Source: an uncultured Lachnospiraceae bacterium
GTDB lineage: Bacteria > Bacillota > Clostridia > Lachnospirales > Lachnospiraceae
DNA: 64,000 nt
Direction: 5' to 3'
Assembly (NCBI GenBank): GCA_946546945.1
Contig: CAMNOU010000013.1
Span: forward strand, 1-64,000
Program-made: the position numbers and the translations under genes
The notes under the pieces: model-generated
Told to the model about the DNA's origin: nothing
The model's input: the letters and a program-made list of their open reading frames with translations, nothing else
The model's database searches: none
Shown here: piece after piece, positions 1-64,000 of the stretch
How the letters are laid out: each line of letters begins with the position of its first letter
Numbering within the stretch: position 1 is the stretch's first letter

Positions 1-285
1 TCATTTGAGCCTAATTTTTTGACTCGACTTTTTCATAATTCATTTGACACTACCTGTGATATATGTTTCAGTCGTTCCTTATGTCATGGGAATCAGATCA
101 TCATGCTTATGAGTATAACAGAATATTCGATGGATTTCTATCAGGAATTCGTTTGCGTTTATCCCATTATGGAATAATGCCCCGTTTTTGGTATACAAAT
201 GTGTATTTTTTTCGAAAGAATGGTATACAAAGGAGAAAAACAGATGTATAATAATTATGTCTTTGATTGAATAAAGGAGAAAAAA

Positions 286-336
286 ATGAGATACGGATAT
301 TTTAATGCATGTAAAGGTGCGTTCTCTATCCTGTGA
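286..336 (+). CDS. Possible 16-residue micro-ORF
   Basis: A 16-codon frame (MRYGYFNACKGAFSIL) starts at an ATG six bases after a strong AAGGAG site and is followed by a terminator-like hairpin. It looks like a self-contained small transcription unit or a leader peptide. The peptide has one cysteine and no recognisable family. No downstream gene seems to be controlled, because moeA lies 340 bases further on behind its own promoter. I see nothing convincing in bases 1-285. Confidence is low because so short a frame can arise by chance; the ribosome site is the main support. Confidence 0.3.
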   Translation: MRYGYFNACKGAFSIL

Positions 337-342
337 ACTTCG

Positions 343-387
343 GGACAGCTGCATTGATATCATATGTTTGTGCGGCTGTCCTTTTTT
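343..387 (+). terminator. Terminator-like hairpin after the micro-ORF
   Basis: GGACAGC at 343-349 pairs with GCTGTCC at 375-381, followed by six T. The loop is long (about 25 bases), so the structure is weaker than the other terminators here. Confidence 0.4.
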
Positions 388-412
388 GTGCTTATGCAAA
401 AACAGAATAATT

Positions 413-590
413 CATCTCAGTGTGAGAGACCCATACTTCTTAAGTGGCGGGTAATGACAAACTCGTCTCAGTGGGGGTCCAATCTCCCACTGAGATAAAC
501 GCTCCGCGAGGATGCGCAGGAATTCGGTTTGGAAGATGTCAGCTGACGCTGACCCGAATTCCGCGCCAAGTCTCGCAAGCGGGACTTGAA
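413..590 (+). repeat. Dispersed palindromic element, long copy (family A)
   Basis: This 178-base stretch shares blocks with 5819-5885 (inverted) and 52971-53027. The common core CTGAGATAAACGCTCCGCG lies at 490-508. Relative to the short copy at 5819 it has two insertions of about 55 bases. The second insertion contains nested hairpins: GGAATTCGG pairs with CCGAATTCC, and inside it GTCAGC pairs with GCTGAC. It fills most of the gap between the upstream terminator and moeA. It resembles a non-coding mobile or REP/MITE-like repeat; no protein is encoded. Confidence 0.65.
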
Positions 591-615
591 AAAAAAGGAT
601 GCATAAGATGCAGTT

Positions 616-625
616 ATGGTATAAT
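616..625 (+). promoter_or_regulatory. Probable extended -10 promoter of moeA
   Basis: TGGTATAAT at 617-625 is an extended -10 element. No good -35 is present at normal spacing, as expected for this promoter class. It lies about 55 bases upstream of the moeA start. Confidence 0.45.
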
Positions 626-677
626 CTATAATATATATGTATTGTAAGAATACACCTGTGAAAAGAGGTAAGATAGT

Positions 678-1877
678 ATGTTGACAATGGAAGAAGCACA
701 GATGCTGCTGACGCAGAAGGTGGAGGAGATCATACAGACAGAGAAGGTTTCACTTTTCGATGCGCTGGGCCGGAAACTGGCGGAAGACATTATTGCGGTG
801 CGTGATCAGCCTCCGTTTCCCCGGTCACCCCTGGATGGATATGCGCTCAGAGGCGAGGATACGACGGGTGCTTCCCATGATACACCGGTCACTCTGAAGG
901 TGATCGGGAAAGTGTATGCCGGATCTGTTTATGAAGGAACGGTCAAAAAAGGAGAAGCGGTGCGTCTTATGACCGGTGCACCGATCCCGGATGGGGCGGA
1001 TACGGTGATCCGGCAGGAGGATACAGACCTGGGCGGAGATACCGTTTCTGTATACCGGGAATTGCGGCCCTATCAGAATTACTGTTATCAGGGAGAAGAT
1101 TATCAGGCAGGTTCCATACTGGTGAAAAAAGGCAGGACATTGCATGCCGGAATCATAACTGTGATCGCTTCTCTGGGGAAAACGGAAGTGGAAGTGTTCA
1201 AAAGACCGCGGATTGCTCTTTTATCTACCGGAGATGAGGTTCTCCTGCCGGAGGCCGAATGGAAACCGGGGAAAATCTATGATACTAATCGTGCATATAT
1301 TGGATCACGGCTTATGGAACTGCAGAATCCGCCTGTGTTCTCAGAGCATATCTCTGACGAGGGAAGCGTGGTTGCCGAAGAAATCCGAAGAATCGCACCG
1401 GTGACGGATCTGATTATAACGACGGGCGGCGTTTCGGTAGGCGAAAAGGATATCATGCATGAGGTAGTGGACATCCTTGGGGCAAAGCAGCTGTTCTGGA
1501 AAGTCCGGGTCAAACCGGGATCACCGACGCTTGCATTTATCTGGGAGGGGACGCTTGTGCTCTGCCTTTCCGGGAATCCCTTTGGAGCCATCGCAAACTT
1601 TGAACTGCTTGGCCGTCCGGTTCTGTATGCATTGACCGGACAGGAGAAGTGGAAACTGCGGACGCAGCAGGCAAAACTGCAGAATGACTTTATCAAACCT
1701 GCCGGAGGCAGACGGTTCTTAAGGGGCTGGCTGGAAGACGGAAAAGTGTATTTGAATGGGAAAAACCAGGCTTCCGGCGCAATCCTTGCCATGGCGGACT
1801 GCAACTGTCTGATTGAAATCACACCGGATATGGCTGGAGCAAAAGCGGGTGAATGTGTGCAGGTATATATGCTTTAA
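678..1877 (+). CDS. moeA: Molybdopterin molybdenumtransferase MoeA
   Basis: MoeA inserts molybdate into adenylylated molybdopterin, the last step of molybdenum cofactor synthesis in the cytoplasm. The 399-residue length is normal for the family. Visible family blocks are the N-terminal SPLDGYA segment, LSTGDEV, TTGGVSVGEKD (the MoCF-binding domain signature) and VKPGSPT followed by LSGNPFGA, where PG-P and SGNP are the cofactor-binding loops. The start is chosen for the GAGGTAAG site eleven bases upstream. It is followed by moaA and a MOSC gene, so this is a cofactor operon, and the molybdoenzyme it may serve lies 6 kb downstream. Confidence 0.95.
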   Translation: MLTMEEAQMLLTQKVEEIIQTEKVSLFDALGRKLAEDIIAVRDQPPFPRSPLDGYALRGEDTTGASHDTPVTLKVIGKVYAGSVYEGTVKKGEAVRLMTGAPIPDGADTVIRQEDTDLGGDTVSVYRELRPYQNYCYQGEDYQAGSILVKKGRTLHAGIITVIASLGKTEVEVFKRPRIALLSTGDEVLLPEAEWKPGKIYDTNRAYIGSRLMELQNPPVFSEHISDEGSVVAEEIRRIAPVTDLIITTGGVSVGEKDIMHEVVDILGAKQLFWKVRVKPGSPTLAFIWEGTLVLCLSGNPFGAIANFELLGRPVLYALTGQEKWKLRTQQAKLQNDFIKPAGGRRFLRGWLEDGKVYLNGKNQASGAILAMADCNCLIEITPDMAGAKAGECVQVYML

Positions 1878-1933
1878 AACAGGAATCCTTTTGGGAATGG
1901 AACAGACTACAGAAAGACGCAAATGGGAAGCTT

Positions 1934-2914
1934 ATGAAAGACGGATTTGGAAGAAACATTGATTATCTGAGAATATCGGTCACGGACCGCTGTAATCTTC
2001 GCTGCAAATACTGTATGCCGGAAGGGGGTGTGCAGTCTCTGCCGATGTCAGAACTTCTGACTTATGAAGAAGTCACAGAAGTCTGTAAGATCGCGGCGGA
2101 ACTTGGAATTCGGAAAATACGCCTGACCGGCGGAGAGCCTCTGGTGCGGACGGAATTGCCGAGGCTGGTGCGGATGATCCGCAGGATTCCGGAGATTGAG
2201 AACATTGCGATGACGACCAACGGGATACTGCTGACGGACTGTCTGGACGAGCTGGTGGACAGCGGTCTGGATGGAGTAAACATCAGTCTGGATACTCTGG
2301 ACCGGGATACATTCCGGCATATTACAGGACAGGATGCGTTAAACAAGGTCATGACAGGCATTCAGGCATCTTTGGATGCCGGGCTCCGGGTAAAGGTGAA
2401 TACCGTTCTGCTTCCGCATCATTTTTATCTTCATGAGGGTGACAGCTGGAAGTCCATGCTTCCTCTGGCCAGGGAATTGCCGGTTGACCTGCGGTTCATC
2501 GAACTGATGCCGATCGGCGAAGGAAAACAGTTTTACCAGATAACGGGTGAAGAAGTGCTGGGTGAACTGCGAAAAGAGTATCCGTCCGTTGCAGATGATC
2601 ATACGGTACATGGGAGCGGGCCTGCGGTCTACTATAAGATTCAGGGATTTGCCGGTACGATCGGTCTGATTCAGGCGATGCACGGAAAGTTCTGCTATCA
2701 ATGCAACCGGATCCGGCTCAGCGCCACGGGAAAGATCAAGCCGTGTCTGTGTTACTCGGATACCTATGATATTCAGTATCTGGTCCGGGAAAGACGTCTG
2801 GAAGAGATAAAAAAGACCATGGAAAAGGCTATTCTGGCCAAACCGGCAGCACATTGTTTTGAAGAACTGTCACAGATTTCGGAAAACCATAAAATGGTAT
2901 CGATTGGTGGATAA
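1934..2914 (+). CDS. moaA: GTP 3',8-cyclase MoaA
   Basis: MoaA is the radical SAM enzyme that converts GTP to 3',8-cyclo-GTP, the first step of molybdopterin synthesis. The chosen start gives 326 residues and the classical N terminus FGRNIDYLRISVTDRC. The SAM cluster cysteines are C20, C24 and C27 (CxxxCxxC). The C-terminal cluster is CYQC followed after 13 residues by a third cysteine. The protein ends in GG, the tail required for catalysis in the family. An upstream in-frame ATG at 1853 would overlap moeA and add 27 residues without homology. The ribosome site at 1934 is weak, suggesting coupling to moeA. Confidence 0.95.
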   Translation: MKDGFGRNIDYLRISVTDRCNLRCKYCMPEGGVQSLPMSELLTYEEVTEVCKIAAELGIRKIRLTGGEPLVRTELPRLVRMIRRIPEIENIAMTTNGILLTDCLDELVDSGLDGVNISLDTLDRDTFRHITGQDALNKVMTGIQASLDAGLRVKVNTVLLPHHFYLHEGDSWKSMLPLARELPVDLRFIELMPIGEGKQFYQITGEEVLGELRKEYPSVADDHTVHGSGPAVYYKIQGFAGTIGLIQAMHGKFCYQCNRIRLSATGKIKPCLCYSDTYDIQYLVRERRLEEIKKTMEKAILAKPAAHCFEELSQISENHKMVSIGG

Positions 2915-2930
2915 GTCAGGAGGTATAAGA

Positions 2931-3374
2931 ATGGGAAAGGTAATGGGAATCTGCATCAGTAAAATCAGGGGAATACAGAAGACAGAAATTGGTGAGGCAA
3001 ATCTGATCGAGAATTGGGGAATTGAAAAAGACGCACATGCCGGGGACTGGCATCGTCAGGTGAGCCTTTTGGGACTCGGAGAGATTGAAGGATTCCGTGC
3101 GCGCGGCGCCGAGGTAGACTATGGTGCGTTTGGGGAAAATATCATCGTGGATGGCTACCGGATGAAAGATTTTCCGGTGGGTACCCGTTTTCGGATCTCG
3201 GATGCGGTGCTGGAACTGACCCAGATCGGGAAGGAATGTCACAGCCATTGCGCCATCTACAAGACGGTGGGGGATTGCATTATGCCCAGAGAAGGAGTGT
3301 TTGCCAGGGTGATCCGGGGCGGACATATCAAGGACGGAGACGAGATCACGGTTCTGGAACCGCAGGAAAACTGA
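2931..3374 (+). CDS. MOSC domain protein
   Basis: This 147-residue protein is a stand-alone MOSC domain. MOSC proteins act as carriers or sulfur-transfer modules for molybdenum cofactor. Supporting segments are the early IENWGIEKDAHAG, then GAFGENI and the conserved cysteine in GKECHSHC, with a second near GDCIMPREGVF. An AGGAGG site sits nine bases before the start. It follows moaA by 16 bases, so the same transcript is likely. In clostridia such small MOSC genes sit with moa and mog genes; the exact reaction is not known from sequence. Confidence 0.85.
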   Translation: MGKVMGICISKIRGIQKTEIGEANLIENWGIEKDAHAGDWHRQVSLLGLGEIEGFRARGAEVDYGAFGENIIVDGYRMKDFPVGTRFRISDAVLELTQIGKECHSHCAIYKTVGDCIMPREGVFARVIRGGHIKDGDEITVLEPQEN

Positions 3375-3437
3375 TACGGGAAGCTTGTATCATATAATAA
3401 ATATCTGCAGTATCAAAGAGAAAAGGAGAGAAATGTC

Positions 3438-3851
3438 ATGATCAGTGCAAGAAACCAGATTAAAGGAATTGTAAAAGAGGTAAAGGAAGGAGCCGTAAAC
3501 GGCATTGTGAAAGTAGATGCAGGAAATGGAAATACCATCTCTGCGACGATTTCCATGGAATCCATCAAAGAACTTGGCCTGACAGCCGGGAAGGAAGTAA
3601 CAGCAATTATCAAGGCTACTTCTGTAATGATGGCAAACAGCAAACTGAAGCTCAGCGCGCGTAATCAGCTTTCCGGAAAGGTTGTCTCTATCCAGGAAGG
3701 CGCAGTAAACGCAATCGTAAAACTGGATGTGGATGGCGGAATCGGTATCACATCTACCATTTCCATGGAAGCAGTAAAAGAACTCGGCCTTACAGTCGGA
3801 GGAGAAGCTACAGCGATCATCAAAGCGACTTCTGTAATGATCTCTGCATAA
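3438..3851 (+). CDS. Di-domain molbindin (Mop/TOBE protein)
   Basis: The 137 residues are two tandem Mop (TOBE) domains, about 1-67 and 70-137. Each begins with SARNQ and ends with TAIIKATSVM. Domains of this kind bind molybdate or tungstate oligomerically and buffer it in the cytoplasm. Two-domain molbindins are a known family. The gene sits right behind moeA-moaA-MOSC and before a strong bidirectional terminator, so it closes the molybdenum block. The AAGGAG site is 12 bases upstream. The repeat halves are highly similar, suggesting internal duplication. Confidence 0.9.
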   Translation: MISARNQIKGIVKEVKEGAVNGIVKVDAGNGNTISATISMESIKELGLTAGKEVTAIIKATSVMMANSKLKLSARNQLSGKVVSIQEGAVNAIVKLDVDGGIGITSTISMEAVKELGLTVGGEATAIIKATSVMISA

Positions 3852-3890
3852 TCCGGGATCAGGTATCATCCGTTACATATGAAAAACAAA

Positions 3891-3938
3891 AAAACGCCGC
3901 GTCAATGAGCAGAACTCATAAACGCGGCGGTTTTTTTT
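3891..3938. terminator. Bidirectional terminator
   Basis: ACGCCGCGT pairs with ACGCGGCG across an 18-base loop, with A-tract and T-tract flanks. It can end both the plus-strand molybdenum operon and the minus-strand symporter unit. Confidence 0.8.
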
Positions 3939-3940
3939 CA

Positions 3941-4048
3941 TTAGTCTTCTTCGTCAGGAATATTATTCTTTTTTGCGCCTGTAAAACAGATTGCAAGGAG
4001 AACAATTGCTACACAAAGAAGATATACAGATACGATTGTAATTGCCAT
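3941..4048 (-). CDS. 35-residue single-pass membrane protein
   Basis: Reading the minus strand from 4048 gives 35 residues: a hydrophobic helix (about residues 3-24) followed by a charged tail GAKKNNIPDEED. An AAGGAGGGT ribosome site lies at correct distance, which argues for real translation. It is the last frame of a three-gene unit behind the SSS symporter. Very short membrane proteins encoded next to SSS symporters are known as symporter accessory proteins; assignment to that group rests on position and size, not on a matched motif. Confidence 0.65.
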   Translation of the reverse strand: MAITIVSVYLLCVAIVLLAICFTGAKKNNIPDEED

Positions 4049-4063
4049 AAAGTGATACCCTCC

Positions 4064-4168
4064 TTATAACTTTTCACCTTTGTTTGTAATTTTCCAGATG
4101 AAGAACAGAATGATGCAAAAAACAATTCCGAATATATACTGAGTTGCAATATCCTGAATAACCCACAT
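4064..4168 (-). CDS. 34-residue single-pass membrane protein
   Basis: The minus strand from 4168 encodes 34 residues with one strongly hydrophobic helix (about 10-26, FGIVFCIILFFIW) and a basic end ITNKGEKL. A perfect AAAGGAGGA site precedes it. It lies 14 bases after the symporter stop and 15 bases before the next micro-gene, so all three are probably co-transcribed. It is a candidate small subunit or stabiliser of the transporter. No family was recognised. Confidence 0.65.
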   Translation of the reverse strand: MWVIQDIATQYIFGIVFCIILFFIWKITNKGEKL

Positions 4169-4182
4169 ATTTGATTCCTCCT

Positions 4183-5721
4183 TTAAGCCTGTAATGTTCT
4201 GCCTGTATTGGCCGCGATCTCGGCAGCATGTGTCTTCTTCCATGCCGGTTTGCCCGGAAGGATGAGATGAAGGATAATACCAAGCACAACAGATGCCACC
4301 ATCGTTGCGTACAGGTTCATGCTCCAGATTCCCGGAAGGGGCATCGGAATGAATGTCCAGATACAGTCAACAATATAGGTAATAATCACGGTAAGCCATG
4401 CGGCTGTCTTGCTGACCTTGAAGTTGTATCCGATGATGAATACGATGAAGACCGGCATACCGAAAGAGAATACCCACAAAAACAGGTTGAATACGAATTC
4501 ATGTGCCATGATGAGTGCTCCCGGAAGCAGTAAAGCAGCTGCGACAACGATGCAGGCTTTGTTGATGCGGAGTTTCTTTTTGGGATCTGCGTTCGGAACC
4601 GCACAGCCGATGATGATATCGTTCGCGATAACATTGGAGTTTGCAAGAACGACACCGCCGCCGGTGGAAAGGGTTGCGGAAAGCAGCGCTACCATCAGAA
4701 GACCGATTGCCGGAACCGGAAGACCTGCCTGAGCGATCAGCGGAACGGCCTCAAGTCCGTTCGGGGATACCTGAGAAGCAATTGCAGGGATGGACATAGC
4801 TGCAATACCGAGGAAGATCCAGGGCAGGGATGACATGATATTCAGGGAACAGCCGAGGAACACACCTTTGCGGCATGCATGCTCATCTTTGGCAGCAAAG
4901 AACGGCTGCATCATGGTCTGGGAAACAGCTCCGGCTGTTGTATGTAATACGATGACCGGAACAATGACGCCTGCCCATACAGGAACCATACCGAGCGTAC
5001 CGGTCTGAGTCAGGATATTGCTGTAACCAGCAGCGTCATATACCTGGCGAACGCCATCCCATCCGCCGATTGCCGACAGATAATGAACAGCGATGATGCC
5101 GATGGCTGCATAGGAGGCACCAAGCATAACGATCGCGTTAATACAGTTCAGCCATGCCATCTGCAGCATACCGCCGAAGAAAACATAGCATACGATCAGG
5201 ATGAAACCAAGGATGATTGCGCCATAGATGCTTAAGTTGATTCCGCTGGCCTGACAAAGTGTCCAGATCGCAGTACCGGTCGCAACCAGCTCAGAACAGC
5301 CGATACCGGTCCAGGTCATGGTCTGGAAGGCAGCGTGGAAATACCCCATTTTCTTGCCGAAAATTTTGGAAAGTGCGGTCGGTGCGGAAGGTGCGCCGAT
5401 TTTTTTGTAAAGCGGCCCGATCCAGAGCATGGCGATCGGAAGAAAGATTCCGCCTGCGCCGAGCGCCCACCAGCATGCGCCGGTACCGATACCGGTGAAG
5501 GATGCCCAGTCCGTAAAACCGCCTCCTGCGGCTTTTTCCCACAGGGACATGGTGTGACCGGAACCCAACGGAGCAAGGACGAATGAGAAGGTAACCATGA
5601 TCCATCCCATACCGCCGCCCGCATTTGCAAAGTCTTCTGCTGTTCTGACTTTGTTTTTTGAGTACAGACTGGCTACGATAATGAGTGCAGCAAAGTACAC
5701 AAGAGCGATAACGAGAGCCAT
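4183..5721 (-). CDS. SSS-family sodium:solute symporter
   Basis: A 512-residue polytopic membrane protein with about 13 hydrophobic segments and the layout of sodium/solute symporters. A first helix at the N terminus is followed by KVRTAEDFANAGGG, the family's usual loop after TM1. Start 5721 has an AAGGAGGAA site; a longer version beginning at 5814 would add a poor N terminus. It is divergent from a LysR gene and shares a promoter motif with the transhydroxylase operon, so import of a polyphenol-derived phenol is an inference from context. Proline, pantothenate or other organic substrates cannot be excluded. Confidence 0.85.
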   Translation of the reverse strand: MALVIALVYFAALIIVASLYSKNKVRTAEDFANAGGGMGWIMVTFSFVLAPLGSGHTMSLWEKAAGGGFTDWASFTGIGTGACWWALGAGGIFLPIAMLWIGPLYKKIGAPSAPTALSKIFGKKMGYFHAAFQTMTWTGIGCSELVATGTAIWTLCQASGINLSIYGAIILGFILIVCYVFFGGMLQMAWLNCINAIVMLGASYAAIGIIAVHYLSAIGGWDGVRQVYDAAGYSNILTQTGTLGMVPVWAGVIVPVIVLHTTAGAVSQTMMQPFFAAKDEHACRKGVFLGCSLNIMSSLPWIFLGIAAMSIPAIASQVSPNGLEAVPLIAQAGLPVPAIGLLMVALLSATLSTGGGVVLANSNVIANDIIIGCAVPNADPKKKLRINKACIVVAAALLLPGALIMAHEFVFNLFLWVFSFGMPVFIVFIIGYNFKVSKTAAWLTVIITYIVDCIWTFIPMPLPGIWSMNLYATMVASVVLGIILHLILPGKPAWKKTHAAEIAANTGRTLQA

Positions 5722-5767
5722 AAACTTATTCCTCCTTAAATAGTTTTCCTCTACTTCATGTTTTAGT

Positions 5768-5798
5768 AGTGTAATGTGTGTTGTTGGAATACAGTCAA
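5768..5798 (-). promoter_or_regulatory. Symporter promoter with 19-bp spacer and shared motif
   Basis: On the minus strand TTGACT (5798-5793) and TACACT (5773-5768) are 19 bases apart. The spacer contains TGTATTCCAACA, the reverse complement of the 12-mer in the transhydroxylase promoter at 7054-7065. The leader to the start codon is about 40 bases. Confidence 0.5.
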
Positions 5799-5818
5799 GA
5801 GACATAATGAACAAAATT

Positions 5819-5885
5819 CAAGTCTCGCTCGCGAGACTTGGCGCGGAGCGTTTATCTCAGTGGGGGTCTCTCACACTGAGATGGA
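5819..5885 (-). repeat. Dispersed palindromic element, short copy (family A)
   Basis: This is an inverted copy of the element at 413-590, without its two insertions. The core CGCGGAGCGTTTATCTCAG is at 5843-5861. One end is a hairpin, AAGTCTCGC followed by GCGAGACTT; the other pairs ATCTCAGTG with CACTGAGAT. It sits in the divergent region between the symporter and its presumed LysR regulator. Confidence 0.65.
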
Positions 5886-5941
5886 ATATCCTTATATGCG
5901 AAGGAAGATAGGACAAATAATACGATTTTGAGGGGCATATC

Positions 5942-5970
5942 TTGGCTGAAAATTGTTTACAATGTATAAT
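5942..5970 (+). promoter_or_regulatory. Promoter of the LysR gene
   Basis: TTGGCT (5942-5947) and TATAAT (5965-5970) are separated by 17 bases. The expected start is near 5977, about 60 bases before the gene. Confidence 0.6.
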
Positions 5971-6037
5971 AGGTTAAGATTTGAAGAGAGATGTTTGTAC
6001 AATGTGCTGTATGGCAGAAATATGGGGGATGAAAGAA

Positions 6038-6956
6038 ATGACTGATTTACAGATACGATGCTTTCTGGAAGTGGCGAAATGTTTGAGTTTTACAAAGGCA
6101 GCAAAGCATTTATTTATTTCTCAGTCCAATATCAGCCGACAGATTGCTTCGCTGGAGGAGGAGTGGGAGCTGCCGCTGTTCGACCGGAATACGAAGGGGG
6201 GTAAAACTGACCGCATCCGGGCAGATTCTCGCGGAGACGCTGGATGAAATGTCCGAGACCTGGAATATGGTCATGCTGCGGGAGAAAAATGCAGTCAAAA
6301 AATATTCAGGGACTTTAACGATCGGATCTCAGCCGCATATTAAAACAAACAGTTATATATCCCAGGTTCTTTCCGGGTTCCGTGAAGAGCATCCGGAGAT
6401 CCAGGTGATCAAGGAGCGCGTTTCCCAGAAGAAACTGGTAGAAGGGTTGCTGAACGATTATTACGATGCCATTCTCATAGCGGATCACGATGTGAAAATG
6501 GTCAGAAATGTGGAAAAGCTTACATTATTCTATTCCAGAGTCGGTATTGTTATTCACAAGAAGCATCCGCTCTTCTTTAAGAAAAATGTGACGCTGGCCG
6601 ATTTTAAGGACAGCTTGTTTCTCAGGTATAAGCCGATGGAGATGAATCCTGAGGATGACTACCTTATTAATATTTGTGCAGAGTTTGGATTTTATCCGAA
6701 AATCACAGCAGAGATCGAAGACTTCGAGGAGTTCCTGTTTCTTATTGAGACGGGAGAAGGAGTATCGCTGGTGTTTGAGGAGGCAGAGGTCATCTCAAAC
6801 ATGAATCTGCGGTTTATTCCGATCAATGAGGATGTTCCGCAGAAGTATCTTCCGATGCAGCTGACCAGAAAAGAGAAGAACCATAATCCGGTGCTGAACA
6901 GTTTCTTTGAATATGCGCGCAGGTATTCGAACCTGCATCAGAAAAAAGATATCTGA
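6038..6956 (+). pseudogene. LysR-type regulator, frameshifted in a G6 run
   Basis: The N-terminal part is a normal LysR helix-turn-helix (LQIRCFLEVAKCLSFTKAAKHLF, then SQSNISRQIASLEEE). At 6196-6201 a run of six G shifts the frame. Removing one G continues LFDRNTKG into VKLTASGQILAE and the substrate-binding domain, giving a normal 305-residue protein; 919 bases is exactly one more than a multiple of three. As written, translation stops at 6247. It may be a real lesion, a slippery tract or an assembly error. Divergent to the symporter and upstream of the transhydroxylase genes, it is the likely phenol-responsive regulator of both. Confidence 0.85.
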
Positions 6957-6988
6957 TCCCGCGTGCAGAACAGACCGGATTCCTGACT

Positions 6989-7018
6989 GAAAAAAAGTGC
7001 TTTAGGCACTTTTTTTTC
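6989..7018 (+). terminator. Terminator after the LysR gene
   Basis: AAAAAAGTGC pairs with GCACTTTTTT around a short loop, followed by a T-tract. It separates the regulator from the transhydroxylase operon. Confidence 0.8.
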
Positions 7019-7043
7019 TTCTTTGGAAAATCAAAATTGATGC

Positions 7044-7074
7044 TTGACTGTAATGTTGGAATACACTTTATAAT
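7044..7074 (+). promoter_or_regulatory. Transhydroxylase promoter with 19-bp spacer
   Basis: TTGACT (7044-7049) and a perfect TATAAT (7069-7074) are 19 bases apart, longer than the usual 17. The spacer holds TGTTGGAATACA (7054-7065), inside a larger TGTA-N9-TACA inverted repeat (7049-7065) that fits a LysR-type site. The 12-mer recurs inverted in the symporter promoter. A long spacer suggests activator dependence. The leader to the start codon is about 147 bases, and I recognise no riboswitch class in it. Confidence 0.55.
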
Positions 7075-7227
7075 GAGCCTCAGTAAGGGGAGAAATGATA
7101 TCTCTTCTTATAAGATCATCGCAGATGGTTCAGATAGAAGGCCCTAATTTTCCTCTACTTATCCGGGCACATTGAGAGCTTGCGCGGTGGTATCGATTCA
7201 AACATTATTTTTAAGGAGGTCTAAGTA

Positions 7228-9828
7228 ATGCAAGGTGAAATTCGTTTGACTAACTCCAGCACCGGCGGTCCCGTGTTCGTATACGTAAAAGATGGAAAAA
7301 TCGTACGTATTACACCGATGGATTTTGATGAGACAGATCCGGAAGGCTGGACCATTAAGGCAAGAGGCAGAGAGTTTAAAGCTCCGAGATACACAACAAT
7401 TGCTCCTTTTACAGCAGGTCAGAAATCCATGATCTACTCCGATCGTCGGCTGCTTTATCCGATGAAGCGTGTAGATTTTGATCCCAATGGAGAGAGAAAT
7501 ATCCAGAACCGCGGTATTTCCGGATATGAGAGAATCAGCTGGGATGAAGCCACGGATATTGTTGTAAATGAAATCAACAGAATTAAGAGAGAGAGCGGTC
7601 CTGCATCTATTATGTCTACACCGTCATCTCACCATTTGTGGGGCAACGTAGGATATCGTCATTCCACTTACTTCCGTTTCATGAATCTCATGGGATTCAC
7701 ATACGCAGACCACAACCCGGATTCCTAGGAAGGATGGCACTGGGGCGGTATGCATATGTGGGGCTTCTCATGGAGACTTGGATGTCCGGAACAGAATGAT
7801 CTGTTAGAGGATGGTCTGAAATATGCGGAGATGATCGTATTCTGGTCATCCGACCCTGAGGTTAACTCCGGTATTTATGCTGCTTACGAGTCACACATCA
7901 GACGCCGCTGGCTTGATGAACTGGGCGTTAAGATGGTATTTATTGATCCTTTCTTCAACCATTCTGCAAATATGTGGGGAATGAAGTGGTTTTCACCGAA
8001 GGTTGGTACCGACCATGCAATCTCCTTCGCAATTGCTTACACATGGCTGACAGAAGGTACCTATGATAAAGAGTACGTAAAAGACCATGCTTACGGATTT
8101 GAAGAGTGGGCGGAGTATGTACTCGGCAACGGCGAGGATGGAATCCCGAAGACATGTGAGTGGGCCGAGAAAGAGTCCGGCGTTCCCGCATGTGAGATTC
8201 GCGCCCTTGCCCGTGAGTGGGCTAAGAAAAATACCTACCTTGCAGCCGGCGGTATGGGCGGCTGGGGCGGCGCCTGCCGTGCAACCCATGGTATTGAGTG
8301 GGCGCGCGGTATGATTGCTCTTGCAACTATGCAGGGAATGGGTAAACCCGGATCTAACATCTGGTCTACCACACAGGGTGTTCCGACTGACTATGAATTC
8401 TACTTCCCCGGATACGCAGAGGGCGGTATCTCCGGTGATTGCGCGAACTCCGCTGCTGGATTCAAGTTTGCATGGAGAATGTTCGACGGCAAGACCACAT
8501 TCCCGGCTCCGGTCAAGCTGAACTGGGAAGCAGGTCAGCATATCCCCCGTCTGAAGATTCCTGAGTGTATCATGAACGGCAAGTTCGAATGGTACGGCAA
8601 AGGATTCTGCGGAGCTTCCATCGAGGCCCAGATGCATCCGTACCAGTATCCGGCACCCGGATACGGAAAGATTAAGATGTACTGGAAGTATGGCGGACCG
8701 CACATCGGTACCATGACCGCTACGAACAGATACGCGAAGATGTATACATCTGAGAGCCTTGAGTTCGTTGTATCCCAGTCGATCTGGAACGAGGGAGAGG
8801 TAATGTTCGCTGATATTATCCTTCCGGCCTGCACCAACTATGAGAGATGGGATATCTCCGAGTTTGCAAACTGCTCCGGTTATATTCCGGATAACTTCCA
8901 GATGGCGAACAACCGTGTCATTTCCTTACAGGCAAAATGTATCGAGCCGCTTGGTGAATCCAAGTCCGATTACGATATCTATGCTCTTATGTCCAGGAAA
9001 CTCGGTATTTATGATATCTTTACCGAGGGCAAAGACGAACTTGCATGGGTTGAGCAGTATTACAATGCTACGGATTGTCCGAAGCTCATGAGCTGGGAAG
9101 ACTTCTTCAAGAAGGGTTACCTGGTAGTTCCGGACAACCCCAACAGAAAGAAAGCAGTTGCTCTTCGCTGGTTCGCGGAGAACCGTGAGCGCGATACACC
9201 TGACTGGGGTCCGGCGCCCAACCAGACTGTACACCTGAAGGGTCTGCAGACCACGACAGGTAAAGTTGAGTTTATTTCCACATCCATCAAGCGTTTTGAG
9301 GATCAGGGATTTGTTGACGAGTATCGTCCGGCGATGCATAAATATGTTCCCGCATGGGAAAGCTGGCATGCTGAAGTTGCAAAGAAATACCTGCTGGGCA
9401 TGTTATCCCCTCATCCCAGATTCTCCATGCATACCATGGGCGATGCGAAAGACTCCTTCATGCTTGATATCAAGGATCACCGTGTGCTCGTGGACGGCTG
9501 GTATTACTGGATCATCCGTATGAACACCGTTGATGCGGAAGCCCGTGGAATCAAAGATGGTGACTTAGTACGTGCTTACAACGACAGAGGTTCCGTAATC
9601 CTTTGTGCTCAGGTAGGTGAGCGTGTTCAGCCTGGTACTGTTCACTCTTATGAGTCCTGTGCAGAGTATGCACCGCTCGGAAAACCGGGATGCTCCGCAA
9701 ACCGCGGCGGTTGTGTAAATATTCTTACACCGGATCGCTACATGTCCAAATACGCGTGTGGTATGGCACCGAACAGTGCTCAGATTGAAGTAGAAAAATG
9801 GGATGGCGGCATTTACGAGATTTACTAA
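7228..9828 (+). pseudogene. athL: Pyrogallol transhydroxylase large subunit, in-frame TAG at codon 167
   Basis: The frame encodes a DMSO-reductase-family molybdopterin enzyme matching pyrogallol-phloroglucinol transhydroxylase in length (866 codons against about 875 in Pelobacter) and in the lack of an N-terminal Fe-S motif. It is interrupted once, by TAG at 7726-7728, giving pieces 7228-7728 and 7750-9828 in the same frame. The residue before the TAG is Ser166 in HNPDS, predicted to be the Mo-ligating serine (Ser175 in Pelobacter, from memory); H135 and D165 would match the active-site His and Asp. EGWHWGG follows directly, so the TAG probably replaces a TGG tryptophan codon. An AAGGAGG site precedes the start. 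The rest of the gene is intact. Confidence 0.85.
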
Positions 9829-9861
9829 TCTCGTAAATACCCTCAGAAAGGAGAATTCAAG

Positions 9862-10692
9862 ATGAAACAGTGGTATTTAGTAATAGATGTCAGATGGTGC
9901 CATGACTGTAACAACTGCTTTATGGCCTGTAAAGATGAGTTCGTGGGAAATGAGTGGCCCGGATACACAAATGAACAGCCGCGTCACGGACATCGTTGGA
10001 TGAATATCCACAGAAGAGAGCGCGGAAGATATGCCCGCAACGATTATGTTTATCTGCCGATGCCCTGCCAGCACTGCGAGAATGCTCCCTGCCAGAAAGC
10101 AGGCGGCGATGCAGTTACGCGCAGAGAAGATGGAATCGTTATGATTGATATGGAGAAGGCAAAAGGCAACAAAGCGCTTGTGGATTCCTGCCCTTACGGA
10201 GCAATTTACTGGAATGAAGAAGCAAATGTAGCCCAGAAATGTACGCTTTGTTCCCATCTTCTGGACGATCCCGACTGGATACCGGGCATCCCAAGATGTG
10301 CGCACAACTGCCCGACAAAGGCTATCAAAGCTCTTCATGTTGAGCCGGAGGAGATGAAAGTCATCGTAGAAAACGAAGGTCTGGAAGTATTCCATCCGGA
10401 GTATGGAACCAATCCGCATGTATTCTACAAGAACCTGTACAAGTTTACCAAAAACTTTGCATGGGGCGGCGTTCTGATCAATGGCGACTGCTTTGAAAAT
10501 GCGGATGTAGAGCTTAAGAAAGACGGCAAAGTGATCGCAACACAGAAGACAAACTTCTTTGGCGATTATAAGTTTGACGGTCTGGAAGACGGTGATTATG
10601 TAATCAGCATTGATGCAGATGGAAAGAAAAAAGATATTCCGATCACCATCGCAGGCCAGTTTCTCAATCTGGACTATGTAGAATTAGCATAA
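9862..10692 (+). CDS. athS: Pyrogallol transhydroxylase small (Fe-S) subunit
   Basis: A 276-residue iron-sulfur protein, close to the roughly 274 residues of the Pelobacter beta subunit. The N-terminal 200 residues carry ferredoxin-like cysteine groups (CHDCNNCFMAC, CQHCENAPC, CPYGAIYW, CTLCSHLL, CAHNCP), enough for three [4Fe-4S] clusters. Residues from about 205 form a small beta-sandwich of the Cna-B/carboxypeptidase-regulatory type (ENADVELKKDGKVIATQKT), a known trait of this subunit. It follows the large subunit by 33 bases with an AAAGGAG site and ends before a strong terminator. The subunit is intact, unlike its partner. Confidence 0.9.
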   Translation: MKQWYLVIDVRWCHDCNNCFMACKDEFVGNEWPGYTNEQPRHGHRWMNIHRRERGRYARNDYVYLPMPCQHCENAPCQKAGGDAVTRREDGIVMIDMEKAKGNKALVDSCPYGAIYWNEEANVAQKCTLCSHLLDDPDWIPGIPRCAHNCPTKAIKALHVEPEEMKVIVENEGLEVFHPEYGTNPHVFYKNLYKFTKNFAWGGVLINGDCFENADVELKKDGKVIATQKTNFFGDYKFDGLEDGDYVISIDADGKKKDIPITIAGQFLNLDYVELA

Positions 10693-10710
10693 TGGATGCT
10701 TAAGGAACGA

Positions 10711-10738
10711 AAGGCACGGGGTTATCCCGTGCCTTTTG
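10711..10738. terminator. Terminator of the transhydroxylase operon
   Basis: GGCACGGG pairs with CCCGTGCC around a five-base loop, followed by TTTT. On the other strand it covers the end of the convergent gene 10722-11231. Confidence 0.8.
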
Positions 10739-11231
10739 TCAGTGCGATTCCGTGTTTTCTGAAAAAAATCAGAACCAGTCTGTCCCATTCATTTTCCAGT
10801 GATTTATCCATGGAAAAAATGCGGTAGGAAATGCCTGTTGTGCATGTCAGTTCACCGTTTTTATAGTTCAGGTTCAAAAACATTCCGGAGATATCTTCCG
10901 GTGTAAACGATGTCCCGGCGCGCTCAATCGTATTGGCCTGATTCTGAGGGGAGAGCAGAAACACAAAACGGAAGGATTCCGGTTTTCTGCGGCCCTTCAG
11001 CAGTTCCAGACAGAGAGGGCGCACCCGGGCGTAGGGAATATACGAAAGCCCGCTCAGATGCAGGGCTTCTTTCTCGTCTTCAGAATAATAGGTATCACTC
11101 AATGTTCCGTCGATCTGAAAATCACAGGCCTGACGGATCGTGGCTTCTTTCAGAAGGAAGTGGTCGAACATATCGCCTTTCAATAAAGCGGCCGTGAGCG
11201 GCCCGATCTCAGTGATCTGAATCGCTATCAT
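10722..11231 (-). CDS. DUF5721-like protein of unknown function
   Basis: A 169-residue cytoplasmic protein starting MIAIQITEIGPLTAALLKGDMFDHFLLKEA. It has no membrane segment and no catalytic motif I can name. It looks like a small clostridial family I know as DUF5721, recalled rather than checked. It is convergent with the transhydroxylase operon and its stop codon lies inside the shared terminator. Function is unknown, and the neighbourhood gives no clear clue since the next gene on either side is on the other strand. Confidence 0.7.
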   Translation of the reverse strand: MIAIQITEIGPLTAALLKGDMFDHFLLKEATIRQACDFQIDGTLSDTYYSEDEKEALHLSGLSYIPYARVRPLCLELLKGRRKPESFRFVFLLSPQNQANTIERAGTSFTPEDISGMFLNLNYKNGELTCTTGISYRIFSMDKSLENEWDRLVLIFFRKHGIALTKGTG

Positions 11232-11359
11232 AAAAACTCCTGTTCACAAAAGATATATAATATGGTATGATTAGTTTTTAAGGAAATAAAACAGATCTGT
11301 TTTGACATGATAAAACAGGGATCTGTTTTTCATTATATATAGAGATGAAAGGAAAAGCA

Positions 11360-12643
11360 ATGTTAAAAGAAGATATGAATGCTGTGATACAGATGCTGAA
11401 AGAATCAGTTTCCTCATATCATACTGTTCTGGCGGCTGAACGGCGCCTTGTCGAAGACGGATTTCAAAAACTGCAGATGCAGGAAGTATGGAATTTAAAA
11501 AATGAGGGAAAATACTATATCATACACCGGGATTCTTCGCTTTTTGCGTTTACGGTCGGACGGGATCTGAACAGGGAGATTCCTTTCCGTATTGCTGCGG
11601 CGCACACGGATTTCCCGGGGCTGTATATCAAAGCTGCTCCGCAGTTGAACAGACACGGATATCAGCAGCTGAATGTGGAAGTGTACGGCGGACCGATCCT
11701 GAATACTTGGCTGGACCGCCCGCTGAGCGCTGCAGGCCGTGTGGCTGTCAGAAGTACGAATGTTATGAAGCCGGACATTCACATTGTGGATCTCAAAGAG
11801 CCTTTTTGTACAATTCCGAATCTTGCGATTCATATGAACAGTAAGGTCAATCAGGGAGTGGAACTGAACCGCCAGATCGATCTTCTCCCTGTTGCGGGGC
11901 TGGGATCCCCCTCTGATCAGGAGAACGGATTTGTCTCCTGGCTGGCAGACCGCATGCAGGTGGAACCGGAGGATATCCTGGATTTTGATCTGTATCTGTA
12001 CTGCACGGATGAGCCTGCTTTTGTAGGCATGGGCAGGGAGTTTTTATCGGCGTCCCATCTGGATAACACGGCCGGAGTGATGTCTGTGCTTGATGGGATC
12101 AGAGGTGAAATATCGGATTCCGGAGTCAATGTGGCGGCTCTCTTTGACAACGAAGAGGTCGGAAGCCATACCGCACAGGGGGCCGGATCCGCGCTGTTTT
12201 CGAATCTGCTGAGAAAAATCTGCAGAAGTCTGCCTTCTCCGGTATCAGAGGATGTGCTGTATGACAGTATGATGCTTTCCGTAGATGCGGCGCATGGCGT
12301 TCATCCGAATCACCCCGAAAAAGCGGATCTTGTGCTGCAGCCGGTGCCCGGGAAGGGCTTTTGTATCAAGGAGGCCTGCTCACAGTCCTATCAGACAGAC
12401 AGTAGTGTGATTGCTGTCATTCAGCAGATCTGCGACCGTGAGAATATACCGTATCAGAAATATGCGAACCGTTCGGATATCACAGGCGGAAGTACCCTGG
12501 GAGGGATTGCTTCTGCTTTTCTGCCTGTGGCAATTGTCGATATCGGTGTGCCCCTTCTGGCCATGCATTCGATTCGGGAACTGGCGGGGGAGGCAGACCT
12601 GAAAGCAATATCTGATTTTATCTATGCATTTTACAGGGCTTAA
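11360..12643 (+). CDS. apeB: M18 family aminopeptidase
   Basis: A 427-residue zinc aminopeptidase of family M18, which removes N-terminal, often acidic, residues from peptides in the cytoplasm. The metal and catalytic motifs are all visible: AAHTDFPG (His82), HLDNTAGVM (bridging Asp), FDNEEVGSHT (Glu pair), SVDAAHGVHPNH and the C-terminal GGSTLGG. Start 11360 is preferred over the ATG at 11345 because AAAGGAAAAG lies at the right distance. It appears monocistronic or coupled to the lipoprotein gene 36 bases downstream. Confidence 0.9.
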   Translation: MLKEDMNAVIQMLKESVSSYHTVLAAERRLVEDGFQKLQMQEVWNLKNEGKYYIIHRDSSLFAFTVGRDLNREIPFRIAAAHTDFPGLYIKAAPQLNRHGYQQLNVEVYGGPILNTWLDRPLSAAGRVAVRSTNVMKPDIHIVDLKEPFCTIPNLAIHMNSKVNQGVELNRQIDLLPVAGLGSPSDQENGFVSWLADRMQVEPEDILDFDLYLYCTDEPAFVGMGREFLSASHLDNTAGVMSVLDGIRGEISDSGVNVAALFDNEEVGSHTAQGAGSALFSNLLRKICRSLPSPVSEDVLYDSMMLSVDAAHGVHPNHPEKADLVLQPVPGKGFCIKEACSQSYQTDSSVIAVIQQICDRENIPYQKYANRSDITGGSTLGGIASAFLPVAIVDIGVPLLAMHSIRELAGEADLKAISDFIYAFYRA

Positions 12644-12679
12644 AAAAGCCGGATGCACCTGCTGCCAAAGGAGAGGAAG

Positions 12680-13882
12680 ATGAGAAAAAGAAAATATCTG
12701 ATAACCGGCGCTGCTGCAGCGGTGTGCTTCCTTTTGCTGGCAGGCTGTGATGCTGCGGATTTTACACAGATACAGGAACCGTCCTCCGCTGTGGAAAGTA
12801 AGGCGCCTGTTCAGATGCCAAAGGAGGAGAATCCTGCAGAACCGCTTGCGGCTGAAAGCATTTCGCTGGAAAAATATGCGTATCAGATGCTGGATGATGA
12901 GGAAAAGAAGGTATACGATGAATTGGTATATGCTTTTCTGAACCGTGAGGAAGATGTTACAGTTGCAACACTGAGTCCGGAGAAAATGGAGCATGCCTAT
13001 AACGCTGTGCGTGCGGATTACTGCAATCTGTTCTGGGTAGACCGGCTGTCCTATGTGATCTACAGCCTTGGAGATGAGACAACATCCATTGAAATCACAC
13101 CGGAATTTACGATGACGGCAGAAGAACAGGAACAGATCCAGACGCAGATCGATGCGGAGGCAGAGCGTATGCTGTCCGGTGCGCCGCTTGACGGCAGCGA
13201 TTTTGATAAGGCTCTTTATGTCTATGAAACGCTGATCCGTGAAGTGGATTATGTGGAGAATTCCGAAAACAATCAGAACATTATCAGTGTTTTTGTCAAT
13301 CACCAGACAATCTGCCAGGGATATGCCTACGCAACGCAATACCTGCTGGAACGGCTGGGAATCCCCTGCACGACCGTAGTCGGAACCGTTGCGGATGGTG
13401 AGACGCACGCATGGAATCTGGTCGTTCTGGATGGAGAGTATTATTATATCGATACGACCTGGGGGAATTCCCAGTTTGTGTACAGGAATCAGGATGAAAC
13501 AGAGTCCGACGGCACAGGGGATGAAAGCCGGAAGTATCTGGATTATGATTATTTCGGCGCGACGACAGCGAGCCTGACGGCGACACATACACCGGATCCG
13601 GAGTTCCCGATGCCGGAATGTTCGGCGACTGCGGACAATTATTATGTTCACGAGGGACTCTATATCGACACCTGGGATGCAGACCGGATCGGCACGATCA
13701 TATCGGACGGACTGGAAGAGGGAGAGGATGATGTCCAGATTAAATTTGCGGATCAGGCTCTGTATGAGGAAGCTTTATCCTATTTTATAGAGGACAGTCA
13801 TTTGTTTGATTATTGCAGCGGGATGGAGTCTGTACAGTACCTGGAAAATACGGACAGCAATATTCTGACCATTCTGTTCTGA
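12680..13882 (+). CDS. Lipoprotein with transglutaminase-like domain
   Basis: A 400-residue secreted lipoprotein. A basic start RKRK, a hydrophobic stretch and the lipobox LLAGC (cysteine near residue 23) mark it for lipid anchoring. The central domain is a transglutaminase-like protease/amidase fold with the triad Cys (TICQGYAYA), His (ETHAWNLV) and Asp (YYIDTTWG). Such proteins are thought to act on peptides or the cell wall outside the membrane. Start 12680 follows an AAAGGAGAGG site. The C-terminal 100 residues are acidic and unassigned. The substrate is not predictable. Confidence 0.8.
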   Translation: MRKRKYLITGAAAAVCFLLLAGCDAADFTQIQEPSSAVESKAPVQMPKEENPAEPLAAESISLEKYAYQMLDDEEKKVYDELVYAFLNREEDVTVATLSPEKMEHAYNAVRADYCNLFWVDRLSYVIYSLGDETTSIEITPEFTMTAEEQEQIQTQIDAEAERMLSGAPLDGSDFDKALYVYETLIREVDYVENSENNQNIISVFVNHQTICQGYAYATQYLLERLGIPCTTVVGTVADGETHAWNLVVLDGEYYYIDTTWGNSQFVYRNQDETESDGTGDESRKYLDYDYFGATTASLTATHTPDPEFPMPECSATADNYYVHEGLYIDTWDADRIGTIISDGLEEGEDDVQIKFADQALYEEALSYFIEDSHLFDYCSGMESVQYLENTDSNILTILF

Positions 13883-13925
13883 TTCGCAGAAAGCGTACTG
13901 GATCAAGGCTTCGCTGATTTGACAG

Positions 13926-13955
13926 TTGAAAAAACATTCCTGTTTGTTATATAAT
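13926..13955 (+). promoter_or_regulatory. Promoter of the sulfotransferase gene
   Basis: TTGAAA (13926-13931) and TATAAT (13950-13955) with an 18-base spacer. Confidence 0.55.
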
Positions 13956-14018
13956 AGGAACACTTAAAATTTGCAAAAGATATACAGGAGATTCCCTGCG
14001 GGAAAGACGGCAGTATTT

Positions 14019-15128
14019 ATGGAAAAGACAACGATCAATTTATCGCATAATTTACTTGGATGCAGGTTTGACAACTGGCTCCGCCTGAAACGTTCCAATC
14101 CGATCACAGATAAGAAAGAGGCAAGACTGATCACTGCAGTGACGTTTGTGCTGGGGATACCGGCTTTACTGGAATGGCTGATTTTTTACCGGCCGGTCAG
14201 GAAGACCAGGATCACAAAGGATCCGGTTTATATCGTGGGGTTCTGGAGGTCCGGAACGACCTTCCTGCAGAACCTTCTTACCAGAGATCCGCAGTTCGCG
14301 TGGTTCGATCCGGTAAAGACGGTGACGTTCAACAATTGTATCCTGATGAAGCATGTGCTTGCAAAGGCGCAGAAGAAGCTGCTGCAGGGCGCCCGGCCGA
14401 TGGACAATCTGGAGTATACGCTGAATCTGCCTATGGAGGAGGTTTTTGCGCAGGCAACGATTTCCACGCAGGCGATCAGTCATATGCTGGTGTTCCCGGA
14501 TGGAGGGAACGGGGTGAAATATATTGAAACAGCGTTTATCGATGAGCAGGATGAAAAGAAACAGAGGGAATGGAGAAAGGCATACGATTATATTTTGAAA
14601 AAGGTGACTTACCTTTGCGGGGGCAGACAGCTTTTGCTGAAAAGTCCCGAGAACACCTGCCGGATCGGAGAGCTGAAGCGCTGTTATCCGGGGGCAAAAT
14701 TCATTAATATCTACCGGAATCCCTATTCGGTCGTCATGTCGACGATCAATATGTTTACAAAAGAAATGAATCTGCTCTGTCTGAATACGCCGGCTCCTTA
14801 CGAGGTTATTGAGGACGTGGCCATCAGCCTGTTTGAGCGGATTTACAGAAAAGCGTTCCGTGAGCTGGAGGAGATGCCGGAGGAGGATCATATCGATATC
14901 TGTTATGAGGATTTCTGTAAAGATCCGGAAGGTTTTGTGAAAATGATGTATGAACATCTGGGAATCGGCGGATATGAGGCGGCGAAGCCGTACTTTGATG
15001 AGTATCTGGACAGCCAGAAAAACTATCAGAAGAATAAATTTCATCTGGATCCGGCGCTGCGCGAGAAGATCAACAGCAGGCTCGGTTTCTACTTTGAGCA
15101 TTACGGATATGAGATGATTACCGAATAA
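14019..15128 (+). CDS. Sulfotransferase family protein
   Basis: A 369-residue protein of the PAPS-dependent sulfotransferase fold. The 5'-phosphosulfate loop is GFWRSGTTFLQNLL near residue 78, and the 3'-phosphate site is in INIYRNPYSVVMSTI. It probably transfers sulfate from PAPS to a hydroxyl group of a lipid, glycan or small molecule. A hydrophobic patch near residues 40-55 may touch the membrane. An in-frame TTG at 13971 would add 16 residues but lacks a ribosome site; the site before 14019 is also weak, so the start is uncertain. No PAPS synthesis genes are in the window. Confidence 0.8.
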   Translation: MEKTTINLSHNLLGCRFDNWLRLKRSNPITDKKEARLITAVTFVLGIPALLEWLIFYRPVRKTRITKDPVYIVGFWRSGTTFLQNLLTRDPQFAWFDPVKTVTFNNCILMKHVLAKAQKKLLQGARPMDNLEYTLNLPMEEVFAQATISTQAISHMLVFPDGGNGVKYIETAFIDEQDEKKQREWRKAYDYILKKVTYLCGGRQLLLKSPENTCRIGELKRCYPGAKFINIYRNPYSVVMSTINMFTKEMNLLCLNTPAPYEVIEDVAISLFERIYRKAFRELEEMPEEDHIDICYEDFCKDPEGFVKMMYEHLGIGGYEAAKPYFDEYLDSQKNYQKNKFHLDPALREKINSRLGFYFEHYGYEMITE

Positions 15129-15165
15129 ATGTGTGATTTTTGAGAGATTGTAAAAGGAGGATTTT

Positions 15166-16548
15166 ATGACGGATGTAAATGAAATGATGAGCTTCGATGA
15201 GATGGGTGAAGTGCGCGAGAACATGCAGAAGCTCGAAAAAGCACTTCTGTGCACACATCACATTGACCCGAATCTTTATGTAGAATATGATGTAAAAAGA
15301 GGATTAAGAGATTCCGACGGAAAGGGGGTTCTGACAGGTCTGACCGAGATATCCGATGTCAATGCCTTCAATCTGGAGAACGGGCGCAGGATTCCCGCGG
15401 ACGGCAGTCTGTATTACCAGGGTGTCAATATTGTCGATCTGATTGAAGGAATGCAGGGGAGAAAGTTCGGTTTTGAGGAGACCACGTACCTTCTTCTGTT
15501 CGGCAAGCTTCCGAGTGAAAAGGAGATGGAGCATTTCTTTTCTGTCATGTCAAAGATGGAGTCTTTGAGCGGCCGTTTTGTGCGCGATGTCGTGATGAAG
15601 GCTTCTTCTCAGAATATTATGAACGCGATGCAAAGATGTGTCCTGACACTGTATACATATGATGAAAATCCGGAGGATATCTCTCCTTCCAATGTATTGC
15701 GTCAGTGTCTGGAGCTGATTGCGAAGCTGCCGATGATCGCGGTCTATTCTTATCATTCCTATCTGCATTTCAGAAAAGATGAGATGCTGGTGATCCGAAA
15801 TCCTGAGAAAGGGCTCTCGCTGGCAGAAAACTTCCTGCATATGCTCCGGCCGAACGGGAAATATACGGAGCTGGAGGCAAAGGTTCTGGATACGGCGCTG
15901 ATTTTGCATGCAGAGCATGGCGGCGGAAACAATTCTACCTTTACCACCCACGTAGTCACATCTTCCGGCACAGATACCTATTCTTCCACGGCGGCTTCTC
16001 TGGGATCCCTGAAAGGACCCCGGCACGGCGGCGCCAATCTGAAGGTACAGCATATGTTTGCGGATATCAAGGAGCATGTGAAGGACTGGAAGAATGAGAC
16101 GGAGGTGGAAGAGTACCTGCAGAAGATCCTGGACAGGAAGGCTTTTGACCGCGCCGGACTGATCTACGGCATGGGGCATGCGGTCTATACGCTGTCCGAT
16201 CCCAGAGAGATCATATTGAAGAAGTATGCGCGGATGCTTGCCGAGGAAAAGGGAATGATGGACGAATTCGAACTCTACGAGATGGTGGAGAACCTCGCAG
16301 GCAGACTGATCATGGTACAGCGCAAAATGCAGAAAAATGTGTGCGCAAATGTCGATTTCTACAGCGGGTTTGTGTATTCCATGCTGAACATTCCGGAGGA
16401 ACTGTTCACACCGATTTTCGCGATCGCGCGTATGCCGGGATGGAGCGCGCACCGTCTGGAAGAACTGATCAATGCCAGCAAAATCATACGTCCGGCATAC
16501 AAATACGTCGGATCGCACTGTGATTATATTACAATGGATGAAAGGTGA
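15166..16548 (+). CDS. Citrate/2-methylcitrate synthase
   Basis: A 460-residue citrate synthase family enzyme that condenses acetyl-CoA (or propionyl-CoA) with oxaloacetate. Conserved blocks include HAEHGGGNNSTFTTHV with the first catalytic His, GPRHGGAN, and GMGHAVYTLSDPR with the second. It is a little longer than typical bacterial enzymes, with an extra N-terminal 45 residues. AAAGGAGG precedes the start. In anaerobic clostridia it usually feeds glutamate synthesis. It lies 38 bases after the sulfotransferase and 6 bases before the sulfhydrylase gene. Citrate and methylcitrate synthase cannot be told apart here. Confidence 0.88.
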   Translation: MTDVNEMMSFDEMGEVRENMQKLEKALLCTHHIDPNLYVEYDVKRGLRDSDGKGVLTGLTEISDVNAFNLENGRRIPADGSLYYQGVNIVDLIEGMQGRKFGFEETTYLLLFGKLPSEKEMEHFFSVMSKMESLSGRFVRDVVMKASSQNIMNAMQRCVLTLYTYDENPEDISPSNVLRQCLELIAKLPMIAVYSYHSYLHFRKDEMLVIRNPEKGLSLAENFLHMLRPNGKYTELEAKVLDTALILHAEHGGGNNSTFTTHVVTSSGTDTYSSTAASLGSLKGPRHGGANLKVQHMFADIKEHVKDWKNETEVEEYLQKILDRKAFDRAGLIYGMGHAVYTLSDPREIILKKYARMLAEEKGMMDEFELYEMVENLAGRLIMVQRKMQKNVCANVDFYSGFVYSMLNIPEELFTPIFAIARMPGWSAHRLEELINASKIIRPAYKYVGSHCDYITMDER

Positions 16549-16553
16549 AAGAG

Positions 16554-17843
16554 ATGAGTGATTACAGAATTGACACAAAATGTGTTCAGGCAGGGTATCG
16601 TCCGGGAAACGGGGAGCCGAGGCAGATTCCGATTATTCAGTCAACGACATTTCGTTATGAAACAAGTGAAGCGATGGGGAGATTGTTTGATCTGGAAGAA
16701 GCCGGTTACTTTTATACAAGACTGCAGAATCCGACCAATGATCTTGTGGCGGCGAAAATAGCCGACATGGAGGGCGGCACGGCAGGTATGCTGACCTCTT
16801 CCGGACAGGCAGCGAATTTCTTTGCGCTGTTCAATGTGTGTGAATGCGGAAGCCATATCGTAGCATCTTCTGCAATTTACGGCGGCACATTTAACCTGAT
16901 CGCCATAACGATGGCCAAGATGGGGATTGAAGCGACTTTTGTCGCTCCGGACTGCACCGAAGAGGAACTGAATGCGGCCTTCCGCGAGAATACGCGGGCA
17001 GTGTTCGGCGAGACCATTGCCAATCCGGCACTGGCGGTCCTTGATATTGAAAAATTTGCGAAGGCGGCGCACGCGCATGGCGTACCGCTCATTGTGGACA
17101 ATACATTCCCGACTCCGGTCAACTGCCGCCCGATTGAGTGGGGCGCTGATATTGTGACGCATTCTACAACAAAATACATGGACGGACACGGAGTGGGCGT
17201 TGGCGGAGCAATCGTAGATTCCGGACGTTTTGACTGGATGGCGCATGCGGATAAATTCCCGGGACTGACAACTCCGGATGATTCCTACCACGGGATTACC
17301 TATGCCGAAAAGTTTGGCCTTGAAGGCGCTTTTATTACGAAGTGTACCGCTCAGCTGATGCGGGATATCGGCTGCATCCAGTCCCCGCAGAATGCATTTT
17401 ATCTGAATATGGGTCTGGAGTCCCTGCATGTCAGGATGGCCCGGCACGTGGAAAACGCGCAGGCTGCCGCCGAATTCCTTCAGAATCATCCGCAGGTGGA
17501 AGCGGTAAGTTATTCCGGACTGAAAGGGGATAAATACTATGAGCTCGGACAGAAGTATCTGCCCAAAGGCGGCTGCGGCGTAATCTCCTTTGAACTGGCA
17601 GGAGGCCGTCCTGCGGCAGAAGCCTTTATGAAAGAGCTGAAGCTTGCCGCCATTGAAACACATGTTGCGGATGCCCGGACATGCTGCCTGAATCCTGCCA
17701 CATCCACACATCGTCAGATGACGGATGAGCAGCTTGCACAGGCCGGAATCCCTGCCGGGCTGGTACGTCTGTCCTGCGGTCTTGAGGATAAGGAAGATCT
17801 GATTGCGGATATTGCGCAGGCATTGGATGCAATCGGGCGATAG
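16554..17843 (+). CDS. O-acetylhomoserine sulfhydrylase
   Basis: A 429-residue PLP enzyme of the Cys/Met metabolism family. It forms homocysteine from O-acetylhomoserine and sulfide. The PLP lysine is in HSTTKYMDGHG, the phosphate-contact segment is SSGQAANF, and YTRLQNPT is the family signature. Length and the HGVGVGGAI continuation favour O-acetylhomoserine aminocarboxypropyltransferase over cystathionine lyases. The start at 16554 is six bases after the citrate synthase stop with GAAAGG upstream, so the two are co-transcribed. With the sulfotransferase nearby it places sulfur handling in this block. Confidence 0.9.
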   Translation: MSDYRIDTKCVQAGYRPGNGEPRQIPIIQSTTFRYETSEAMGRLFDLEEAGYFYTRLQNPTNDLVAAKIADMEGGTAGMLTSSGQAANFFALFNVCECGSHIVASSAIYGGTFNLIAITMAKMGIEATFVAPDCTEEELNAAFRENTRAVFGETIANPALAVLDIEKFAKAAHAHGVPLIVDNTFPTPVNCRPIEWGADIVTHSTTKYMDGHGVGVGGAIVDSGRFDWMAHADKFPGLTTPDDSYHGITYAEKFGLEGAFITKCTAQLMRDIGCIQSPQNAFYLNMGLESLHVRMARHVENAQAAAEFLQNHPQVEAVSYSGLKGDKYYELGQKYLPKGGCGVISFELAGGRPAAEAFMKELKLAAIETHVADARTCCLNPATSTHRQMTDEQLAQAGIPAGLVRLSCGLEDKEDLIADIAQALDAIGR

Positions 17844-17885
17844 AGTGAACAAAAAACGCGTCATTTGAATCAGGAGGAGACGAAA

Positions 17886-18077
17886 ATGAGAGGAAAACTG
17901 TACAAATCAGAGGATAACCGGGTGCTGTGCGGTGTTTGCGGAGGCTTGGGCGAATATCTCGGAATTGATCCTACCATCATACGGATCGTGTGGGCAATCA
18001 TGATCTTTTTTGCCGGCAGCGGCCTGCTTCTCTATCTGCTCGCGGCAATTATTATTCCGAGAGAGCCGATTGACTAG
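17886..18077 (+). CDS. PspC domain protein
   Basis: A 63-residue membrane protein that is almost only a PspC domain: LYKSEDNRVLCGVCGGLGEYLGIDPT followed by a transmembrane helix ending LAAIIIPREP. PspC proteins take part in envelope stress responses. An AGGAGG site lies ten bases before the ATG. The next gene starts eight bases later, so the two small genes form a unit. Confidence 0.85.
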   Translation: MRGKLYKSEDNRVLCGVCGGLGEYLGIDPTIIRIVWAIMIFFAGSGLLLYLLAAIIIPREPID

Positions 18078-18085
18078 GAGGCGTG

Positions 18086-18280
18086 ATGAAGAATTTTAAG
18101 GAATTATATCTGGCTGGCGAGATTCCATTTGAAAAGATCGATGATTATGTCATGGAATGGGGATACAGCGATGAGGAACGTACGCTTGCCTGTTTTCTCG
18201 GCCTCAATGCCGAGGAGGAGGACGCGTGGGTCAGTGACAGCGAAGAAGCAATGAAGGAATTGCTTGACAAACAGAAATGA
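18086..18280 (+). CDS. Small hypothetical protein
   Basis: A 64-residue acidic, soluble protein (MKNFKELYLAGEIPFEKIDD...) with no recognised motif. TAGGAGG five bases before the start and coupling to the PspC gene support translation. It ends before a strong terminator. Function unknown. Confidence 0.7.
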   Translation: MKNFKELYLAGEIPFEKIDDYVMEWGYSDEERTLACFLGLNAEEEDAWVSDSEEAMKELLDKQK

Positions 18281-18284
18281 CAGC

Positions 18285-18322
18285 AGAAAGAATGACGGCA
18301 GGATCTGCCGTCATTCTTTCTG
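18285..18322. terminator. Bidirectional terminator
   Basis: A long perfect stem, AGAAAGAATGACGGCA against its complement, with a five-base loop. It ends both the PspC unit and the convergent YitT gene, whose stop codon lies inside it. Confidence 0.85.
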
Positions 18323-19171
18323 AAAACCTTCGCCAACCACATCACTGGAATCCATGATCACAATAAAGGACTTTGGATCCAGCTGTTTTGTCAGCCTGCG
18401 GATTCCGAACATCTGCTTTTTGTTGCAGGCACACATAATCACATCTTTGTCCTCCCCGGTAAAGCCGCCTGTTCCGTTCAGAATAGTGGAACCGCGGCCG
18501 AAGTGATCATCGATTTCCTGACATAATTTCTGACCGAAATCGGTAACAATGAGGGCTACCTTACCCTGGCTCATACCGTACATCAGTTTGTCGATCACGA
18601 TCGAGGACAGGTATGCAATGATCACACCATAGATCAGACTCTCGATATCCTTTGAAACAAGCAGGGTACCCAGCAGAATGACCGCGATATCCAGAATGAA
18701 CGCAATCGTTCCGATGGTAAGGTGCGGCTTTTTCGCCCGGATAGCCAGTGTGATAAAGTCAGATCCACCCGTAGAGGAGTCCCGCATGAAGATCAGCGCA
18801 TAGCCTGCTCCGGCGAGTACACCGCAGCATAGTGCCGCGAGCAGGCGGTCGCCGGAATATACCGGGAATAAAGGGGCAATTACGTCGGTAAGGATGGATG
18901 AAATGATCATGGATTTGATGGATTTTATAAAAAACCGTTTTCCCAGGATCGGATATGTGGCCAGCGCGATCGGAATATTCAGGACGATGGTCATGATACC
19001 GATTGGAAGATGGAATAAGTGGAAAAAAATGAGGGCAAATCCGCTCACCCCGGAAAGGGGGAAATGTGATGCGGACGCAAAATTATAAACACCGACCGCA
19101 ATCAGGAGTCCTCCGATCAGGTCATAGGCCAGGTCTTTCGCAGCTTCTTTTTTACTGAAATACTTCATCAT
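18311..19171 (-). CDS. YitT family membrane protein (DUF161-DUF2179)
   Basis: A 286-residue protein with about six membrane helices (residues 12-195, the YitT/DUF161 repeats) and a C-terminal soluble DUF2179 domain (VALIVTDFGQKLCQEIDDHFGRGST then GFTGEDKDVIMCACNKKQM). Function of the family is unresolved; some members are linked to export or signalling. Start 19171 has GGGAGGTTAA upstream. The leader contains a long inverted repeat followed by a U-tract on the transcribed strand, noted separately. Confidence 0.85.
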   Translation of the reverse strand: MMKYFSKKEAAKDLAYDLIGGLLIAVGVYNFASASHFPLSGVSGFALIFFHLFHLPIGIMTIVLNIPIALATYPILGKRFFIKSIKSMIISSILTDVIAPLFPVYSGDRLLAALCCGVLAGAGYALIFMRDSSTGGSDFITLAIRAKKPHLTIGTIAFILDIAVILLGTLLVSKDIESLIYGVIIAYLSSIVIDKLMYGMSQGKVALIVTDFGQKLCQEIDDHFGRGSTILNGTGGFTGEDKDVIMCACNKKQMFGIRRLTKQLDPKSFIVIMDSSDVVGEGFQKE

Positions 19172-19221
19172 AATGGTTAACCTCCCTGTCGGACAGGGCT
19201 GAGCAATCCGCCGCTGTCCCT

Positions 19222-19301
19222 AAAAAACGTCTGCGTATTCTATTGTAATCACAATTCCGGGATCTATCCAGGGAAAACAACCACAATATAATACGCAGAC
19301 G
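19222..19301 (-). promoter_or_regulatory. Possible attenuator hairpin in the YitT leader
   Basis: CGTCTGCGTATT (19228-19239) and AATACGCAGACG (19290-19301) pair, extending to about 19 bp with one mismatch around a 36-base apical part. Read on the minus strand the stem is followed at once by six T, so it is a terminator for minus-strand transcription. No minus-strand gene lies upstream, so it would sit in the 5' leader of the YitT gene, 50-130 bases before its start. Confidence 0.45.
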
Positions 19302-19417
19302 CTCTTTCAGTTCTCTATCTTACACAGAAGCGGAAGAATTGTCAAATGTTTCTTCTCATTCAGCAAAATTAACAAAACAGTTACCGGTTTTCAGGATATT
19401 TTCTGGTAAAATTGTTC

Positions 19418-19458
19418 TTGAAAAAAAGGGAAAAAAGTTTCAATATACTAGGTATACT
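19418..19458 (+). promoter_or_regulatory. Probable ATP synthase operon promoter region
   Basis: Two TATACT boxes (19444-19449 and 19453-19458) lie just before atpB, with TTGAAA at 19418-19423. The spacing to the first box is 20 bases, so the exact -35 is uncertain. Confidence 0.35.
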
Positions 19459-19475
19459 GATTAAAAAGGCAGTAT

Positions 19476-20198
19476 ATGCAACCTGAGGATCTCAAAGAGG
19501 AGGTGACTTACACGGACGGGATTATTGAAGAATTGCTTGATCAGCTGAATACAAAAACAGTGTTTACGATCCCTGTTTTCGGGGGACTGGAGATTTCGGA
19601 ATCGGTCGTTGTGATGTGGATCATCATGGCGGTGGCTGTAATCGGATCCATTTTTCTGACCCGGGGGTTTTCAGTGGAGAATCCGGGAAAGAGGCAGTTG
19701 TTTCTGGAAATAATGATCGGTAAATTCTACGGATTTTTTGAAAGCCTGGTCGGAGAGAAAGGAAAAGAATACATTCCTTATCTGATGAGTGTCGGGTTTT
19801 TTATCGGATTTGCAAATCTGATTGGCCTGTTTGGGTTTAAGCCCCCGACAAAGGATCTGAACTGCACCATCGCGCTGGCGCTTATGAGCATTGTTCTGGT
19901 GGAAGCGGCCGGAATACGTGCCCGCGGCGTAAAAGGATGGGCAAAAAGCTTTGCACAGCCGGTGGCTATCATCACGCCGATCAATATGCTGGAGGTCATC
20001 ATCAGACCGTTTTCATTATGCCTTCGGCTTTTCGGCAATGTGCTTGGCGCATTTGTAATCATGGAACTGATCAAGTCGGTCGTTCCGATGGTTTTGCCTA
20101 TGGTGATGAGTCTGTACTTTGATATTTTTGACGGCATCATTCAGGCGTATGTATTCGTATTTCTGACATCGCTTTATATAAAAGAAGCCATAGAATAA
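19476..20198 (+). CDS. atpB: ATP synthase Fo subunit a
   Basis: A 240-residue membrane subunit that forms the ion half-channels beside the c ring. The essential arginine is visible in SLCLRLFGNVLGAF, near residue 191. Five to six hydrophobic helices are apparent. It is the first gene of an eight-gene operon in the standard order a-c-b-delta-alpha-gamma-beta-epsilon, with no atpI. The ribosome site before the chosen ATG is weak (AAAGGCAG). Confidence 0.93.
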   Translation: MQPEDLKEEVTYTDGIIEELLDQLNTKTVFTIPVFGGLEISESVVVMWIIMAVAVIGSIFLTRGFSVENPGKRQLFLEIMIGKFYGFFESLVGEKGKEYIPYLMSVGFFIGFANLIGLFGFKPPTKDLNCTIALALMSIVLVEAAGIRARGVKGWAKSFAQPVAIITPINMLEVIIRPFSLCLRLFGNVLGAFVIMELIKSVVPMVLPMVMSLYFDIFDGIIQAYVFVFLTSLYIKEAIE

Positions 20199-20294
20199 AA
20201 GAGGCTGCAGAATAAACGGGGTCATAGAAATAAAGACAGGCTGAGAATTAAAAAATGATCAGATGAAATAATGAAAGAAAAGGAGATTTTTATT

Positions 20295-20516
20295 ATGTCA
20301 TTAGTTGCAATCGGAGCAGCGATCGCTGCATTAACTGGAATCGGAGCAGGAGTTGGAATCGGAAAGGCAACAGCGAGCGCTGTGGAATCTGTAGCAAGAC
20401 AGCCGGAGGCTGGAGGAGAGATCAGCAAGAACCTTCTGCTCGGATGTGCCCTGGCAGAAGCCACCGCGATCTACGGCATGGTCGTAGCCATTCTTATCAT
20501 TTTCTTTGTCGGATAA
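20295..20516 (+). CDS. atpE: ATP synthase Fo subunit c
   Basis: A 73-residue hairpin of two helices joined by the polar loop ARQPEA, the c-ring proteolipid. The ion-binding carboxylate is Glu55 in LAEATAIYG. The Na+-specific ligands known in Ilyobacter (Gln32 and Ser66 around the glutamate) are replaced by Ile22 and Ala56, so proton coupling is more likely. Start 20295 is chosen because AAGGAGA precedes it; an ATG at 20271 would add eight charged residues before the first helix. Confidence 0.93.
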   Translation: MSLVAIGAAIAALTGIGAGVGIGKATASAVESVARQPEAGGEISKNLLLGCALAEATAIYGMVVAILIIFFVG

Positions 20517-20567
20517 TCACAGCGGTAGTTTCTGTGAATAACCGCGGAAAAGAAAGGAAACGATAAG

Positions 20568-21068
20568 ATGCTTAGAATTGATTCCAATATCATCTGGATT
20601 ATTGTCAATCTGCTTATCTTTTACTTCCTGATCAGAAAGTTCCTTTTTAAAAGGGTGCTGGATATGATCGAGAAGAGAAAGCAGTTGATCGAAGGACAGT
20701 TTGCGGAGGCTGACAGGACAAATCAGCAGGCGCAGGAATTGAAATCCAGGTACGAGAATTCTATAAAGAACGCAAAAGAAGAAGGAAATGCCATTCTCGA
20801 TAAAGCCAGAGAACGTGCAGAAGCGCAGAGTTCAGAAATCATCAGCGCAGCACAGGCACAGTCCAGACAGATCATCGAAAGAACCAATAAACATATTGAG
20901 AGGCAGCAGCAGAAGGCACTGCAGGATGTGGAGAGCCAGATCGGTGAGATTGCGATGGCTGCCGCTGCTAAAATTATCGGAGAGAAAAGCAGTCCGGATT
21001 CGGATGACGCGATTTATGATGAATTTTTAAAGAAGGCGGGAGAAAAAAATGACAGTAACGGCCAGTAA
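20568..21068 (+). CDS. atpF: ATP synthase Fo subunit b
   Basis: A 166-residue peripheral-stalk subunit: one N-terminal membrane helix (about residues 8-25) and then a long charged coiled coil rich in Gln, Glu, Lys and Ala. The last 20 bases overlap the start of atpH, implying translational coupling. An AAAGGAAAC site precedes the start. Confidence 0.92.
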   Translation: MLRIDSNIIWIIVNLLIFYFLIRKFLFKRVLDMIEKRKQLIEGQFAEADRTNQQAQELKSRYENSIKNAKEEGNAILDKARERAEAQSSEIISAAQAQSRQIIERTNKHIERQQQKALQDVESQIGEIAMAAAAKIIGEKSSPDSDDAIYDEFLKKAGEKNDSNGQ

Positions 21069-21552
21069 GTACGCAAAGGTGCTCTGGGAACTTGCCATGC
21101 CGGAAGAGGCGTTAAAGACTGCCGGAGAACTGCTTGCCGGGAATCCTGCGCTGTATGCGGTGCTGAATGATCCTGCAGTGCATAAAGAACAAAAGCATAA
21201 GGCGGCGGATCGTATCTTCCCTCCGGAAGCCGTGAACTTTATAAAGTTTCTCTGTGATGAAGGAGACCTGTCTTACTTTTCTGAAATATGTGAGGCCTAT
21301 GAGCAGCTGAAAAACGAGAAAAACAAGACAGTTACCGCAAAGCTTTTGTATGTCACCCCGCCCGGGAAGGCTCAGGAAGAAGGCATGAAAGACTTTCTCA
21401 GGAACTATTTTCAGGCGAAGAACGTGGTGCTGGAACAGATCCGGGACAAATCGCTTCTCGGAGGGTTTATCCTCAGCGCACGCAATCGGGAGTGGGACTG
21501 GAGCCTGAGAGGGCGGATTGCCCGGATGAGTAAAGATTTGAGCAGGAGGTGA
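21049..21552 (+). CDS. atpH: ATP synthase F1 subunit delta
   Basis: A 167-residue OSCP/delta subunit linking the b dimer to F1. It begins TASKYAKVLWELA, the usual delta N-terminal helix, and ends with KSLLGGFILSARNREWDWSLRGRI, the conserved C-terminal strand region. It overlaps atpF by 20 bases. Confidence 0.9.
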   Translation: MTVTASKYAKVLWELAMPEEALKTAGELLAGNPALYAVLNDPAVHKEQKHKAADRIFPPEAVNFIKFLCDEGDLSYFSEICEAYEQLKNEKNKTVTAKLLYVTPPGKAQEEGMKDFLRNYFQAKNVVLEQIRDKSLLGGFILSARNREWDWSLRGRIARMSKDLSRR

Positions 21553-21560
21553 TATGGTAA

Positions 21561-23090
21561 ATGAGCGCAATCAGTTCTCATGATATTATATCCATATTAA
21601 AAGAAGAGATTAATCAATATGATTTTGAGATAAAAGACAGAACCGTTGGCAGTGTCATCTGGATCGGAGACGGGATTGCCACCGTGTATGGAATTGATCA
21701 CGCAATGTATGGAGAGATCGTTGTTTTCGAGAACGGAATCAAGGGAATGGTCCAGGATATCCGGGAAAACGAGATCGGAGTCATCCTGTTCGGCCGTGAT
21801 ACCGGCATCAAAGAAGGGACAAAGGTCTCAAGGACAAAGAAAATGGCCGGTATTCCCGTAGGAGAGCAATTCCTGGGGAGGGTGATCAATGCTCTCGGCG
21901 CCCCCGTTGACGGGGAAGGAGACATTAAAGAAGACGGATACCGACCCATTGAACATGAAGCGCCGGGGATTGTTGACAGACAATCCGTCGGAGTTCCCAT
22001 GGAGACAGGGATCCTTTCTATTGATTCCATGTTCCCGATCGGACGCGGCCAGCGCGAACTGATCATCGGAGACCGGCAGACCGGCAAGACATCGATCGCG
22101 ACGGATGCCATTATTAATCAGAAAAACAGTGACGTGATCTGTATTTATGTAGCCATCGGGCAGAAAGCATCCACCATTGCGAAAATCTTGTCGACCTTAA
22201 AAAAACACGGCGCTATGGAATATACGACGATCGTTGCTGCGACCGCAAGTGATCCGGCGCCGCTGCAGTATATTGCGCCCTATGCGGGAACAGCGCTGGC
22301 AGAGTATTTCATGTATCAGGGCAGGGATGTCCTGATCGTATATGATGATCTGTCCAAGCATGCAGTCGCTTATCGTGCGCTGTCACTGCTCCTGGAGCGC
22401 TCTCCGGGGCGGGAGGCATATCCCGGCGATGTTTTCTATCTGCATTCCAGACTGCTGGAACGGTCCAGCCGTTTGAATGAGGAACTGGGAGGCGGCTCCA
22501 TTACGGCCCTGCCGATTATCGAGACACAGGCCGGTGACGTATCGGCTTATATTCCGACCAATGTCATTTCCATTACAGACGGGCAGATCTTTTTGGAGAG
22601 CAATCTGTTTTTCTCGGGAATGCGGCCGGCAGTAAATGTGGGACTGTCCGTTTCCCGAGTCGGCGGTGCGGCGCAGACGAAAGCAATGAAAAAAGCTTCC
22701 GGAAGTATCCGGATCGATCTGGCTCAGTACCGGGAAATGGAAGTGTTCACGCAGTTCAGTTCTGATCTGGATGATGATACGAAACAGCAGCTGCAGTATG
22801 GAAAAAGTCTTATGGAACTTCTGAAGCAGCCTTTGTGCCAGCCTCTGACGATGGCGGAACAGGTCATTACCCTGTGGACGGCTACGCATAAGCTTTTCCT
22901 CGGAGTGGAGATCAGAAAGATCAAGACTGCACAAAAAGAGATGCTTGCATATTTCCGGTCCGCCCGTCCGGAGATCCTGAAAGAACTGGAAGACACGGGG
23001 GTGCTGTCCGATGAGCTGGGAGAAAAAATACTGGCTGCCGCCGGAGAATTTTTTGCCGGTTTCGGATCAGAGGATAAAAAGGAAGAGTAA
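21561..23090 (+). CDS. atpA: ATP synthase F1 subunit alpha
   Basis: A 509-residue alpha subunit. The P-loop is GDRQTGKTSIA, and the conserved ALSLLLERSPGREAYPGDVFYLHSRLLERSS block is present. It binds nucleotide at the non-catalytic sites. Start 21561 has AGGAGG about 11 bases upstream; a GATATGG in between is in another frame. Confidence 0.96.
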   Translation: MSAISSHDIISILKEEINQYDFEIKDRTVGSVIWIGDGIATVYGIDHAMYGEIVVFENGIKGMVQDIRENEIGVILFGRDTGIKEGTKVSRTKKMAGIPVGEQFLGRVINALGAPVDGEGDIKEDGYRPIEHEAPGIVDRQSVGVPMETGILSIDSMFPIGRGQRELIIGDRQTGKTSIATDAIINQKNSDVICIYVAIGQKASTIAKILSTLKKHGAMEYTTIVAATASDPAPLQYIAPYAGTALAEYFMYQGRDVLIVYDDLSKHAVAYRALSLLLERSPGREAYPGDVFYLHSRLLERSSRLNEELGGGSITALPIIETQAGDVSAYIPTNVISITDGQIFLESNLFFSGMRPAVNVGLSVSRVGGAAQTKAMKKASGSIRIDLAQYREMEVFTQFSSDLDDDTKQQLQYGKSLMELLKQPLCQPLTMAEQVITLWTATHKLFLGVEIRKIKTAQKEMLAYFRSARPEILKELEDTGVLSDELGEKILAAAGEFFAGFGSEDKKEE

Positions 23091-23132
23091 GGAACGGCCG
23101 GCAGTACCGGCCGCATAAAACAGAGGTTAGAT

Positions 23133-24020
23133 ATGGCAAGTGCAAAGGAAATTCAAAACAGAATAAAAAGTATTCAGGATACAATGAAGATTACCAATGC
23201 CATGTATATGATTTCATCCTCAAAGATGCAGAAGGCAAAAAAGAAGCTGGAAGACACAGAACCTTTTTTCCGTTCACAGCAGCAGGCGGTGACGCGGTTC
23301 ATGGCAGTCATCCCAAAGACCATGAATATTTATTTTGACAAGGACATTCTCCCGGAAAAGAGAAAACGCGGATATGTCGTGATCACTGCGGATAAAGGAC
23401 TCGCCGGCGCCTACAATCACAATGTTCTGAAGCTGGCGGAAAGCGAGATCAGAAGCCATCCGCACAGTAAGCTGTTCGTGGTCGGCGAGCTGGGAAGACA
23501 GTTCTTCCAGAGAAAGGGTTTTGAGCCGGATGGTGAGTTTGCGTATACGGTGCAGGATCCGACCATGTTCCGGGCGCGGCATATCCAGCAGAAAATCCTG
23601 GAGATGTATACTGACGGCGAGCTGGATGAGGTCTATATTATTTATACACATATGGTCAATTCCTTTCAGATGGACGCGACCAGTTTCAAACTCCTTCCTC
23701 TGAACAAGGAGGAGTACCGGGTGAAGACGGATTCGAACGGAAGAAAATATGAGGATATTACGTTCTTTCCGTCTGTTGAGGCAGTTCTGGATAACCTGAT
23801 CCCGAATGTGGTCTCGGGCTATATTTACGGTGCGCTGGTGCATTCCTATGTCAGCGAGCACAATTCGCGTATGATGGCAATGCAGACGGCGACAGACAGT
23901 GCCAAAAAGATGCTGCATGAACTCGGCATGGAATATAACCGTGTCCGCCAGGCGGCGATCACGCAGGAGATCACCGAAGTGATTGCGGGAGCAAAAGCGC
24001 AGAAAAGCAGGAAAAAATAA
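23133..24020 (+). CDS. atpG: ATP synthase F1 subunit gamma
   Basis: A 295-residue central-stalk subunit. The N-terminal helix is IQNRIKSIQDTMKITNAMYMISSSKM and the C-terminal helix is EYNRVRQAAITQEITEVIAGA, the two strands of the rotating coiled coil. Between them is the Rossmann-like domain with ADKGLAGAYN. Confidence 0.94.
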   Translation: MASAKEIQNRIKSIQDTMKITNAMYMISSSKMQKAKKKLEDTEPFFRSQQQAVTRFMAVIPKTMNIYFDKDILPEKRKRGYVVITADKGLAGAYNHNVLKLAESEIRSHPHSKLFVVGELGRQFFQRKGFEPDGEFAYTVQDPTMFRARHIQQKILEMYTDGELDEVYIIYTHMVNSFQMDATSFKLLPLNKEEYRVKTDSNGRKYEDITFFPSVEAVLDNLIPNVVSGYIYGALVHSYVSEHNSRMMAMQTATDSAKKMLHELGMEYNRVRQAAITQEITEVIAGAKAQKSRKK

Positions 24021-25424
<1,404 letters not shown>

Positions 25425-25437
25425 GTGAGGTGCGGCT

Positions 25438-25851
25438 GTGAAAACATTTCATTTAAGCGTGATTGCTCACGATAAAGTGTTTTTCGACGGGCCGGCGGTA
25501 TCGGTGACGCTGCCGGCCTATGACGGCGAGATCCAGATCCTTTATGATCACGAAAACTATGTGTTTGCTGTGGTCGAGGGGGAGATCCGTATAAAAACAG
25601 AAGACGGCAAGATGATTCCGGCAGTCTGCGGAAGCGGATTCGCCGAGGTATTTACCGACGACGAGGTAGAGGTCCTGGTGGACACGATCGAACGGCCGGA
25701 GGAAATTGACGTAAGACGTGCGCAGGAAGCGAAAGAACGCGCGGAGGAACAGATGCGGCAGCATCAGAGCAGAGTAGAATTCTATTCATCCAAGGCGGCG
25801 CTGGCCCGTGCCATGGCGCGATTGAAAGAAGCAAATAAATACAGACATTGA
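25438..25851 (+). CDS. atpC: ATP synthase F1 subunit epsilon
   Basis: A 137-residue epsilon subunit starting at GTG with GTGAGGTG upstream. The N-terminal beta-sandwich has TLPAYDGEIQIL and GSGFAEVFTDDEVEVLVD; the C-terminal two helices are rich in Glu, Arg and Ala. It closes the operon; its TGA abuts the terminator stem. Confidence 0.92.
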   Translation: MKTFHLSVIAHDKVFFDGPAVSVTLPAYDGEIQILYDHENYVFAVVEGEIRIKTEDGKMIPAVCGSGFAEVFTDDEVEVLVDTIERPEEIDVRRAQEAKERAEEQMRQHQSRVEFYSSKAALARAMARLKEANKYRH

Positions 25852-25878
25852 CGGCAGATGATTTCTGCCGTTTTTTTT
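25851..25878 (+). terminator. ATP synthase operon terminator
   Basis: ACGGCAGA pairs with TCTGCCGT, followed by eight T. Confidence 0.85.
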
Positions 25879-25909
25879 GTGTCATAGAAATTGCGATTTC
25901 CTATGACAC
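25879..25909. repeat. Palindromic element, first copy (family B)
   Basis: GTGTCATAG-AAAT and ATTTCCTATGACAC form a near-perfect palindrome around TGCG. It starts right after the T-tract of the ATP synthase terminator. A second copy lies at 29027-29060, so the pair brackets the feo operon. Downstream, ACGCTCCGCTAAGGATGCGC resembles part of the family A element. Confidence 0.6.
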
Positions 25910-25976
25910 AAAAAACGCTCCGCTAAGGATGCGCAAAAATCCGGCCGGATATCTCATAAAAAATTTTGTTGCAATA

Positions 25977-26005
25977 TTGACAATATCAGAATCTTGAGTT
26001 ATCTT
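25977..26005 (+). promoter_or_regulatory. Possible feo operon promoter
   Basis: A perfect TTGACA (25977-25982) is followed 17 bases later by TATCTT (26000-26005). A better TATAAT (26005-26010) is 22 bases away. No clear Fur box was seen in the leader. Confidence 0.4.
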
Positions 26006-26088
26006 ATAATAAGAAATGTTAGATGAGGCTCATTTTTGGTAGAATGAGTTATTAACAATTCCATATTACTAACCCGGAGGTGTTACAT

Positions 26089-26301
26089 ATGATGCCTTTA
26101 TCAATGGCGAAGACAGGAGAAGTCGTTGTGATAAAGAAGATCACTGGGAAAGATGAAATCCGTCAACATCTGGCTGAACTTGGCCTGGTGGTGGAAGAGA
26201 GTGTGAAAGTTGTCAGCGAGGTCGGCGGCAATCTGATTATTCAGGTCAAGGAAAGCAGGATTGCTTTGGACCGTACAATGGCAAACCGCATCATGGTCTG
26301 A
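26089..26301 (+). CDS. feoA: FeoA family protein (first copy)
   Basis: A 70-residue SH3-like FeoA protein (MAKTGEVVVIKKITGKDEIRQHLAELGL ending SRIALDRTMANRIMV). FeoA is a cytoplasmic partner of the FeoB ferrous iron transporter. The start is one of two adjacent ATGs (26089 or 26092) behind CCGGAGGTG. A second, divergent FeoA gene follows 35 bases later. Confidence 0.88.
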   Translation: MMPLSMAKTGEVVVIKKITGKDEIRQHLAELGLVVEESVKVVSEVGGNLIIQVKESRIALDRTMANRIMV

Positions 26302-26336
26302 AGGACAGATTTGACTAAGTACAGGAGGTTCAGAAA

Positions 26337-26558
26337 ATGAAAACATTGAAGGACATACCGGTAAACGGTGTGGCAGTAGTCAGAAGGCTGCATGGCGAGG
26401 GACCGGTAAAGCGGCGTATCATGGACATGGGAATCACAAAAGGTGTTGAGATTCAGGTCCGTAAGGTCGCACCGCTCGGAGATCCGATCGAGCTGAATGT
26501 CCGTGGATACGAGCTGAGTATCCGCAAGGCAGACGCTGAGATGATTGAAGTGGAGTAG
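26337..26558 (+). CDS. feoA: FeoA family protein (second copy)
   Basis: A 73-residue FeoA domain with the typical GEGPVKRRIMDMGITKGVEIQVRKVAPLGDPIELNVRGYELSIRK layout. It differs clearly from the first FeoA, so the two may form a mixed partner for FeoB. AGGAGG lies nine bases before the ATG. It ends with TAG 39 bases before feoB. Confidence 0.9.
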   Translation: MKTLKDIPVNGVAVVRRLHGEGPVKRRIMDMGITKGVEIQVRKVAPLGDPIELNVRGYELSIRKADAEMIEVE

Positions 26559-26597
26559 AGACCTGAAAAAGCAAGGATAGATGAAGGAGAGTGAGTT

Positions 26598-28754
26598 ATG
26601 AGTATCAAGATAGCACTTGCCGGAAATCCAAACTGCGGCAAGACAACATTGTTCAATCAGCTCACCGGCAGTTCACAGTATGTGGGGAACTGGCCCGGTG
26701 TAACTGTAGAGAAAAAAGAAGGAAAATTAAAAGGACATAAAGGAGAGGTCATCATTCAGGATCTGCCGGGAATCTATTCCCTTTCTCCCTACACTCTGGA
26801 GGAAGTGGTTTCCCGTACTTATCTGGTGAATGAGCGCCCGGATGCCATTTTAAATATTGTTGACGGTACAAACTTCGAGAGAAATCTGTATCTGACTACC
26901 CAGCTGATGGAACTCGGAATTCCGGTTGTGATCGCTGTCAACATGATGGATATCGTCAGAAAGAACGGCGATAAGATCAATGTAAAGAAGATCGGAGATC
27001 AGCTGGGATGTGATGTGATTGAAATCAGCGCCCTGAAAGGGGAAGGCGGATTCGAAGCGGCTGAGAAGGCAGTACAGGCTGCCCAAAGCACAAAATTCAA
27101 AGAGCCGCTGCACGTGTTCACCGGCAGTGTGGAACATGCGATCGCACATATTGAGGAATCTATTGAAGATAAAGTGCCAAGGGAAAATCTTCGCTGGTAC
27201 GCGATGAAGCTGTTCGAGCGGGATGAGAAGATTCAGAAGGAACTCGCGTTCTCCGCAGATCTGATGAGCCACATCGAAAAGCATATTACGGACTGTGAAG
27301 AGGAGCTGGATGATGATTCAGAAAGCATCATCACCAATCAGAGATATACATATATCAGTAAGCTTTGCGACAATACGGTACAGAAAAAAGCGGCGCTTCA
27401 CGACCTGACGCTGTCCGATAAGATCGACCGCATTGTAACGAATCGTATTCTGGGTCTCCCGATTTTTGCCGGAATCATGTTCCTGGTGTTCTTTGTTTCC
27501 ATCAATTCACTGGGCGGATTCCTGACAGACTTTGTAAATGATACTGTTTTTGCAGACGGAATCTGCGCATGGCTGGGAACAGCTCTGGATAATGCAGGCG
27601 TAGCTCCCTGGCTGGCAGGACTGATCAACGATGGTATTGTGGCCGGCGTTGGCGCGGTACTCGGATTTGTGCCTCAGATGCTGGTACTGTTCCTCATGCT
27701 GTCAATCCTGGAGCAGATCGGTTACATGGCGCGAGTAGCGTTTGTTCTTGACCGTGTATTCCGCAGATTCGGACTTTCCGGAAAGTCTTTCATCCCGATG
27801 CTGATCGGTGCCGGATGCGGCGTGCCGGGAATCATGGCATCACGTACGATCGAGAGTGAGAAAGACCGCCGGATGACGGTTATGACCACTACCTTTATTC
27901 CCTGCGGCGCAAAAATGCCGATCATTGCATTGATCGCCGGCGCACTGTTTTCTAACAGACAGGGACTGATCGCGGTTTCCGCATATTTCGTAGGAATCGC
28001 TGCGATCGTTGTTTCCGGTATTATGCTTAAGAAGACAAAACCGTTTGCAGGTGATCCGACTCCCTTTGTTATGGAGCTCCCTGCTTATCATATTCCTACG
28101 ATCGGTTCGATCCTGCGCCCGACCTGGGAGCGCGGATGGTCCTTCATCAAGCGTGCCGGTACAATCATCCTGGCAGCTACCGTGCTGATCTGGTTCCTGC
28201 AGGGCTTTGGTATGGTAGATGGCCATCTGGCTATGGTAGAAGACGCGGATGCATCGATCCTGGCTGCAATCGGAAACGCAATCTGCATTATTTTCCGTCC
28301 GGCAGGATTCGGAAACTGGCGTGCGACAGTTGCTGCAATCACCGGCCTGATCGCCAAGGAAAATGTCGTTGGTACCTTCGGTATTCTCTATGGCGGATTT
28401 GATGAGGTCGCTGAAGACGGACAGGAGATCTGGGCTGCGCTTGCTGCTTCCTACACACAGCTGTCTGCTTACTGTTTCATGCTCTTCAACCTGCTCTGCG
28501 CACCCTGCTTCGCGGCGATGGGCGCGATCCGCAGAGAGATGAACAGCCAGAAATGGTTCTGGGCGGCAATCGGTTATCAGTGCTTCCTGGCATATACCGT
28601 ATCCATCATTGTATATCAGATTGGAAGCGCGGTTACAGGAAATATTCATCCGGTAGGATTTGTTGTTGCACTGATCATGCTGGCAGGTTATATTTACATG
28701 CTGTTCCGTAAAAACCCCTATGCTTCACATGTCGGAAAGAGGGCTGTGGCATAG
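26598..28754 (+). CDS. feoB: Ferrous iron transporter FeoB
   Basis: A 718-residue Fe(II) uptake permease. The N-terminal G domain has GNPNCGKTTLFNQLTG (G1), a DLPGIYSL G3 segment and VNMMD at the G4 position. A helical linker to about residue 275 precedes membrane helices with two gate regions, including GFVPQM and GAGCGVPGIMASRT. The neighbours are two FeoA genes upstream and a Cys-rich membrane peptide downstream, a standard clostridial feo operon. Confidence 0.95.
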   Translation: MSIKIALAGNPNCGKTTLFNQLTGSSQYVGNWPGVTVEKKEGKLKGHKGEVIIQDLPGIYSLSPYTLEEVVSRTYLVNERPDAILNIVDGTNFERNLYLTTQLMELGIPVVIAVNMMDIVRKNGDKINVKKIGDQLGCDVIEISALKGEGGFEAAEKAVQAAQSTKFKEPLHVFTGSVEHAIAHIEESIEDKVPRENLRWYAMKLFERDEKIQKELAFSADLMSHIEKHITDCEEELDDDSESIITNQRYTYISKLCDNTVQKKAALHDLTLSDKIDRIVTNRILGLPIFAGIMFLVFFVSINSLGGFLTDFVNDTVFADGICAWLGTALDNAGVAPWLAGLINDGIVAGVGAVLGFVPQMLVLFLMLSILEQIGYMARVAFVLDRVFRRFGLSGKSFIPMLIGAGCGVPGIMASRTIESEKDRRMTVMTTTFIPCGAKMPIIALIAGALFSNRQGLIAVSAYFVGIAAIVVSGIMLKKTKPFAGDPTPFVMELPAYHIPTIGSILRPTWERGWSFIKRAGTIILAATVLIWFLQGFGMVDGHLAMVEDADASILAAIGNAICIIFRPAGFGNWRATVAAITGLIAKENVVGTFGILYGGFDEVAEDGQEIWAALAASYTQLSAYCFMLFNLLCAPCFAAMGAIRREMNSQKWFWAAIGYQCFLAYTVSIIVYQIGSAVTGNIHPVGFVVALIMLAGYIYMLFRKNPYASHVGKRAVA

Positions 28755-28775
28755 CAAAAATGGAAAGGAGTATCT

Positions 28776-28949
28776 ATGGCTACTGTGATAGCGGCTATCA
28801 TTGTTTTTGGAATTGTCGGGCTGGACGTGTTTTACCTGGTCCGCCAGAGAATGCAGGGGAAGAGCTCCTGCAGCTGCGGCGACACATGCGGCGGCTGTGC
28901 CGGTTGTAAAGGCGGAAGCTGCTGCGGGCATGCATGCAGTACCCGGTGA
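28776..28949 (+). CDS. FeoB-associated Cys-rich membrane protein
   Basis: A 57-residue protein with one N-terminal membrane helix (residues 2-21) and a tail holding nine cysteines within residues 32-54 (CSCGDTCGGCAGC, then SCCGHAC). This is the pattern of the small proteins encoded after feoB, which may handle iron on the cytoplasmic side. AAAGGAG precedes the start, 21 bases after feoB. Confidence 0.85.
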   Translation: MATVIAAIIVFGIVGLDVFYLVRQRMQGKSSCSCGDTCGGCAGCKGGSCCGHACSTR

Positions 28950-28997
28950 CATAAAGAAAACAGAAGTATCAGTTGTCATCAATAGTACGGATATCTG

Positions 28998-29026
28998 AAA
29001 ACTCCTCCTGCCGGGAGGAGTTTTTT
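28998..29026 (+). terminator. feo operon terminator
   Basis: AAAACTCCTCC pairs with GGAGGAGTTTT around a short loop and is followed by T residues. Confidence 0.85.
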
Positions 29027-29060
29027 CATGTCATAGGAAATTCCGATTTCCTATGACATG
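29027..29060. repeat. Palindromic element, second copy (family B)
   Basis: CATGTCATAGGAAAT and ATTTCCTATGACATG form a perfect 15-bp inverted repeat around TCCG. It starts directly after the feo terminator, as the first copy does after the ATP synthase terminator. It is followed by a GCTCCG-containing tail similar to the first copy. Confidence 0.65.
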
Positions 29061-29287
29061 AAAATGTGCTCCGTCTGCGGATTTTGCTCTCATAATAAGG
29101 AATAAAATCCGCTTTTGACAAATGTAATAAAAAACAGATGATAATCATTCCTTTTTGTGTTATAAAGTGACAGGAAAGTGGCATATTGTCAAAAAAATAT
29201 CAAAAAAAATAGTGCAATTATACTAACAATGTGGTAGAATAGAAGTCAGTAATGAATAATAACCACATTATAAAAGGAGGAGTTATC
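29061..29287 (+). promoter_or_regulatory. hbd upstream region
   Basis: This AT-rich stretch holds an extended -10 element TGGTAGAAT (29232-29240) as the best promoter candidate. An inverted repeat, AATGTGGT (29228-29235) and ACCACATT (29262-29269), overlaps it and could be an operator. An ATGATAATCAT palindrome near 29138 resembles half a Fur box. No gene was found in it. Confidence 0.35.
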
Positions 29288-30127
29288 ATGAAAGTTGGAG
29301 TTATCGGTGCAGGCACAATGGGATCAGGTATTGCACAGGCATTTGCGCAGACAGAAGGGTATGAAGTATATCTGTGCGATATCAATGATGAATTTGCTGC
29401 AAACGGAAAAAACAAAATTGCGAAAGGTTTTGCAAAACGTGTTGCAAAGGGCAAAATGGAGCAGGCTGCTGCAGATGCTGTCCTTGCCAAGATCACAACA
29501 GGTACGAAAGAGATCTGTACAGACGCTGATCTGATCGTTGAGGCTGCCCTGGAAGTAATGTCCGTAAAACAGCAGACATTTAAAGAGCTTCAGGACATTG
29601 TTCCCAAGGATTGTATCTTCGCTACAAATACATCTTCTCTCTCTGTTACAGAGATCGGACAGGGACTGGACAGACCGCTGATCGGTATGCATTTCTTCAA
29701 CCCGGCACCTGTTATGAAATTGATCGAGGTTATCCAGGGCGCGAATACTCCGGATGAGCTTCGTGACAAAGTAGTAGAGATCTCCAAATCAATCGGCAAG
29801 ACTCCGGTTGAGGTAAAAGAAGGCCCGGGATTTGTTGTAAACAGAATCCTTGTTCCTATGATCAACGAGGCAGTTGGTATTTACGCAGATGGTCTTGCTT
29901 CCGTAGAGGGTATTGATACAGCTATGAAACTCGGCGCAAATCATCCGATGGGACCTCTGGCATTAGGCGACCTGATCGGCCTGGATATCTGCCTTGCTAT
30001 CATGAATGTTCTCTATGATGAAACAGGAGATCCGAAGTATCGTCCGCATCCGCTTCTTAAGAAGATGGTACGTGCAGGCAAACTTGGCATGAAGACCGGC
30101 ATCGGTTTCTATGACTACAGCAAATAA
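29288..30127 (+). CDS. hbd: 3-hydroxybutyryl-CoA dehydrogenase
   Basis: A 279-residue NAD(P)-dependent enzyme that reduces acetoacetyl-CoA to 3-hydroxybutyryl-CoA in butyrate formation. The nucleotide-binding loop is [15 protein letters not shown]. The catalytic His and partner are in [16 protein letters not shown], and [15 protein letters not shown] is the C-terminal domain signature. An AAAAGGAGG site lies nine bases upstream. It stands alone here; crotonase, thiolase and butyryl-CoA dehydrogenase genes are not in the window. Confidence 0.95.
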
Positions 30128-30146
30128 TGATACGTTCTGAATCAAC

Positions 30147-30190
30147 AGGAGGAAACAGCCTGAAATATCCGGCTGTTTCCTCCTCTTTTT
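30147..30190 (+). terminator. Terminator after hbd
   Basis: AGGAGGAAACAGCC pairs with GGCTGTTTCCTCCT, followed by CTTTTT. Confidence 0.85.
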
Positions 30191-30216
30191 ATCTGGCAGT
30201 TTCTTCGTAGATATGT

Positions 30217-30246
30217 TTGACGAAAACCATGTATTTATGGTATCAT
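30217..30246 (+). promoter_or_regulatory. Promoter of the NlpC/P60 surface protein
   Basis: TTGACG (30217-30222) and TATCAT (30241-30246), spacer 18, with an extended TGG before the -10. Confidence 0.6.
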
Positions 30247-30286
30247 TTTTTTGGTACTTGGTGCTTTGTTTCAGGAAGGAATATGT

Positions 30287-32347
30287 ATGAAAACGTTTTT
30301 TATTTTTTTAATTTCAGCTGCTTTGATAGCCGGACCGGCTGCGGGTGTACCGGCCGCAGAGCCGAACGCGGAAAGCGGGGTCTACGCTGAGGCCGCGGAT
30401 ATGACGGCAGAAGAGCAGACGGATGAAACTGCTGTTTCAGAGAATGAAGATACTTCTTTGAGTACGGAAAACGGGACAGCGGGTGTAAGTGCTGATCAGG
30501 CAGCCGGTGATCCGGCCGGAGAAACGACAGAGGATGTCGGACAGGAAGAACCGGCAGCGGAAGATATCTCTCAGGAAGATCAGATCAGTGATCTGTCTGA
30601 AAATGAAGAAATGCCGGAAGCAGAAAGACTGCTTGAAACGATCTCAGATTCAGATCGGGAAGACGGGCAGGAACAGGGAAATCAGGAAACAGAACCGGGC
30701 GGGATTACCGGAATCTCCCTGCCGGATTCTCTGACAATGAAGGACAGGACCATACAGATGCAGCCCGTTATTGAACCGGAAGGGGCAGAGGCCGCAGAGT
30801 ATGTGTGGAGTTCTTCCAATGAGCTGATCGCAAAAGTCGATCAGAACGGACTTGTGACAGCAGTTTCCGATGGCGAGGCAGTCATCACCGTGACGGTAAA
30901 AACGGATGAAAACAATGCGGATACTGAAAAAACAGATACTGCTGCAAAAGAGGATGAAACGGCGGGCGTTTTATCTGCGGAATGTGCAGTAACGGTAACT
31001 GCCTATAAAGGAACGACCGGGGTTTGCAAGTCAGAAGACGGGAACTGGTATTATTACAAAGACGGTGTGATTCAGACCGATCATACCGGGATTGATCAGA
31101 ATGCGAACGGCTGGTGGCGCATTGTCAACGGCAAGGTTGACTTTTCCTGCAATTCCATCGAAAAAAATCAGAATGGATGGTGGTATTTACGCAAGGGCAA
31201 GGTTGATTTTTCCTATAACGGTTTCGGTACCAACAGAAACGGACAGTGGTATTGCGAAGGCGGTAAGGTTAAGTTCAATAAGAACAGCGTCATCAAAGAT
31301 ACGAACGGGGCACTTGGCACGAAAGGAATCTGGTACTATGTAGTGAAGAGCAAAGTGACCCGCACCAATACGATCGCAAAGAATGAAAACGGCTGGTGGC
31401 GCATTGAAAACGGCATGGTGAACTTCACCTGCAACAGCGTGGAGAAGAATGAGAATGGCTGGTGGTATATAAGAAAAGGCAAGGTCGATTTCAGGTACAC
31501 CGGCATTGCCGCGAATGCGAACGGCTGGTGGCGTATTGTCAGAGGTAAGGTTGATTTTGGCTGCAATACGATTGAGAGAAACGAGAATGGCTGGTGGTAT
31601 TTAAGAAACGGTAAGGTCGATTTCGGATTTACAGGCATCGGACATAATAAAAATGGTTCCTGGTACTGTAAAAAAGGAAAAGTAGACTTCCGTTATACCG
31701 GTATTCTGACCTGGAATGGGAAAAAATATGTTGTTGTCAGCGGCAGCGCGACACAGCCGTCCTCCATGCCGTCCAGCGGATGGCTTGTGAAAAACGGTCA
31801 TTATTATCATTTTAACTCCAGCGGACAGCTGGACAGAAGTACGACGACGGCTCCTTCGCTGGTGTCTCTGGGAGGGTATTATATCAGCCCGATGTATGCC
31901 GGACAGTACAATAGTACTTCTGAGCGGATCGAAGCGATGATCCGCAGGGCATATGATTATCGGAATGCAGGAACGACTTACAGAATCTGCAAGTCGATGG
32001 CGCCCGGACAGTATGCGGACTGCAGCGGTCTGGTCATGCAGTGCCTGTATGCAGCTGGTTTTGATCCGTATCCGGCTACGCCGGCGCATCATGCGCGTCC
32101 TGAGAATGAGTATGACTCCAGGACACTGTTCAATCAGACACCGATGAAACATGTGCCTGCATCCCAGATGCGAAGAGGGGATCTGATCTATTACAAGAGC
32201 CCGCGCAGCGGTGCGATCATTCATGTGGCAATATACCTCGGAAACGGCAGAGTCATTGAATCCTGGCCGCCGGCTGTCACGGACAAATATGGTGTTACAT
32301 CCTATCCTCATACAATCATATACGGGGTGACCCGGCCTTTTGAATAA
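30287..32347 (+). CDS. Secreted NlpC/P60 protein with Ig-like and NGWW repeats
   Basis: A 686-residue exported protein. Residues 1-25 are a signal peptide ending near AGVPAAEP. Residues 30-150 are a very acidic, low-complexity spacer. A BIG2-like Ig domain follows (ISLPDSLTMKDRTIQM to AVITVTV). Then about nine 20-22-residue repeats of the type NGWWRIVNGKVDF fill residues 265-485, likely a cell-wall or glycan-binding array. The C-terminal 170 residues are an NlpC/P60 hydrolase with the catalytic Cys in YADCSGLVMQC and His in IIHVAIYLGNG. The likely role is peptidoglycan cleavage at the surface. Start 30287 follows AGGAAGG. Confidence 0.85.
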   Translation: MKTFFIFLISAALIAGPAAGVPAAEPNAESGVYAEAADMTAEEQTDETAVSENEDTSLSTENGTAGVSADQAAGDPAGETTEDVGQEEPAAEDISQEDQISDLSENEEMPEAERLLETISDSDREDGQEQGNQETEPGGITGISLPDSLTMKDRTIQMQPVIEPEGAEAAEYVWSSSNELIAKVDQNGLVTAVSDGEAVITVTVKTDENNADTEKTDTAAKEDETAGVLSAECAVTVTAYKGTTGVCKSEDGNWYYYKDGVIQTDHTGIDQNANGWWRIVNGKVDFSCNSIEKNQNGWWYLRKGKVDFSYNGFGTNRNGQWYCEGGKVKFNKNSVIKDTNGALGTKGIWYYVVKSKVTRTNTIAKNENGWWRIENGMVNFTCNSVEKNENGWWYIRKGKVDFRYTGIAANANGWWRIVRGKVDFGCNTIERNENGWWYLRNGKVDFGFTGIGHNKNGSWYCKKGKVDFRYTGILTWNGKKYVVVSGSATQPSSMPSSGWLVKNGHYYHFNSSGQLDRSTTTAPSLVSLGGYYISPMYAGQYNSTSERIEAMIRRAYDYRNAGTTYRICKSMAPGQYADCSGLVMQCLYAAGFDPYPATPAHHARPENEYDSRTLFNQTPMKHVPASQMRRGDLIYYKSPRSGAIIHVAIYLGNGRVIESWPPAVTDKYGVTSYPHTIIYGVTRPFE

Positions 32348-32367
32348 TGAAAAAGTGAGATGATTTT

Positions 32368-33585
32368 ATGGCAGAAAATAAGTACGATGATTACGGAGAA
32401 CAGATACGCAATACAGTTGACAATGCGATCCGGAATAATGATTTTTCAAATCTGAGCCGATCGGTAGGCGATATTATTAATGGCGTGATCGATTCCGTAC
32501 GGTGGACGGTCGGAGACGCAAATAAAATGCGGCAGCCATGGGAGAGCCCTTACCGCTCTGCATCCCAGCCGGGAGAAACCGGAAAAGGGACCAGAAACTT
32601 TGTGCAGAATCAGGCGGCGGATCTGTATGAAAAATATCCGTCGGGTAAGACTGCCGGCATTCTGATGGCTGCGGGCGGATTTGCCGGGACCGGTATTTTC
32701 GGGATCCTGACCCTGGTCTTTGCAATCATTGGCCTGGCAAGTGCGATCGTGGCCGCGCCGGGAGTGATTGTGTTTGGCATTCTTACGATTGCCTCTCTGG
32801 TTCTCGGAATCAGGGGAGTCTCCAGGATCGGTTTTATAAACCGTTACCGCAAGTATGTGCGCGTCCTGAAAAATCAGGTCTATATACCGATCCGGGCACT
32901 TGCGCAGCAGGTCGGGAAAAATGTGGAGGACACAACCCGGGATCTGAAGAAAATGATCAGTCAGAAACTGCTGTTTCAGGCACACATTGATGAAAATGAG
33001 CATTATCTGATCATGACGGACGAGGCTTACCGGGAGTACTTAAAGGCCCGCTCGGATCTTGTTGCAAGAGAGCAGGAGGCAAAGGCTGTAAAACAGGCGG
33101 AAGAAGAACTTCCGGAAGAAGCAAGACGGCTGATCCGGCAGGGCCAGGATTACGTTGCGTTCATACACAGATCGAATGAAAAGATACCGGATGAGGATAT
33201 TTCGGAGAAGCTTGTGCAGATGGAGACCGTGGTCGCCAGAATCTTTGATGTCGTGCGCGAGAGGCCGCAGGTGACTTCGGAACTTGACAAGCTGATGAGC
33301 TACTATCTGCCGACAACAAGAAAATTGCTGGATGCGTATATGGAACTTGACCGGCAGTCTGTTGCCGGACAGAATATAGCCGCTACCAAAAAGGAGATCG
33401 GAGATACGATCGATACGCTGAATGCGGCATTTGCAAAACTACTGGACAGTCTGTTCATAGACCGGGCATGGGATATTTCGTCAGATATTTCGGTGCTGAA
33501 TACAGTGCTTGCGCAGGATGGCCTGAAAGAGGATGAACTTCAGGCAAAAATGCAGGCACAGGGACAGGTCATGGAACAGAAATAA
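32368..33585 (+). CDS. XpaC-like protein
   Basis: A 405-residue protein with two adjacent hydrophobic segments (about residues 92-145) and a helical C-terminal half. The pairing with a TelA-like gene 30 bases downstream identifies it as the XpaC family (5-bromo-4-chloroindolyl phosphate hydrolysis protein), whose real function is unknown. The early part DNAIRNNDFSNLSRSVGDIINGVIDSV is typical of these proteins. The ribosome site is weak (GTGAGATGA). Confidence 0.75.
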   Translation: MAENKYDDYGEQIRNTVDNAIRNNDFSNLSRSVGDIINGVIDSVRWTVGDANKMRQPWESPYRSASQPGETGKGTRNFVQNQAADLYEKYPSGKTAGILMAAGGFAGTGIFGILTLVFAIIGLASAIVAAPGVIVFGILTIASLVLGIRGVSRIGFINRYRKYVRVLKNQVYIPIRALAQQVGKNVEDTTRDLKKMISQKLLFQAHIDENEHYLIMTDEAYREYLKARSDLVAREQEAKAVKQAEEELPEEARRLIRQGQDYVAFIHRSNEKIPDEDISEKLVQMETVVARIFDVVRERPQVTSELDKLMSYYLPTTRKLLDAYMELDRQSVAGQNIAATKKEIGDTIDTLNAAFAKLLDSLFIDRAWDISSDISVLNTVLAQDGLKEDELQAKMQAQGQVMEQK

Positions 33586-33615
33586 AATATAATTAAGAAC
33601 TACGGGGGGATCAAG

Positions 33616-34779
33616 ATGAGTGACGAGTTTAAAGATTTTGAGCAGGCACAGGCGCCGACCTTGACGTTTGATGTGAATCAGGAGGCAGAGGCTGCAGAAC
33701 AGATGGTGGAAGCGCCGACAGCGGCACCCGTGACTGCGCCGGAATTTACTGAGGAAAGCCTGACGGAAGAAGAACGCAGGATGGTGGACGAGTTTTCGGA
33801 GAAAATTGATATTCGTAATTCTCAGGCTGTTTTGCAGTACGGAGTCGGCACGCAGAAAAAGATGGCAGACTTTTCCGAGGCAGCGCTGAAAAATGTGCGT
33901 ACGAAAGATCTCGGGGAAGTGGGAAATATGCTTTCTTCACTGGTTACGGAGCTTAAGAGCTTTGAAATCGATGAAAACGAGAAAGGGCTGAAGGGGATTT
34001 TCAAGAAACAGGCCAATAAGACGACGGCCCTGAAAGCGAAATATGCCAAAGCGGAAGTGAATGTCAATAATGTGAGCAATGTTCTTGAAAATCATCAGCA
34101 GACGCTTTTAAAAGATGTGGCTCTCCTCGACAAGATGTATGATGTGAATTTATCTTATTTTAAGGAATTGTCCATGTACATTCTTGCCGGCAAGAAAAAG
34201 CTTGAGCAGGTGCGGGAAACAGAGCTTGCTGAAGCAATCAAAAAAGCGCAGGAGTCCAATCTTCCGGAGGACGCGCAGGCGGCAAAGGATCTGGAAGACA
34301 GATGTGAGCGTTTCGAGAAAAAGATTCATGATCTGGAGCTGACAAGAGTGATCGCGCTGCAGACGGCGCCGCAGATCCGCCTCGTTCAGAACAATGATAC
34401 CCTGATGGCTGAGAAGATCCAGTCTACAATCGTTAATACGATTCCTCTCTGGAAGAGCCAGATGGTTCTTGCTCTTGGTATTGAGCATTCGAACCAGGCG
34501 GCAAAAGCAGAGCGCGAAGTAAACGAAATGACGAATCAGCTGCTGAAAAAGAATGCAGATATCTTAAAGACCGCAACGATCGAGACAGCAAAAGAATCTG
34601 AGCGCGGCATTGTTGATATAGAAACACTGAAACATACAAATGAAACTCTGATATCTACCTTTGATGAAGTGATGAAAATTCAGAGCGAGGGACGCGAGCA
34701 GAGGAGAGTGGCCGAGGAGGAAATGCTCAGAATTGAAAATGAGCTGAAACAGAAGCTGCTGGAAATCAATCGAAAATAA
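33616..34779 (+). CDS. TelA-like toxic anion resistance protein
   Basis: A 387-residue, largely helical, coiled-coil protein of the TelA family, named for tellurite resistance but found widely with stress and envelope functions. Family segments include the central KANKTTALKAKYAKAEVNVNNVSN and IALQTAPQIRLVQNNDTLMAEKIQSTIVNTIPLWKSQM. GGGGGGATC precedes the start. The xpaC-telA pair is common in Firmicutes and probably works as a complex. Confidence 0.85.
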   Translation: MSDEFKDFEQAQAPTLTFDVNQEAEAAEQMVEAPTAAPVTAPEFTEESLTEEERRMVDEFSEKIDIRNSQAVLQYGVGTQKKMADFSEAALKNVRTKDLGEVGNMLSSLVTELKSFEIDENEKGLKGIFKKQANKTTALKAKYAKAEVNVNNVSNVLENHQQTLLKDVALLDKMYDVNLSYFKELSMYILAGKKKLEQVRETELAEAIKKAQESNLPEDAQAAKDLEDRCERFEKKIHDLELTRVIALQTAPQIRLVQNNDTLMAEKIQSTIVNTIPLWKSQMVLALGIEHSNQAAKAEREVNEMTNQLLKKNADILKTATIETAKESERGIVDIETLKHTNETLISTFDEVMKIQSEGREQRRVAEEEMLRIENELKQKLLEINRK

Positions 34780-34786
34780 TGAAAAC

Positions 34787-34838
34787 AAACATGCGAGATG
34801 TCCCTTTGCAATCGGGGACATCCCGCGTGTTTTTTTAC
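34787..34838 (+). terminator. Terminator after telA
   Basis: ATGCGAGATGTCCC pairs imperfectly with GGGGACATCCCGCGT, followed by seven T. Confidence 0.8.
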
Positions 34839-34881
34839 ATAGGGGAGCTGAAACCTGCTCCTGTGTTTGAGGATAGGGGAA

Positions 34882-36189
34882 ATGTATAAAGAAATTGCAA
34901 AACTGATCATGTATGGAGATATTGATCCGGACAGTATTATGTATCAGATGGGAGAGATTTTCCGCGACTTTGAAACCGGGACAGCAAGCGATGCGATTTT
35001 GACCAGACGGATCTATACGCAGATGAAAAGACTTCTTACGCTGGCGACCGATTACGGATTTGACAGGAATCTGTGGCATAACTATCTGGCTTATTTTCTG
35101 ATCACCAGCGAGAACCCCTTTTCGCTGACCTGCGAAAAGACGGGAGCCAGTGACGGGAGTGTGAATCATTTTGCAAAAAATGATTTTTCAGCGGTGAAAG
35201 CCCTGTTTGATTATGATTTTTCCGCGATTGAGAGAGCGCTTGGCATCGATTGTTTCTCTCATATATCCGATTATCGCGCGATTGAAAAAAAGGAGCTGAT
35301 GTACAACAAGAATGTCAGCGAAAAAGTACAGGCACTCAGTCTTTCACTGGAACAGGCGGAGGATGAGAACGGTTTCTTCGATGCCGTTACCGGTTTTTAT
35401 AAAGATTACGGAGTGGGCATGTTTGGCCTGAATAAAGCATTCCGCATTACGAATGACGCAGAGGGCGGTCTGGTTTTCCTGCCGATCAACAATATGGAAA
35501 AGGTGATGCTGGATGACCTGGTGGGCTATGAGATCCAGAAGAAGAAACTTGTAGACAATACACGAGCTTTTGTGGAAGGAAAGAAAGCGAATAATGTTCT
35601 GCTGTTTGGTGACAGCGGAACCGGGAAATCGACAAGCGTGAAAGCGATTGTCAATGAGTTTTATGCAGACGGGCTGCGGATGATCGAGATTTATAAACAT
35701 CAGTTCAAAGACCTGTCAAATGTGATTGCGGCTGTAAAAAACAGAAATTATAAATTTATTATTTATATGGATGACCTCTCATTTGAAGAGTTCGAGGTGG
35801 AGTATAAGTTCCTGAAAGCAGTGATTGAAGGCGGTGTGGAGACCAAGCCGGACAATATTCTGATTTACGCGACTTCCAACCGCAGGCATTTGATCAAAGA
35901 GACCTGGAGCGACCGGAATGATATGGAAACGGATAACGGCCTGCACAGATCGGATACGATGCAGGAAAAACTCTCGCTGGTAAACCGTTTCGGCGTGACC
36001 ATCAATTATTCAAAGCCGAGTCAGAAGGAGTATTTCGATATTGTCATACATCTGGCCAGACGGGCCGGCATTCCGATGGCGGATGATGAATTGAAAAGTG
36101 AAGCCAATAAATGGGAGCTTTCCCACGGAGGAATATCCGGGAGAACGGCGCAGCAGTTTGTTTATTATCTGCAGGGAATTTACGAATAA
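34882..36189 (+). CDS. DUF815 family ATPase
   Basis: A 435-residue AAA-type ATPase of the DUF815 family. The Walker A motif is [12 protein letters not shown] and Walker B is [12 protein letters not shown]; a sensor-like YATSNRRHL follows. The N-terminal 190 residues are helical and unassigned. GATAGGGGAA is the ribosome site; an upstream TTG at 34867 would add five residues. It follows the xpaC-telA terminator and is followed by a beta-CASP hydrolase 27 bases later. Function unknown. Confidence 0.82.
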
Positions 36190-36216
36190 GATTTTTAATA
36201 TTGGGGGATTTTTTAC

Positions 36217-37815
36217 ATGCGATTAGGTTTTATCGGAGCTGCACATGAGGTGACAGGAAGCTGTCATTTTCTGGAGGCAGGGGAAAAACGTATTCTGATT
36301 GACTGTGGGATGGAGCAGGGACCGGACATTTATGAGAACCAGGAAATTCCGGTCAATGCCGCAGCCATTGACTACGTGTTTGTAACACATGCGCACATCG
36401 ATCACAGCGGCCTTCTTCCGCTTTTGTATGCGCGCGGATTCCGCGGTAAGATTTATGCAACCAATGCGACTTCGCAATTGTGCGGCATTATGCTGAAGGA
36501 CAGTGCCCATATCCAGGAATTTGAGGCAGAGTGGAAAAACAGGAAGGGGCAGCGGGCCGGCAGGGAAGAAGTAGTTCCCATGTATACGCTGAGTGACGCG
36601 GAGGGAGTGCTCAATTATTTTGTGCCCTGCCCGTATGATAAGCAGATCAAAGTATGCGAAGAAGTGACCATTTGTTTCAGGGATGCCGGACATTTGCTGG
36701 GCTCCTCCTTTATTGAGGTGTGGGTGAATGAAAATGAGAAGCATTGCAAGCTGATTTTCTCGGGAGACCTTGGGAATGGAAATCATGCGCTGATCCGTGA
36801 TCCGGCGGTCCCGGATACATGTGATTATCTGATTATTGAGTCTACCTATGGGGACCGCTGCCATGAGACGCCGCCAGACTATGCGGTGGAACTTGCAAAG
36901 GTGCTTTCCGCAACATTTTCCAGAGGAGGCAATGTTGTGATTCCTGCTTTCTCTGTCGGGCGTACACAGGAAATGCTGTATCACATGCGCAGGATCAAAC
37001 AGGAAAAAATGCTTCCGGCCTTTGCTGATTTTGAAGTTTATGTGGACAGTCCGCTTGCTGTAGAAGCGACGAATATATTCAATGAAAATGTTGCAGAATG
37101 CTTCCGTGAGGAAGATCTGGAGATGATACGCAGCGGCGTCAATCCGATTCAGTTTCCGGGACTGAAAAAGTCGGTGACCAGCGAGGACTCAAAGGCCATC
37201 AACTTCAATCAGAAGCCGAAAGTCATCATTTCCGCATCCGGAATGTGTGAAGCCGGCCGGATCCGCCACCATCTGAAACACAATCTCTGGCGGGCGGAAT
37301 CGACCATTGTTTTCGTGGGATATCAGGTGCCGGGAACACTCGGACACAGTTTGTTAAACGGTGTCCGCGAGGTGAAGCTGTTCGGGGAAAACATACAGGT
37401 GGCTGCACAGATCCTGAATCTGCCGGGAATCAGCGGCCATGCGGACAGGGATCATCTGACTGCGTGGGTCAGCGCAATGAAGGAACTGCCAAAGAGAATA
37501 TTTGTCGTACACGGAGAGGACAGTGTCACTGACGAATTCGCGGCACATCTGACAGAAGTGACCGGTGCCGAGGCAACTGCGCCTTACAGCGGAGATGTCT
37601 ATGATCTGGCCGCCAATACATGTGTGGAGTTCGGGAGCAGGAAACGTGTAGAAAAGAAGGCAAAGGCACAGAAAGCGAAGACGGTATTTGACCGGCTTCT
37701 GGCTGCCGGGCAGAGATTGCTGGCTGTCATCCAGAAAAACAAAGAGGGTACCAACAAAGATCTTGCGAAATTCGCGGACCAGATTAATGTTCTCTGCGAT
37801 AAATGGGAACGCTGA
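36217..37815 (+). CDS. Beta-CASP metallo-beta-lactamase RNA-processing-type hydrolase
   Basis: A 532-residue zinc hydrolase. The metal-binding HAHIDHSG, the FSGDLGNG Asp, and the beta-CASP signatures SVGRTQEMLY, ISASGMCEAGRIRHHL and GISGHADRDHL are present. Proteins with this layout resemble the CPSF-73/RNase J group and may cleave RNA. The basic extension after residue 465 (RKRVEKKAKAQKAKT) could contact nucleic acid. GGGGGA precedes the start. The substrate is not known. Confidence 0.88.
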   Translation: MRLGFIGAAHEVTGSCHFLEAGEKRILIDCGMEQGPDIYENQEIPVNAAAIDYVFVTHAHIDHSGLLPLLYARGFRGKIYATNATSQLCGIMLKDSAHIQEFEAEWKNRKGQRAGREEVVPMYTLSDAEGVLNYFVPCPYDKQIKVCEEVTICFRDAGHLLGSSFIEVWVNENEKHCKLIFSGDLGNGNHALIRDPAVPDTCDYLIIESTYGDRCHETPPDYAVELAKVLSATFSRGGNVVIPAFSVGRTQEMLYHMRRIKQEKMLPAFADFEVYVDSPLAVEATNIFNENVAECFREEDLEMIRSGVNPIQFPGLKKSVTSEDSKAINFNQKPKVIISASGMCEAGRIRHHLKHNLWRAESTIVFVGYQVPGTLGHSLLNGVREVKLFGENIQVAAQILNLPGISGHADRDHLTAWVSAMKELPKRIFVVHGEDSVTDEFAAHLTEVTGAEATAPYSGDVYDLAANTCVEFGSRKRVEKKAKAQKAKTVFDRLLAAGQRLLAVIQKNKEGTNKDLAKFADQINVLCDKWER

Positions 37816-37858
37816 CAGGTATTTGAATACCGGAAAGAATAAAAATTCGTATGTACCC

Positions 37859-37887
37859 TTGCTTAACCTCTTTTTTTGCTTTATAAT
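37859..37887 (+). promoter_or_regulatory. mgsA promoter
   Basis: TTGCTT (37859-37864) and TATAAT (37882-37887), spacer 17. Confidence 0.65.
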
Positions 37888-37911
37888 AAAAATCTGAAGG
37901 GGGCAGTAAGA

Positions 37912-38307
37912 ATGAATATAGGATTGATCGCACATGAGTCGAAGAAAAAGCTTATGCAAAATTTTTGTATTGCATACCGGGGGATTTTGGGGAAAAACTC
38001 CCTTTATGCGACGGGCACAACGGGGCGATTGATCGAGGATGTTACGAATCTGTCGGTGCGCAAGTATTTGCCGGGACATCTGGGGGGAGTTCAGCAGCTG
38101 GGTGCAGACATTGAGAACAACCTGATTGATCTGGTTATTTTCCTGAGTGATCCGCAGTCAACCAATTCAAAGGATATCGGACTGGGCAACATATTGAGAC
38201 AGTGTGATATTCACAATGTGGCGATCGCCACGAATCTTGCCACTGCGGAACTGCTGATCCTTGCGCTGGACAGAGGCGACCTGGATTGGCGTGAGATGTA
38301 TAAATAG
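37912..38307 (+). CDS. mgsA: Methylglyoxal synthase
   Basis: A 131-residue enzyme converting dihydroxyacetone phosphate to methylglyoxal and phosphate, a bypass of lower glycolysis. Family motifs are IAHESKKK near the start, TGTTG for phosphate binding, HLGGVQQLGADI, and LSDPQST with the catalytic Asp region. GAAGGGGGC is the ribosome site. It has its own promoter and terminator, so it is probably monocistronic. Confidence 0.95.
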   Translation: MNIGLIAHESKKKLMQNFCIAYRGILGKNSLYATGTTGRLIEDVTNLSVRKYLPGHLGGVQQLGADIENNLIDLVIFLSDPQSTNSKDIGLGNILRQCDIHNVAIATNLATAELLILALDRGDLDWREMYK

Positions 38308-38315
38308 TCATTTTT

Positions 38316-38352
38316 TACAGTACAGATCCATAGGAACTGTACTGTATTTTTC
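38316..38352 (+). terminator. Terminator after mgsA
   Basis: ACAGTACAG pairs with CTGTACTGT, followed by a T-rich tract. Confidence 0.7.
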
Positions 38353-38534
38353 GTTTATTAAAAATCTGATTTTCCATATACAAAGAATTAATAGTTTTTT
38401 AATGATTTTATAAATTCTTTGTGCTAATATATTATCAGTCTGGCCTTGATGCATAAATGACCGGTATGAACAGAGTGGATTTCCGGTGTAATACGGATGA
38501 GAAAGTGACATATACTAGATTTAGGGATTTGTTT

Positions 38535-40010
38535 ATGGAGATACTGAAAGATATTTATAATCGTCTGGATGAGCGTATGAAAAGTGTTTTAATGTTTGCT
38601 GCCGGGACGGCCGCAATCATTGTGTTCTGTCTTTTTGCACGGGTGGCATGGCCGAATATCAGCAGAGAACCGGAGATGACACTACTTGGCGACGCGCAGA
38701 TTACGATCTCTGCCGGGACGGATTTTCAGGATGAGGGAGCAAAGGCATTTATCCGGAAAAAAGATGTCAGCGACCAGATCTATGTGACCGGCGAGGTGGA
38801 TACTGCCGTTCCGGGGACATATGATCTTGCGTATAATGTAGATGGCCGCTGGGAGACTTACTCGGTAGACCGGACAGTGACGGTTGTTGATACCGATGCT
38901 CCGCAGATTACGCTGAATCAGGATGAAACAGTGACGGTGGAAAAGATTGAGGATTATCAGGAACCCGGAGCAGTGGTGATTGACAACTGTGACGGAGATA
39001 TGTCTTCTGCCCTGGATATCCAGACAAAGCAGAGCAATGATTATACCTATGTTGTTACCTATACGGTGACGGACTCCTCAGGAAATACGGCGACAGCGCA
39101 AAGGCAGGTCATTCTGCAGGACAAAGTGGCTCCTGAAATAACGCTGATCGGAGAGGGAGCAATTACGATTCAGGAGCGGGAGAAGTTTGCAGACCCGGGT
39201 GCGCAGGCAGTGGATGACAGAGATGGAGATATCTCACAGAATGTCGTAGCTTCCGGCTTTGTCGATATCTATCGTCCCGGTTCGTATACCGTGACTTATA
39301 CCGTATCGGATGCGGGAGGCAATCAGGCATCTGTCACCCGCGATGTTGAGGTGCAGCGGGTGAATTATAATCCGGAGAACGCGATGTACCTGACCTTTGA
39401 TGACGGTCCGAGCGGGGATGTGACGCCGCAGATTCTGGACACACTTGCAGCAAATCATGTACAGGCAACTTTTTTCATCTGCAATTATGACGAGAGCAAG
39501 ATTCCGATTATCAAGAGGATGATCAATGAGGGACATACCATCGGTATTCATGGCTATTCCCATGAATATGCTGAGATTTATGCTTCGGCGGATGCGTTTA
39601 TGAATAATATTTATTCCCTGCGGGATAAACTGAAAAATGATACCGGTTATGAAGCGTTCTGCATACGGTTCCCCGGAGGAAGCAGCAATGCGGTCAGCAA
39701 GCACTATTGTGAAGGGGTTATGTCGCAGCTGGTTCAGAGGGTTACAGATGAAAATCTGATGTATGTGGACTGGAATGCTTCCTCGCATGATGCGGAGAGC
39801 GGATACCATTCTCCCCAGTCGATTCTGGAAAACGTTAAAAACGAGACAAAGCTGGGGCGGACGAATATTGTTCTGATGCATGATATTTCGTCCAAACAGA
39901 CGACGGCAGATGCCCTGCAGAGCATTATTGATTACGGAAAAAGCAGCGGATTTAACTTCTGCAGGATAGAGGAAAACACAGTGCCTGTGCATCAGACAGT
40001 GCAAAATTAA
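38535..40010 (+). CDS. Membrane-anchored polysaccharide deacetylase with Ig-like domains
   Basis: A 491-residue protein. A helix at residues 16-38 anchors it outside the cell. Three Ig-like domains follow (EMTLLGDAQITISAG, APQITLNQDETVTVE, APEITLIGEGAITIQ), each of the DUF5011/HYR type with a YTVTYTVSD end. The C-terminal NodB domain, from about residue 300, has LTFDDGPSG (catalytic Asp pair), HGYSH (metal His pair) and RFPGG. It likely removes acetyl groups from peptidoglycan or a surface glycan. TTAGGGA supports start 38535; an earlier ATG at 38457 is possible. Confidence 0.88.
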   Translation: MEILKDIYNRLDERMKSVLMFAAGTAAIIVFCLFARVAWPNISREPEMTLLGDAQITISAGTDFQDEGAKAFIRKKDVSDQIYVTGEVDTAVPGTYDLAYNVDGRWETYSVDRTVTVVDTDAPQITLNQDETVTVEKIEDYQEPGAVVIDNCDGDMSSALDIQTKQSNDYTYVVTYTVTDSSGNTATAQRQVILQDKVAPEITLIGEGAITIQEREKFADPGAQAVDDRDGDISQNVVASGFVDIYRPGSYTVTYTVSDAGGNQASVTRDVEVQRVNYNPENAMYLTFDDGPSGDVTPQILDTLAANHVQATFFICNYDESKIPIIKRMINEGHTIGIHGYSHEYAEIYASADAFMNNIYSLRDKLKNDTGYEAFCIRFPGGSSNAVSKHYCEGVMSQLVQRVTDENLMYVDWNASSHDAESGYHSPQSILENVKNETKLGRTNIVLMHDISSKQTTADALQSIIDYGKSSGFNFCRIEENTVPVHQTVQN

Positions 40011-40014
40011 TGAT

Positions 40015-41766
40015 ATGAAAAAACTACTGATCTATATGAAAGGATACCGGAAAGAAGCAGTGCTCGCCCCGCTCTTTAAGATGCTGGAGGCGACACTGGA
40101 GCTTTTCGTGCCTTTGATTGTTGCGGCAATCATTGATACCGGAATAGCAGGCAAAGATGCCTCCTATGTCATAAAGATGGTATTGGTTCTGGTCCTTCTG
40201 GGTGCAGTGGGGCTGGGCTTTTCTGTGACAGCGCAGTATTTTTCGGCAAAGGCGGCCACGGGTTTTGTGACCAGACTGCGTCATGTTCTTTTTTCCCATA
40301 TTCAGAAATTATCATATGAACAGCTGGACACGCAGGGGACTTCCACTTTGATCACCCGTATGACCAGTGATATGAATCAGGTGCAGTCAGGTGTTAATCT
40401 GACGCTGCGCCTGTTATTGCGTTCTCCCTTCGTGGTGATCGGAGCCATGGTGATGGCATTTACGGTGGATCCGAAAGCTGCGATTGTGTTCGTTGTGGAT
40501 GTTCCGGCACTGGCAGTGGTTGTTTTTGGCATCATGTTTGCCAGTATTCCGCTGTACCGGAAGGTGCAGAGCAGGATCGATGAAGTTCTGGGGATGACCA
40601 GAGAGAATCTGACCGGAGTCCGTGTGCTCCGGGCCTTTGGAAAAGAAGAGGATCAGATCAGAGAGTTTTCTGAAAAGAATGAAGAACTGACCGATACCCA
40701 GAAATTTGTGGGAAAGATCACGGCTCTTCTGAACCCTGTCACTTATGTGATCGTCAATGCTGCGATTATTGTTCTGATCTGGGTCGGCGCAATTCGCGTT
40801 CATACAGGGATATTGACGCAGGGAGCAGTCGTGGCTCTTTACAATTATATGGCGCAGATCCTTACGGAGCTGATCAAGCTTGCCAACCTGATCATTAATA
40901 TTACAAAGGCCGTCGCCTGCGGGAACCGTATTCAGTCTGTTCTGGAGGAGGAGCCCTCTGTGACGGACGGCATGGCAGAAGAACAGGAACACAGTCCGGG
41001 TACGCCGGCGGTTGAATTCAAAGATACCGGGCTTCGCTATCCGATGGCTTCCGAAGAAGCACTGTCCCATATTTCCTTTTTTGCAATGCCCGGGCAGATG
41101 ATTGGTGTGATTGGCGGAACAGGATCCGGGAAAACTTCCCTGGTGAATCTGATCCCGCGTTTTTATGACTGTTCCGGAGGGCAGGTGCTGGTCAACGGAA
41201 CAGATGTGAAAGACTATAAAATGGATGACCTGCGGTCGCGGATCGGTGTGGTGCCGCAAAAAGCAGTTCTGTTCGCGGGTACGATCCGTGAAAATATGCA
41301 ATGGGGAAAACCCGAAGCTACAGATGAGGAGATCTTTCGCGCTCTGGAAATTGCGCAGGCGCTGGATATTGTCCGGGGAAGGGAAGCCGGACTCGATACG
41401 AAGGTAGAACAGGGGGGACGGAACTTTTCCGGAGGACAGAGACAGCGGCTTACCATTGCGAGAGCACTGGTGCGCCAGCCGGATATTCTGATATTGGATG
41501 ACAGCTCTTCTGCACTTGATTTTGCGACAGATGCAGCGCTCCGAAACGCAATCCGGACGATGGATCCGAGACCGGTCCTTTTTGTTGTATCGCAAAGAAC
41601 CAATTCCATACAACATGCGGATAAGATCATTGTTCTGGAAGACGGACAGGCAGCAGGGATCGGAACACACGAGGAACTGCTGAGAACCTGTGCTGTCTAT
41701 CAGGAAATTTACCAGTCCCAGTTCGGCGCACGGACAGAAGGGGGGCACGTACATGAAGAAGACTAA
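40015..41766 (+). CDS. ABC exporter subunit 1
   Basis: A 583-residue half-transporter: six membrane helices (about 15-300) and a C-terminal ATPase. Walker A is GGTGSGKTSL, the signature is NFSGGQRQRLTIARAL, and Walker B is ILILDDSSSALD, where the usual catalytic Glu after the Asp pair is Asp. This marks a degenerate site typical of one partner in heterodimeric exporters. Its last 14 bases overlap the second subunit. It starts four bases after the deacetylase stop without an obvious ribosome site, suggesting coupling. Confidence 0.93.
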   Translation: MKKLLIYMKGYRKEAVLAPLFKMLEATLELFVPLIVAAIIDTGIAGKDASYVIKMVLVLVLLGAVGLGFSVTAQYFSAKAATGFVTRLRHVLFSHIQKLSYEQLDTQGTSTLITRMTSDMNQVQSGVNLTLRLLLRSPFVVIGAMVMAFTVDPKAAIVFVVDVPALAVVVFGIMFASIPLYRKVQSRIDEVLGMTRENLTGVRVLRAFGKEEDQIREFSEKNEELTDTQKFVGKITALLNPVTYVIVNAAIIVLIWVGAIRVHTGILTQGAVVALYNYMAQILTELIKLANLIINITKAVACGNRIQSVLEEEPSVTDGMAEEQEHSPGTPAVEFKDTGLRYPMASEEALSHISFFAMPGQMIGVIGGTGSGKTSLVNLIPRFYDCSGGQVLVNGTDVKDYKMDDLRSRIGVVPQKAVLFAGTIRENMQWGKPEATDEEIFRALEIAQALDIVRGREAGLDTKVEQGGRNFSGGQRQRLTIARALVRQPDILILDDSSSALDFATDAALRNAIRTMDPRPVLFVVSQRTNSIQHADKIIVLEDGQAAGIGTHEELLRTCAVYQEIYQSQFGARTEGGHVHEED

Positions 41767-43489
41767 AGAAAGACGCGTTATCCTGAAAAAAGTTCTTCAT
41801 TATATCAGTGCTTACAGAATTTGGATCTTCTTTTCCATTCTGCTCGCTGTGATCACGGTTGTGCTTACGTTGTATATTCCGATTCTGGTGGGACGGGCAA
41901 TTGACTATATTGTCGCTGAGGGATTCGTGGATTTTGAAAACATTATAAAGATTCTGATCAGAATTGGCATTGCCGCTGCGGCAACCGCAATCTTGCAGTG
42001 GGTCATGAATACCATCAATAATAAGGTGACCTATCAGGTAGTCAGAGATGTGCGGAACCAGGCTTTTGAAAAGATTCAGAAGCTGCCGCTGAAATATCTC
42101 GACGGACATACCGGCGGAGAGATTGTCAGCCGGGTGATCGTGGATGCAGATCAGTTTGCGGACGGATTGCTGATGGGGTTCTCGCAGCTGTTTATCGGAA
42201 TCGTAACGATCGCGGGAACGCTGTTTTTTATGCTGACGATCAAACCGGCCATTACGGTTGTCGTTGTTGTGCTGACGCCGGTTTCACTTCTGGTGGCGCG
42301 CTTTATTGCGAAAAGGACGTTCGACATGTTTGTCCTGCAGTCAAAGACACGTGCGAAGCAGACGGCCCTGATTGATGAGATCGTCGGAAATCAGAAAGTT
42401 GTACAGGCGTTTTCACATGAGGATGAAGCGATAAAAAACTTTGATGAGATCAATGAGGAGCTCGGGAAATGCTCTCTGCGCGCTACGTTTTTTTCATCCC
42501 TGACCAATCCGGGTACGCGTTTTGTGAACAGTCTTGTTTATGCAGCGGTTGCTCTGAGCGGCGCACTGACGGTGATTGCCGGCGGGATGACCGTCGGCGC
42601 GTTGGTCAGCTTTCTGAGTTATGCAAACCAGTACACAAAGCCTTTTAATGAAATCTCCGGTGTGATTACGGAACTGCAGAATGCGCTTGCCTGTGCCGGG
42701 AGGATTTTTGAACTGATCGAAGAAACGCCGGAAAGGGAGGATGCCCCGGATGCGGTGACGTTACAGCATCCCAGAGGAGCTGTTCAGATTGAACATGTTG
42801 ATTTTTCCTATGAACCGTCACAGCGTCTGATCGAAGATCTGAACCTGGATGTAAGACCGGGGCAGAGGATTGCGATTGTGGGACCTACCGGATGCGGAAA
42901 AACAACGTTTATTAACCTCCTGATGCGGTTTTATGATGTAAAAGGCGGCACGATCTGCGTGGATGGAAAGGAAATCCGGGAAATCACCCGGAAGAGTCTG
43001 CGGGGATCCTATGGAATGGTGCTGCAGGACACCTGGCTGAAGTCCGGGACCATCCGGGAAAATATCTGTATGGGGCGTCCGGACGCTTCGGAGGAGGAAG
43101 TGATTGCTGTTGCAAAGGCGTGCCATGCCCATGGATTTATCCGGAGGCTTCCGGATGGGTATGATACAGTGATCGGAGAAGACGGGGGAAGTCTTTCCCA
43201 GGGGCAGAAACAGCTGATCTCCATTGCAAGGGTCATGCTGAGCGAGCCGTCCATGCTGATTCTGGATGAAGCTACTTCTTCTATCGACACAAGGACAGAA
43301 ATGCATATCCAGAATGCATTTGCGAAATTGATGGAAGGCAGGACCAGTTTTATCGTTGCCCACCGGCTTTTTACAATCCAGAATGCAGACCGGATCCTTG
43401 TGATGAAGGACGGCAGGATCATCGAGCAGGGAACGCACCGGGAGCTGATGGAAAAACAGGGCTTTTATTATCATCTTTATCAGGTATGA
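41753..43489 (+). CDS. ABC exporter subunit 2
   Basis: A 578-residue half-transporter partner of the preceding gene. Walker A is GPTGCGKTTF, Walker B is MLILDEATSSID with the full catalytic Glu, and the signature loop is SLSQGQKQL, which departs from LSGGQ. The pair therefore has the asymmetric sites of heterodimeric exporters such as BmrCD or TM287/288. GAAGGGGGGC precedes the start. The substrate may be a drug, lipid or peptide; sequence alone does not decide. Confidence 0.93.
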   Translation: MKKTKERRVILKKVLHYISAYRIWIFFSILLAVITVVLTLYIPILVGRAIDYIVAEGFVDFENIIKILIRIGIAAAATAILQWVMNTINNKVTYQVVRDVRNQAFEKIQKLPLKYLDGHTGGEIVSRVIVDADQFADGLLMGFSQLFIGIVTIAGTLFFMLTIKPAITVVVVVLTPVSLLVARFIAKRTFDMFVLQSKTRAKQTALIDEIVGNQKVVQAFSHEDEAIKNFDEINEELGKCSLRATFFSSLTNPGTRFVNSLVYAAVALSGALTVIAGGMTVGALVSFLSYANQYTKPFNEISGVITELQNALACAGRIFELIEETPEREDAPDAVTLQHPRGAVQIEHVDFSYEPSQRLIEDLNLDVRPGQRIAIVGPTGCGKTTFINLLMRFYDVKGGTICVDGKEIREITRKSLRGSYGMVLQDTWLKSGTIRENICMGRPDASEEEVIAVAKACHAHGFIRRLPDGYDTVIGEDGGSLSQGQKQLISIARVMLSEPSMLILDEATSSIDTRTEMHIQNAFAKLMEGRTSFIVAHRLFTIQNADRILVMKDGRIIEQGTHRELMEKQGFYYHLYQV

Positions 43490-43537
43490 AAAAAGGGTTT
43501 GTAAAGTTACAAAAAAAGCTTTACAAACCCTTTTTTT
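43488..43537. terminator. Terminator after the ABC exporter
   Basis: AAAGGGTTTGTAAAG pairs with CTTTACAAACCCTTT, with A and T tracts on either side. Confidence 0.85.
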
Positions 43538-43547
43538 GTGTTATAAT
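43520..43547 (+). promoter_or_regulatory. Promoter of the Fur/PerR gene
   Basis: TTTACA (43520-43525) and TATAAT (43542-43547), spacer 16. The -35 lies inside the preceding terminator stem. Confidence 0.5.
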
Positions 43548-43560
43548 AAAAATAACTTAA

Positions 43561-43575
43561 TGATAATGATTATTG
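43561..43575 (+). promoter_or_regulatory. PerR/Fur box
   Basis: TGATAATGATTATTG matches the 7-1-7 Fur/PerR box pattern, with a perfect ATAAT-G-ATTAT core. It lies 14 bases after the -10 and 18 bases before the regulator start, a position for autorepression. Confidence 0.6.
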
Positions 43576-43592
43576 TTAGTGAGTGATAACTT

Positions 43593-44021
43593 ATGACAGA
43601 GGGAGCTATCCGCAGATATAGTAAAAAGCGGCAGGCAATTCTTGATTGTCTGAAAAAAACCGATACGCATCCGACAGCGGAGTGGATTTATGAACAGCTG
43701 CGGGAGCAGTATCCGGATCTGAGTCTGGCAACCGTCTACCGCAACCTGAACCAGCTGAAGGAAGCCGGGATGGTCCGCTCGATGGGAGTTGTGAACGATC
43801 ACGAGCGTTTTGACGGGAAGACAGGGCCTCATTCCCATGTGGTCTGTGCCGGGTGCGGGGCGATCATTGATCTGGATGATATCCGGATCGATGAGGATAT
43901 GATCGCGCAGGCAGAGACGGCGACTGGATACAGTATCTCGGAGGTATCCCTGCACTTTATCGGGATGTGCCGTGACTGCCGGGCGGCCGGCGCAGGGGAT
44001 CCGGTACGGAAAGATGACTGA
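43593..44021 (+). CDS. perR: Fur-family regulator, probably PerR
   Basis: A 142-residue Fur-family repressor. The N-terminal winged helix ends TVYRNLNQLKEAGMVR. The C-terminal half has HSHVVCAGCG and the second CRDC pair for the structural zinc, with the regulatory site in HERFDGKTGPHSH. PerR, which senses peroxide, is favoured over Fur because every following gene is an oxygen or peroxide detoxification gene. Sequence alone cannot fix the sensing residue. A PerR/Fur-like box overlaps its leader. Confidence 0.82.
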   Translation: MTEGAIRRYSKKRQAILDCLKKTDTHPTAEWIYEQLREQYPDLSLATVYRNLNQLKEAGMVRSMGVVNDHERFDGKTGPHSHVVCAGCGAIIDLDDIRIDEDMIAQAETATGYSISEVSLHFIGMCRDCRAAGAGDPVRKDD

Positions 44022-44079
44022 AATGGGGGGCAATCCCGTTTCAAAATATTATTTTAATGAATGATGGAGGATGATGACT

Positions 44080-44622
44080 ATGGCAAAATTTGTATGTTCT
44101 GTATGTGGATATGTTCATGAAGGAGATTCTGCTCCTGCTGAATGTCCGGTATGTCACGCACCGGCTGAGAAGTTTACTGAGCAGAAGGGCGAGATGACAT
44201 GGGCAGCTGAGCATGTTGTCGGCGTTGCACAGGGTGTCAGCGAGGATATCCTTGAAGATTTGAGAGCGAACTTCGCAGGTGAGTGCTCTGAGGTCGGTAT
44301 GTATCTGGCTATGGCAAGAGTAGCATTCCGCGAGGGATATCCGGAGATCGGTCTTTACTGGGAGAAAGCTGCTTATGAAGAGGCAGAGCATGCCGCAAAA
44401 TTTGCAGAGCTTCTGGGTGAGGTTGTTACAGATTCCACAAAGAAGAATCTTGAGATGCGTATTGATGCTGAGAATGGCGCGACCGCAGGAAAGACAGATC
44501 TGGCAAAGAGAGCAAAAGCTGCAAATCTGGATGCAATTCATGACACCGTTCATGAGATGGCACGCGATGAGGCAAGACACGGAAAGGCTTTCAAGGGCCT
44601 GTATGACAGATACTTCGGCTAA
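44080..44622 (+). CDS. Reverse rubrerythrin (NADH peroxidase component)
   Basis: A 180-residue protein with the rubredoxin domain first: [12 protein letters not shown] and CPVCHAP supply C6, C9, C22 and C25. The ferritin-like di-iron domain follows, with ExxH-type helices EEAEHAAKF and DEARHGKAF. This reversed order is that of clostridial reverse rubrerythrins, which reduce hydrogen peroxide with NADH through rubredoxin partners. Of three adjacent ATGs, 44080 gives the family N terminus. It sits 58 bases after perR, and its homologues are PerR-controlled in Clostridium acetobutylicum. Confidence 0.92.
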
Positions 44623-44652
44623 AAAGAGAACACAGGCGCGTTCTTGAAAGAC

Positions 44653-44686
44653 AGGGGAAGGCCGCAGACTGCCTTCCCTTTTTTGT
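44653..44686 (+). terminator. Terminator after rubrerythrin
   Basis: GGGAAGGC pairs with GCCTTCCC, followed by six T. Confidence 0.85.
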
Positions 44687-44714
44687 TGATTTTTTAACAG
44701 GTATCGTTTATACT
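44686..44714 (+). promoter_or_regulatory. Promoter of the flavin reductase-rubredoxin gene
   Basis: TTGATT (44686-44691) and TATACT (44709-44714), spacer 17. Confidence 0.65.
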
Positions 44715-44754
44715 GTATTTAATGATTTTTCCAACGCAGAAAGGAGAAGAAGGC

Positions 44755-45372
44755 ATGGATTCAAAGGTCATGAATCAGTTGTCCTATGGATTGTTTGTAC
44801 TGACTGCGAATGTAAACGGAAAGGATAACGGCTGTATCACGAATACCGCGATTCAGGTCGCATCGGAACCGAACAGAATCAGCTTTGCAGTGAACAAAGC
44901 CAATTATACGCACGAGATGCTGATGGAGACATCGAAGTTCACGATATCGATCCTCAGCGAGGCAGCTGACTTTGAGCTGTTCAAACGGTTTGGTTTCCAG
45001 TCGGGCAGGGACACAGACAAATTTGCCGGATTTACCGGATGCAGGCGTGTTCCGAGCGGAGCTCTGGCGGTCACGGAAGGGACCAATGCCTATATTTCAG
45101 GCTGGATCGAGCAGAGAATTGATCTGGGCAGTCATACCCTGTTCATCGCACAGGTTACAGACGGGGAGATCCTGAGCAATGTTCCTTCTGTAACATACGC
45201 ATATTATCATGCGAATATCAAGCCGAAGCCGCAGCCGAAAAAAACGGAGGACGGCAAGACCATCTGGCGCTGCAAGATCTGCGGTTATGAATATGTGGGA
45301 GAGGAGCTTCCGGCGGATTTCATCTGCCCGATCTGTAAGCATCCGGCTTCCGATTTTGAAAAAGTGAATTGA
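44755..45372 (+). CDS. Flavin reductase-rubredoxin fusion
   Basis: A 205-residue two-domain protein. Residues 1-155 are an FMN-binding flavin reductase ([40 protein letters not shown]). Residues 165-205 are a rubredoxin with CKICGYEY and CPICKHP. It resembles high-molecular-weight rubredoxin, which passes NAD(P)H electrons to flavodiiron proteins. The fprA gene 320 bases downstream is the natural partner. AAGGAGAAGAAGG precedes the start. Confidence 0.9.
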
Positions 45373-45460
45373 CGGTTCAGGAACAATAGTCCGGAACTGT
45401 TATGTATTAGATTTTTATGAGCCCGCAAGAGGGCTCGCCAAGACAGAAAGGAGTTTTAAC

Positions 45461-45622
45461 ATGGACAAGTATGTATGCGACGTTTGCGGCTGGGAATATG
45501 ATCCTGCGGTAGGAGATCCGGACAATGGTATCGAGCCGGGCATCCCGTTTGAGGAGCTGCCGGACGATTTTACCTGCCCTCTTTGCTCTGTAGGCAAAGA
45601 CCAGTTTAAAAAAGCTGAGTAA
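45461..45622 (+). CDS. Rubredoxin
   Basis: A 53-residue classical rubredoxin. [20 protein letters not shown] holds the first CxxC pair and [13 protein letters not shown] the second, giving the FeS4 site. AAGGAG lies nine bases before the start. It carries electrons to the reverse rubrerythrin and FprA of this cluster. Confidence 0.95.
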
Positions 45623-45632
45623 AGATTAAGAA

Positions 45633-45661
45633 TGGGGGAACTGATATTATCAGTTCCCCTG
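45633..45661 (+). terminator. Hairpin between rubredoxin and fprA
   Basis: GGGGAACTGATA pairs with TATCAGTTCCCC. There is no T-tract, so it may be a partial terminator or an mRNA-stability element. Confidence 0.4.
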
Positions 45662-45695
45662 TCGTGCGAAGAGATGGAAAGGAGTTTTTAACAGT

Positions 45696-46859
45696 ATGAG
45701 CAAACCTGTGATAACAGACACTATTAAATATATCGGTGTCGATGACAAGACAATTGATCTTTTTGAAAGCCAGTATGTTGTGCCGAACGGAGTTTCCTAT
45801 AATTCTTATGTGATCCTGGATGACAAGATCGCAGTGATGGATACGGCGGACGCACGTGCTTCCGAGGAGTGGTTCGCAAACCTTCAGGCGGAATTGAACG
45901 GGAAGACACCGGACTATCTTGTGGTCTCCCACATGGAGCCGGATCATGCCGGAACGATCGGAAAACTGATTGCGGCTTACCCGGACATTACCATCGTCGG
46001 GAATGCCAAGACATTTACCATGCTTCCGAACTTTTTTGAGCTCGGTGACGTAAAGACCCTCGTGGTGAAAGAAAAAGAGGAACTTTCCCTGGGGCAGCAC
46101 ACGCTGCAGTTCTTCATGGCTCCGATGGTACACTGGCCGGAGGTCATGGTGACCTATGAAAAGAGCAGCAAAATTCTGTTCTCCGCAGACGGATTCGGAA
46201 AATTCGGCGCCCTCGATACAGATGAGGACTGGGCCTGCGAAGCTCGCCGCTATTACTTCAATATTGTTGGAAAATACGGCGTACAGGTACAGGCGCTCTT
46301 AAAAAAGGCGGCTGCGCTTGATATTGAGATGATCTGCCCGCTCCATGGACCGATCCTGAAAGAGAATCTCGGTTATTATATCGGTTTGTATGATACCTGG
46401 AGCAGTTACAAGCCGGAAAATAAGGGCGTGCTGGTTGCCTATGCATCCATTCATGGGAATACCGCAAAGGCTGCAGAGCAAATCGCACAGATGCTTCGCG
46501 ATCTGGGCGAGGAGAAAGTGGCTGTCACCGATCTGGCAAGAGAGGACATCGCGGAAGCCATTGAAGATGCCTTCCGTTATGACCGTATGATCGTTGCTGC
46601 ATCCAGCTATGACGCAAGCGTATTCCCTCCGATGGAACTTTTCCTTCTCAAACTGAAGGCGAAAGGATATCAGAACCGCAAAGTTGCCATTATTGAGAAC
46701 GGATCCTGGGCACCCAGCGCAGCAAAGAAGATGCGCGAGTATCTGGACACCATGAAAAATGTGGAGATCCTGGAACCGGTCATAAGTATCCGTTCCACTG
46801 TAAAGGAAGAAACCGTCAGCCAGCTGAAAGCAATGGCAGAGATGGTAAAAAATGCTTAA
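45696..46859 (+). CDS. fprA: Flavodiiron protein FprA
   Basis: A 387-residue oxygen or nitric oxide reductase. The N-terminal metallo-beta-lactamase domain has the di-iron motif SHMEPDHAG and a later CPLHGPI ligand segment. The C-terminal flavodoxin domain starts near residue 250 with VAYASIHGNTAKAAEQI for FMN binding. It takes electrons from the rubredoxins encoded just upstream. AAAGGAG precedes the start, and a strong terminator follows directly. Confidence 0.95.
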   Translation: MSKPVITDTIKYIGVDDKTIDLFESQYVVPNGVSYNSYVILDDKIAVMDTADARASEEWFANLQAELNGKTPDYLVVSHMEPDHAGTIGKLIAAYPDITIVGNAKTFTMLPNFFELGDVKTLVVKEKEELSLGQHTLQFFMAPMVHWPEVMVTYEKSSKILFSADGFGKFGALDTDEDWACEARRYYFNIVGKYGVQVQALLKKAAALDIEMICPLHGPILKENLGYYIGLYDTWSSYKPENKGVLVAYASIHGNTAKAAEQIAQMLRDLGEEKVAVTDLAREDIAEAIEDAFRYDRMIVAASSYDASVFPPMELFLLKLKAKGYQNRKVAIIENGSWAPSAAKKMREYLDTMKNVEILEPVISIRSTVKEETVSQLKAMAEMVKNA

Positions 46860-46862
46860 GAT

Positions 46863-46895
46863 TTCAAAAAAAGACGGCTCAGCCGTCTTTTTTTG
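46863..46895. terminator. Bidirectional terminator
   Basis: AAAAAAAGACGGC pairs with GCCGTCTTTTTTT. It ends fprA and the convergent LysR gene. Confidence 0.85.
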
Positions 46896-47811
46896 TATTA
46901 TCCAACGGAAGGACTCTCAGGAAAGCGTCTAGATAGAGATTGCGGTTTCCTGAATTCCAGACACAGATGAGCCCCTTATACTGTCCCTTCACCGGAATCT
47001 TTTTTATCGTTTTTGAAGCACTGGAATAGTCGAAAAAATTATCGATAAAAAGAATTGCGTTGTTGGGCTGCATTAAAAGATATCGCAGTTTGTAAATGTC
47101 ATCATAAGTAAAAGTCACTCTGGGTTCCACCCCATAAGCAGAAAATCGTTCCCGAAGATCAAAGAGGAAATGATCTTTTTTCTGACCGATTTTAACTGTA
47201 ACCTGATCATAGTCGAGGATATCTTCAAATGTAAGGATATCTCTGTCTGCAAGGGGGTGGTCCGCCGACATTAAAGCATAGGCCTTGTCTCTTGCAGCAT
47301 ATTTCCATTTCCAGTTTCTTGTTTCTACATAATTTCGCTCTACATCCGGGATGATGATTGCATCGTAGAGCCAGTTTTCCAGTTTCTGTTCCAAATCTGT
47401 GATATACCCGCTGTCCGAGAAAACCTGAATATCAGGGGAGTTCTCTTTTAATCGTTCCAGGATTGGATAAAAATATTTGTTCGGGTGAACAGTATTTAGA
47501 AGACCAATGCGCAGCGAATGGTTCTGGTTTCCCTGAATGGCGTAGGCATGGTGGTAAGTTGCGTTCATTTTTTCAATTTGCAGTTTCCATTCTTTATATA
47601 ACAGTTCGCCGGCTTCTGTCAGATGCAATTCTCTGGTAGAGCGGATGAACAACTGGATGTCCAAATCGTTCTCCATTTTAGAAATACTTTTGCTGATCGC
47701 TGATTGCGTCAGATGCAGATCGATTCCTGCGTTTGCAAACCCGTTTGATTCTACAACAGCGAAGAAAATCTGAATCTGCTGGATTGTTATTGTAGAAAGA
47801 TTAAACTTCAT
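46879..47811 (-). CDS. LysR-type transcriptional regulator
   Basis: A 310-residue intact LysR protein. The N-terminal helix-turn-helix is IFFAVVESNGFANAGIDLHLTQSAISKSISKMEND; the effector-binding domain covers about residues 90-300. AAAAGGAGGTG precedes the start. It is divergent from the amidohydrolase-TRAP genes 195 bases away, the usual position for a LysR that controls them in response to the substrate. It differs from the broken LysR at 6038. Confidence 0.9.
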   Translation of the reverse strand: MKFNLSTITIQQIQIFFAVVESNGFANAGIDLHLTQSAISKSISKMENDLDIQLFIRSTRELHLTEAGELLYKEWKLQIEKMNATYHHAYAIQGNQNHSLRIGLLNTVHPNKYFYPILERLKENSPDIQVFSDSGYITDLEQKLENWLYDAIIIPDVERNYVETRNWKWKYAARDKAYALMSADHPLADRDILTFEDILDYDQVTVKIGQKKDHFLFDLRERFSAYGVEPRVTFTYDDIYKLRYLLMQPNNAILFIDNFFDYSSASKTIKKIPVKGQYKGLICVWNSGNRNLYLDAFLRVLPLDNTKKDG

Positions 47812-48006
47812 GGGACACCTCCTTTTTCTCAGAATGTACTTTATAATTATACAATACTCTTCTTGCTCCTATGCATAACAAATATATTCCAGAAGTTCAT
47901 TTGTGTTGAACATCTCTCATAATTCTTAAATTCAATATTGAATCCCTATCAGTTAAAATATGACTATAAATATTATACCGTATTGCAATACAGGAAAGGG
48001 GTGTGT

Positions 48007-48996
48007 ATGAAGTTATATGATTTGGAACATCATTTCTATATCAAAGAAACTATCGATGCGATGAAAAAAAGGAAAGGATATCCGAATTATGATGAAAAAG
48101 AAGATGTGATTAACTGGTATAAGAGTTTACCTATGCCGCAGGGGCCGCTGCTGAAAAAGCTGCTGGAACTCGGTGATGAAAGAGTGCGTATGATGGATGA
48201 GCTTGGGATATCTACAGCAGTCTTAAGTACTTCTCAGGGTGTAGAAGATTTGGAAACAGAAGAAAGTATCGAATTGGCACGAAAGACAAATGACGCTGCT
48301 TATCAAGTGACACAGAAGTATCCGGGAAGATTTCTTGGCAGCGCTATTCTCCCGACAAAATATGTTGATGCGGCACTGGTTGAACTGGAGCGCTGTGTGA
48401 AAGATCTGGGTTTTGTGTGCTGGCATACACATTCCAATCTGAGGGGAGCTTTTCTGGAAGAGGAACGTTTTTTACCGCTTTTTCAAAAAGCAGCGGAGCT
48501 GGGGATCTATATTTATTTACATCCCAACATCCCGAATCTGCCGAATCTGCATGAATATGGATTTACAGTAGCCGGGCCGGGGGCAGGATTTACGGTAGAT
48601 ACTATGATGGCAATTCTAAAGCTGATTGCAAGTGGATTATTTGACCGGATCCCGGAAACAAAACTGGTGATAGGACATTTTGGTGAAGCAATTCCTTTCC
48701 TGATGGACAGAATTGACAACCGATTCAATTTCATACCGAATTCCAGATTAAAGAATAGAGAGCTTCCCAGCTACTATTTTCGCAGAAATATTCTGGTCAC
48801 AACAAGTGGAAATATGTCAAAGGCGGCGTTTGAATGCACAAAAGAAGTATTTGGAATGGAACACATTATGTTTGGAAGCGATTATGCCTATGAAGATGCA
48901 AAAGAAATGGTGAATTTTGTTCGCGAACTGAGTCTTACAGAAGAGGAGAGAGCAATGCTCTATTATAAAAATGCTGAAAAATTGATGAAACATTGA
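48007..48996 (+). CDS. Amidohydrolase, dihydroxybenzoate decarboxylase type
   Basis: A 329-residue TIM-barrel metal enzyme of the amidohydrolase-2 family. Metal and catalytic positions fit nonoxidative decarboxylases such as gamma-resorcylate decarboxylase: E7 and H9 in DLEHHF, His in IYLHPNIP, His and Glu in IGHFGEAIPF, Asp in FGSDYAYE. Such enzymes remove CO2 from hydroxybenzoates. It precedes a complete TRAP transporter and faces a LysR gene, so uptake and decarboxylation of an aromatic acid is a reasonable inference; hydrolysis of another acid or lactone cannot be excluded. AAAGGGGTG is the ribosome site. Confidence 0.8.
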   Translation: MKLYDLEHHFYIKETIDAMKKRKGYPNYDEKEDVINWYKSLPMPQGPLLKKLLELGDERVRMMDELGISTAVLSTSQGVEDLETEESIELARKTNDAAYQVTQKYPGRFLGSAILPTKYVDAALVELERCVKDLGFVCWHTHSNLRGAFLEEERFLPLFQKAAELGIYIYLHPNIPNLPNLHEYGFTVAGPGAGFTVDTMMAILKLIASGLFDRIPETKLVIGHFGEAIPFLMDRIDNRFNFIPNSRLKNRELPSYYFRRNILVTTSGNMSKAAFECTKEVFGMEHIMFGSDYAYEDAKEMVNFVRELSLTEEERAMLYYKNAEKLMKH

Positions 48997-49042
48997 CTTT
49001 AGAAAGGAGGATATGGTCTTATAGGTGACCATAAGGGGAAAA

Positions 49043-50137
49043 ATGAAAAAATTCAGAACACTTATAGCACTGCTTTCGGTAGTGACATTGTCCGTTACCG
49101 GCCTTTCAGCCTGCGGAGGAAAACAGACAAAGAATGTGGATAATGAAAAAACTGCAGTTTCGTCAACAGAAGAGTCAGTACCGCAAATTATTAGCGGCAA
49201 TTATACCATCCGGCTCGGGACTCCTACAGGAGGAAAGCATCAGCAGAATGTTACTATGGAGAAATTCAAAGAGGATATTGAAGCTGCTTCAGACGGAGCA
49301 ATTACAGTTGAGCTCTATCCGACCAGTCAGCTTGGAACAGCACCACAGATGATTGAAGGGGTTCAAAACGGGGATATCGAAGGGGTACTGATCCCGTCAT
49401 CTTATTTTGCCAGTGCAGCACCGGCTATGGCCGTACTTGATATTCCCTTCCTTTTTCCGGCAGATGGTACTGCTGCCGTGAAGGCTCAGAAGATTCTTTC
49501 ATCCGGGACCAGTCTGGACGATTATCTTTATAAAAAGGGATTTGTTGTCGGGGGGTATCTTCTGGGCGGAAATCAGTATATGCTTACCACGTTTGAAATA
49601 AAATCCATGAGTGATCTGAAAGGGAAAAAAATGTGGACACTTCCTTCAACACTGCTGAGAGAATCGCTTGAACTGTATGGCGCACAGGCAGTGGGGCTGG
49701 ATCCGTCCGATGTAGCTTCCGGACTGCAGAATGGAACAATACAGGGTGTGCTGAATGACTGCACTTTCTGGAAGACTCAGGGACTTGTCGACAGCGCAAA
49801 ATGCATCAATCTTTGCCCGGCCGGAGCATTTGTAAACTGTTTCTTTTTCAGTGCAGACTGGATGGATACGCTTCCTGATGAAGTAAGAGAACTTGTACTT
49901 TCTACGGCAAAAGATGTCGTAAATAACTTTGAAGTGGATTATATGACCAAATATTCTCAGGAAACAATAGATGCCGAAGTGAATGAAGACGGATGCACCA
50001 TCTACGAGCCTTCTGAAGAATTGCTGGAAGAAATGCGGGCAGCTACCGAGCCAATTCATGAGGAGTTTAAAAATACAGATGACGACTGCGCGGCTATTTA
50101 TGATGAATTTGTAACCCTTATTGAGAATGAGAAATAA
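49043..50137 (+). CDS. TRAP transporter solute-binding lipoprotein (DctP type)
   Basis: A 364-residue extracellular binding protein. The signal peptide ends in the lipobox LSAC near residue 24, so it is lipid-anchored. The DctP fold is indicated by IRLGTPTGGKHQQNVTMEKFKEDIEAASDGAITVELYPTSQLGTAPQMIEGVQNGDIEG. These proteins bind organic carboxylates through a conserved arginine. The start 49043 follows AAGGGGAAA. It is the first of the three TRAP genes and lies 46 bases after the decarboxylase-like gene. Confidence 0.9.
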   Translation: MKKFRTLIALLSVVTLSVTGLSACGGKQTKNVDNEKTAVSSTEESVPQIISGNYTIRLGTPTGGKHQQNVTMEKFKEDIEAASDGAITVELYPTSQLGTAPQMIEGVQNGDIEGVLIPSSYFASAAPAMAVLDIPFLFPADGTAAVKAQKILSSGTSLDDYLYKKGFVVGGYLLGGNQYMLTTFEIKSMSDLKGKKMWTLPSTLLRESLELYGAQAVGLDPSDVASGLQNGTIQGVLNDCTFWKTQGLVDSAKCINLCPAGAFVNCFFFSADWMDTLPDEVRELVLSTAKDVVNNFEVDYMTKYSQETIDAEVNEDGCTIYEPSEELLEEMRAATEPIHEEFKNTDDDCAAIYDEFVTLIENEK

Positions 50138-50154
50138 GAGAATGGAGATTTTCT

Positions 50155-50646
50155 ATGGAAAAATGGGTTAAGATTACACGGCATATCCGACGGATATTAT
50201 ATTCAATCTCTGTTGTGTTTATTACAATTGCAACAGCTTTGGCGGCCGTTAATTCGATTCTCCGGTTCGTAGGAGTAGGATTTCCATGGGCAGATGAATT
50301 GTATGTTTATCTTATTGTTCTAATGGTATATCTCGCGCTGCCTCAGATGGAGGGGGCCGGAGATCAGTTGTGTATCTCTGCAATTGACAGTTGGATAAAA
50401 GGAGAGAAAGGGAAAAAGATTCTCAACTATTTCAGACAAATTGTTACCTGCGGCGCCCTGACACTTTTGGCCTATTATGGGATGCAGGTGATGATAAAGG
50501 CATTTACCAGGAAACAGTTGACCTATATTCTGATGCTGCCAAAAGGGATACTTTATGCTATTGCGGTTATCAGTATTGCGGCGGCAATTTTTGCTCTGCT
50601 GGTGATAATGATTTTTAATAAAGGAGAATTTGACGATGCTTCTTAA
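50155..50646 (+). CDS. TRAP transporter small membrane subunit (DctQ type)
   Basis: A 163-residue protein with four hydrophobic helices and the DctQ-type segment VGFPWADELYVYLIVLMVYLALPQ in the second. Its end overlaps the large subunit by 11 bases. Confidence 0.9.
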   Translation: MEKWVKITRHIRRILYSISVVFITIATALAAVNSILRFVGVGFPWADELYVYLIVLMVYLALPQMEGAGDQLCISAIDSWIKGEKGKKILNYFRQIVTCGALTLLAYYGMQVMIKAFTRKQLTYILMLPKGILYAIAVISIAAAIFALLVIMIFNKGEFDDAS

Positions 50647-51907
50647 TATCCTTATACCTGTACTGGTCATACTGATAGTTTTATCGCTTCTGAAATGTCC
50701 GATTTACGTTTCCATTCTGGCAGCGGCGATTTACCTGCAGATTTTTGTAAACCACATGTCGATTGCGAATCTGTTCACAGGCGTCTTTGAATCTATGACA
50801 AAAAGTGCACTGATGGCCGTCCCGTTTTTCATGGTTGCAGGAAGTATAATTGCAGCAAGCAGTCTGGGAACCAGACTGATTAACGCATTTATTGAATTGT
50901 TAAAATCTGTGCGCGGCGGATTTCCGATTGCCTGTGTTGTGGCAAACGGGATTTTTGGCGCCATTTCCGGTTCCGGCCCGGCTGCAACAGCAGTTTTCGG
51001 GAAAATCTGTTATGAACCGTTGAAAGAAAAATACAACGAAAAGTTATCGCTTGGCGTTATCGTATCTTCTGCCTCACTCTCAACAATTATTCCGCCGAGT
51101 GTGTCGATGATTATTTTTGGAGTTGCGACAGAAACCTCAATATCAAAGCTTTTTTTGGCAGGGCTGATTCCCGGAATAATGATTGTTGCGATTGTTTCGG
51201 TTTATCTGGTCATTCGGTGCAAACCGAACAAAGATGCTCCGAAAGAACAGTTTTCTTTGAAAAGTTTCGGAAAAGCTTTGTTGCAAAGTATTCCGGTTCT
51301 TGTTTTGCCCATCATTGTTCTGGGGTCTATCTATTCCGGACTCTGCACTCCAACCGAGGCAGGAGCATTATCTGCTTTGTATGCATTTGTAGTCGCTGTT
51401 TTCGGGACCAGAGACATCAAATTGAAAAAGGTACCCTCTGTCATCAAAGGAGCGGGCAGAACAACTGCACAGATTTTTCTTTTAATTGCTACCAGTACAG
51501 TATTTTCGCAGGCGGCAACCGTGGCTCAGCTTCCACAGCTTCTTCAGCAGGCATTTGCGGGGATGGGATATATTCAGTTCATGCTGATGCTTAACATTGT
51601 TCTGCTTATTGTTGGATGCTTTTTTGATACAGGGGCTGCAATCCTGATTTTGGCACCCATGCTGATGCCAACTGCGCTGGCATTTGGCGTAAGTCCGCTT
51701 CATTTGGGTATTGTATTTATCGCGAACCTGGCAATCGGATTATTTACACCACCGTTCGGACTCAATATATTCGTGGCCCAGAGTGTACTGAAGCGTCCGA
51801 TCGGGATTATAGCCAGATCTGTACTGCCATACATTGCATTGTACTTTGGGTCAATATTGCTTATTACCTATATTCCGGTTTTATCGACCTGGCTTCCGGG
51901 GAGATAA
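50636..51907 (+). CDS. TRAP transporter large membrane subunit (DctM type)
   Basis: A 423-residue permease with about 11-12 helices. Conserved DctM segments are VPFFMVAGSIIAASSLGTRLI, GSGPAATAVFG, IIPPSVSMIIFG and TPTEAGA. AAAGGAG precedes the start inside the end of the DctQ gene. With DctP and DctQ it makes a Na+-coupled carboxylate importer. Confidence 0.93.
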   Translation: MLLNILIPVLVILIVLSLLKCPIYVSILAAAIYLQIFVNHMSIANLFTGVFESMTKSALMAVPFFMVAGSIIAASSLGTRLINAFIELLKSVRGGFPIACVVANGIFGAISGSGPAATAVFGKICYEPLKEKYNEKLSLGVIVSSASLSTIIPPSVSMIIFGVATETSISKLFLAGLIPGIMIVAIVSVYLVIRCKPNKDAPKEQFSLKSFGKALLQSIPVLVLPIIVLGSIYSGLCTPTEAGALSALYAFVVAVFGTRDIKLKKVPSVIKGAGRTTAQIFLLIATSTVFSQAATVAQLPQLLQQAFAGMGYIQFMLMLNIVLLIVGCFFDTGAAILILAPMLMPTALAFGVSPLHLGIVFIANLAIGLFTPPFGLNIFVAQSVLKRPIGIIARSVLPYIALYFGSILLITYIPVLSTWLPGR

Positions 51908-51928
51908 GTGTCGCTGCACTTGTTTTTT
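51906..51928 (+). terminator. Weak terminator after the TRAP operon
   Basis: AAGTG pairs with CACTT around six bases, then GTTTTTT. The stem is short. Confidence 0.4.
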
Positions 51929-51950
51929 ATTATCCATTCGTTTATACTTT

Positions 51951-52125
51951 ATCAAGTACGCCTCGGGCGTACTTGCCGCGGCGCGCTTTCCGCTTGCGCG
52001 CCTGCGATCCGCCGGAGGCTTCAATCTTCAGCGCAGGTATGAAACCCATGCTGAAGACGTAAATGTTAATTTGGCGCATTCCTCTCACGACTAAAAGTCA
52101 CGAGAATCCTGCGCTGAATATTGAA
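51951..52125 (+). repeat. 175-bp direct repeat, copy 1
   Basis: This stretch matches 52554-52727 almost base for base, including ATCAAGTACGCCTCGGGCG at the start and GCGCTGAATATTGAA at the end. Differences are a few substitutions and one single-base indel. It has GC-rich palindromic parts (GCGCGCTTTCCGCTTGCGCGC). It starts 44 bases after dctM and ends 34 bases before the 98-residue gene. Confidence 0.8.
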
Positions 52126-52158
52126 AAGTCTAAAAACAATAGAATGGGGAAACAAGTT

Positions 52159-52455
52159 ATGGATGAACAAAAAATCTGGAACCGTACTTGTAAGGAGCTG
52201 GTATCAGAAATCATTGCTTTGGGATTCCCGGAGGAACTCGGTTATGCAGCAGCAAAATATCTCGGCAGTCCCAGGGCGATGGAGAGGATGATTTCTTATC
52301 TTAAATATGTAAAACCGAAAAAAGCAGAGATGGTGGCAGATGAAATGCTCGCAATCAGGAGTGAGATAGATGCATGGAAAGAGAAAAAGGCAAGTGAGCA
52401 GGCAAATGCAGCATACAATGAGATGCTGAACAATGGACTCGGAACAGAAGAATGA
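52159..52455 (+). CDS. 98-residue hypothetical protein between direct repeats
   Basis: A soluble helical protein, MDEQKIWNRTCKELVSEII, with the segments LGFPEELGYAAAKYLGSPRAMERMISYL and KKAEMVADEMLAIRSEIDAW. I recall similar short proteins in Lachnospiraceae genomes, with no function assigned. The start at 52159 (or 52144) is chosen because an upstream extension would be translated repeat sequence. GGGGAAA precedes it. The gene is enclosed by the two 175-bp repeats and ends before a strong terminator. Confidence 0.7.
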   Translation: MDEQKIWNRTCKELVSEIIALGFPEELGYAAAKYLGSPRAMERMISYLKYVKPKKAEMVADEMLAIRSEIDAWKEKKASEQANAAYNEMLNNGLGTEE

Positions 52456-52488
52456 AAAAAGAACAGTGTTGGTGACCCTCGCTTTCAA

Positions 52489-52530
52489 AACAGGGATTAA
52501 CTCGTTGGAATGAGTTAATCCCTGTTTTTT
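52489..52530 (+). terminator. Terminator of the 98-residue gene
   Basis: AACAGGGATTAACTC pairs with GAGTTAATCCCTGTT, followed by T residues. Confidence 0.85.
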
Positions 52531-52553
52531 GCGTGATATACGCTCAGCGAGTA

Positions 52554-52727
52554 ATCAAGTACGCCTCGGGCGTACTTGCCGCGGCGCGCTTTCCGCTTGC
52601 GCGCCTGCGATCCGCCGGAGGCTTCAATCTTCAGCGCAGGTATGAAACCCATGCTGAAGACGAAAATGTTAATTTGGCGCATTCCTCTCACGATTAAAGT
52701 CACGGGAATCCTGCGCTGAATATTGAA
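52554..52727 (+). repeat. 175-bp direct repeat, copy 2
   Basis: Second copy of the 51951-52125 repeat in the same orientation, 603 bases away. It also begins shortly after a terminator. Frames through it on the minus strand give Arg-rich peptides that I treat as non-coding. Confidence 0.8.
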
Positions 52728-52741
52728 CATCATATCTCCCA

Positions 52742-52919
52742 TACATGTCAAAAAAGAGGAAATGAAAAATTGCCACGTACATCGCCACCGCCGGTACATG
52801 TCAAAAAAGAGGAAATGAAAAATTGCCACGTACGTTATCGTCGCCAGTACATGTCAAAAAAGAGGAAAGGGGAAAAAGCCACGTACGTTATCGTCGTCAG
52901 TACATATCAAAAAAGAAAA
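52742..52919 (+). repeat. 53-bp tandem repeat, about 3.3 units
   Basis: Units start with TACATGTCAAAAAAGAGGAA at 52742, 52795 and 52848, with a partial fourth (TACATATC) at 52901. Spacing is exactly 53 bases. Each unit carries CCACGTAC followed by a variable GTTATCGTCGYCAG-like part. No conserved/variable alternation of CRISPR type is present. Confidence 0.85.
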
Positions 52920-52970
52920 CGGATATGGTATCCATCTTTCGGTTGTGATATGATAAGGTCAATGTGAAAT

Positions 52971-53027
52971 GTTTATCCCAGTGGGCGGTTGCCCCGCTGA
53001 GATAAACGCTCCGCGAGACTTGAATTA
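52971..53027 (+). repeat. Dispersed palindromic element (family A), third copy
   Basis: GTTTATCCCAG and CTGAGATAAAC form an inverted repeat, followed by GCTCCGCGAGACTTGAATT. The core CTGAGATAAACGCTCCGCG (52997-53015) is identical to that at 490-508. Confidence 0.65.
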
Positions 53028-53058
53028 CAAAAAGAGATAACGAAAGGATATACGACTG

Positions 53059-54984
53059 GTGAAGAACGGAAAGAATAAGTTTGAACAGGTGTTTGATGAA
53101 CGATTCAACCGGCATCGCGATGAATTGCGCTGGCTTTATATGGAATTATATGAGAATGGCGGCATGTTTGATGAGCTGTGCACAAATATGAAAGAATTCT
53201 TCATGAGCAGAGATCCTGATCTCAGACAGAGAGATCGAGTGAGGGAGGAGAATCCGGACTGGTATAAAAGGAATGACCTGCTTGGGATGATGCTGTATAT
53301 TGATAACTTTGCAGGCAATTTAAAAGGAGTGATGAATAAGCTCGGTTATCTTGACAAATGTCAGGTGAACTGTATTCATCTGATGCCTTTTCTGGAATCG
53401 CCGAAGGGCCGCTCGGACGGAGGGTATGCTGTGTCGGATTACCGCCGGGTACAGGAAGAGTACGGGACGATGGAGGATCTGTCCGTTCTGACGCAGGCCT
53501 GCCATGCAAAGGATATGAATGTCTGCATGGATTTTGTGATGAACCATACTTCGGAGGATCACAAATGGGCAAAAAGAGCCCGGGCGGGAGAGAGAGAATA
53601 TATGGACCGGTTCTTTTTCTTTAAGGATGAACAGGCGGTCGGAGAATATGAAAAGACGGTTCCCCAGGTGTTTCCCACAACGGCGCCCGGGAATTTCACC
53701 TGGCTTGAGGATGTCGGACAGTATGTGCTGACGACCTTTTATCCCTATCAGTGGGATCTGAATTACCGGAATCCGAGAGTGTTTAATGAAATGATCTATC
53801 ATCTGCTGTTTCTGGCAAACAGGGGGATTGATATTTTCCGGCTGGATGCCGTGCCATATATCTGGAAGACGCTGTATACTTCCTGCAGAAATCTGCCGCA
53901 GGTCCACACCATTGTGCGGATGATGCGCATGGCTGTTGAGATTGTCTGCCCGGGCGTTCTCCTTCTGGGCGAGGTTGTGATGGAACCGGATAAGGTGGTG
54001 CCTTATTTTGGAACACTGGAAAAGCCGGAGTGTCATCTGCTTTACAATGTTACGACGATGGCAACGACCTGGCATACCGTGGCGACCAGAGATATCCGGC
54101 TTTTGAAGAAACAGCTCGATACGGTGAACCATCTGCCGAAGGAATATACATTTGTAAATTATCTGCGCTGCCACGATGATATCGGCTGGGGACTGGATTA
54201 TCAGACACTGTCACAGTATCACATGGAAGAAGGCCCGCATAAGAAGTATCTGAATGATTATTTCCGGGGACTTGCCGGGATGAGTCACAGCCGCGGAGAA
54301 CTGTATAATGATGATCCGGCTTTGCAGGATGCCCGGTTCTGCGGTACGACCGCTTCCATGTGCGGAATTGAAACAGCCCTTGACGCCCGTGATACGGAAG
54401 GATTGAAAAAAGCAATTTGTCTCGATGTGATGCTGCACGCCTATATGTTCATGCAGTCCGGGATCCCGGTTCTGTACAGCGGAGATGAGATCGGACAGTG
54501 CAATGATCTTTCTTATAAAAAGGATCCGGAAAAAGCACAGGATTCCCGTTATATTCACCGCGGTAAAATGGATTGGGAGGCGGTGAAGCGGATCCATAAT
54601 CCTGACAGTGTGGAAGGAAAACTGTTCAGTCAGCTCAGCCGGCTGGAAACGATCCGCAGACAGGAGCCGGCATTTGACTGCAGTGCGGATGTCTGGACGC
54701 TGGAGACCTGGGATCAGAGTGTGCTTTGTGTCGTGCGGCAGACAGGTGAGGAGAAACTGATCGGCTTGTTCAATTTCAGTGAACAGGACAGGACAGCCTG
54801 GATCAACGAGACAGACGGCCTGTATCAGGATCTGATTTCAGGGAAGGTACGGGAAGCGAAAGGCGTTGACATACCGGGATACGGTTTCTTTTTGTTAAAA
54901 CGGGAGACAGACGGAGAAACAGCGCGGGCAAAATTTGCCCATGCAGAACGGGAGAACAGAAGCCGGAAAGAAGAAGTGGCGTGA
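53059..54984 (+). CDS. GH13 amylosucrase-like enzyme
   Basis: A 641-residue glycoside hydrolase family 13 enzyme, nearest in length and layout to amylosucrase, which makes glucan from sucrose. The catalytic residues are visible: nucleophile D263 in FRLDAVPYIWK, acid/base E305 in LLGEVVM, and the H372-D373 pair in YLRCHDDIGW. These match amylosucrase D286, E328 and D393 with a nearly constant offset. The N-terminal helical domain (1-75) also fits that subfamily. It starts at GTG with GAAAGG upstream. Sucrose hydrolase activity is the main alternative. No signal peptide was seen, so it should be cytoplasmic. Confidence 0.85.
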   Translation: MKNGKNKFEQVFDERFNRHRDELRWLYMELYENGGMFDELCTNMKEFFMSRDPDLRQRDRVREENPDWYKRNDLLGMMLYIDNFAGNLKGVMNKLGYLDKCQVNCIHLMPFLESPKGRSDGGYAVSDYRRVQEEYGTMEDLSVLTQACHAKDMNVCMDFVMNHTSEDHKWAKRARAGEREYMDRFFFFKDEQAVGEYEKTVPQVFPTTAPGNFTWLEDVGQYVLTTFYPYQWDLNYRNPRVFNEMIYHLLFLANRGIDIFRLDAVPYIWKTLYTSCRNLPQVHTIVRMMRMAVEIVCPGVLLLGEVVMEPDKVVPYFGTLEKPECHLLYNVTTMATTWHTVATRDIRLLKKQLDTVNHLPKEYTFVNYLRCHDDIGWGLDYQTLSQYHMEEGPHKKYLNDYFRGLAGMSHSRGELYNDDPALQDARFCGTTASMCGIETALDARDTEGLKKAICLDVMLHAYMFMQSGIPVLYSGDEIGQCNDLSYKKDPEKAQDSRYIHRGKMDWEAVKRIHNPDSVEGKLFSQLSRLETIRRQEPAFDCSADVWTLETWDQSVLCVVRQTGEEKLIGLFNFSEQDRTAWINETDGLYQDLISGKVREAKGVDIPGYGFFLLKRETDGETARAKFAHAERENRSRKEEVA

Positions 54985-55031
54985 CAGGTTTTTCCCTTCA
55001 GGTATTTTTATCGTAAAAGAAAGGACAGAAT

Positions 55032-56192
55032 ATGAGTAAAAAAATAGAAGAATATCTGGAAGATTCCGCGATTGAGCAGAATCTGTCCAGGGATAAGACC
55101 ATCGTACGGACCAGCATTACCGGAATTATTGCAAATGTTTTTCTGGCGGCGTTCAAGGCCTTTGTGGGAATTGTTTCCGGGTCCATTGCGGTCACTCTCG
55201 ATGCCGTAAACAATCTGTCAGATGCGGCTTCTTCGGTCATCACAATCATCGGAACGAAGCTTGCGGGCAAAGAGCCGGACAGAAAACATCCCTTCGGATA
55301 TGGCAGGATTGAATATCTGAGTGCAATGATCATTGCGGTCATTGTTCTGTATGCCGGCATTTCGTCTCTTGTGGAGTCAGTCAAAAAAATCATGCATCCG
55401 GAAACACCGGACTATTCGGCAGTTGCGCTCATTATTATCAGTGTCGGCGTGCTGGTCAAGATCTTCCTCGGCAGGTACGTAAAATCTGTCGGAAAGAAAG
55501 TAAATTCCGACTCTCTGATCAATTCCGGAGAGGACGCAACGCTGGATTCCATCATTTCCGCCTCTACGCTGGTAGCCGCAGTGATTTTCCTTATCTGGCA
55601 TGTTTCTCTGGAGGCATGGCTGGGAGCTGTCATTTCTGTGGTGATCATCAAATCCGGTATAGAGATGCTTCGCGACACGCTGTCTCAGATCCTGGGAGAA
55701 AGGGCGGACGCAGAGCTGGCGAGAACGATTAAAAAGACGGTCTGCAGTTTTCCGGATGTCTCCGGCGCTTATGATCTGGTCCTGCACAATTACGGACCGG
55801 ATACGTACAATGGCTCTGTCCATATTGAGGTGCCGGATACCTATTCGGCGAATGAACTTGACGCATTGATCCGGAGTATTCAGGTGAAAGTATACCAGGA
55901 GCACCATGTGATCCTGACCGCGATCGGCGTCTATTCGGTCAATACGAAGGATGAGCATGCGGCCCGGATCCGTGACGAGATCAAAACTGCAGTGATGGAA
56001 CATCCTTATGTGCTGCAGGTGCATGGCTTTTATCTGTACGAGGAGCAGAAACGGATCCGTTTCGATGTGGTGATCAGTTTTGACGCGGCAGACCGCCGGA
56101 AGGTATACAAAGAAGTGCTGCAAACAGCAAAGGATCTTTATCCGGAGTATGAATATATGATTGCCATGGATACGGATTACAGCGATGTATAA
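55032..56192 (+). CDS. Cation diffusion facilitator exporter, possibly Mn2+
   Basis: A 386-residue CDF protein with six membrane helices and an extended C-terminal cytoplasmic part (from about 210) holding a standard CDF dimer domain and a further ferredoxin-like extension. The metal-site residues are N60-x3-D64 in VNNLSDA and D168-x3-D172 in GEDATLDS. This N/D-x3-D, D-x3-D pattern is that of the manganese group rather than the His-containing zinc group. AAAGAAAGGACAG precedes the start. Confidence 0.85.
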   Translation: MSKKIEEYLEDSAIEQNLSRDKTIVRTSITGIIANVFLAAFKAFVGIVSGSIAVTLDAVNNLSDAASSVITIIGTKLAGKEPDRKHPFGYGRIEYLSAMIIAVIVLYAGISSLVESVKKIMHPETPDYSAVALIIISVGVLVKIFLGRYVKSVGKKVNSDSLINSGEDATLDSIISASTLVAAVIFLIWHVSLEAWLGAVISVVIIKSGIEMLRDTLSQILGERADAELARTIKKTVCSFPDVSGAYDLVLHNYGPDTYNGSVHIEVPDTYSANELDALIRSIQVKVYQEHHVILTAIGVYSVNTKDEHAARIRDEIKTAVMEHPYVLQVHGFYLYEEQKRIRFDVVISFDAADRRKVYKEVLQTAKDLYPEYEYMIAMDTDYSDV

Positions 56193-56205
56193 AAAGGGGG
56201 ATACG

Positions 56206-56841
56206 ATGTTATTTATTGGAATTACCGGAGGCGTCGGCGCGGGAAAATCGGCGGTTCTGAACTATCTTTCCGAAAATTACAACTGCAGGATTATGCTTGC
56301 GGATGAAATAGCGCATGACCTGATGGAGCCCGGTACAGACTGTTACAGGCAGCTGCGGGAATTGTTTCGTGCGGAGGATATCTTTCTTGAAGACGGACAG
56401 ATCGACCGTCTGAAACTGGCAGAGGTATTGTTCGGGGACGCAAAAAAGCGCGAGGCCCTGAACGGAATCGTTCATCCTGCCGTCAGAAAGTATGTGCAGG
56501 AGCAGGCGGAACGGGAACGAAGCAGGAATACTCTGGATTTTCTGGTCCTGGAAGCTGCTCTTTTGATAGAAGAACATTATGATGCAATTTGTGATGAACT
56601 ATGGTATATTTATACTTCAGAGGAAAATCGCAGAAGCAGGCTGAAAGAAAGCCGCGGCTATTCTGATGAAAAAATAGACCGTATTTTTCAGAGTCAGCTT
56701 ACGGAAGATGAATTCAGAAAACACTGTGCGGCACAGATTGATAATAATGCCGCCGCGGATGACACCTTCCGGCAGATCGATGCGATTCTAAAGGAAAAAG
56801 GAATGACAGCACAGCCGTGCCGTCAGGATATGGAGGAATAG
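56206..56841 (+). CDS. coaE: Dephospho-CoA kinase
   Basis: A 211-residue kinase for the last step of coenzyme A synthesis. The P-loop is GITGGVGAGKSAVLNYL; ADEIAHDLM and HPAVRKYV are family segments. Start 56206 has AAAGGGGGA upstream; a TTG at 56161 would overlap the CDF gene. The next gene starts two bases after its stop. Confidence 0.93.
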   Translation: MLFIGITGGVGAGKSAVLNYLSENYNCRIMLADEIAHDLMEPGTDCYRQLRELFRAEDIFLEDGQIDRLKLAEVLFGDAKKREALNGIVHPAVRKYVQEQAERERSRNTLDFLVLEAALLIEEHYDAICDELWYIYTSEENRRSRLKESRGYSDEKIDRIFQSQLTEDEFRKHCAAQIDNNAAADDTFRQIDAILKEKGMTAQPCRQDMEE

Positions 56842-56842
56842 T

Positions 56843-57640
56843 ATGCAGCTTTGCAGCATAGCCAGCGGCAGCAGCGGCAATTGTATTTATGCCGGCACGG
56901 AAGATACCCATGTGCTTGTGGATGCCGGCATCAGCGGAAAACGGATCGAGGCGGGATTAAACGAGATCGGACTGAAGACGGCAGACATGGATGGAATCCT
57001 TGTCACACATGAGCACGCGGATCATATCAAAGGGCTCGGCGTGATCGCAAGAAAGCATGGGATCCCGATTTATGCGACGAAGGGCACGATTGATTATATG
57101 AGAGACCGGCAGGCAATCGGCAGGGTAGATGAATCACTTTTTCATATCATAGAGCCCGGGGTGCCGTTTCAGATCAGCGATCTTTGTGTGGAACCGGTCC
57201 ATACTTCCCACGATGCGGCGGACCCGGTCGCCTATATCATGCGTCAGGGCAAAAAGTCCATGGGAGTGATCACGGATCTTGGGAAATATGATGATTATAT
57301 TGTGGACAAGCTGCAGGGGTTGGATGTATTATTATTAGAGGCTAATCATGACGTACATATGCTTCAGGCAGGTGTGTATCCTTACTATCTGAAGCAGAGA
57401 ATCTTAAGTGACAGAGGACATTTGTCGAATGAACTTTCCGGACAGCTGCTCGGGGAGATTTTACATGACGGATTCAAAAAAGTACTGCTGGGCCATTTGA
57501 GCAAAGAGAACAATTATCCGCAGCTTGCGTATGAAAGCGTGCGGATGGAGATCACAATGGGAGAGAATCCGTATCAGGGATCTGATTTCCCGATCGAGGT
57601 AGCAAAACGTGATGAGATATCAGAATTGATCACGTTTTGA
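56843..57640 (+). CDS. WalJ/YycJ-like metallo-beta-lactamase fold hydrolase
   Basis: A 265-residue cytoplasmic zinc hydrolase beginning LCSIASGSSGNCIYAG, the hallmark of the YycJ group. The metal motif is THEHADHIKGL, with a later ITDLGKYDDY and LEANHDV. YycJ proteins act near DNA repair and cell-wall signalling in Firmicutes; a nuclease role is suspected. ATGGAGGAA supplies the ribosome site within the end of coaE. Confidence 0.9.
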   Translation: MQLCSIASGSSGNCIYAGTEDTHVLVDAGISGKRIEAGLNEIGLKTADMDGILVTHEHADHIKGLGVIARKHGIPIYATKGTIDYMRDRQAIGRVDESLFHIIEPGVPFQISDLCVEPVHTSHDAADPVAYIMRQGKKSMGVITDLGKYDDYIVDKLQGLDVLLLEANHDVHMLQAGVYPYYLKQRILSDRGHLSNELSGQLLGEILHDGFKKVLLGHLSKENNYPQLAYESVRMEITMGENPYQGSDFPIEVAKRDEISELITF

Positions 57641-57656
57641 GAAAACAGGAGGATGA

Positions 57657-57947
57657 ATGAGCATGGAAAAAACATCAGACAAGACAGTGATTACCGTGGT
57701 TGGAAAGGATACCGTAGGCATCATTGCAAAAGTATGTACTTATCTTGCGGATAACAATATTAACGTGCTGGACATTTCGCAGACGATCGTTCAGGGTTTC
57801 TTTAATATGATGATGATCGCGGATATGAATACATCGGATAAACCTTTCGATGAATGCTCTGCCGAGCTGAAAGAGCTGGGAGAGAAGATCGGAGTCGTTA
57901 TCCGGTGCCAGAAAGAAGAAATATTTAATATGATGCATCGCATATAA
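57657..57947 (+). CDS. ACT domain protein
   Basis: A 96-residue single ACT domain ([45 protein letters not shown]) of the small regulatory type paired with PFL family genes. ACT domains bind amino acids or similar ligands. AGGAGG precedes two possible ATGs, 57657 and 57663. It lies ten bases before the PFL gene, and this pair is widely conserved. Confidence 0.9.
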
Positions 57948-57957
57948 AGGAGACAAT

Positions 57958-59322
57958 ATGATAAATCTATTCGAAGTCAATGAGACGAATAAGATGATCG
58001 ATCAGATGAATCTGGATGTCCGGACCATTACGCTGGGGATCAGTCTTCTGGACTGTATCGATCCTGATCTGGAAAGCCTGAACCGGAAGATCTACAATAA
58101 AATCACTTCCGTTGCCCGCGATCTGGTAAAAACAGGGCAGGAGATTGAAAAAGAGTACTGTATTCCGATCGTTAATAAACGCATTTCTGTGACGCCAATC
58201 TCACTGGTCGGCGCCGCAGCCTGCAGGACAGAAGAGGATTATGTGGAAATCGCAAAGACCCTGGATAAAGCGGCCCATACGGTCGGAGTGAACTTTATCG
58301 GCGGATATTCCGCGCTGGTTTCCAAGGGAATGACCGCGGCAGATGAGCTTCTGATCCGTTCGATCCCGCAGGCCATGGCCGCCACAGAGCGCATCTGCAG
58401 TTCTGTCAATCTGGGATCTACAAAGACCGGCATCAATATGGATGCGGTAAAACTGATGGGCGAAATCATCAAAGAGACTGCGGAGTATACGAAAGAGAAT
58501 GATTCTCTCGGCTGCGCAAAGCTGGTCGTTTTCTGCAACGCGCCGGATGATAATCCGTTCATGGCAGGCGCCTTTCACGGTGTGACAGAAGCCGATGCAA
58601 TCATCAATGTCGGCGTCAGCGGCCCCGGAGTAGTCAAAAAAGCTCTGGAGGAAGCAAGAGGCAAGAATTTTGAAGTCCTTTGTGAGACGATCAAAAAGAC
58701 CGCTTTTAAAATTACCAGGGTCGGTCAGCTTGTTGCCAGAGAAGCCTCGAAAATGCTGGGGATTCCGTTCGGAATCATTGATCTTTCCCTTGCGCCGACT
58801 CCGGCAGTCGGGGACAGTGTGGCAGAGATCCTGGAAGAAATCGGACTGGAATATGCCGGAGCGCCCGGGACAACAGCGGCGCTGGCTCTGCTCAATGATC
58901 AGGTGAAAAAGGGAGGCATCATGGCTTCTTCTTATGTCGGAGGCTTAAGCGGCGCCTTTATACCGGTCAGTGAAGATCAGGGGATGATCGATGCAGTGAG
59001 GGCAGATGCCCTTACTTTGGAGAAGCTTGAGGCGATGACCTGCGTATGCTCTGTCGGACTGGATATGATTGCGATCCCGGGAGATACAAAGCCATCCACG
59101 ATCTCAGGTATTATCGCAGATGAGATGGCGATCGGTATGGTCAACCAGAAAACGACTGCGGTACGTCTGATTCCGGTCATTGGAAAGGGCGTAGGAGAGA
59201 TGGCTGAATTCGGCGGACTGCTTGGCTATGCGCCGATTATGCCGGTCAACCGGTATTCATGTGAAGCATTTATTAATCGCGGCGGAAGAATTCCGGCGCC
59301 GGTACACAGTTTTAAAAACTAA
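57958..59322 (+). CDS. PFL family protein (UPF0210/DUF711)
   Basis: A 454-residue protein of the UPF0210 group, structurally related to pyruvate formate-lyase-type barrels but with no known reaction. Conserved parts are [59 protein letters not shown] and [23 protein letters not shown]. It is encoded with the ACT protein, which may regulate it. Confidence 0.9.
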
Positions 59323-59335
59323 GGAGGAAAACAGT

Positions 59336-60049
59336 ATGCAGATGCAATCGATCGAAGAACAGTTGAAGGGGAATTCTTATCCCGGCAGAGGAATCATTAT
59401 CGGAAAAACACCGGATGGGACCAAAGCTGTGGCTGCTTATTTCATCATGGGCAGAAGTACGAACAGCCGCAACCGCGTATTCGTGGAGGATGGAGAGGGA
59501 ATCCGCACAGAGGCATTTGATCCTTCCAAACTGGAGGATCCGAGCCTGATTATCTATGCGCCGGTCCGGGTACTTGGAAACAAGACAATCGTAACAAACG
59601 GGGACCAGACAGATACGATCTTTGAACAGATGGACAAACAGATGACCTTTGAACAGTCTCTGCGCGGCCGGGAATTCGAGCCGGACGGCCCCAATTATAC
59701 ACCCCGTATTTCAGGTATCCTGCATGTAGAGAACGGAAACTACAGTTATGCGATGTCGATCTTAAAGAGCAATAACGGCAATCCGGAAGCATGCAACCGT
59801 TTTACCTTCGCGTACAGCACGCCTGTTGCCGGTGAAGCGCATTTCATCCATACTTATATCGGGGACGGCAATCCGCTTCCAAGCTTTGAGGGTGAGCCGA
59901 AACTGACAGATGTCCTGGATGATATCGATGCCTACACAGATCTTCTCTGGGAAAACCTGAATGAGGATAATAAGGTGTCTCTGTTTGTGCGCTACATCAC
60001 CATTGCGGATGGTACGTATGAGACAAGAATCGTCAATAAAAATCATTAA
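59336..60049 (+). CDS. IMP cyclohydrolase (PurO-like)
   Basis: A 237-residue stand-alone IMP cyclohydrolase of the archaeal PurO fold, which closes FAICAR to IMP. The signature is YPGRGIIIGKTPDGTKAVAAYFIMGRSTNSRNRVF, with ENGNYSYAMSILKSNNGNPEACNRF later. Start 59336 has a perfect AAGGAGG site. It is followed by a separate AICAR transformylase, so the two activities of bacterial PurH are on different genes here. Confidence 0.87.
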   Translation: MQMQSIEEQLKGNSYPGRGIIIGKTPDGTKAVAAYFIMGRSTNSRNRVFVEDGEGIRTEAFDPSKLEDPSLIIYAPVRVLGNKTIVTNGDQTDTIFEQMDKQMTFEQSLRGREFEPDGPNYTPRISGILHVENGNYSYAMSILKSNNGNPEACNRFTFAYSTPVAGEAHFIHTYIGDGNPLPSFEGEPKLTDVLDDIDAYTDLLWENLNEDNKVSLFVRYITIADGTYETRIVNKNH

Positions 60050-60084
60050 TGAAAGCTGTATTTGGCAGCAGGAGGATAACACGA

Positions 60085-61266
60085 ATGAAAGAATTAGAAC
60101 TGAAATATGGATGCAACCCGAATCAGAAACCGTCAAAGATTTTTATGGCAGACGGAAGCGACCTGCCGATCAGGGTCCTCAATGGAAAGCCCGGATATAT
60201 TAATTTTCTGGATGCGTTTAACGGCTGGCAGCTCGTGCGTGAGCTGAAGGCAGCGACCGGACTTCCTGCAGCAACCTCTTTCAAACATGTTTCTCCGGCA
60301 GGCGCGGCAGTAGGCCTTCCGCTGACCGATGTGGAGAAAAAGATCTACTGGATCGGGGAGGACAAAGGGGAAATGTCTCCGCTGGCCTGTGCCTATGCAC
60401 GCGCGAGAGGAGCTGACCGCATGTCTTCTTTCGGAGATTTTATTTCCCTTTCCGATATCTGCGACAAAGATACGGCGCTGCTGATCAAACCGGAGGTTTC
60501 AGACGGCGTGATTGCTCCCGGATATACGGAGGAAGCGCTGGCAATCCTGACGGCAAAAAAAGGCGGCAATTATAACGTGATCGAGATCGACCCGGAGTAT
60601 GTGCCGGATCCGGTAGAGCATAAGCAGGTTTTTGGCGTAACGTTTGAACAGGGCAGAAATGAGTTGAAGATCGACCGGGAGTTCCTCGGCAATGTAGTGA
60701 CAGAGAATAAAGAAATCCCTGATTCCGCAAAGATCGATCTGATCATTGCGCTGATTACGTTAAAGTATACCCAGTCCAATTCTGTCTGCTATGCGAAAGG
60801 CGGCCAGGCAATCGGTATCGGCGCGGGACAGCAGTCACGTATTCACTGCACCAGACTGGCCGGACAGAAGGCGGACAACTGGTATCTGCGTCAGGCTCCC
60901 CAGGTACTGAATCTCCCGTTTAAGGCAGACATCAAACGTGCCGACCGTGATAATGCAATCGATGTATATATCGGCGACGAATATATGGATGTTCTGGCTG
61001 ACGGAGCTTGGGAGCGCGTCTTTACGGAAAAACCGGCTGTCTTTACAAGAGAAGAAAAAAAAGAATGGCTGAAGGGAAATACCGGGGTCGCACTCGGGTC
61101 AGACGCATTCTTCCCGTTTGGGGACAATATTGAGCGCGCACATAAGAGCGGCGTACAGTATATTGCGGAACCGGGCGGATCGATCAGGGATGATCATGTC
61201 ATCGAGACCTGCAATAAATACGGAATTGCCATGTGCTTTACCGGTATCCGGCTGTTCCACCACTAA
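60085..61266 (+). CDS. purH: AICAR transformylase (PurH C-terminal type)
   Basis: A 393-residue protein corresponding to the transformylase half of PurH, without the N-terminal cyclohydrolase. Visible parts are KYGCNPNQKPSKIF, TSFKHVSPAGAAVG with the catalytic Lys-His, QSNSVCYAKGGQAIGIGAGQQSRIHC and DAFFPFGDNIERAHKSGV. It uses 10-formyl-THF to formylate AICAR. AGGAGG supports start 60085; an ATG overlapping the upstream stop at 60049 is possible. Confidence 0.92.
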   Translation: MKELELKYGCNPNQKPSKIFMADGSDLPIRVLNGKPGYINFLDAFNGWQLVRELKAATGLPAATSFKHVSPAGAAVGLPLTDVEKKIYWIGEDKGEMSPLACAYARARGADRMSSFGDFISLSDICDKDTALLIKPEVSDGVIAPGYTEEALAILTAKKGGNYNVIEIDPEYVPDPVEHKQVFGVTFEQGRNELKIDREFLGNVVTENKEIPDSAKIDLIIALITLKYTQSNSVCYAKGGQAIGIGAGQQSRIHCTRLAGQKADNWYLRQAPQVLNLPFKADIKRADRDNAIDVYIGDEYMDVLADGAWERVFTEKPAVFTREEKKEWLKGNTGVALGSDAFFPFGDNIERAHKSGVQYIAEPGGSIRDDHVIETCNKYGIAMCFTGIRLFHH

Positions 61267-61289
61267 AAAACAAAAATCTGGAGGAATCT

Positions 61290-62252
61290 ATGAGCGAGAA
61301 GACAATCGAAATAACGCTGGCTCCCTATAAGGGAGTCAGGATAAAGAAAAAAGAAGTGACAGTTAGCGAAGCGGAGATCCTGGCGGAACTGGAGAGAGCC
61401 CGTTCCTATGCTTCAAAGACGGTTGATAAAACAGACGGAACTGCAGAAATGGGAGACCAGGTGGTGATTGATTTCGTCGGATATATCAACGATGAGGCTT
61501 TCGAGGGAGGAGACGGGACAGATTATCCCCTTGCGCTCGGATCGAATACGTTTATTCCCGGCTTTGAGGAGCAGCTGGTGGGGGCAAAGGTCGGCGACAC
61601 CGTTGATGTCAAAGTGCCTTTCCCGGAAAACTATCATGCCAAAGAGTACGCGGGAAAAGACGCGGTATTCAAAGTAACTGTCAAAAGCCTGCGCGCAACA
61701 GTAACTCCCGAGCTGACGGATGAGGTTGTTGCGAAGATTTCGCCCTGCAAGTCGGTGGAAGAGTTTAAAGGGTATGTCAGGGATCAGATCCATCAGTACA
61801 AAGCGGATCAGATCCTGCAGGAAAAAGAAAATCAGATTCTGAGCCGGATCGTAGATGCCTCCGAAATCCTTGTGCCGGAAGAAATGATTGCCGAGCGGCA
61901 GGAAGCGCTGAAGAACAATCTGATCGCACAGCTCCGGAACAGCGGAAATACACTGGAAGCTTATCTGGATTACAATAATCTTACCGAAGAAATGTTTGAT
62001 GCATATGCGAAAAATGACGCGCATAACATGCTGAAAGGCCAGGCTGTTCTGTCTGAAATCGCCCGGACAGAGGGCTTCTCTTTCACACCTCAGGAGCTGG
62101 AGGATGAACTCTTCCGGATGGCAAGAGGCTATCAGATGACCGTCGGGGAACTGCGGGATATGATTGGCGAAGAAGGGGTGAAAATGGTAGGCAGTGACAT
62201 TCTGAACAAGCAGGCACTGGATTTTGTCGTCGCACAAAGCATAGAGGAATAA
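61290..62252 (+). CDS. Short trigger-factor-like peptidyl-prolyl isomerase
   Basis: A 320-residue protein with the FKBP-type isomerase domain of trigger factor (GDQVVIDFVGYINDEAFEGG, then LGSNTFIPGFEEQL and FPENYHAKEYAGKDAVFKV, about residues 57-145) and the trigger factor C-terminal helical domain. The N-terminal ribosome-binding domain of about 110 residues is missing; only some 40 residues precede the isomerase. It is therefore probably not ribosome-docked in the usual way and may be a specialised second chaperone. CTGGAGGAA precedes the start. Confidence 0.87.
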   Translation: MSEKTIEITLAPYKGVRIKKKEVTVSEAEILAELERARSYASKTVDKTDGTAEMGDQVVIDFVGYINDEAFEGGDGTDYPLALGSNTFIPGFEEQLVGAKVGDTVDVKVPFPENYHAKEYAGKDAVFKVTVKSLRATVTPELTDEVVAKISPCKSVEEFKGYVRDQIHQYKADQILQEKENQILSRIVDASEILVPEEMIAERQEALKNNLIAQLRNSGNTLEAYLDYNNLTEEMFDAYAKNDAHNMLKGQAVLSEIARTEGFSFTPQELEDELFRMARGYQMTVGELRDMIGEEGVKMVGSDILNKQALDFVVAQSIEE

Positions 62253-62304
62253 AATCAGCAGGAACGGTACAAACTAACGGATAAGAAAATGAAAAGGAGA
62301 TTTC

Positions 62305-62622
62305 ATGATGACTCAGTTAGATTGTACCGTGACAAACTGTTTGTATAATAAGGACTGCCTGTGCAGCAAGGGAGATATCATCATTGGAGGGAACCATGCG
62401 GCCCGGTCTTCCGATACCTGCTGTGAGAGCTTCAGGCCGGGAGGATCCGCTGCCGTTAATTCCACAGGAACAGCATCTACTACCGTTGATATTGACTGCG
62501 AGGCAATCCGCTGTATTCACAATGCTGACTGTAAGTGTTCTGCTTCCCACATCGGAATCGGAGGAGGAAACAGAGCCGTATGCAGGACAGATACGGAATG
62601 CGCTGACTTTATGTGTAAGTAG
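62305..62622 (+). CDS. DUF1540-like Cys-rich protein, two repeats
   Basis: A 105-residue protein made of two similar Cys-rich units: LDCTVTNCLYNKDCLCSKGDI and IDCEAIRCIHNADCKCSASHI, each followed by GG and a second Cys pair. This is the DUF1540 pattern, likely metal-binding. Adjacent ATGs at 62305 and 62308 follow AAAGGAG. The gene stop is immediately followed by the ATG of the Spo0E-like gene. Confidence 0.85.
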   Translation: MMTQLDCTVTNCLYNKDCLCSKGDIIIGGNHAARSSDTCCESFRPGGSAAVNSTGTASTTVDIDCEAIRCIHNADCKCSASHIGIGGGNRAVCRTDTECADFMCK

Positions 62623-62769
62623 ATGGATAAAAAAAAATTGAAAAAACAGATAGAAGAAGCCAGAAAAGATCTCAACGAACTGATTCTTCAGGGACAGGAC
62701 AGGGAACGGATTCTTCAGCAGAGCAGGAAGGTGGATGAACTGATTGCTCTTTATTACGAAAGCACTTGA
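62623..62769 (+). CDS. Spo0E-like phosphatase peptide
   Basis: A 48-residue helical protein (MDKKKLKKQIEEARKDLNEL ...) with the Spo0E signature S34-x3-D38 in QQSRKVDELI and an aromatic tail ALYYEST. Spo0E-family peptides dephosphorylate Spo0A-P and delay sporulation, so this supports a spore-forming relative. It begins directly after the DUF1540 stop and ends inside the terminator stem. Confidence 0.75.
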   Translation: MDKKKLKKQIEEARKDLNELILQGQDRERILQQSRKVDELIALYYEST

Positions 62770-62798
62770 ATCAATAAAGATTCAAGTGCTTTTTTTTA
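62761..62798 (+). terminator. Terminator after the Spo0E-like gene
   Basis: AGCACTTGAATC pairs with GATTCAAGTGCT around six bases, then eight T. Confidence 0.9.
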
Positions 62799-62807
62799 AT
62801 ATCCCCC

Positions 62808-62836
62808 TTGATTTTTCCCATCAAATACCGTACTAT
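62808..62836 (+). promoter_or_regulatory. mraZ (division cluster) promoter
   Basis: TTGATT (62808-62813) and TACTAT (62831-62836), spacer 17. The transcript should start just before the first MraZ box. Confidence 0.65.
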
Positions 62837-62843
62837 TGATATA

Positions 62844-62891
62844 AAAGTGGCGGAAAGTGGCGCTAAAGTGGTTTGAAAGGTCACAAAGTGG
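62844..62891 (+). promoter_or_regulatory. MraZ operator, repeated AAAGTGG boxes
   Basis: AAAGTGG occurs at 62844, 62854, 62865 and 62885, with an imperfect box at 62876. The spacing of 10-11 bases puts them on one DNA face. MraZ is known to bind such direct repeats upstream of its own gene. Confidence 0.75.
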
Positions 62892-62968
62892 ATAAGTTGA
62901 TAAAAATGTTGATAACCTCAAACCAGTGACAGCACTTTCGAAAACAGCCGGGGAAGAAGGTGTTTTTG

Positions 62969-63397
62969 ATGTTCAAAGGAGAATATAACCATTCTGTGGA
63001 TGCGAAGGGCAGGATTATCATGCCGGCGAAGTTCCGTGAGATGCTTGGCGATGAATTCGTGGTGACCAAGGGATTGGATCACTGTCTGTTTGTGTACCCG
63101 AATGAGGAATGGCAGAACATCGAAAACAAATTCCGGGAAGTGCCGCTTACGACAAAAGATGCCAGAAAGTTTGCGCGGTTTTTCTTTGCGGGAGCCGCCG
63201 ACTGTGAGATCGACAAGCAGGGCAGAGCTCTGATTCCGGGGGTATTGCGTGAATATGCGGGACTGCAGAAAGAAGTGGTTCTGGTCGGAGTCCTGAACCG
63301 GATCGAGATCTGGAGCAAAGACCGCTGGCTTGAAAATGAATACGATGATATGGATGAGATTGCTGAACACATGGCAGCATTAGGACTGGGGATCTGA
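62969..63397 (+). CDS. mraZ: Transcriptional regulator MraZ
   Basis: A 142-residue MraZ protein with two AbrB-like halves: [26 protein letters not shown] and [23 protein letters not shown]. It represses the division and cell-wall cluster by binding repeats near its own promoter. The start at 62969 gives the family N terminus; GAAGAAGG lies upstream. Its stop overlaps the rsmH start. Confidence 0.95.
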
Positions 63398-64000
63398 TGA
63401 TGGAGTTTTCACATTTATCTGTTTTGTTAAAAGAGACGGTTGATGCCCTGGTCACGGATCCGGACGGTATTTATGTGGATGGAACTCTGGGAGGAGCCGG
63501 ACACAGCCTGGAGGTTTGCAAAAGACTTTCTGACAAGGGGCGGCTGATCGGGCTGGATCAGGACGCGGACGCAATCAGGGCTGCAGGCAAGCGGCTTGAG
63601 CCTTACCGGAATCAGGTGACAATTATCCGGAGCAATTATTGTGATATGCCGGATGTCCTGAAGCAGTGCGGTATCACCCGGGTAAACGGAATCATGCTGG
63701 ATTTGGGAGTTTCTTCCTATCAGCTGGATGAACCGGCCAGAGGGTTTACTTACAGAACGGAAGATGCCCCTTTGGATATGCGGATGGATCAGCGCCAGAC
63801 CATAACGGCCAGAGATATCCTGGCAACCTACAGTGAACAGGAACTGTACCGTGTCATTCGAGATTACGGAGAGGACAAGTTCGCCAAAAACATTGCAAAG
63901 CATATTGTGAGAGCACGGGAGTCGGCGCCGATTGAAACAACCGGACAGCTGAATGAGATCATAAAGGCGGCGATTCCCATGAAAGTGCGTGCTCAGGGCG
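63397..64000 (+). CDS. rsmH: 16S rRNA methyltransferase RsmH (3' end outside window)
   Basis: The first 201 residues of RsmH, which methylates N4 of C1402 in 16S r[18 protein letters not shown], the SAM loop [19 protein letters not shown] and the family block [32 protein letters not shown] are clear. The ATG overlaps the mraZ TGA; a second ATG follows at 63400. The frame runs open to the window end. Confidence 0.95.

Follow-up and report, generated by a model that had tools for sequence, protein, structure and literature searches.

The transhydroxylase that turns pyrogallol into phloroglucinol acts on a product of plant tannin breakdown. The solved enzyme, PDB 4v4c (Pyrogallol hydroxytransferase large subunit), presumably comes from Pelobacter acidigallici and has a Mo-ligand serine whose number we take to be Ser175. 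A young bacterial pseudogene, the other described system that matters here, is a gene that would be conserved throughout but for one nonsense or frameshift change. According to the accessible part of PMC10100899, Mo in the pyrogallol-phloroglucinol transhydroxylase is held through a Ser, and the accessible parts of PMC7028382 and PMC10420851 contain nothing on the Mo ligand of this enzyme. In the window, by which we mean the whole stretch of DNA that was analysed (64,000 bases), a gene for the large subunit of such an enzyme is interrupted by one stop codon, and the features of this locus are as follows.

7228..9828, + strand: athL-like gene for the large subunit of pyrogallol-phloroglucinol transhydroxylase (AthL), with one internal stop; from phmmer to 4v4c and 76-95% identity to orthologues
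7726..7728, + strand: in-frame TAG at codon 167, right behind the position of the Mo-ligand serine; from the sequence and its translation
7750..9828, + strand: open frame after the stop, 692 codons, with its first ATG at 7750; from ORF reading and phmmer
9862..10692, + strand: open small-subunit gene, AthS-like, 4Fe-4S dicluster, 276 aa; from Pfam Fer4_11

When the frame from 7228 to 9828 was translated it gave 866 codons and a terminal TAA, with a sole internal stop at codon 167, the TAG at 7726-7728 that a preliminary description of this DNA had reported. That description had also named the gene as the transhydroxylase large subunit, and phmmer bore this out on both sides of the stop: the 166 residues upstream of the TAG aligned to residues 4-175 of 4v4c with an E-value of 2.1e-79 (268.6 bits over 163 aa), and the 692 aa from the ATG at 7750 aligned to residues 184-875 with 1321.9 bits. 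In the alignment Ser166 pairs with Ser175, which agrees with the earlier values for the offset (nine) and for the lengths (866 and 875 residues), and the two further pairs that had been proposed, His135/His144 and Asp165/Asp174, lie in the same gap-free block as Ser166. Thus, the window gene resembles the 4v4c transhydroxylase in a near-full-length alignment, in a serine that by this alignment is the predicted Mo ligand, and in the adjoining gene for an Fe-S small subunit (9862-10692, Fer4_11), but its reading frame, unlike that of the solved enzyme, is broken by the TAG at codon 167. Translation would stop after the Mo-ligand serine and leave a fragment of 166 residues, and because about four fifths of the protein would be missing from this fragment no working transhydroxylase would be expected from it.

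The earlier description placed weight on the stop being at this exact spot, and here we differ from it, as codon 167 is one of many Trp codons in athL (there are 33 besides it) and a neighbouring LysR gene has an unrelated lesion. The position of the TAG as a mark of a functional site was rejected, since 53 of the 866 codons of athL are one transition from a stop. A stop followed by a long open frame could also mean a split gene, in which re-initiation at the ATG at 7750 gives two chains that jointly form the enzyme. The ATG is in frame, lies 21 bases past the stop and has a purine-rich stretch ahead of it; however, the ATG and much the same stretch are found in 12 relatives with an unbroken gene, so nothing has been acquired for re-initiation, and the seven residues from the stop to the ATG, which would be missing from both chains, belong to a conserved block adjoining the Mo ligand. 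We consider a split gene very improbable.

When contigs were scanned for loci orthologous to athL, by peptide patterns that detect close relatives, 23 loci were obtained, one of which (L025) is partial while 22 span codon 167. In 22 of the 22 loci fetched in this way codon 167 is TGG, the codon that the preliminary description had supposed to be the original one, and it is a stop in 0 of 22. The 22 gene sequences all differ from one another. Among the 19 other genomes searched in the genus, six have a full-length orthologue; these six sequences coincide with those of six loci in the set of 22. In G018 a partial orthologue covers residues 308-866. Codon 167 is also TGG in all 42 aligned rows of at least 41% identity, the window gene excluded; some of these rows are duplicates or paralogues, one being the second copy that this genome itself has on contig C5. 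In seven rows from remote molybdoenzymes (20-25% identity) the place is taken by other sense codons or by a gap. Compared with the AthL orthologue of Eubacterium oxidoreducens DSM 3217 (L013), the identity is 89% over residues 1-866, but the gene of that strain is uninterrupted with TGG at codon 167, and its LysR gene is on the other strand and farther away.

For dN/dS, athL was compared with 12 of the 22 loci, a set without L017, whose length is the same, and without the more distant loci. Against these 12, the DNA identity of athL was 82-87% and dN/dS was 0.027-0.066, which is purifying selection, and the ratio was low on either side of the TAG, the first part giving no value for L006, L007 and L008. 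At seven positions the window departs from what all 12 relatives share, namely in six amino-acid changes and the stop. The same count of private changes was 7 in L005, 7 in L006, 17 in L009 and 0-3 in the other nine, for some of which the low count reflects near kin within the set. Because dN/dS is low before and after the stop and the relatives have TGG, the change to TAG appears to be private and very recent, and athL has been under selection until very recently, or is so still. The gene is therefore like young bacterial pseudogenes in having a private lesion in an otherwise conserved and recently selected sequence, with low dN/dS and intact relatives, and differs from them in that its lesion is known from one assembly alone.

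The LysR lesion, directly upstream of athL, had been missed in the preliminary description. The features on this side of athL are as follows.

6038..6956, + strand: LysR-type regulator gene split between two frames, the HTH_1 part at 6038-6247 and the LysR_substrate part at 6195-6956; from Pfam HTH_1 and LysR_substrate
6196..6201, + strand: G run at the LysR frameshift; from the sequence and comparison with relatives
4183..5814, - strand: open sodium:solute symporter gene, divergent from LysR; from Pfam SSF, with adjacency as its only link to athL

Both LysR parts are in one frame without stops in 13 of the 13 relative loci that have both; L012, which has only 680 bases upstream, has the second part alone, and for 8 of the 22 loci the DNA searched gave no match. 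Of the 13 loci with both parts, 11 have the LysR gene directly before athL and in the same orientation; L009 and L013 have it on the opposite strand, at a greater distance. LysR synonymous sites were saturated in most comparisons. From its adjacency we infer that LysR may be the regulator of athL. In G runs replication slippage and sequencing error are both common.

The reading that we prefer, with a probability of roughly 0.6, is that a nonsense substitution, private and very recent, has hit an otherwise intact athL in a strain in which the LysR gene next to it is frameshifted too, and that the pyrogallol step has probably been lost. Its main rival is that one or both lesions are an error of the consensus or the assembly, or the bases of a minority strain, athL being intact in the living population and the LysR gene perhaps so too. 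The very low dN/dS gives no sign of relaxed selection, just as would be expected of an error in a living gene, and the two lesions fall within about 1.5 kb of each other, 6-8 kb into contig C13, with the LysR lesion sitting in the G run. The assembly itself, in 65 contigs, is 92% complete and 4% contaminated, and the genome is probably a metagenome bin. What speaks against error is that the remaining gene models of the window appear whole. Of its 62 ORF models, 49 were submitted to Pfam (46 had a family hit, those at 18083, 52063 and 59762 being the ones without), 11 others were assessed by the ORFs of relatives, and two are the athL pieces; the ORF matches of relatives cover 26,761 of the 64,000 window bases, and positions 35901-44000, left out of the DNA comparison, were assessed through Pfam alone. 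Among these 62 models LysR is the only one with domains or a relative's ORF divided over frames, and, where ORFs of relatives matched, athL was judged to be the only window gene interrupted by a stop. Stop-bearing rows at, for example, 26223, 56645, 59974 and 63358 are places where the stop-to-stop ORF of the relative is antisense to a window gene or extends upstream of the start of that gene, and from these places they were judged not to be lesions.

Genome-wide, ABC_tran had 86 matches, among which a pair on contig C19 lies in different frames and a gene on contig C2 is apparently cut short, so that the assembly does not look error-ridden by this rough proxy, which is not an error rate. Because the other window models look whole and few ABC_tran matches look broken, lesions in two adjacent genes stand out. 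They fit the decay of one module, and a local error is also possible. An assembly that is error-prone throughout was judged unlikely from the window models and the ABC_tran matches. We give error at the locus itself a substantial minority chance; recent inactivation and error are both compatible with the relatives and the genome searches, the evidence for the lesions being one assembly. As to the two ABC-transporter ATPase genes, the one at G000:C19:35209-35632, split over frames with a TAA, and the one at G000:C2:11028-11249, an open frame of 122 codons without the middle of the domain, both appear to be broken.

The preliminary description had left inactivation, error and recoding side by side. 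The first two stand, and the third, in which UAG at codon 167 would be read as an amino acid by way of pyrrolysine or a suppressor tRNA, is opposed by the relatives and by searches of the genome. Recoding would agree with there being one stop only, with an open downstream frame and with strong conservation. That it would have to be local, as had been argued earlier, holds, because TAG is an ordinary stop here that terminates 8 of the 62 window ORF models, the athL piece included, and thus closes 7 others. The release factor gene prfA (RF1) is present above the curated cut-off, with 365 codons in an open frame, and its translation contains GGQ and P-E-T, which we take to be the names of the RF1 motifs. 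The search for pylS or a suppressor tRNA that had been proposed gave no match of the PylSn model for pyrrolysyl-tRNA synthetase in the window's genome (G000, 92% complete), and the best scores of the PylS C-terminal model there were 22-25 bits against a cut-off of 178; the latter search also matched 13 of 14 control genomes, one of them above the cut-off. No CUA anticodon was present among 34 tRNA places, 32 read by ARAGORN and 2 partial ones by eye (GCA and GTG), and all 34 have other anticodons. This tRNA list is incomplete, with Phe, Tyr, Asp, Asn and Ile missing, so a suppressor tRNA could be among the missing ones, and a PylSn search of 20 genus genomes did give one match of 119 bits, at G010:C71:27027-27284, in a genome that is 7% contaminated and has no AthL match. 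An in-frame TAG at codon 167 is not conserved either, being present in 0 of the 22 orthologous loci. With the PylS models for both termini, RF1, the tRNA anticodons and the orthologues all tested, the results on RF1, PylS, tRNA and TAG usage, together with TGG in all fetched orthologues, leave little room for recoding, and we regard it as the least probable of the readings. That a UAG beside the Mo ligand is decoded locally as an amino acid, by a suppressor tRNA or other machinery encoded in the missing part of the assembly, has next to no chance of being right. The athL lesion, then, adds nothing new on the genetic code, being an ordinary lesion or a consensus error.

If the inactivation is real, it would be a loss at the strain level of the entry step for gallate and pyrogallol with phloroglucinol degradation kept: the strain would probably be without the conversion of pyrogallol to phloroglucinol and would retain the genes for opening the phloroglucinol ring. 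The relatives of this lineage include Eubacterium oxidoreducens and many uncultured Lachnospiraceae, and the athL lesion is a caution that the presence of a gene alone does not prove tannin degradation. A second AthL-like gene in this genome, at G000:C5:70264-72813 (L133:4256-7378, - strand), is 53-54% identical and has an open frame of 1041 codons, of which the first ~190 precede the AthL-like part; it adjoins an Fe-S subunit gene of its own, and the equivalent of codon 167 in it is TGG. It may partly cover the loss of athL. The search did not find in G000, at 92% completeness, the AthL copy that relatives have at 63-64% identity.

As regards the remaining pathway, contig C13 ends at 89317 within a cyclase gene. 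Its end (L129) carries an SDR gene, a 3HCDH gene and the first part of the cyclase gene, all open, and the end of contig C40 (L130) carries the remainder of the cyclase gene and a BKACE gene, open as well. The SDR, 3HCDH, cyclase and BKACE genes are 75-99% identical to their counterparts in G019 or G007, and their families and order suggest that they are phloroglucinol genes; a phloroglucinol cluster of similar make-up is named in the accessible part of PMC10470551. A phloroglucinol-type cluster is thus divided over the ends of C13 and C40, which are apparently neighbours.
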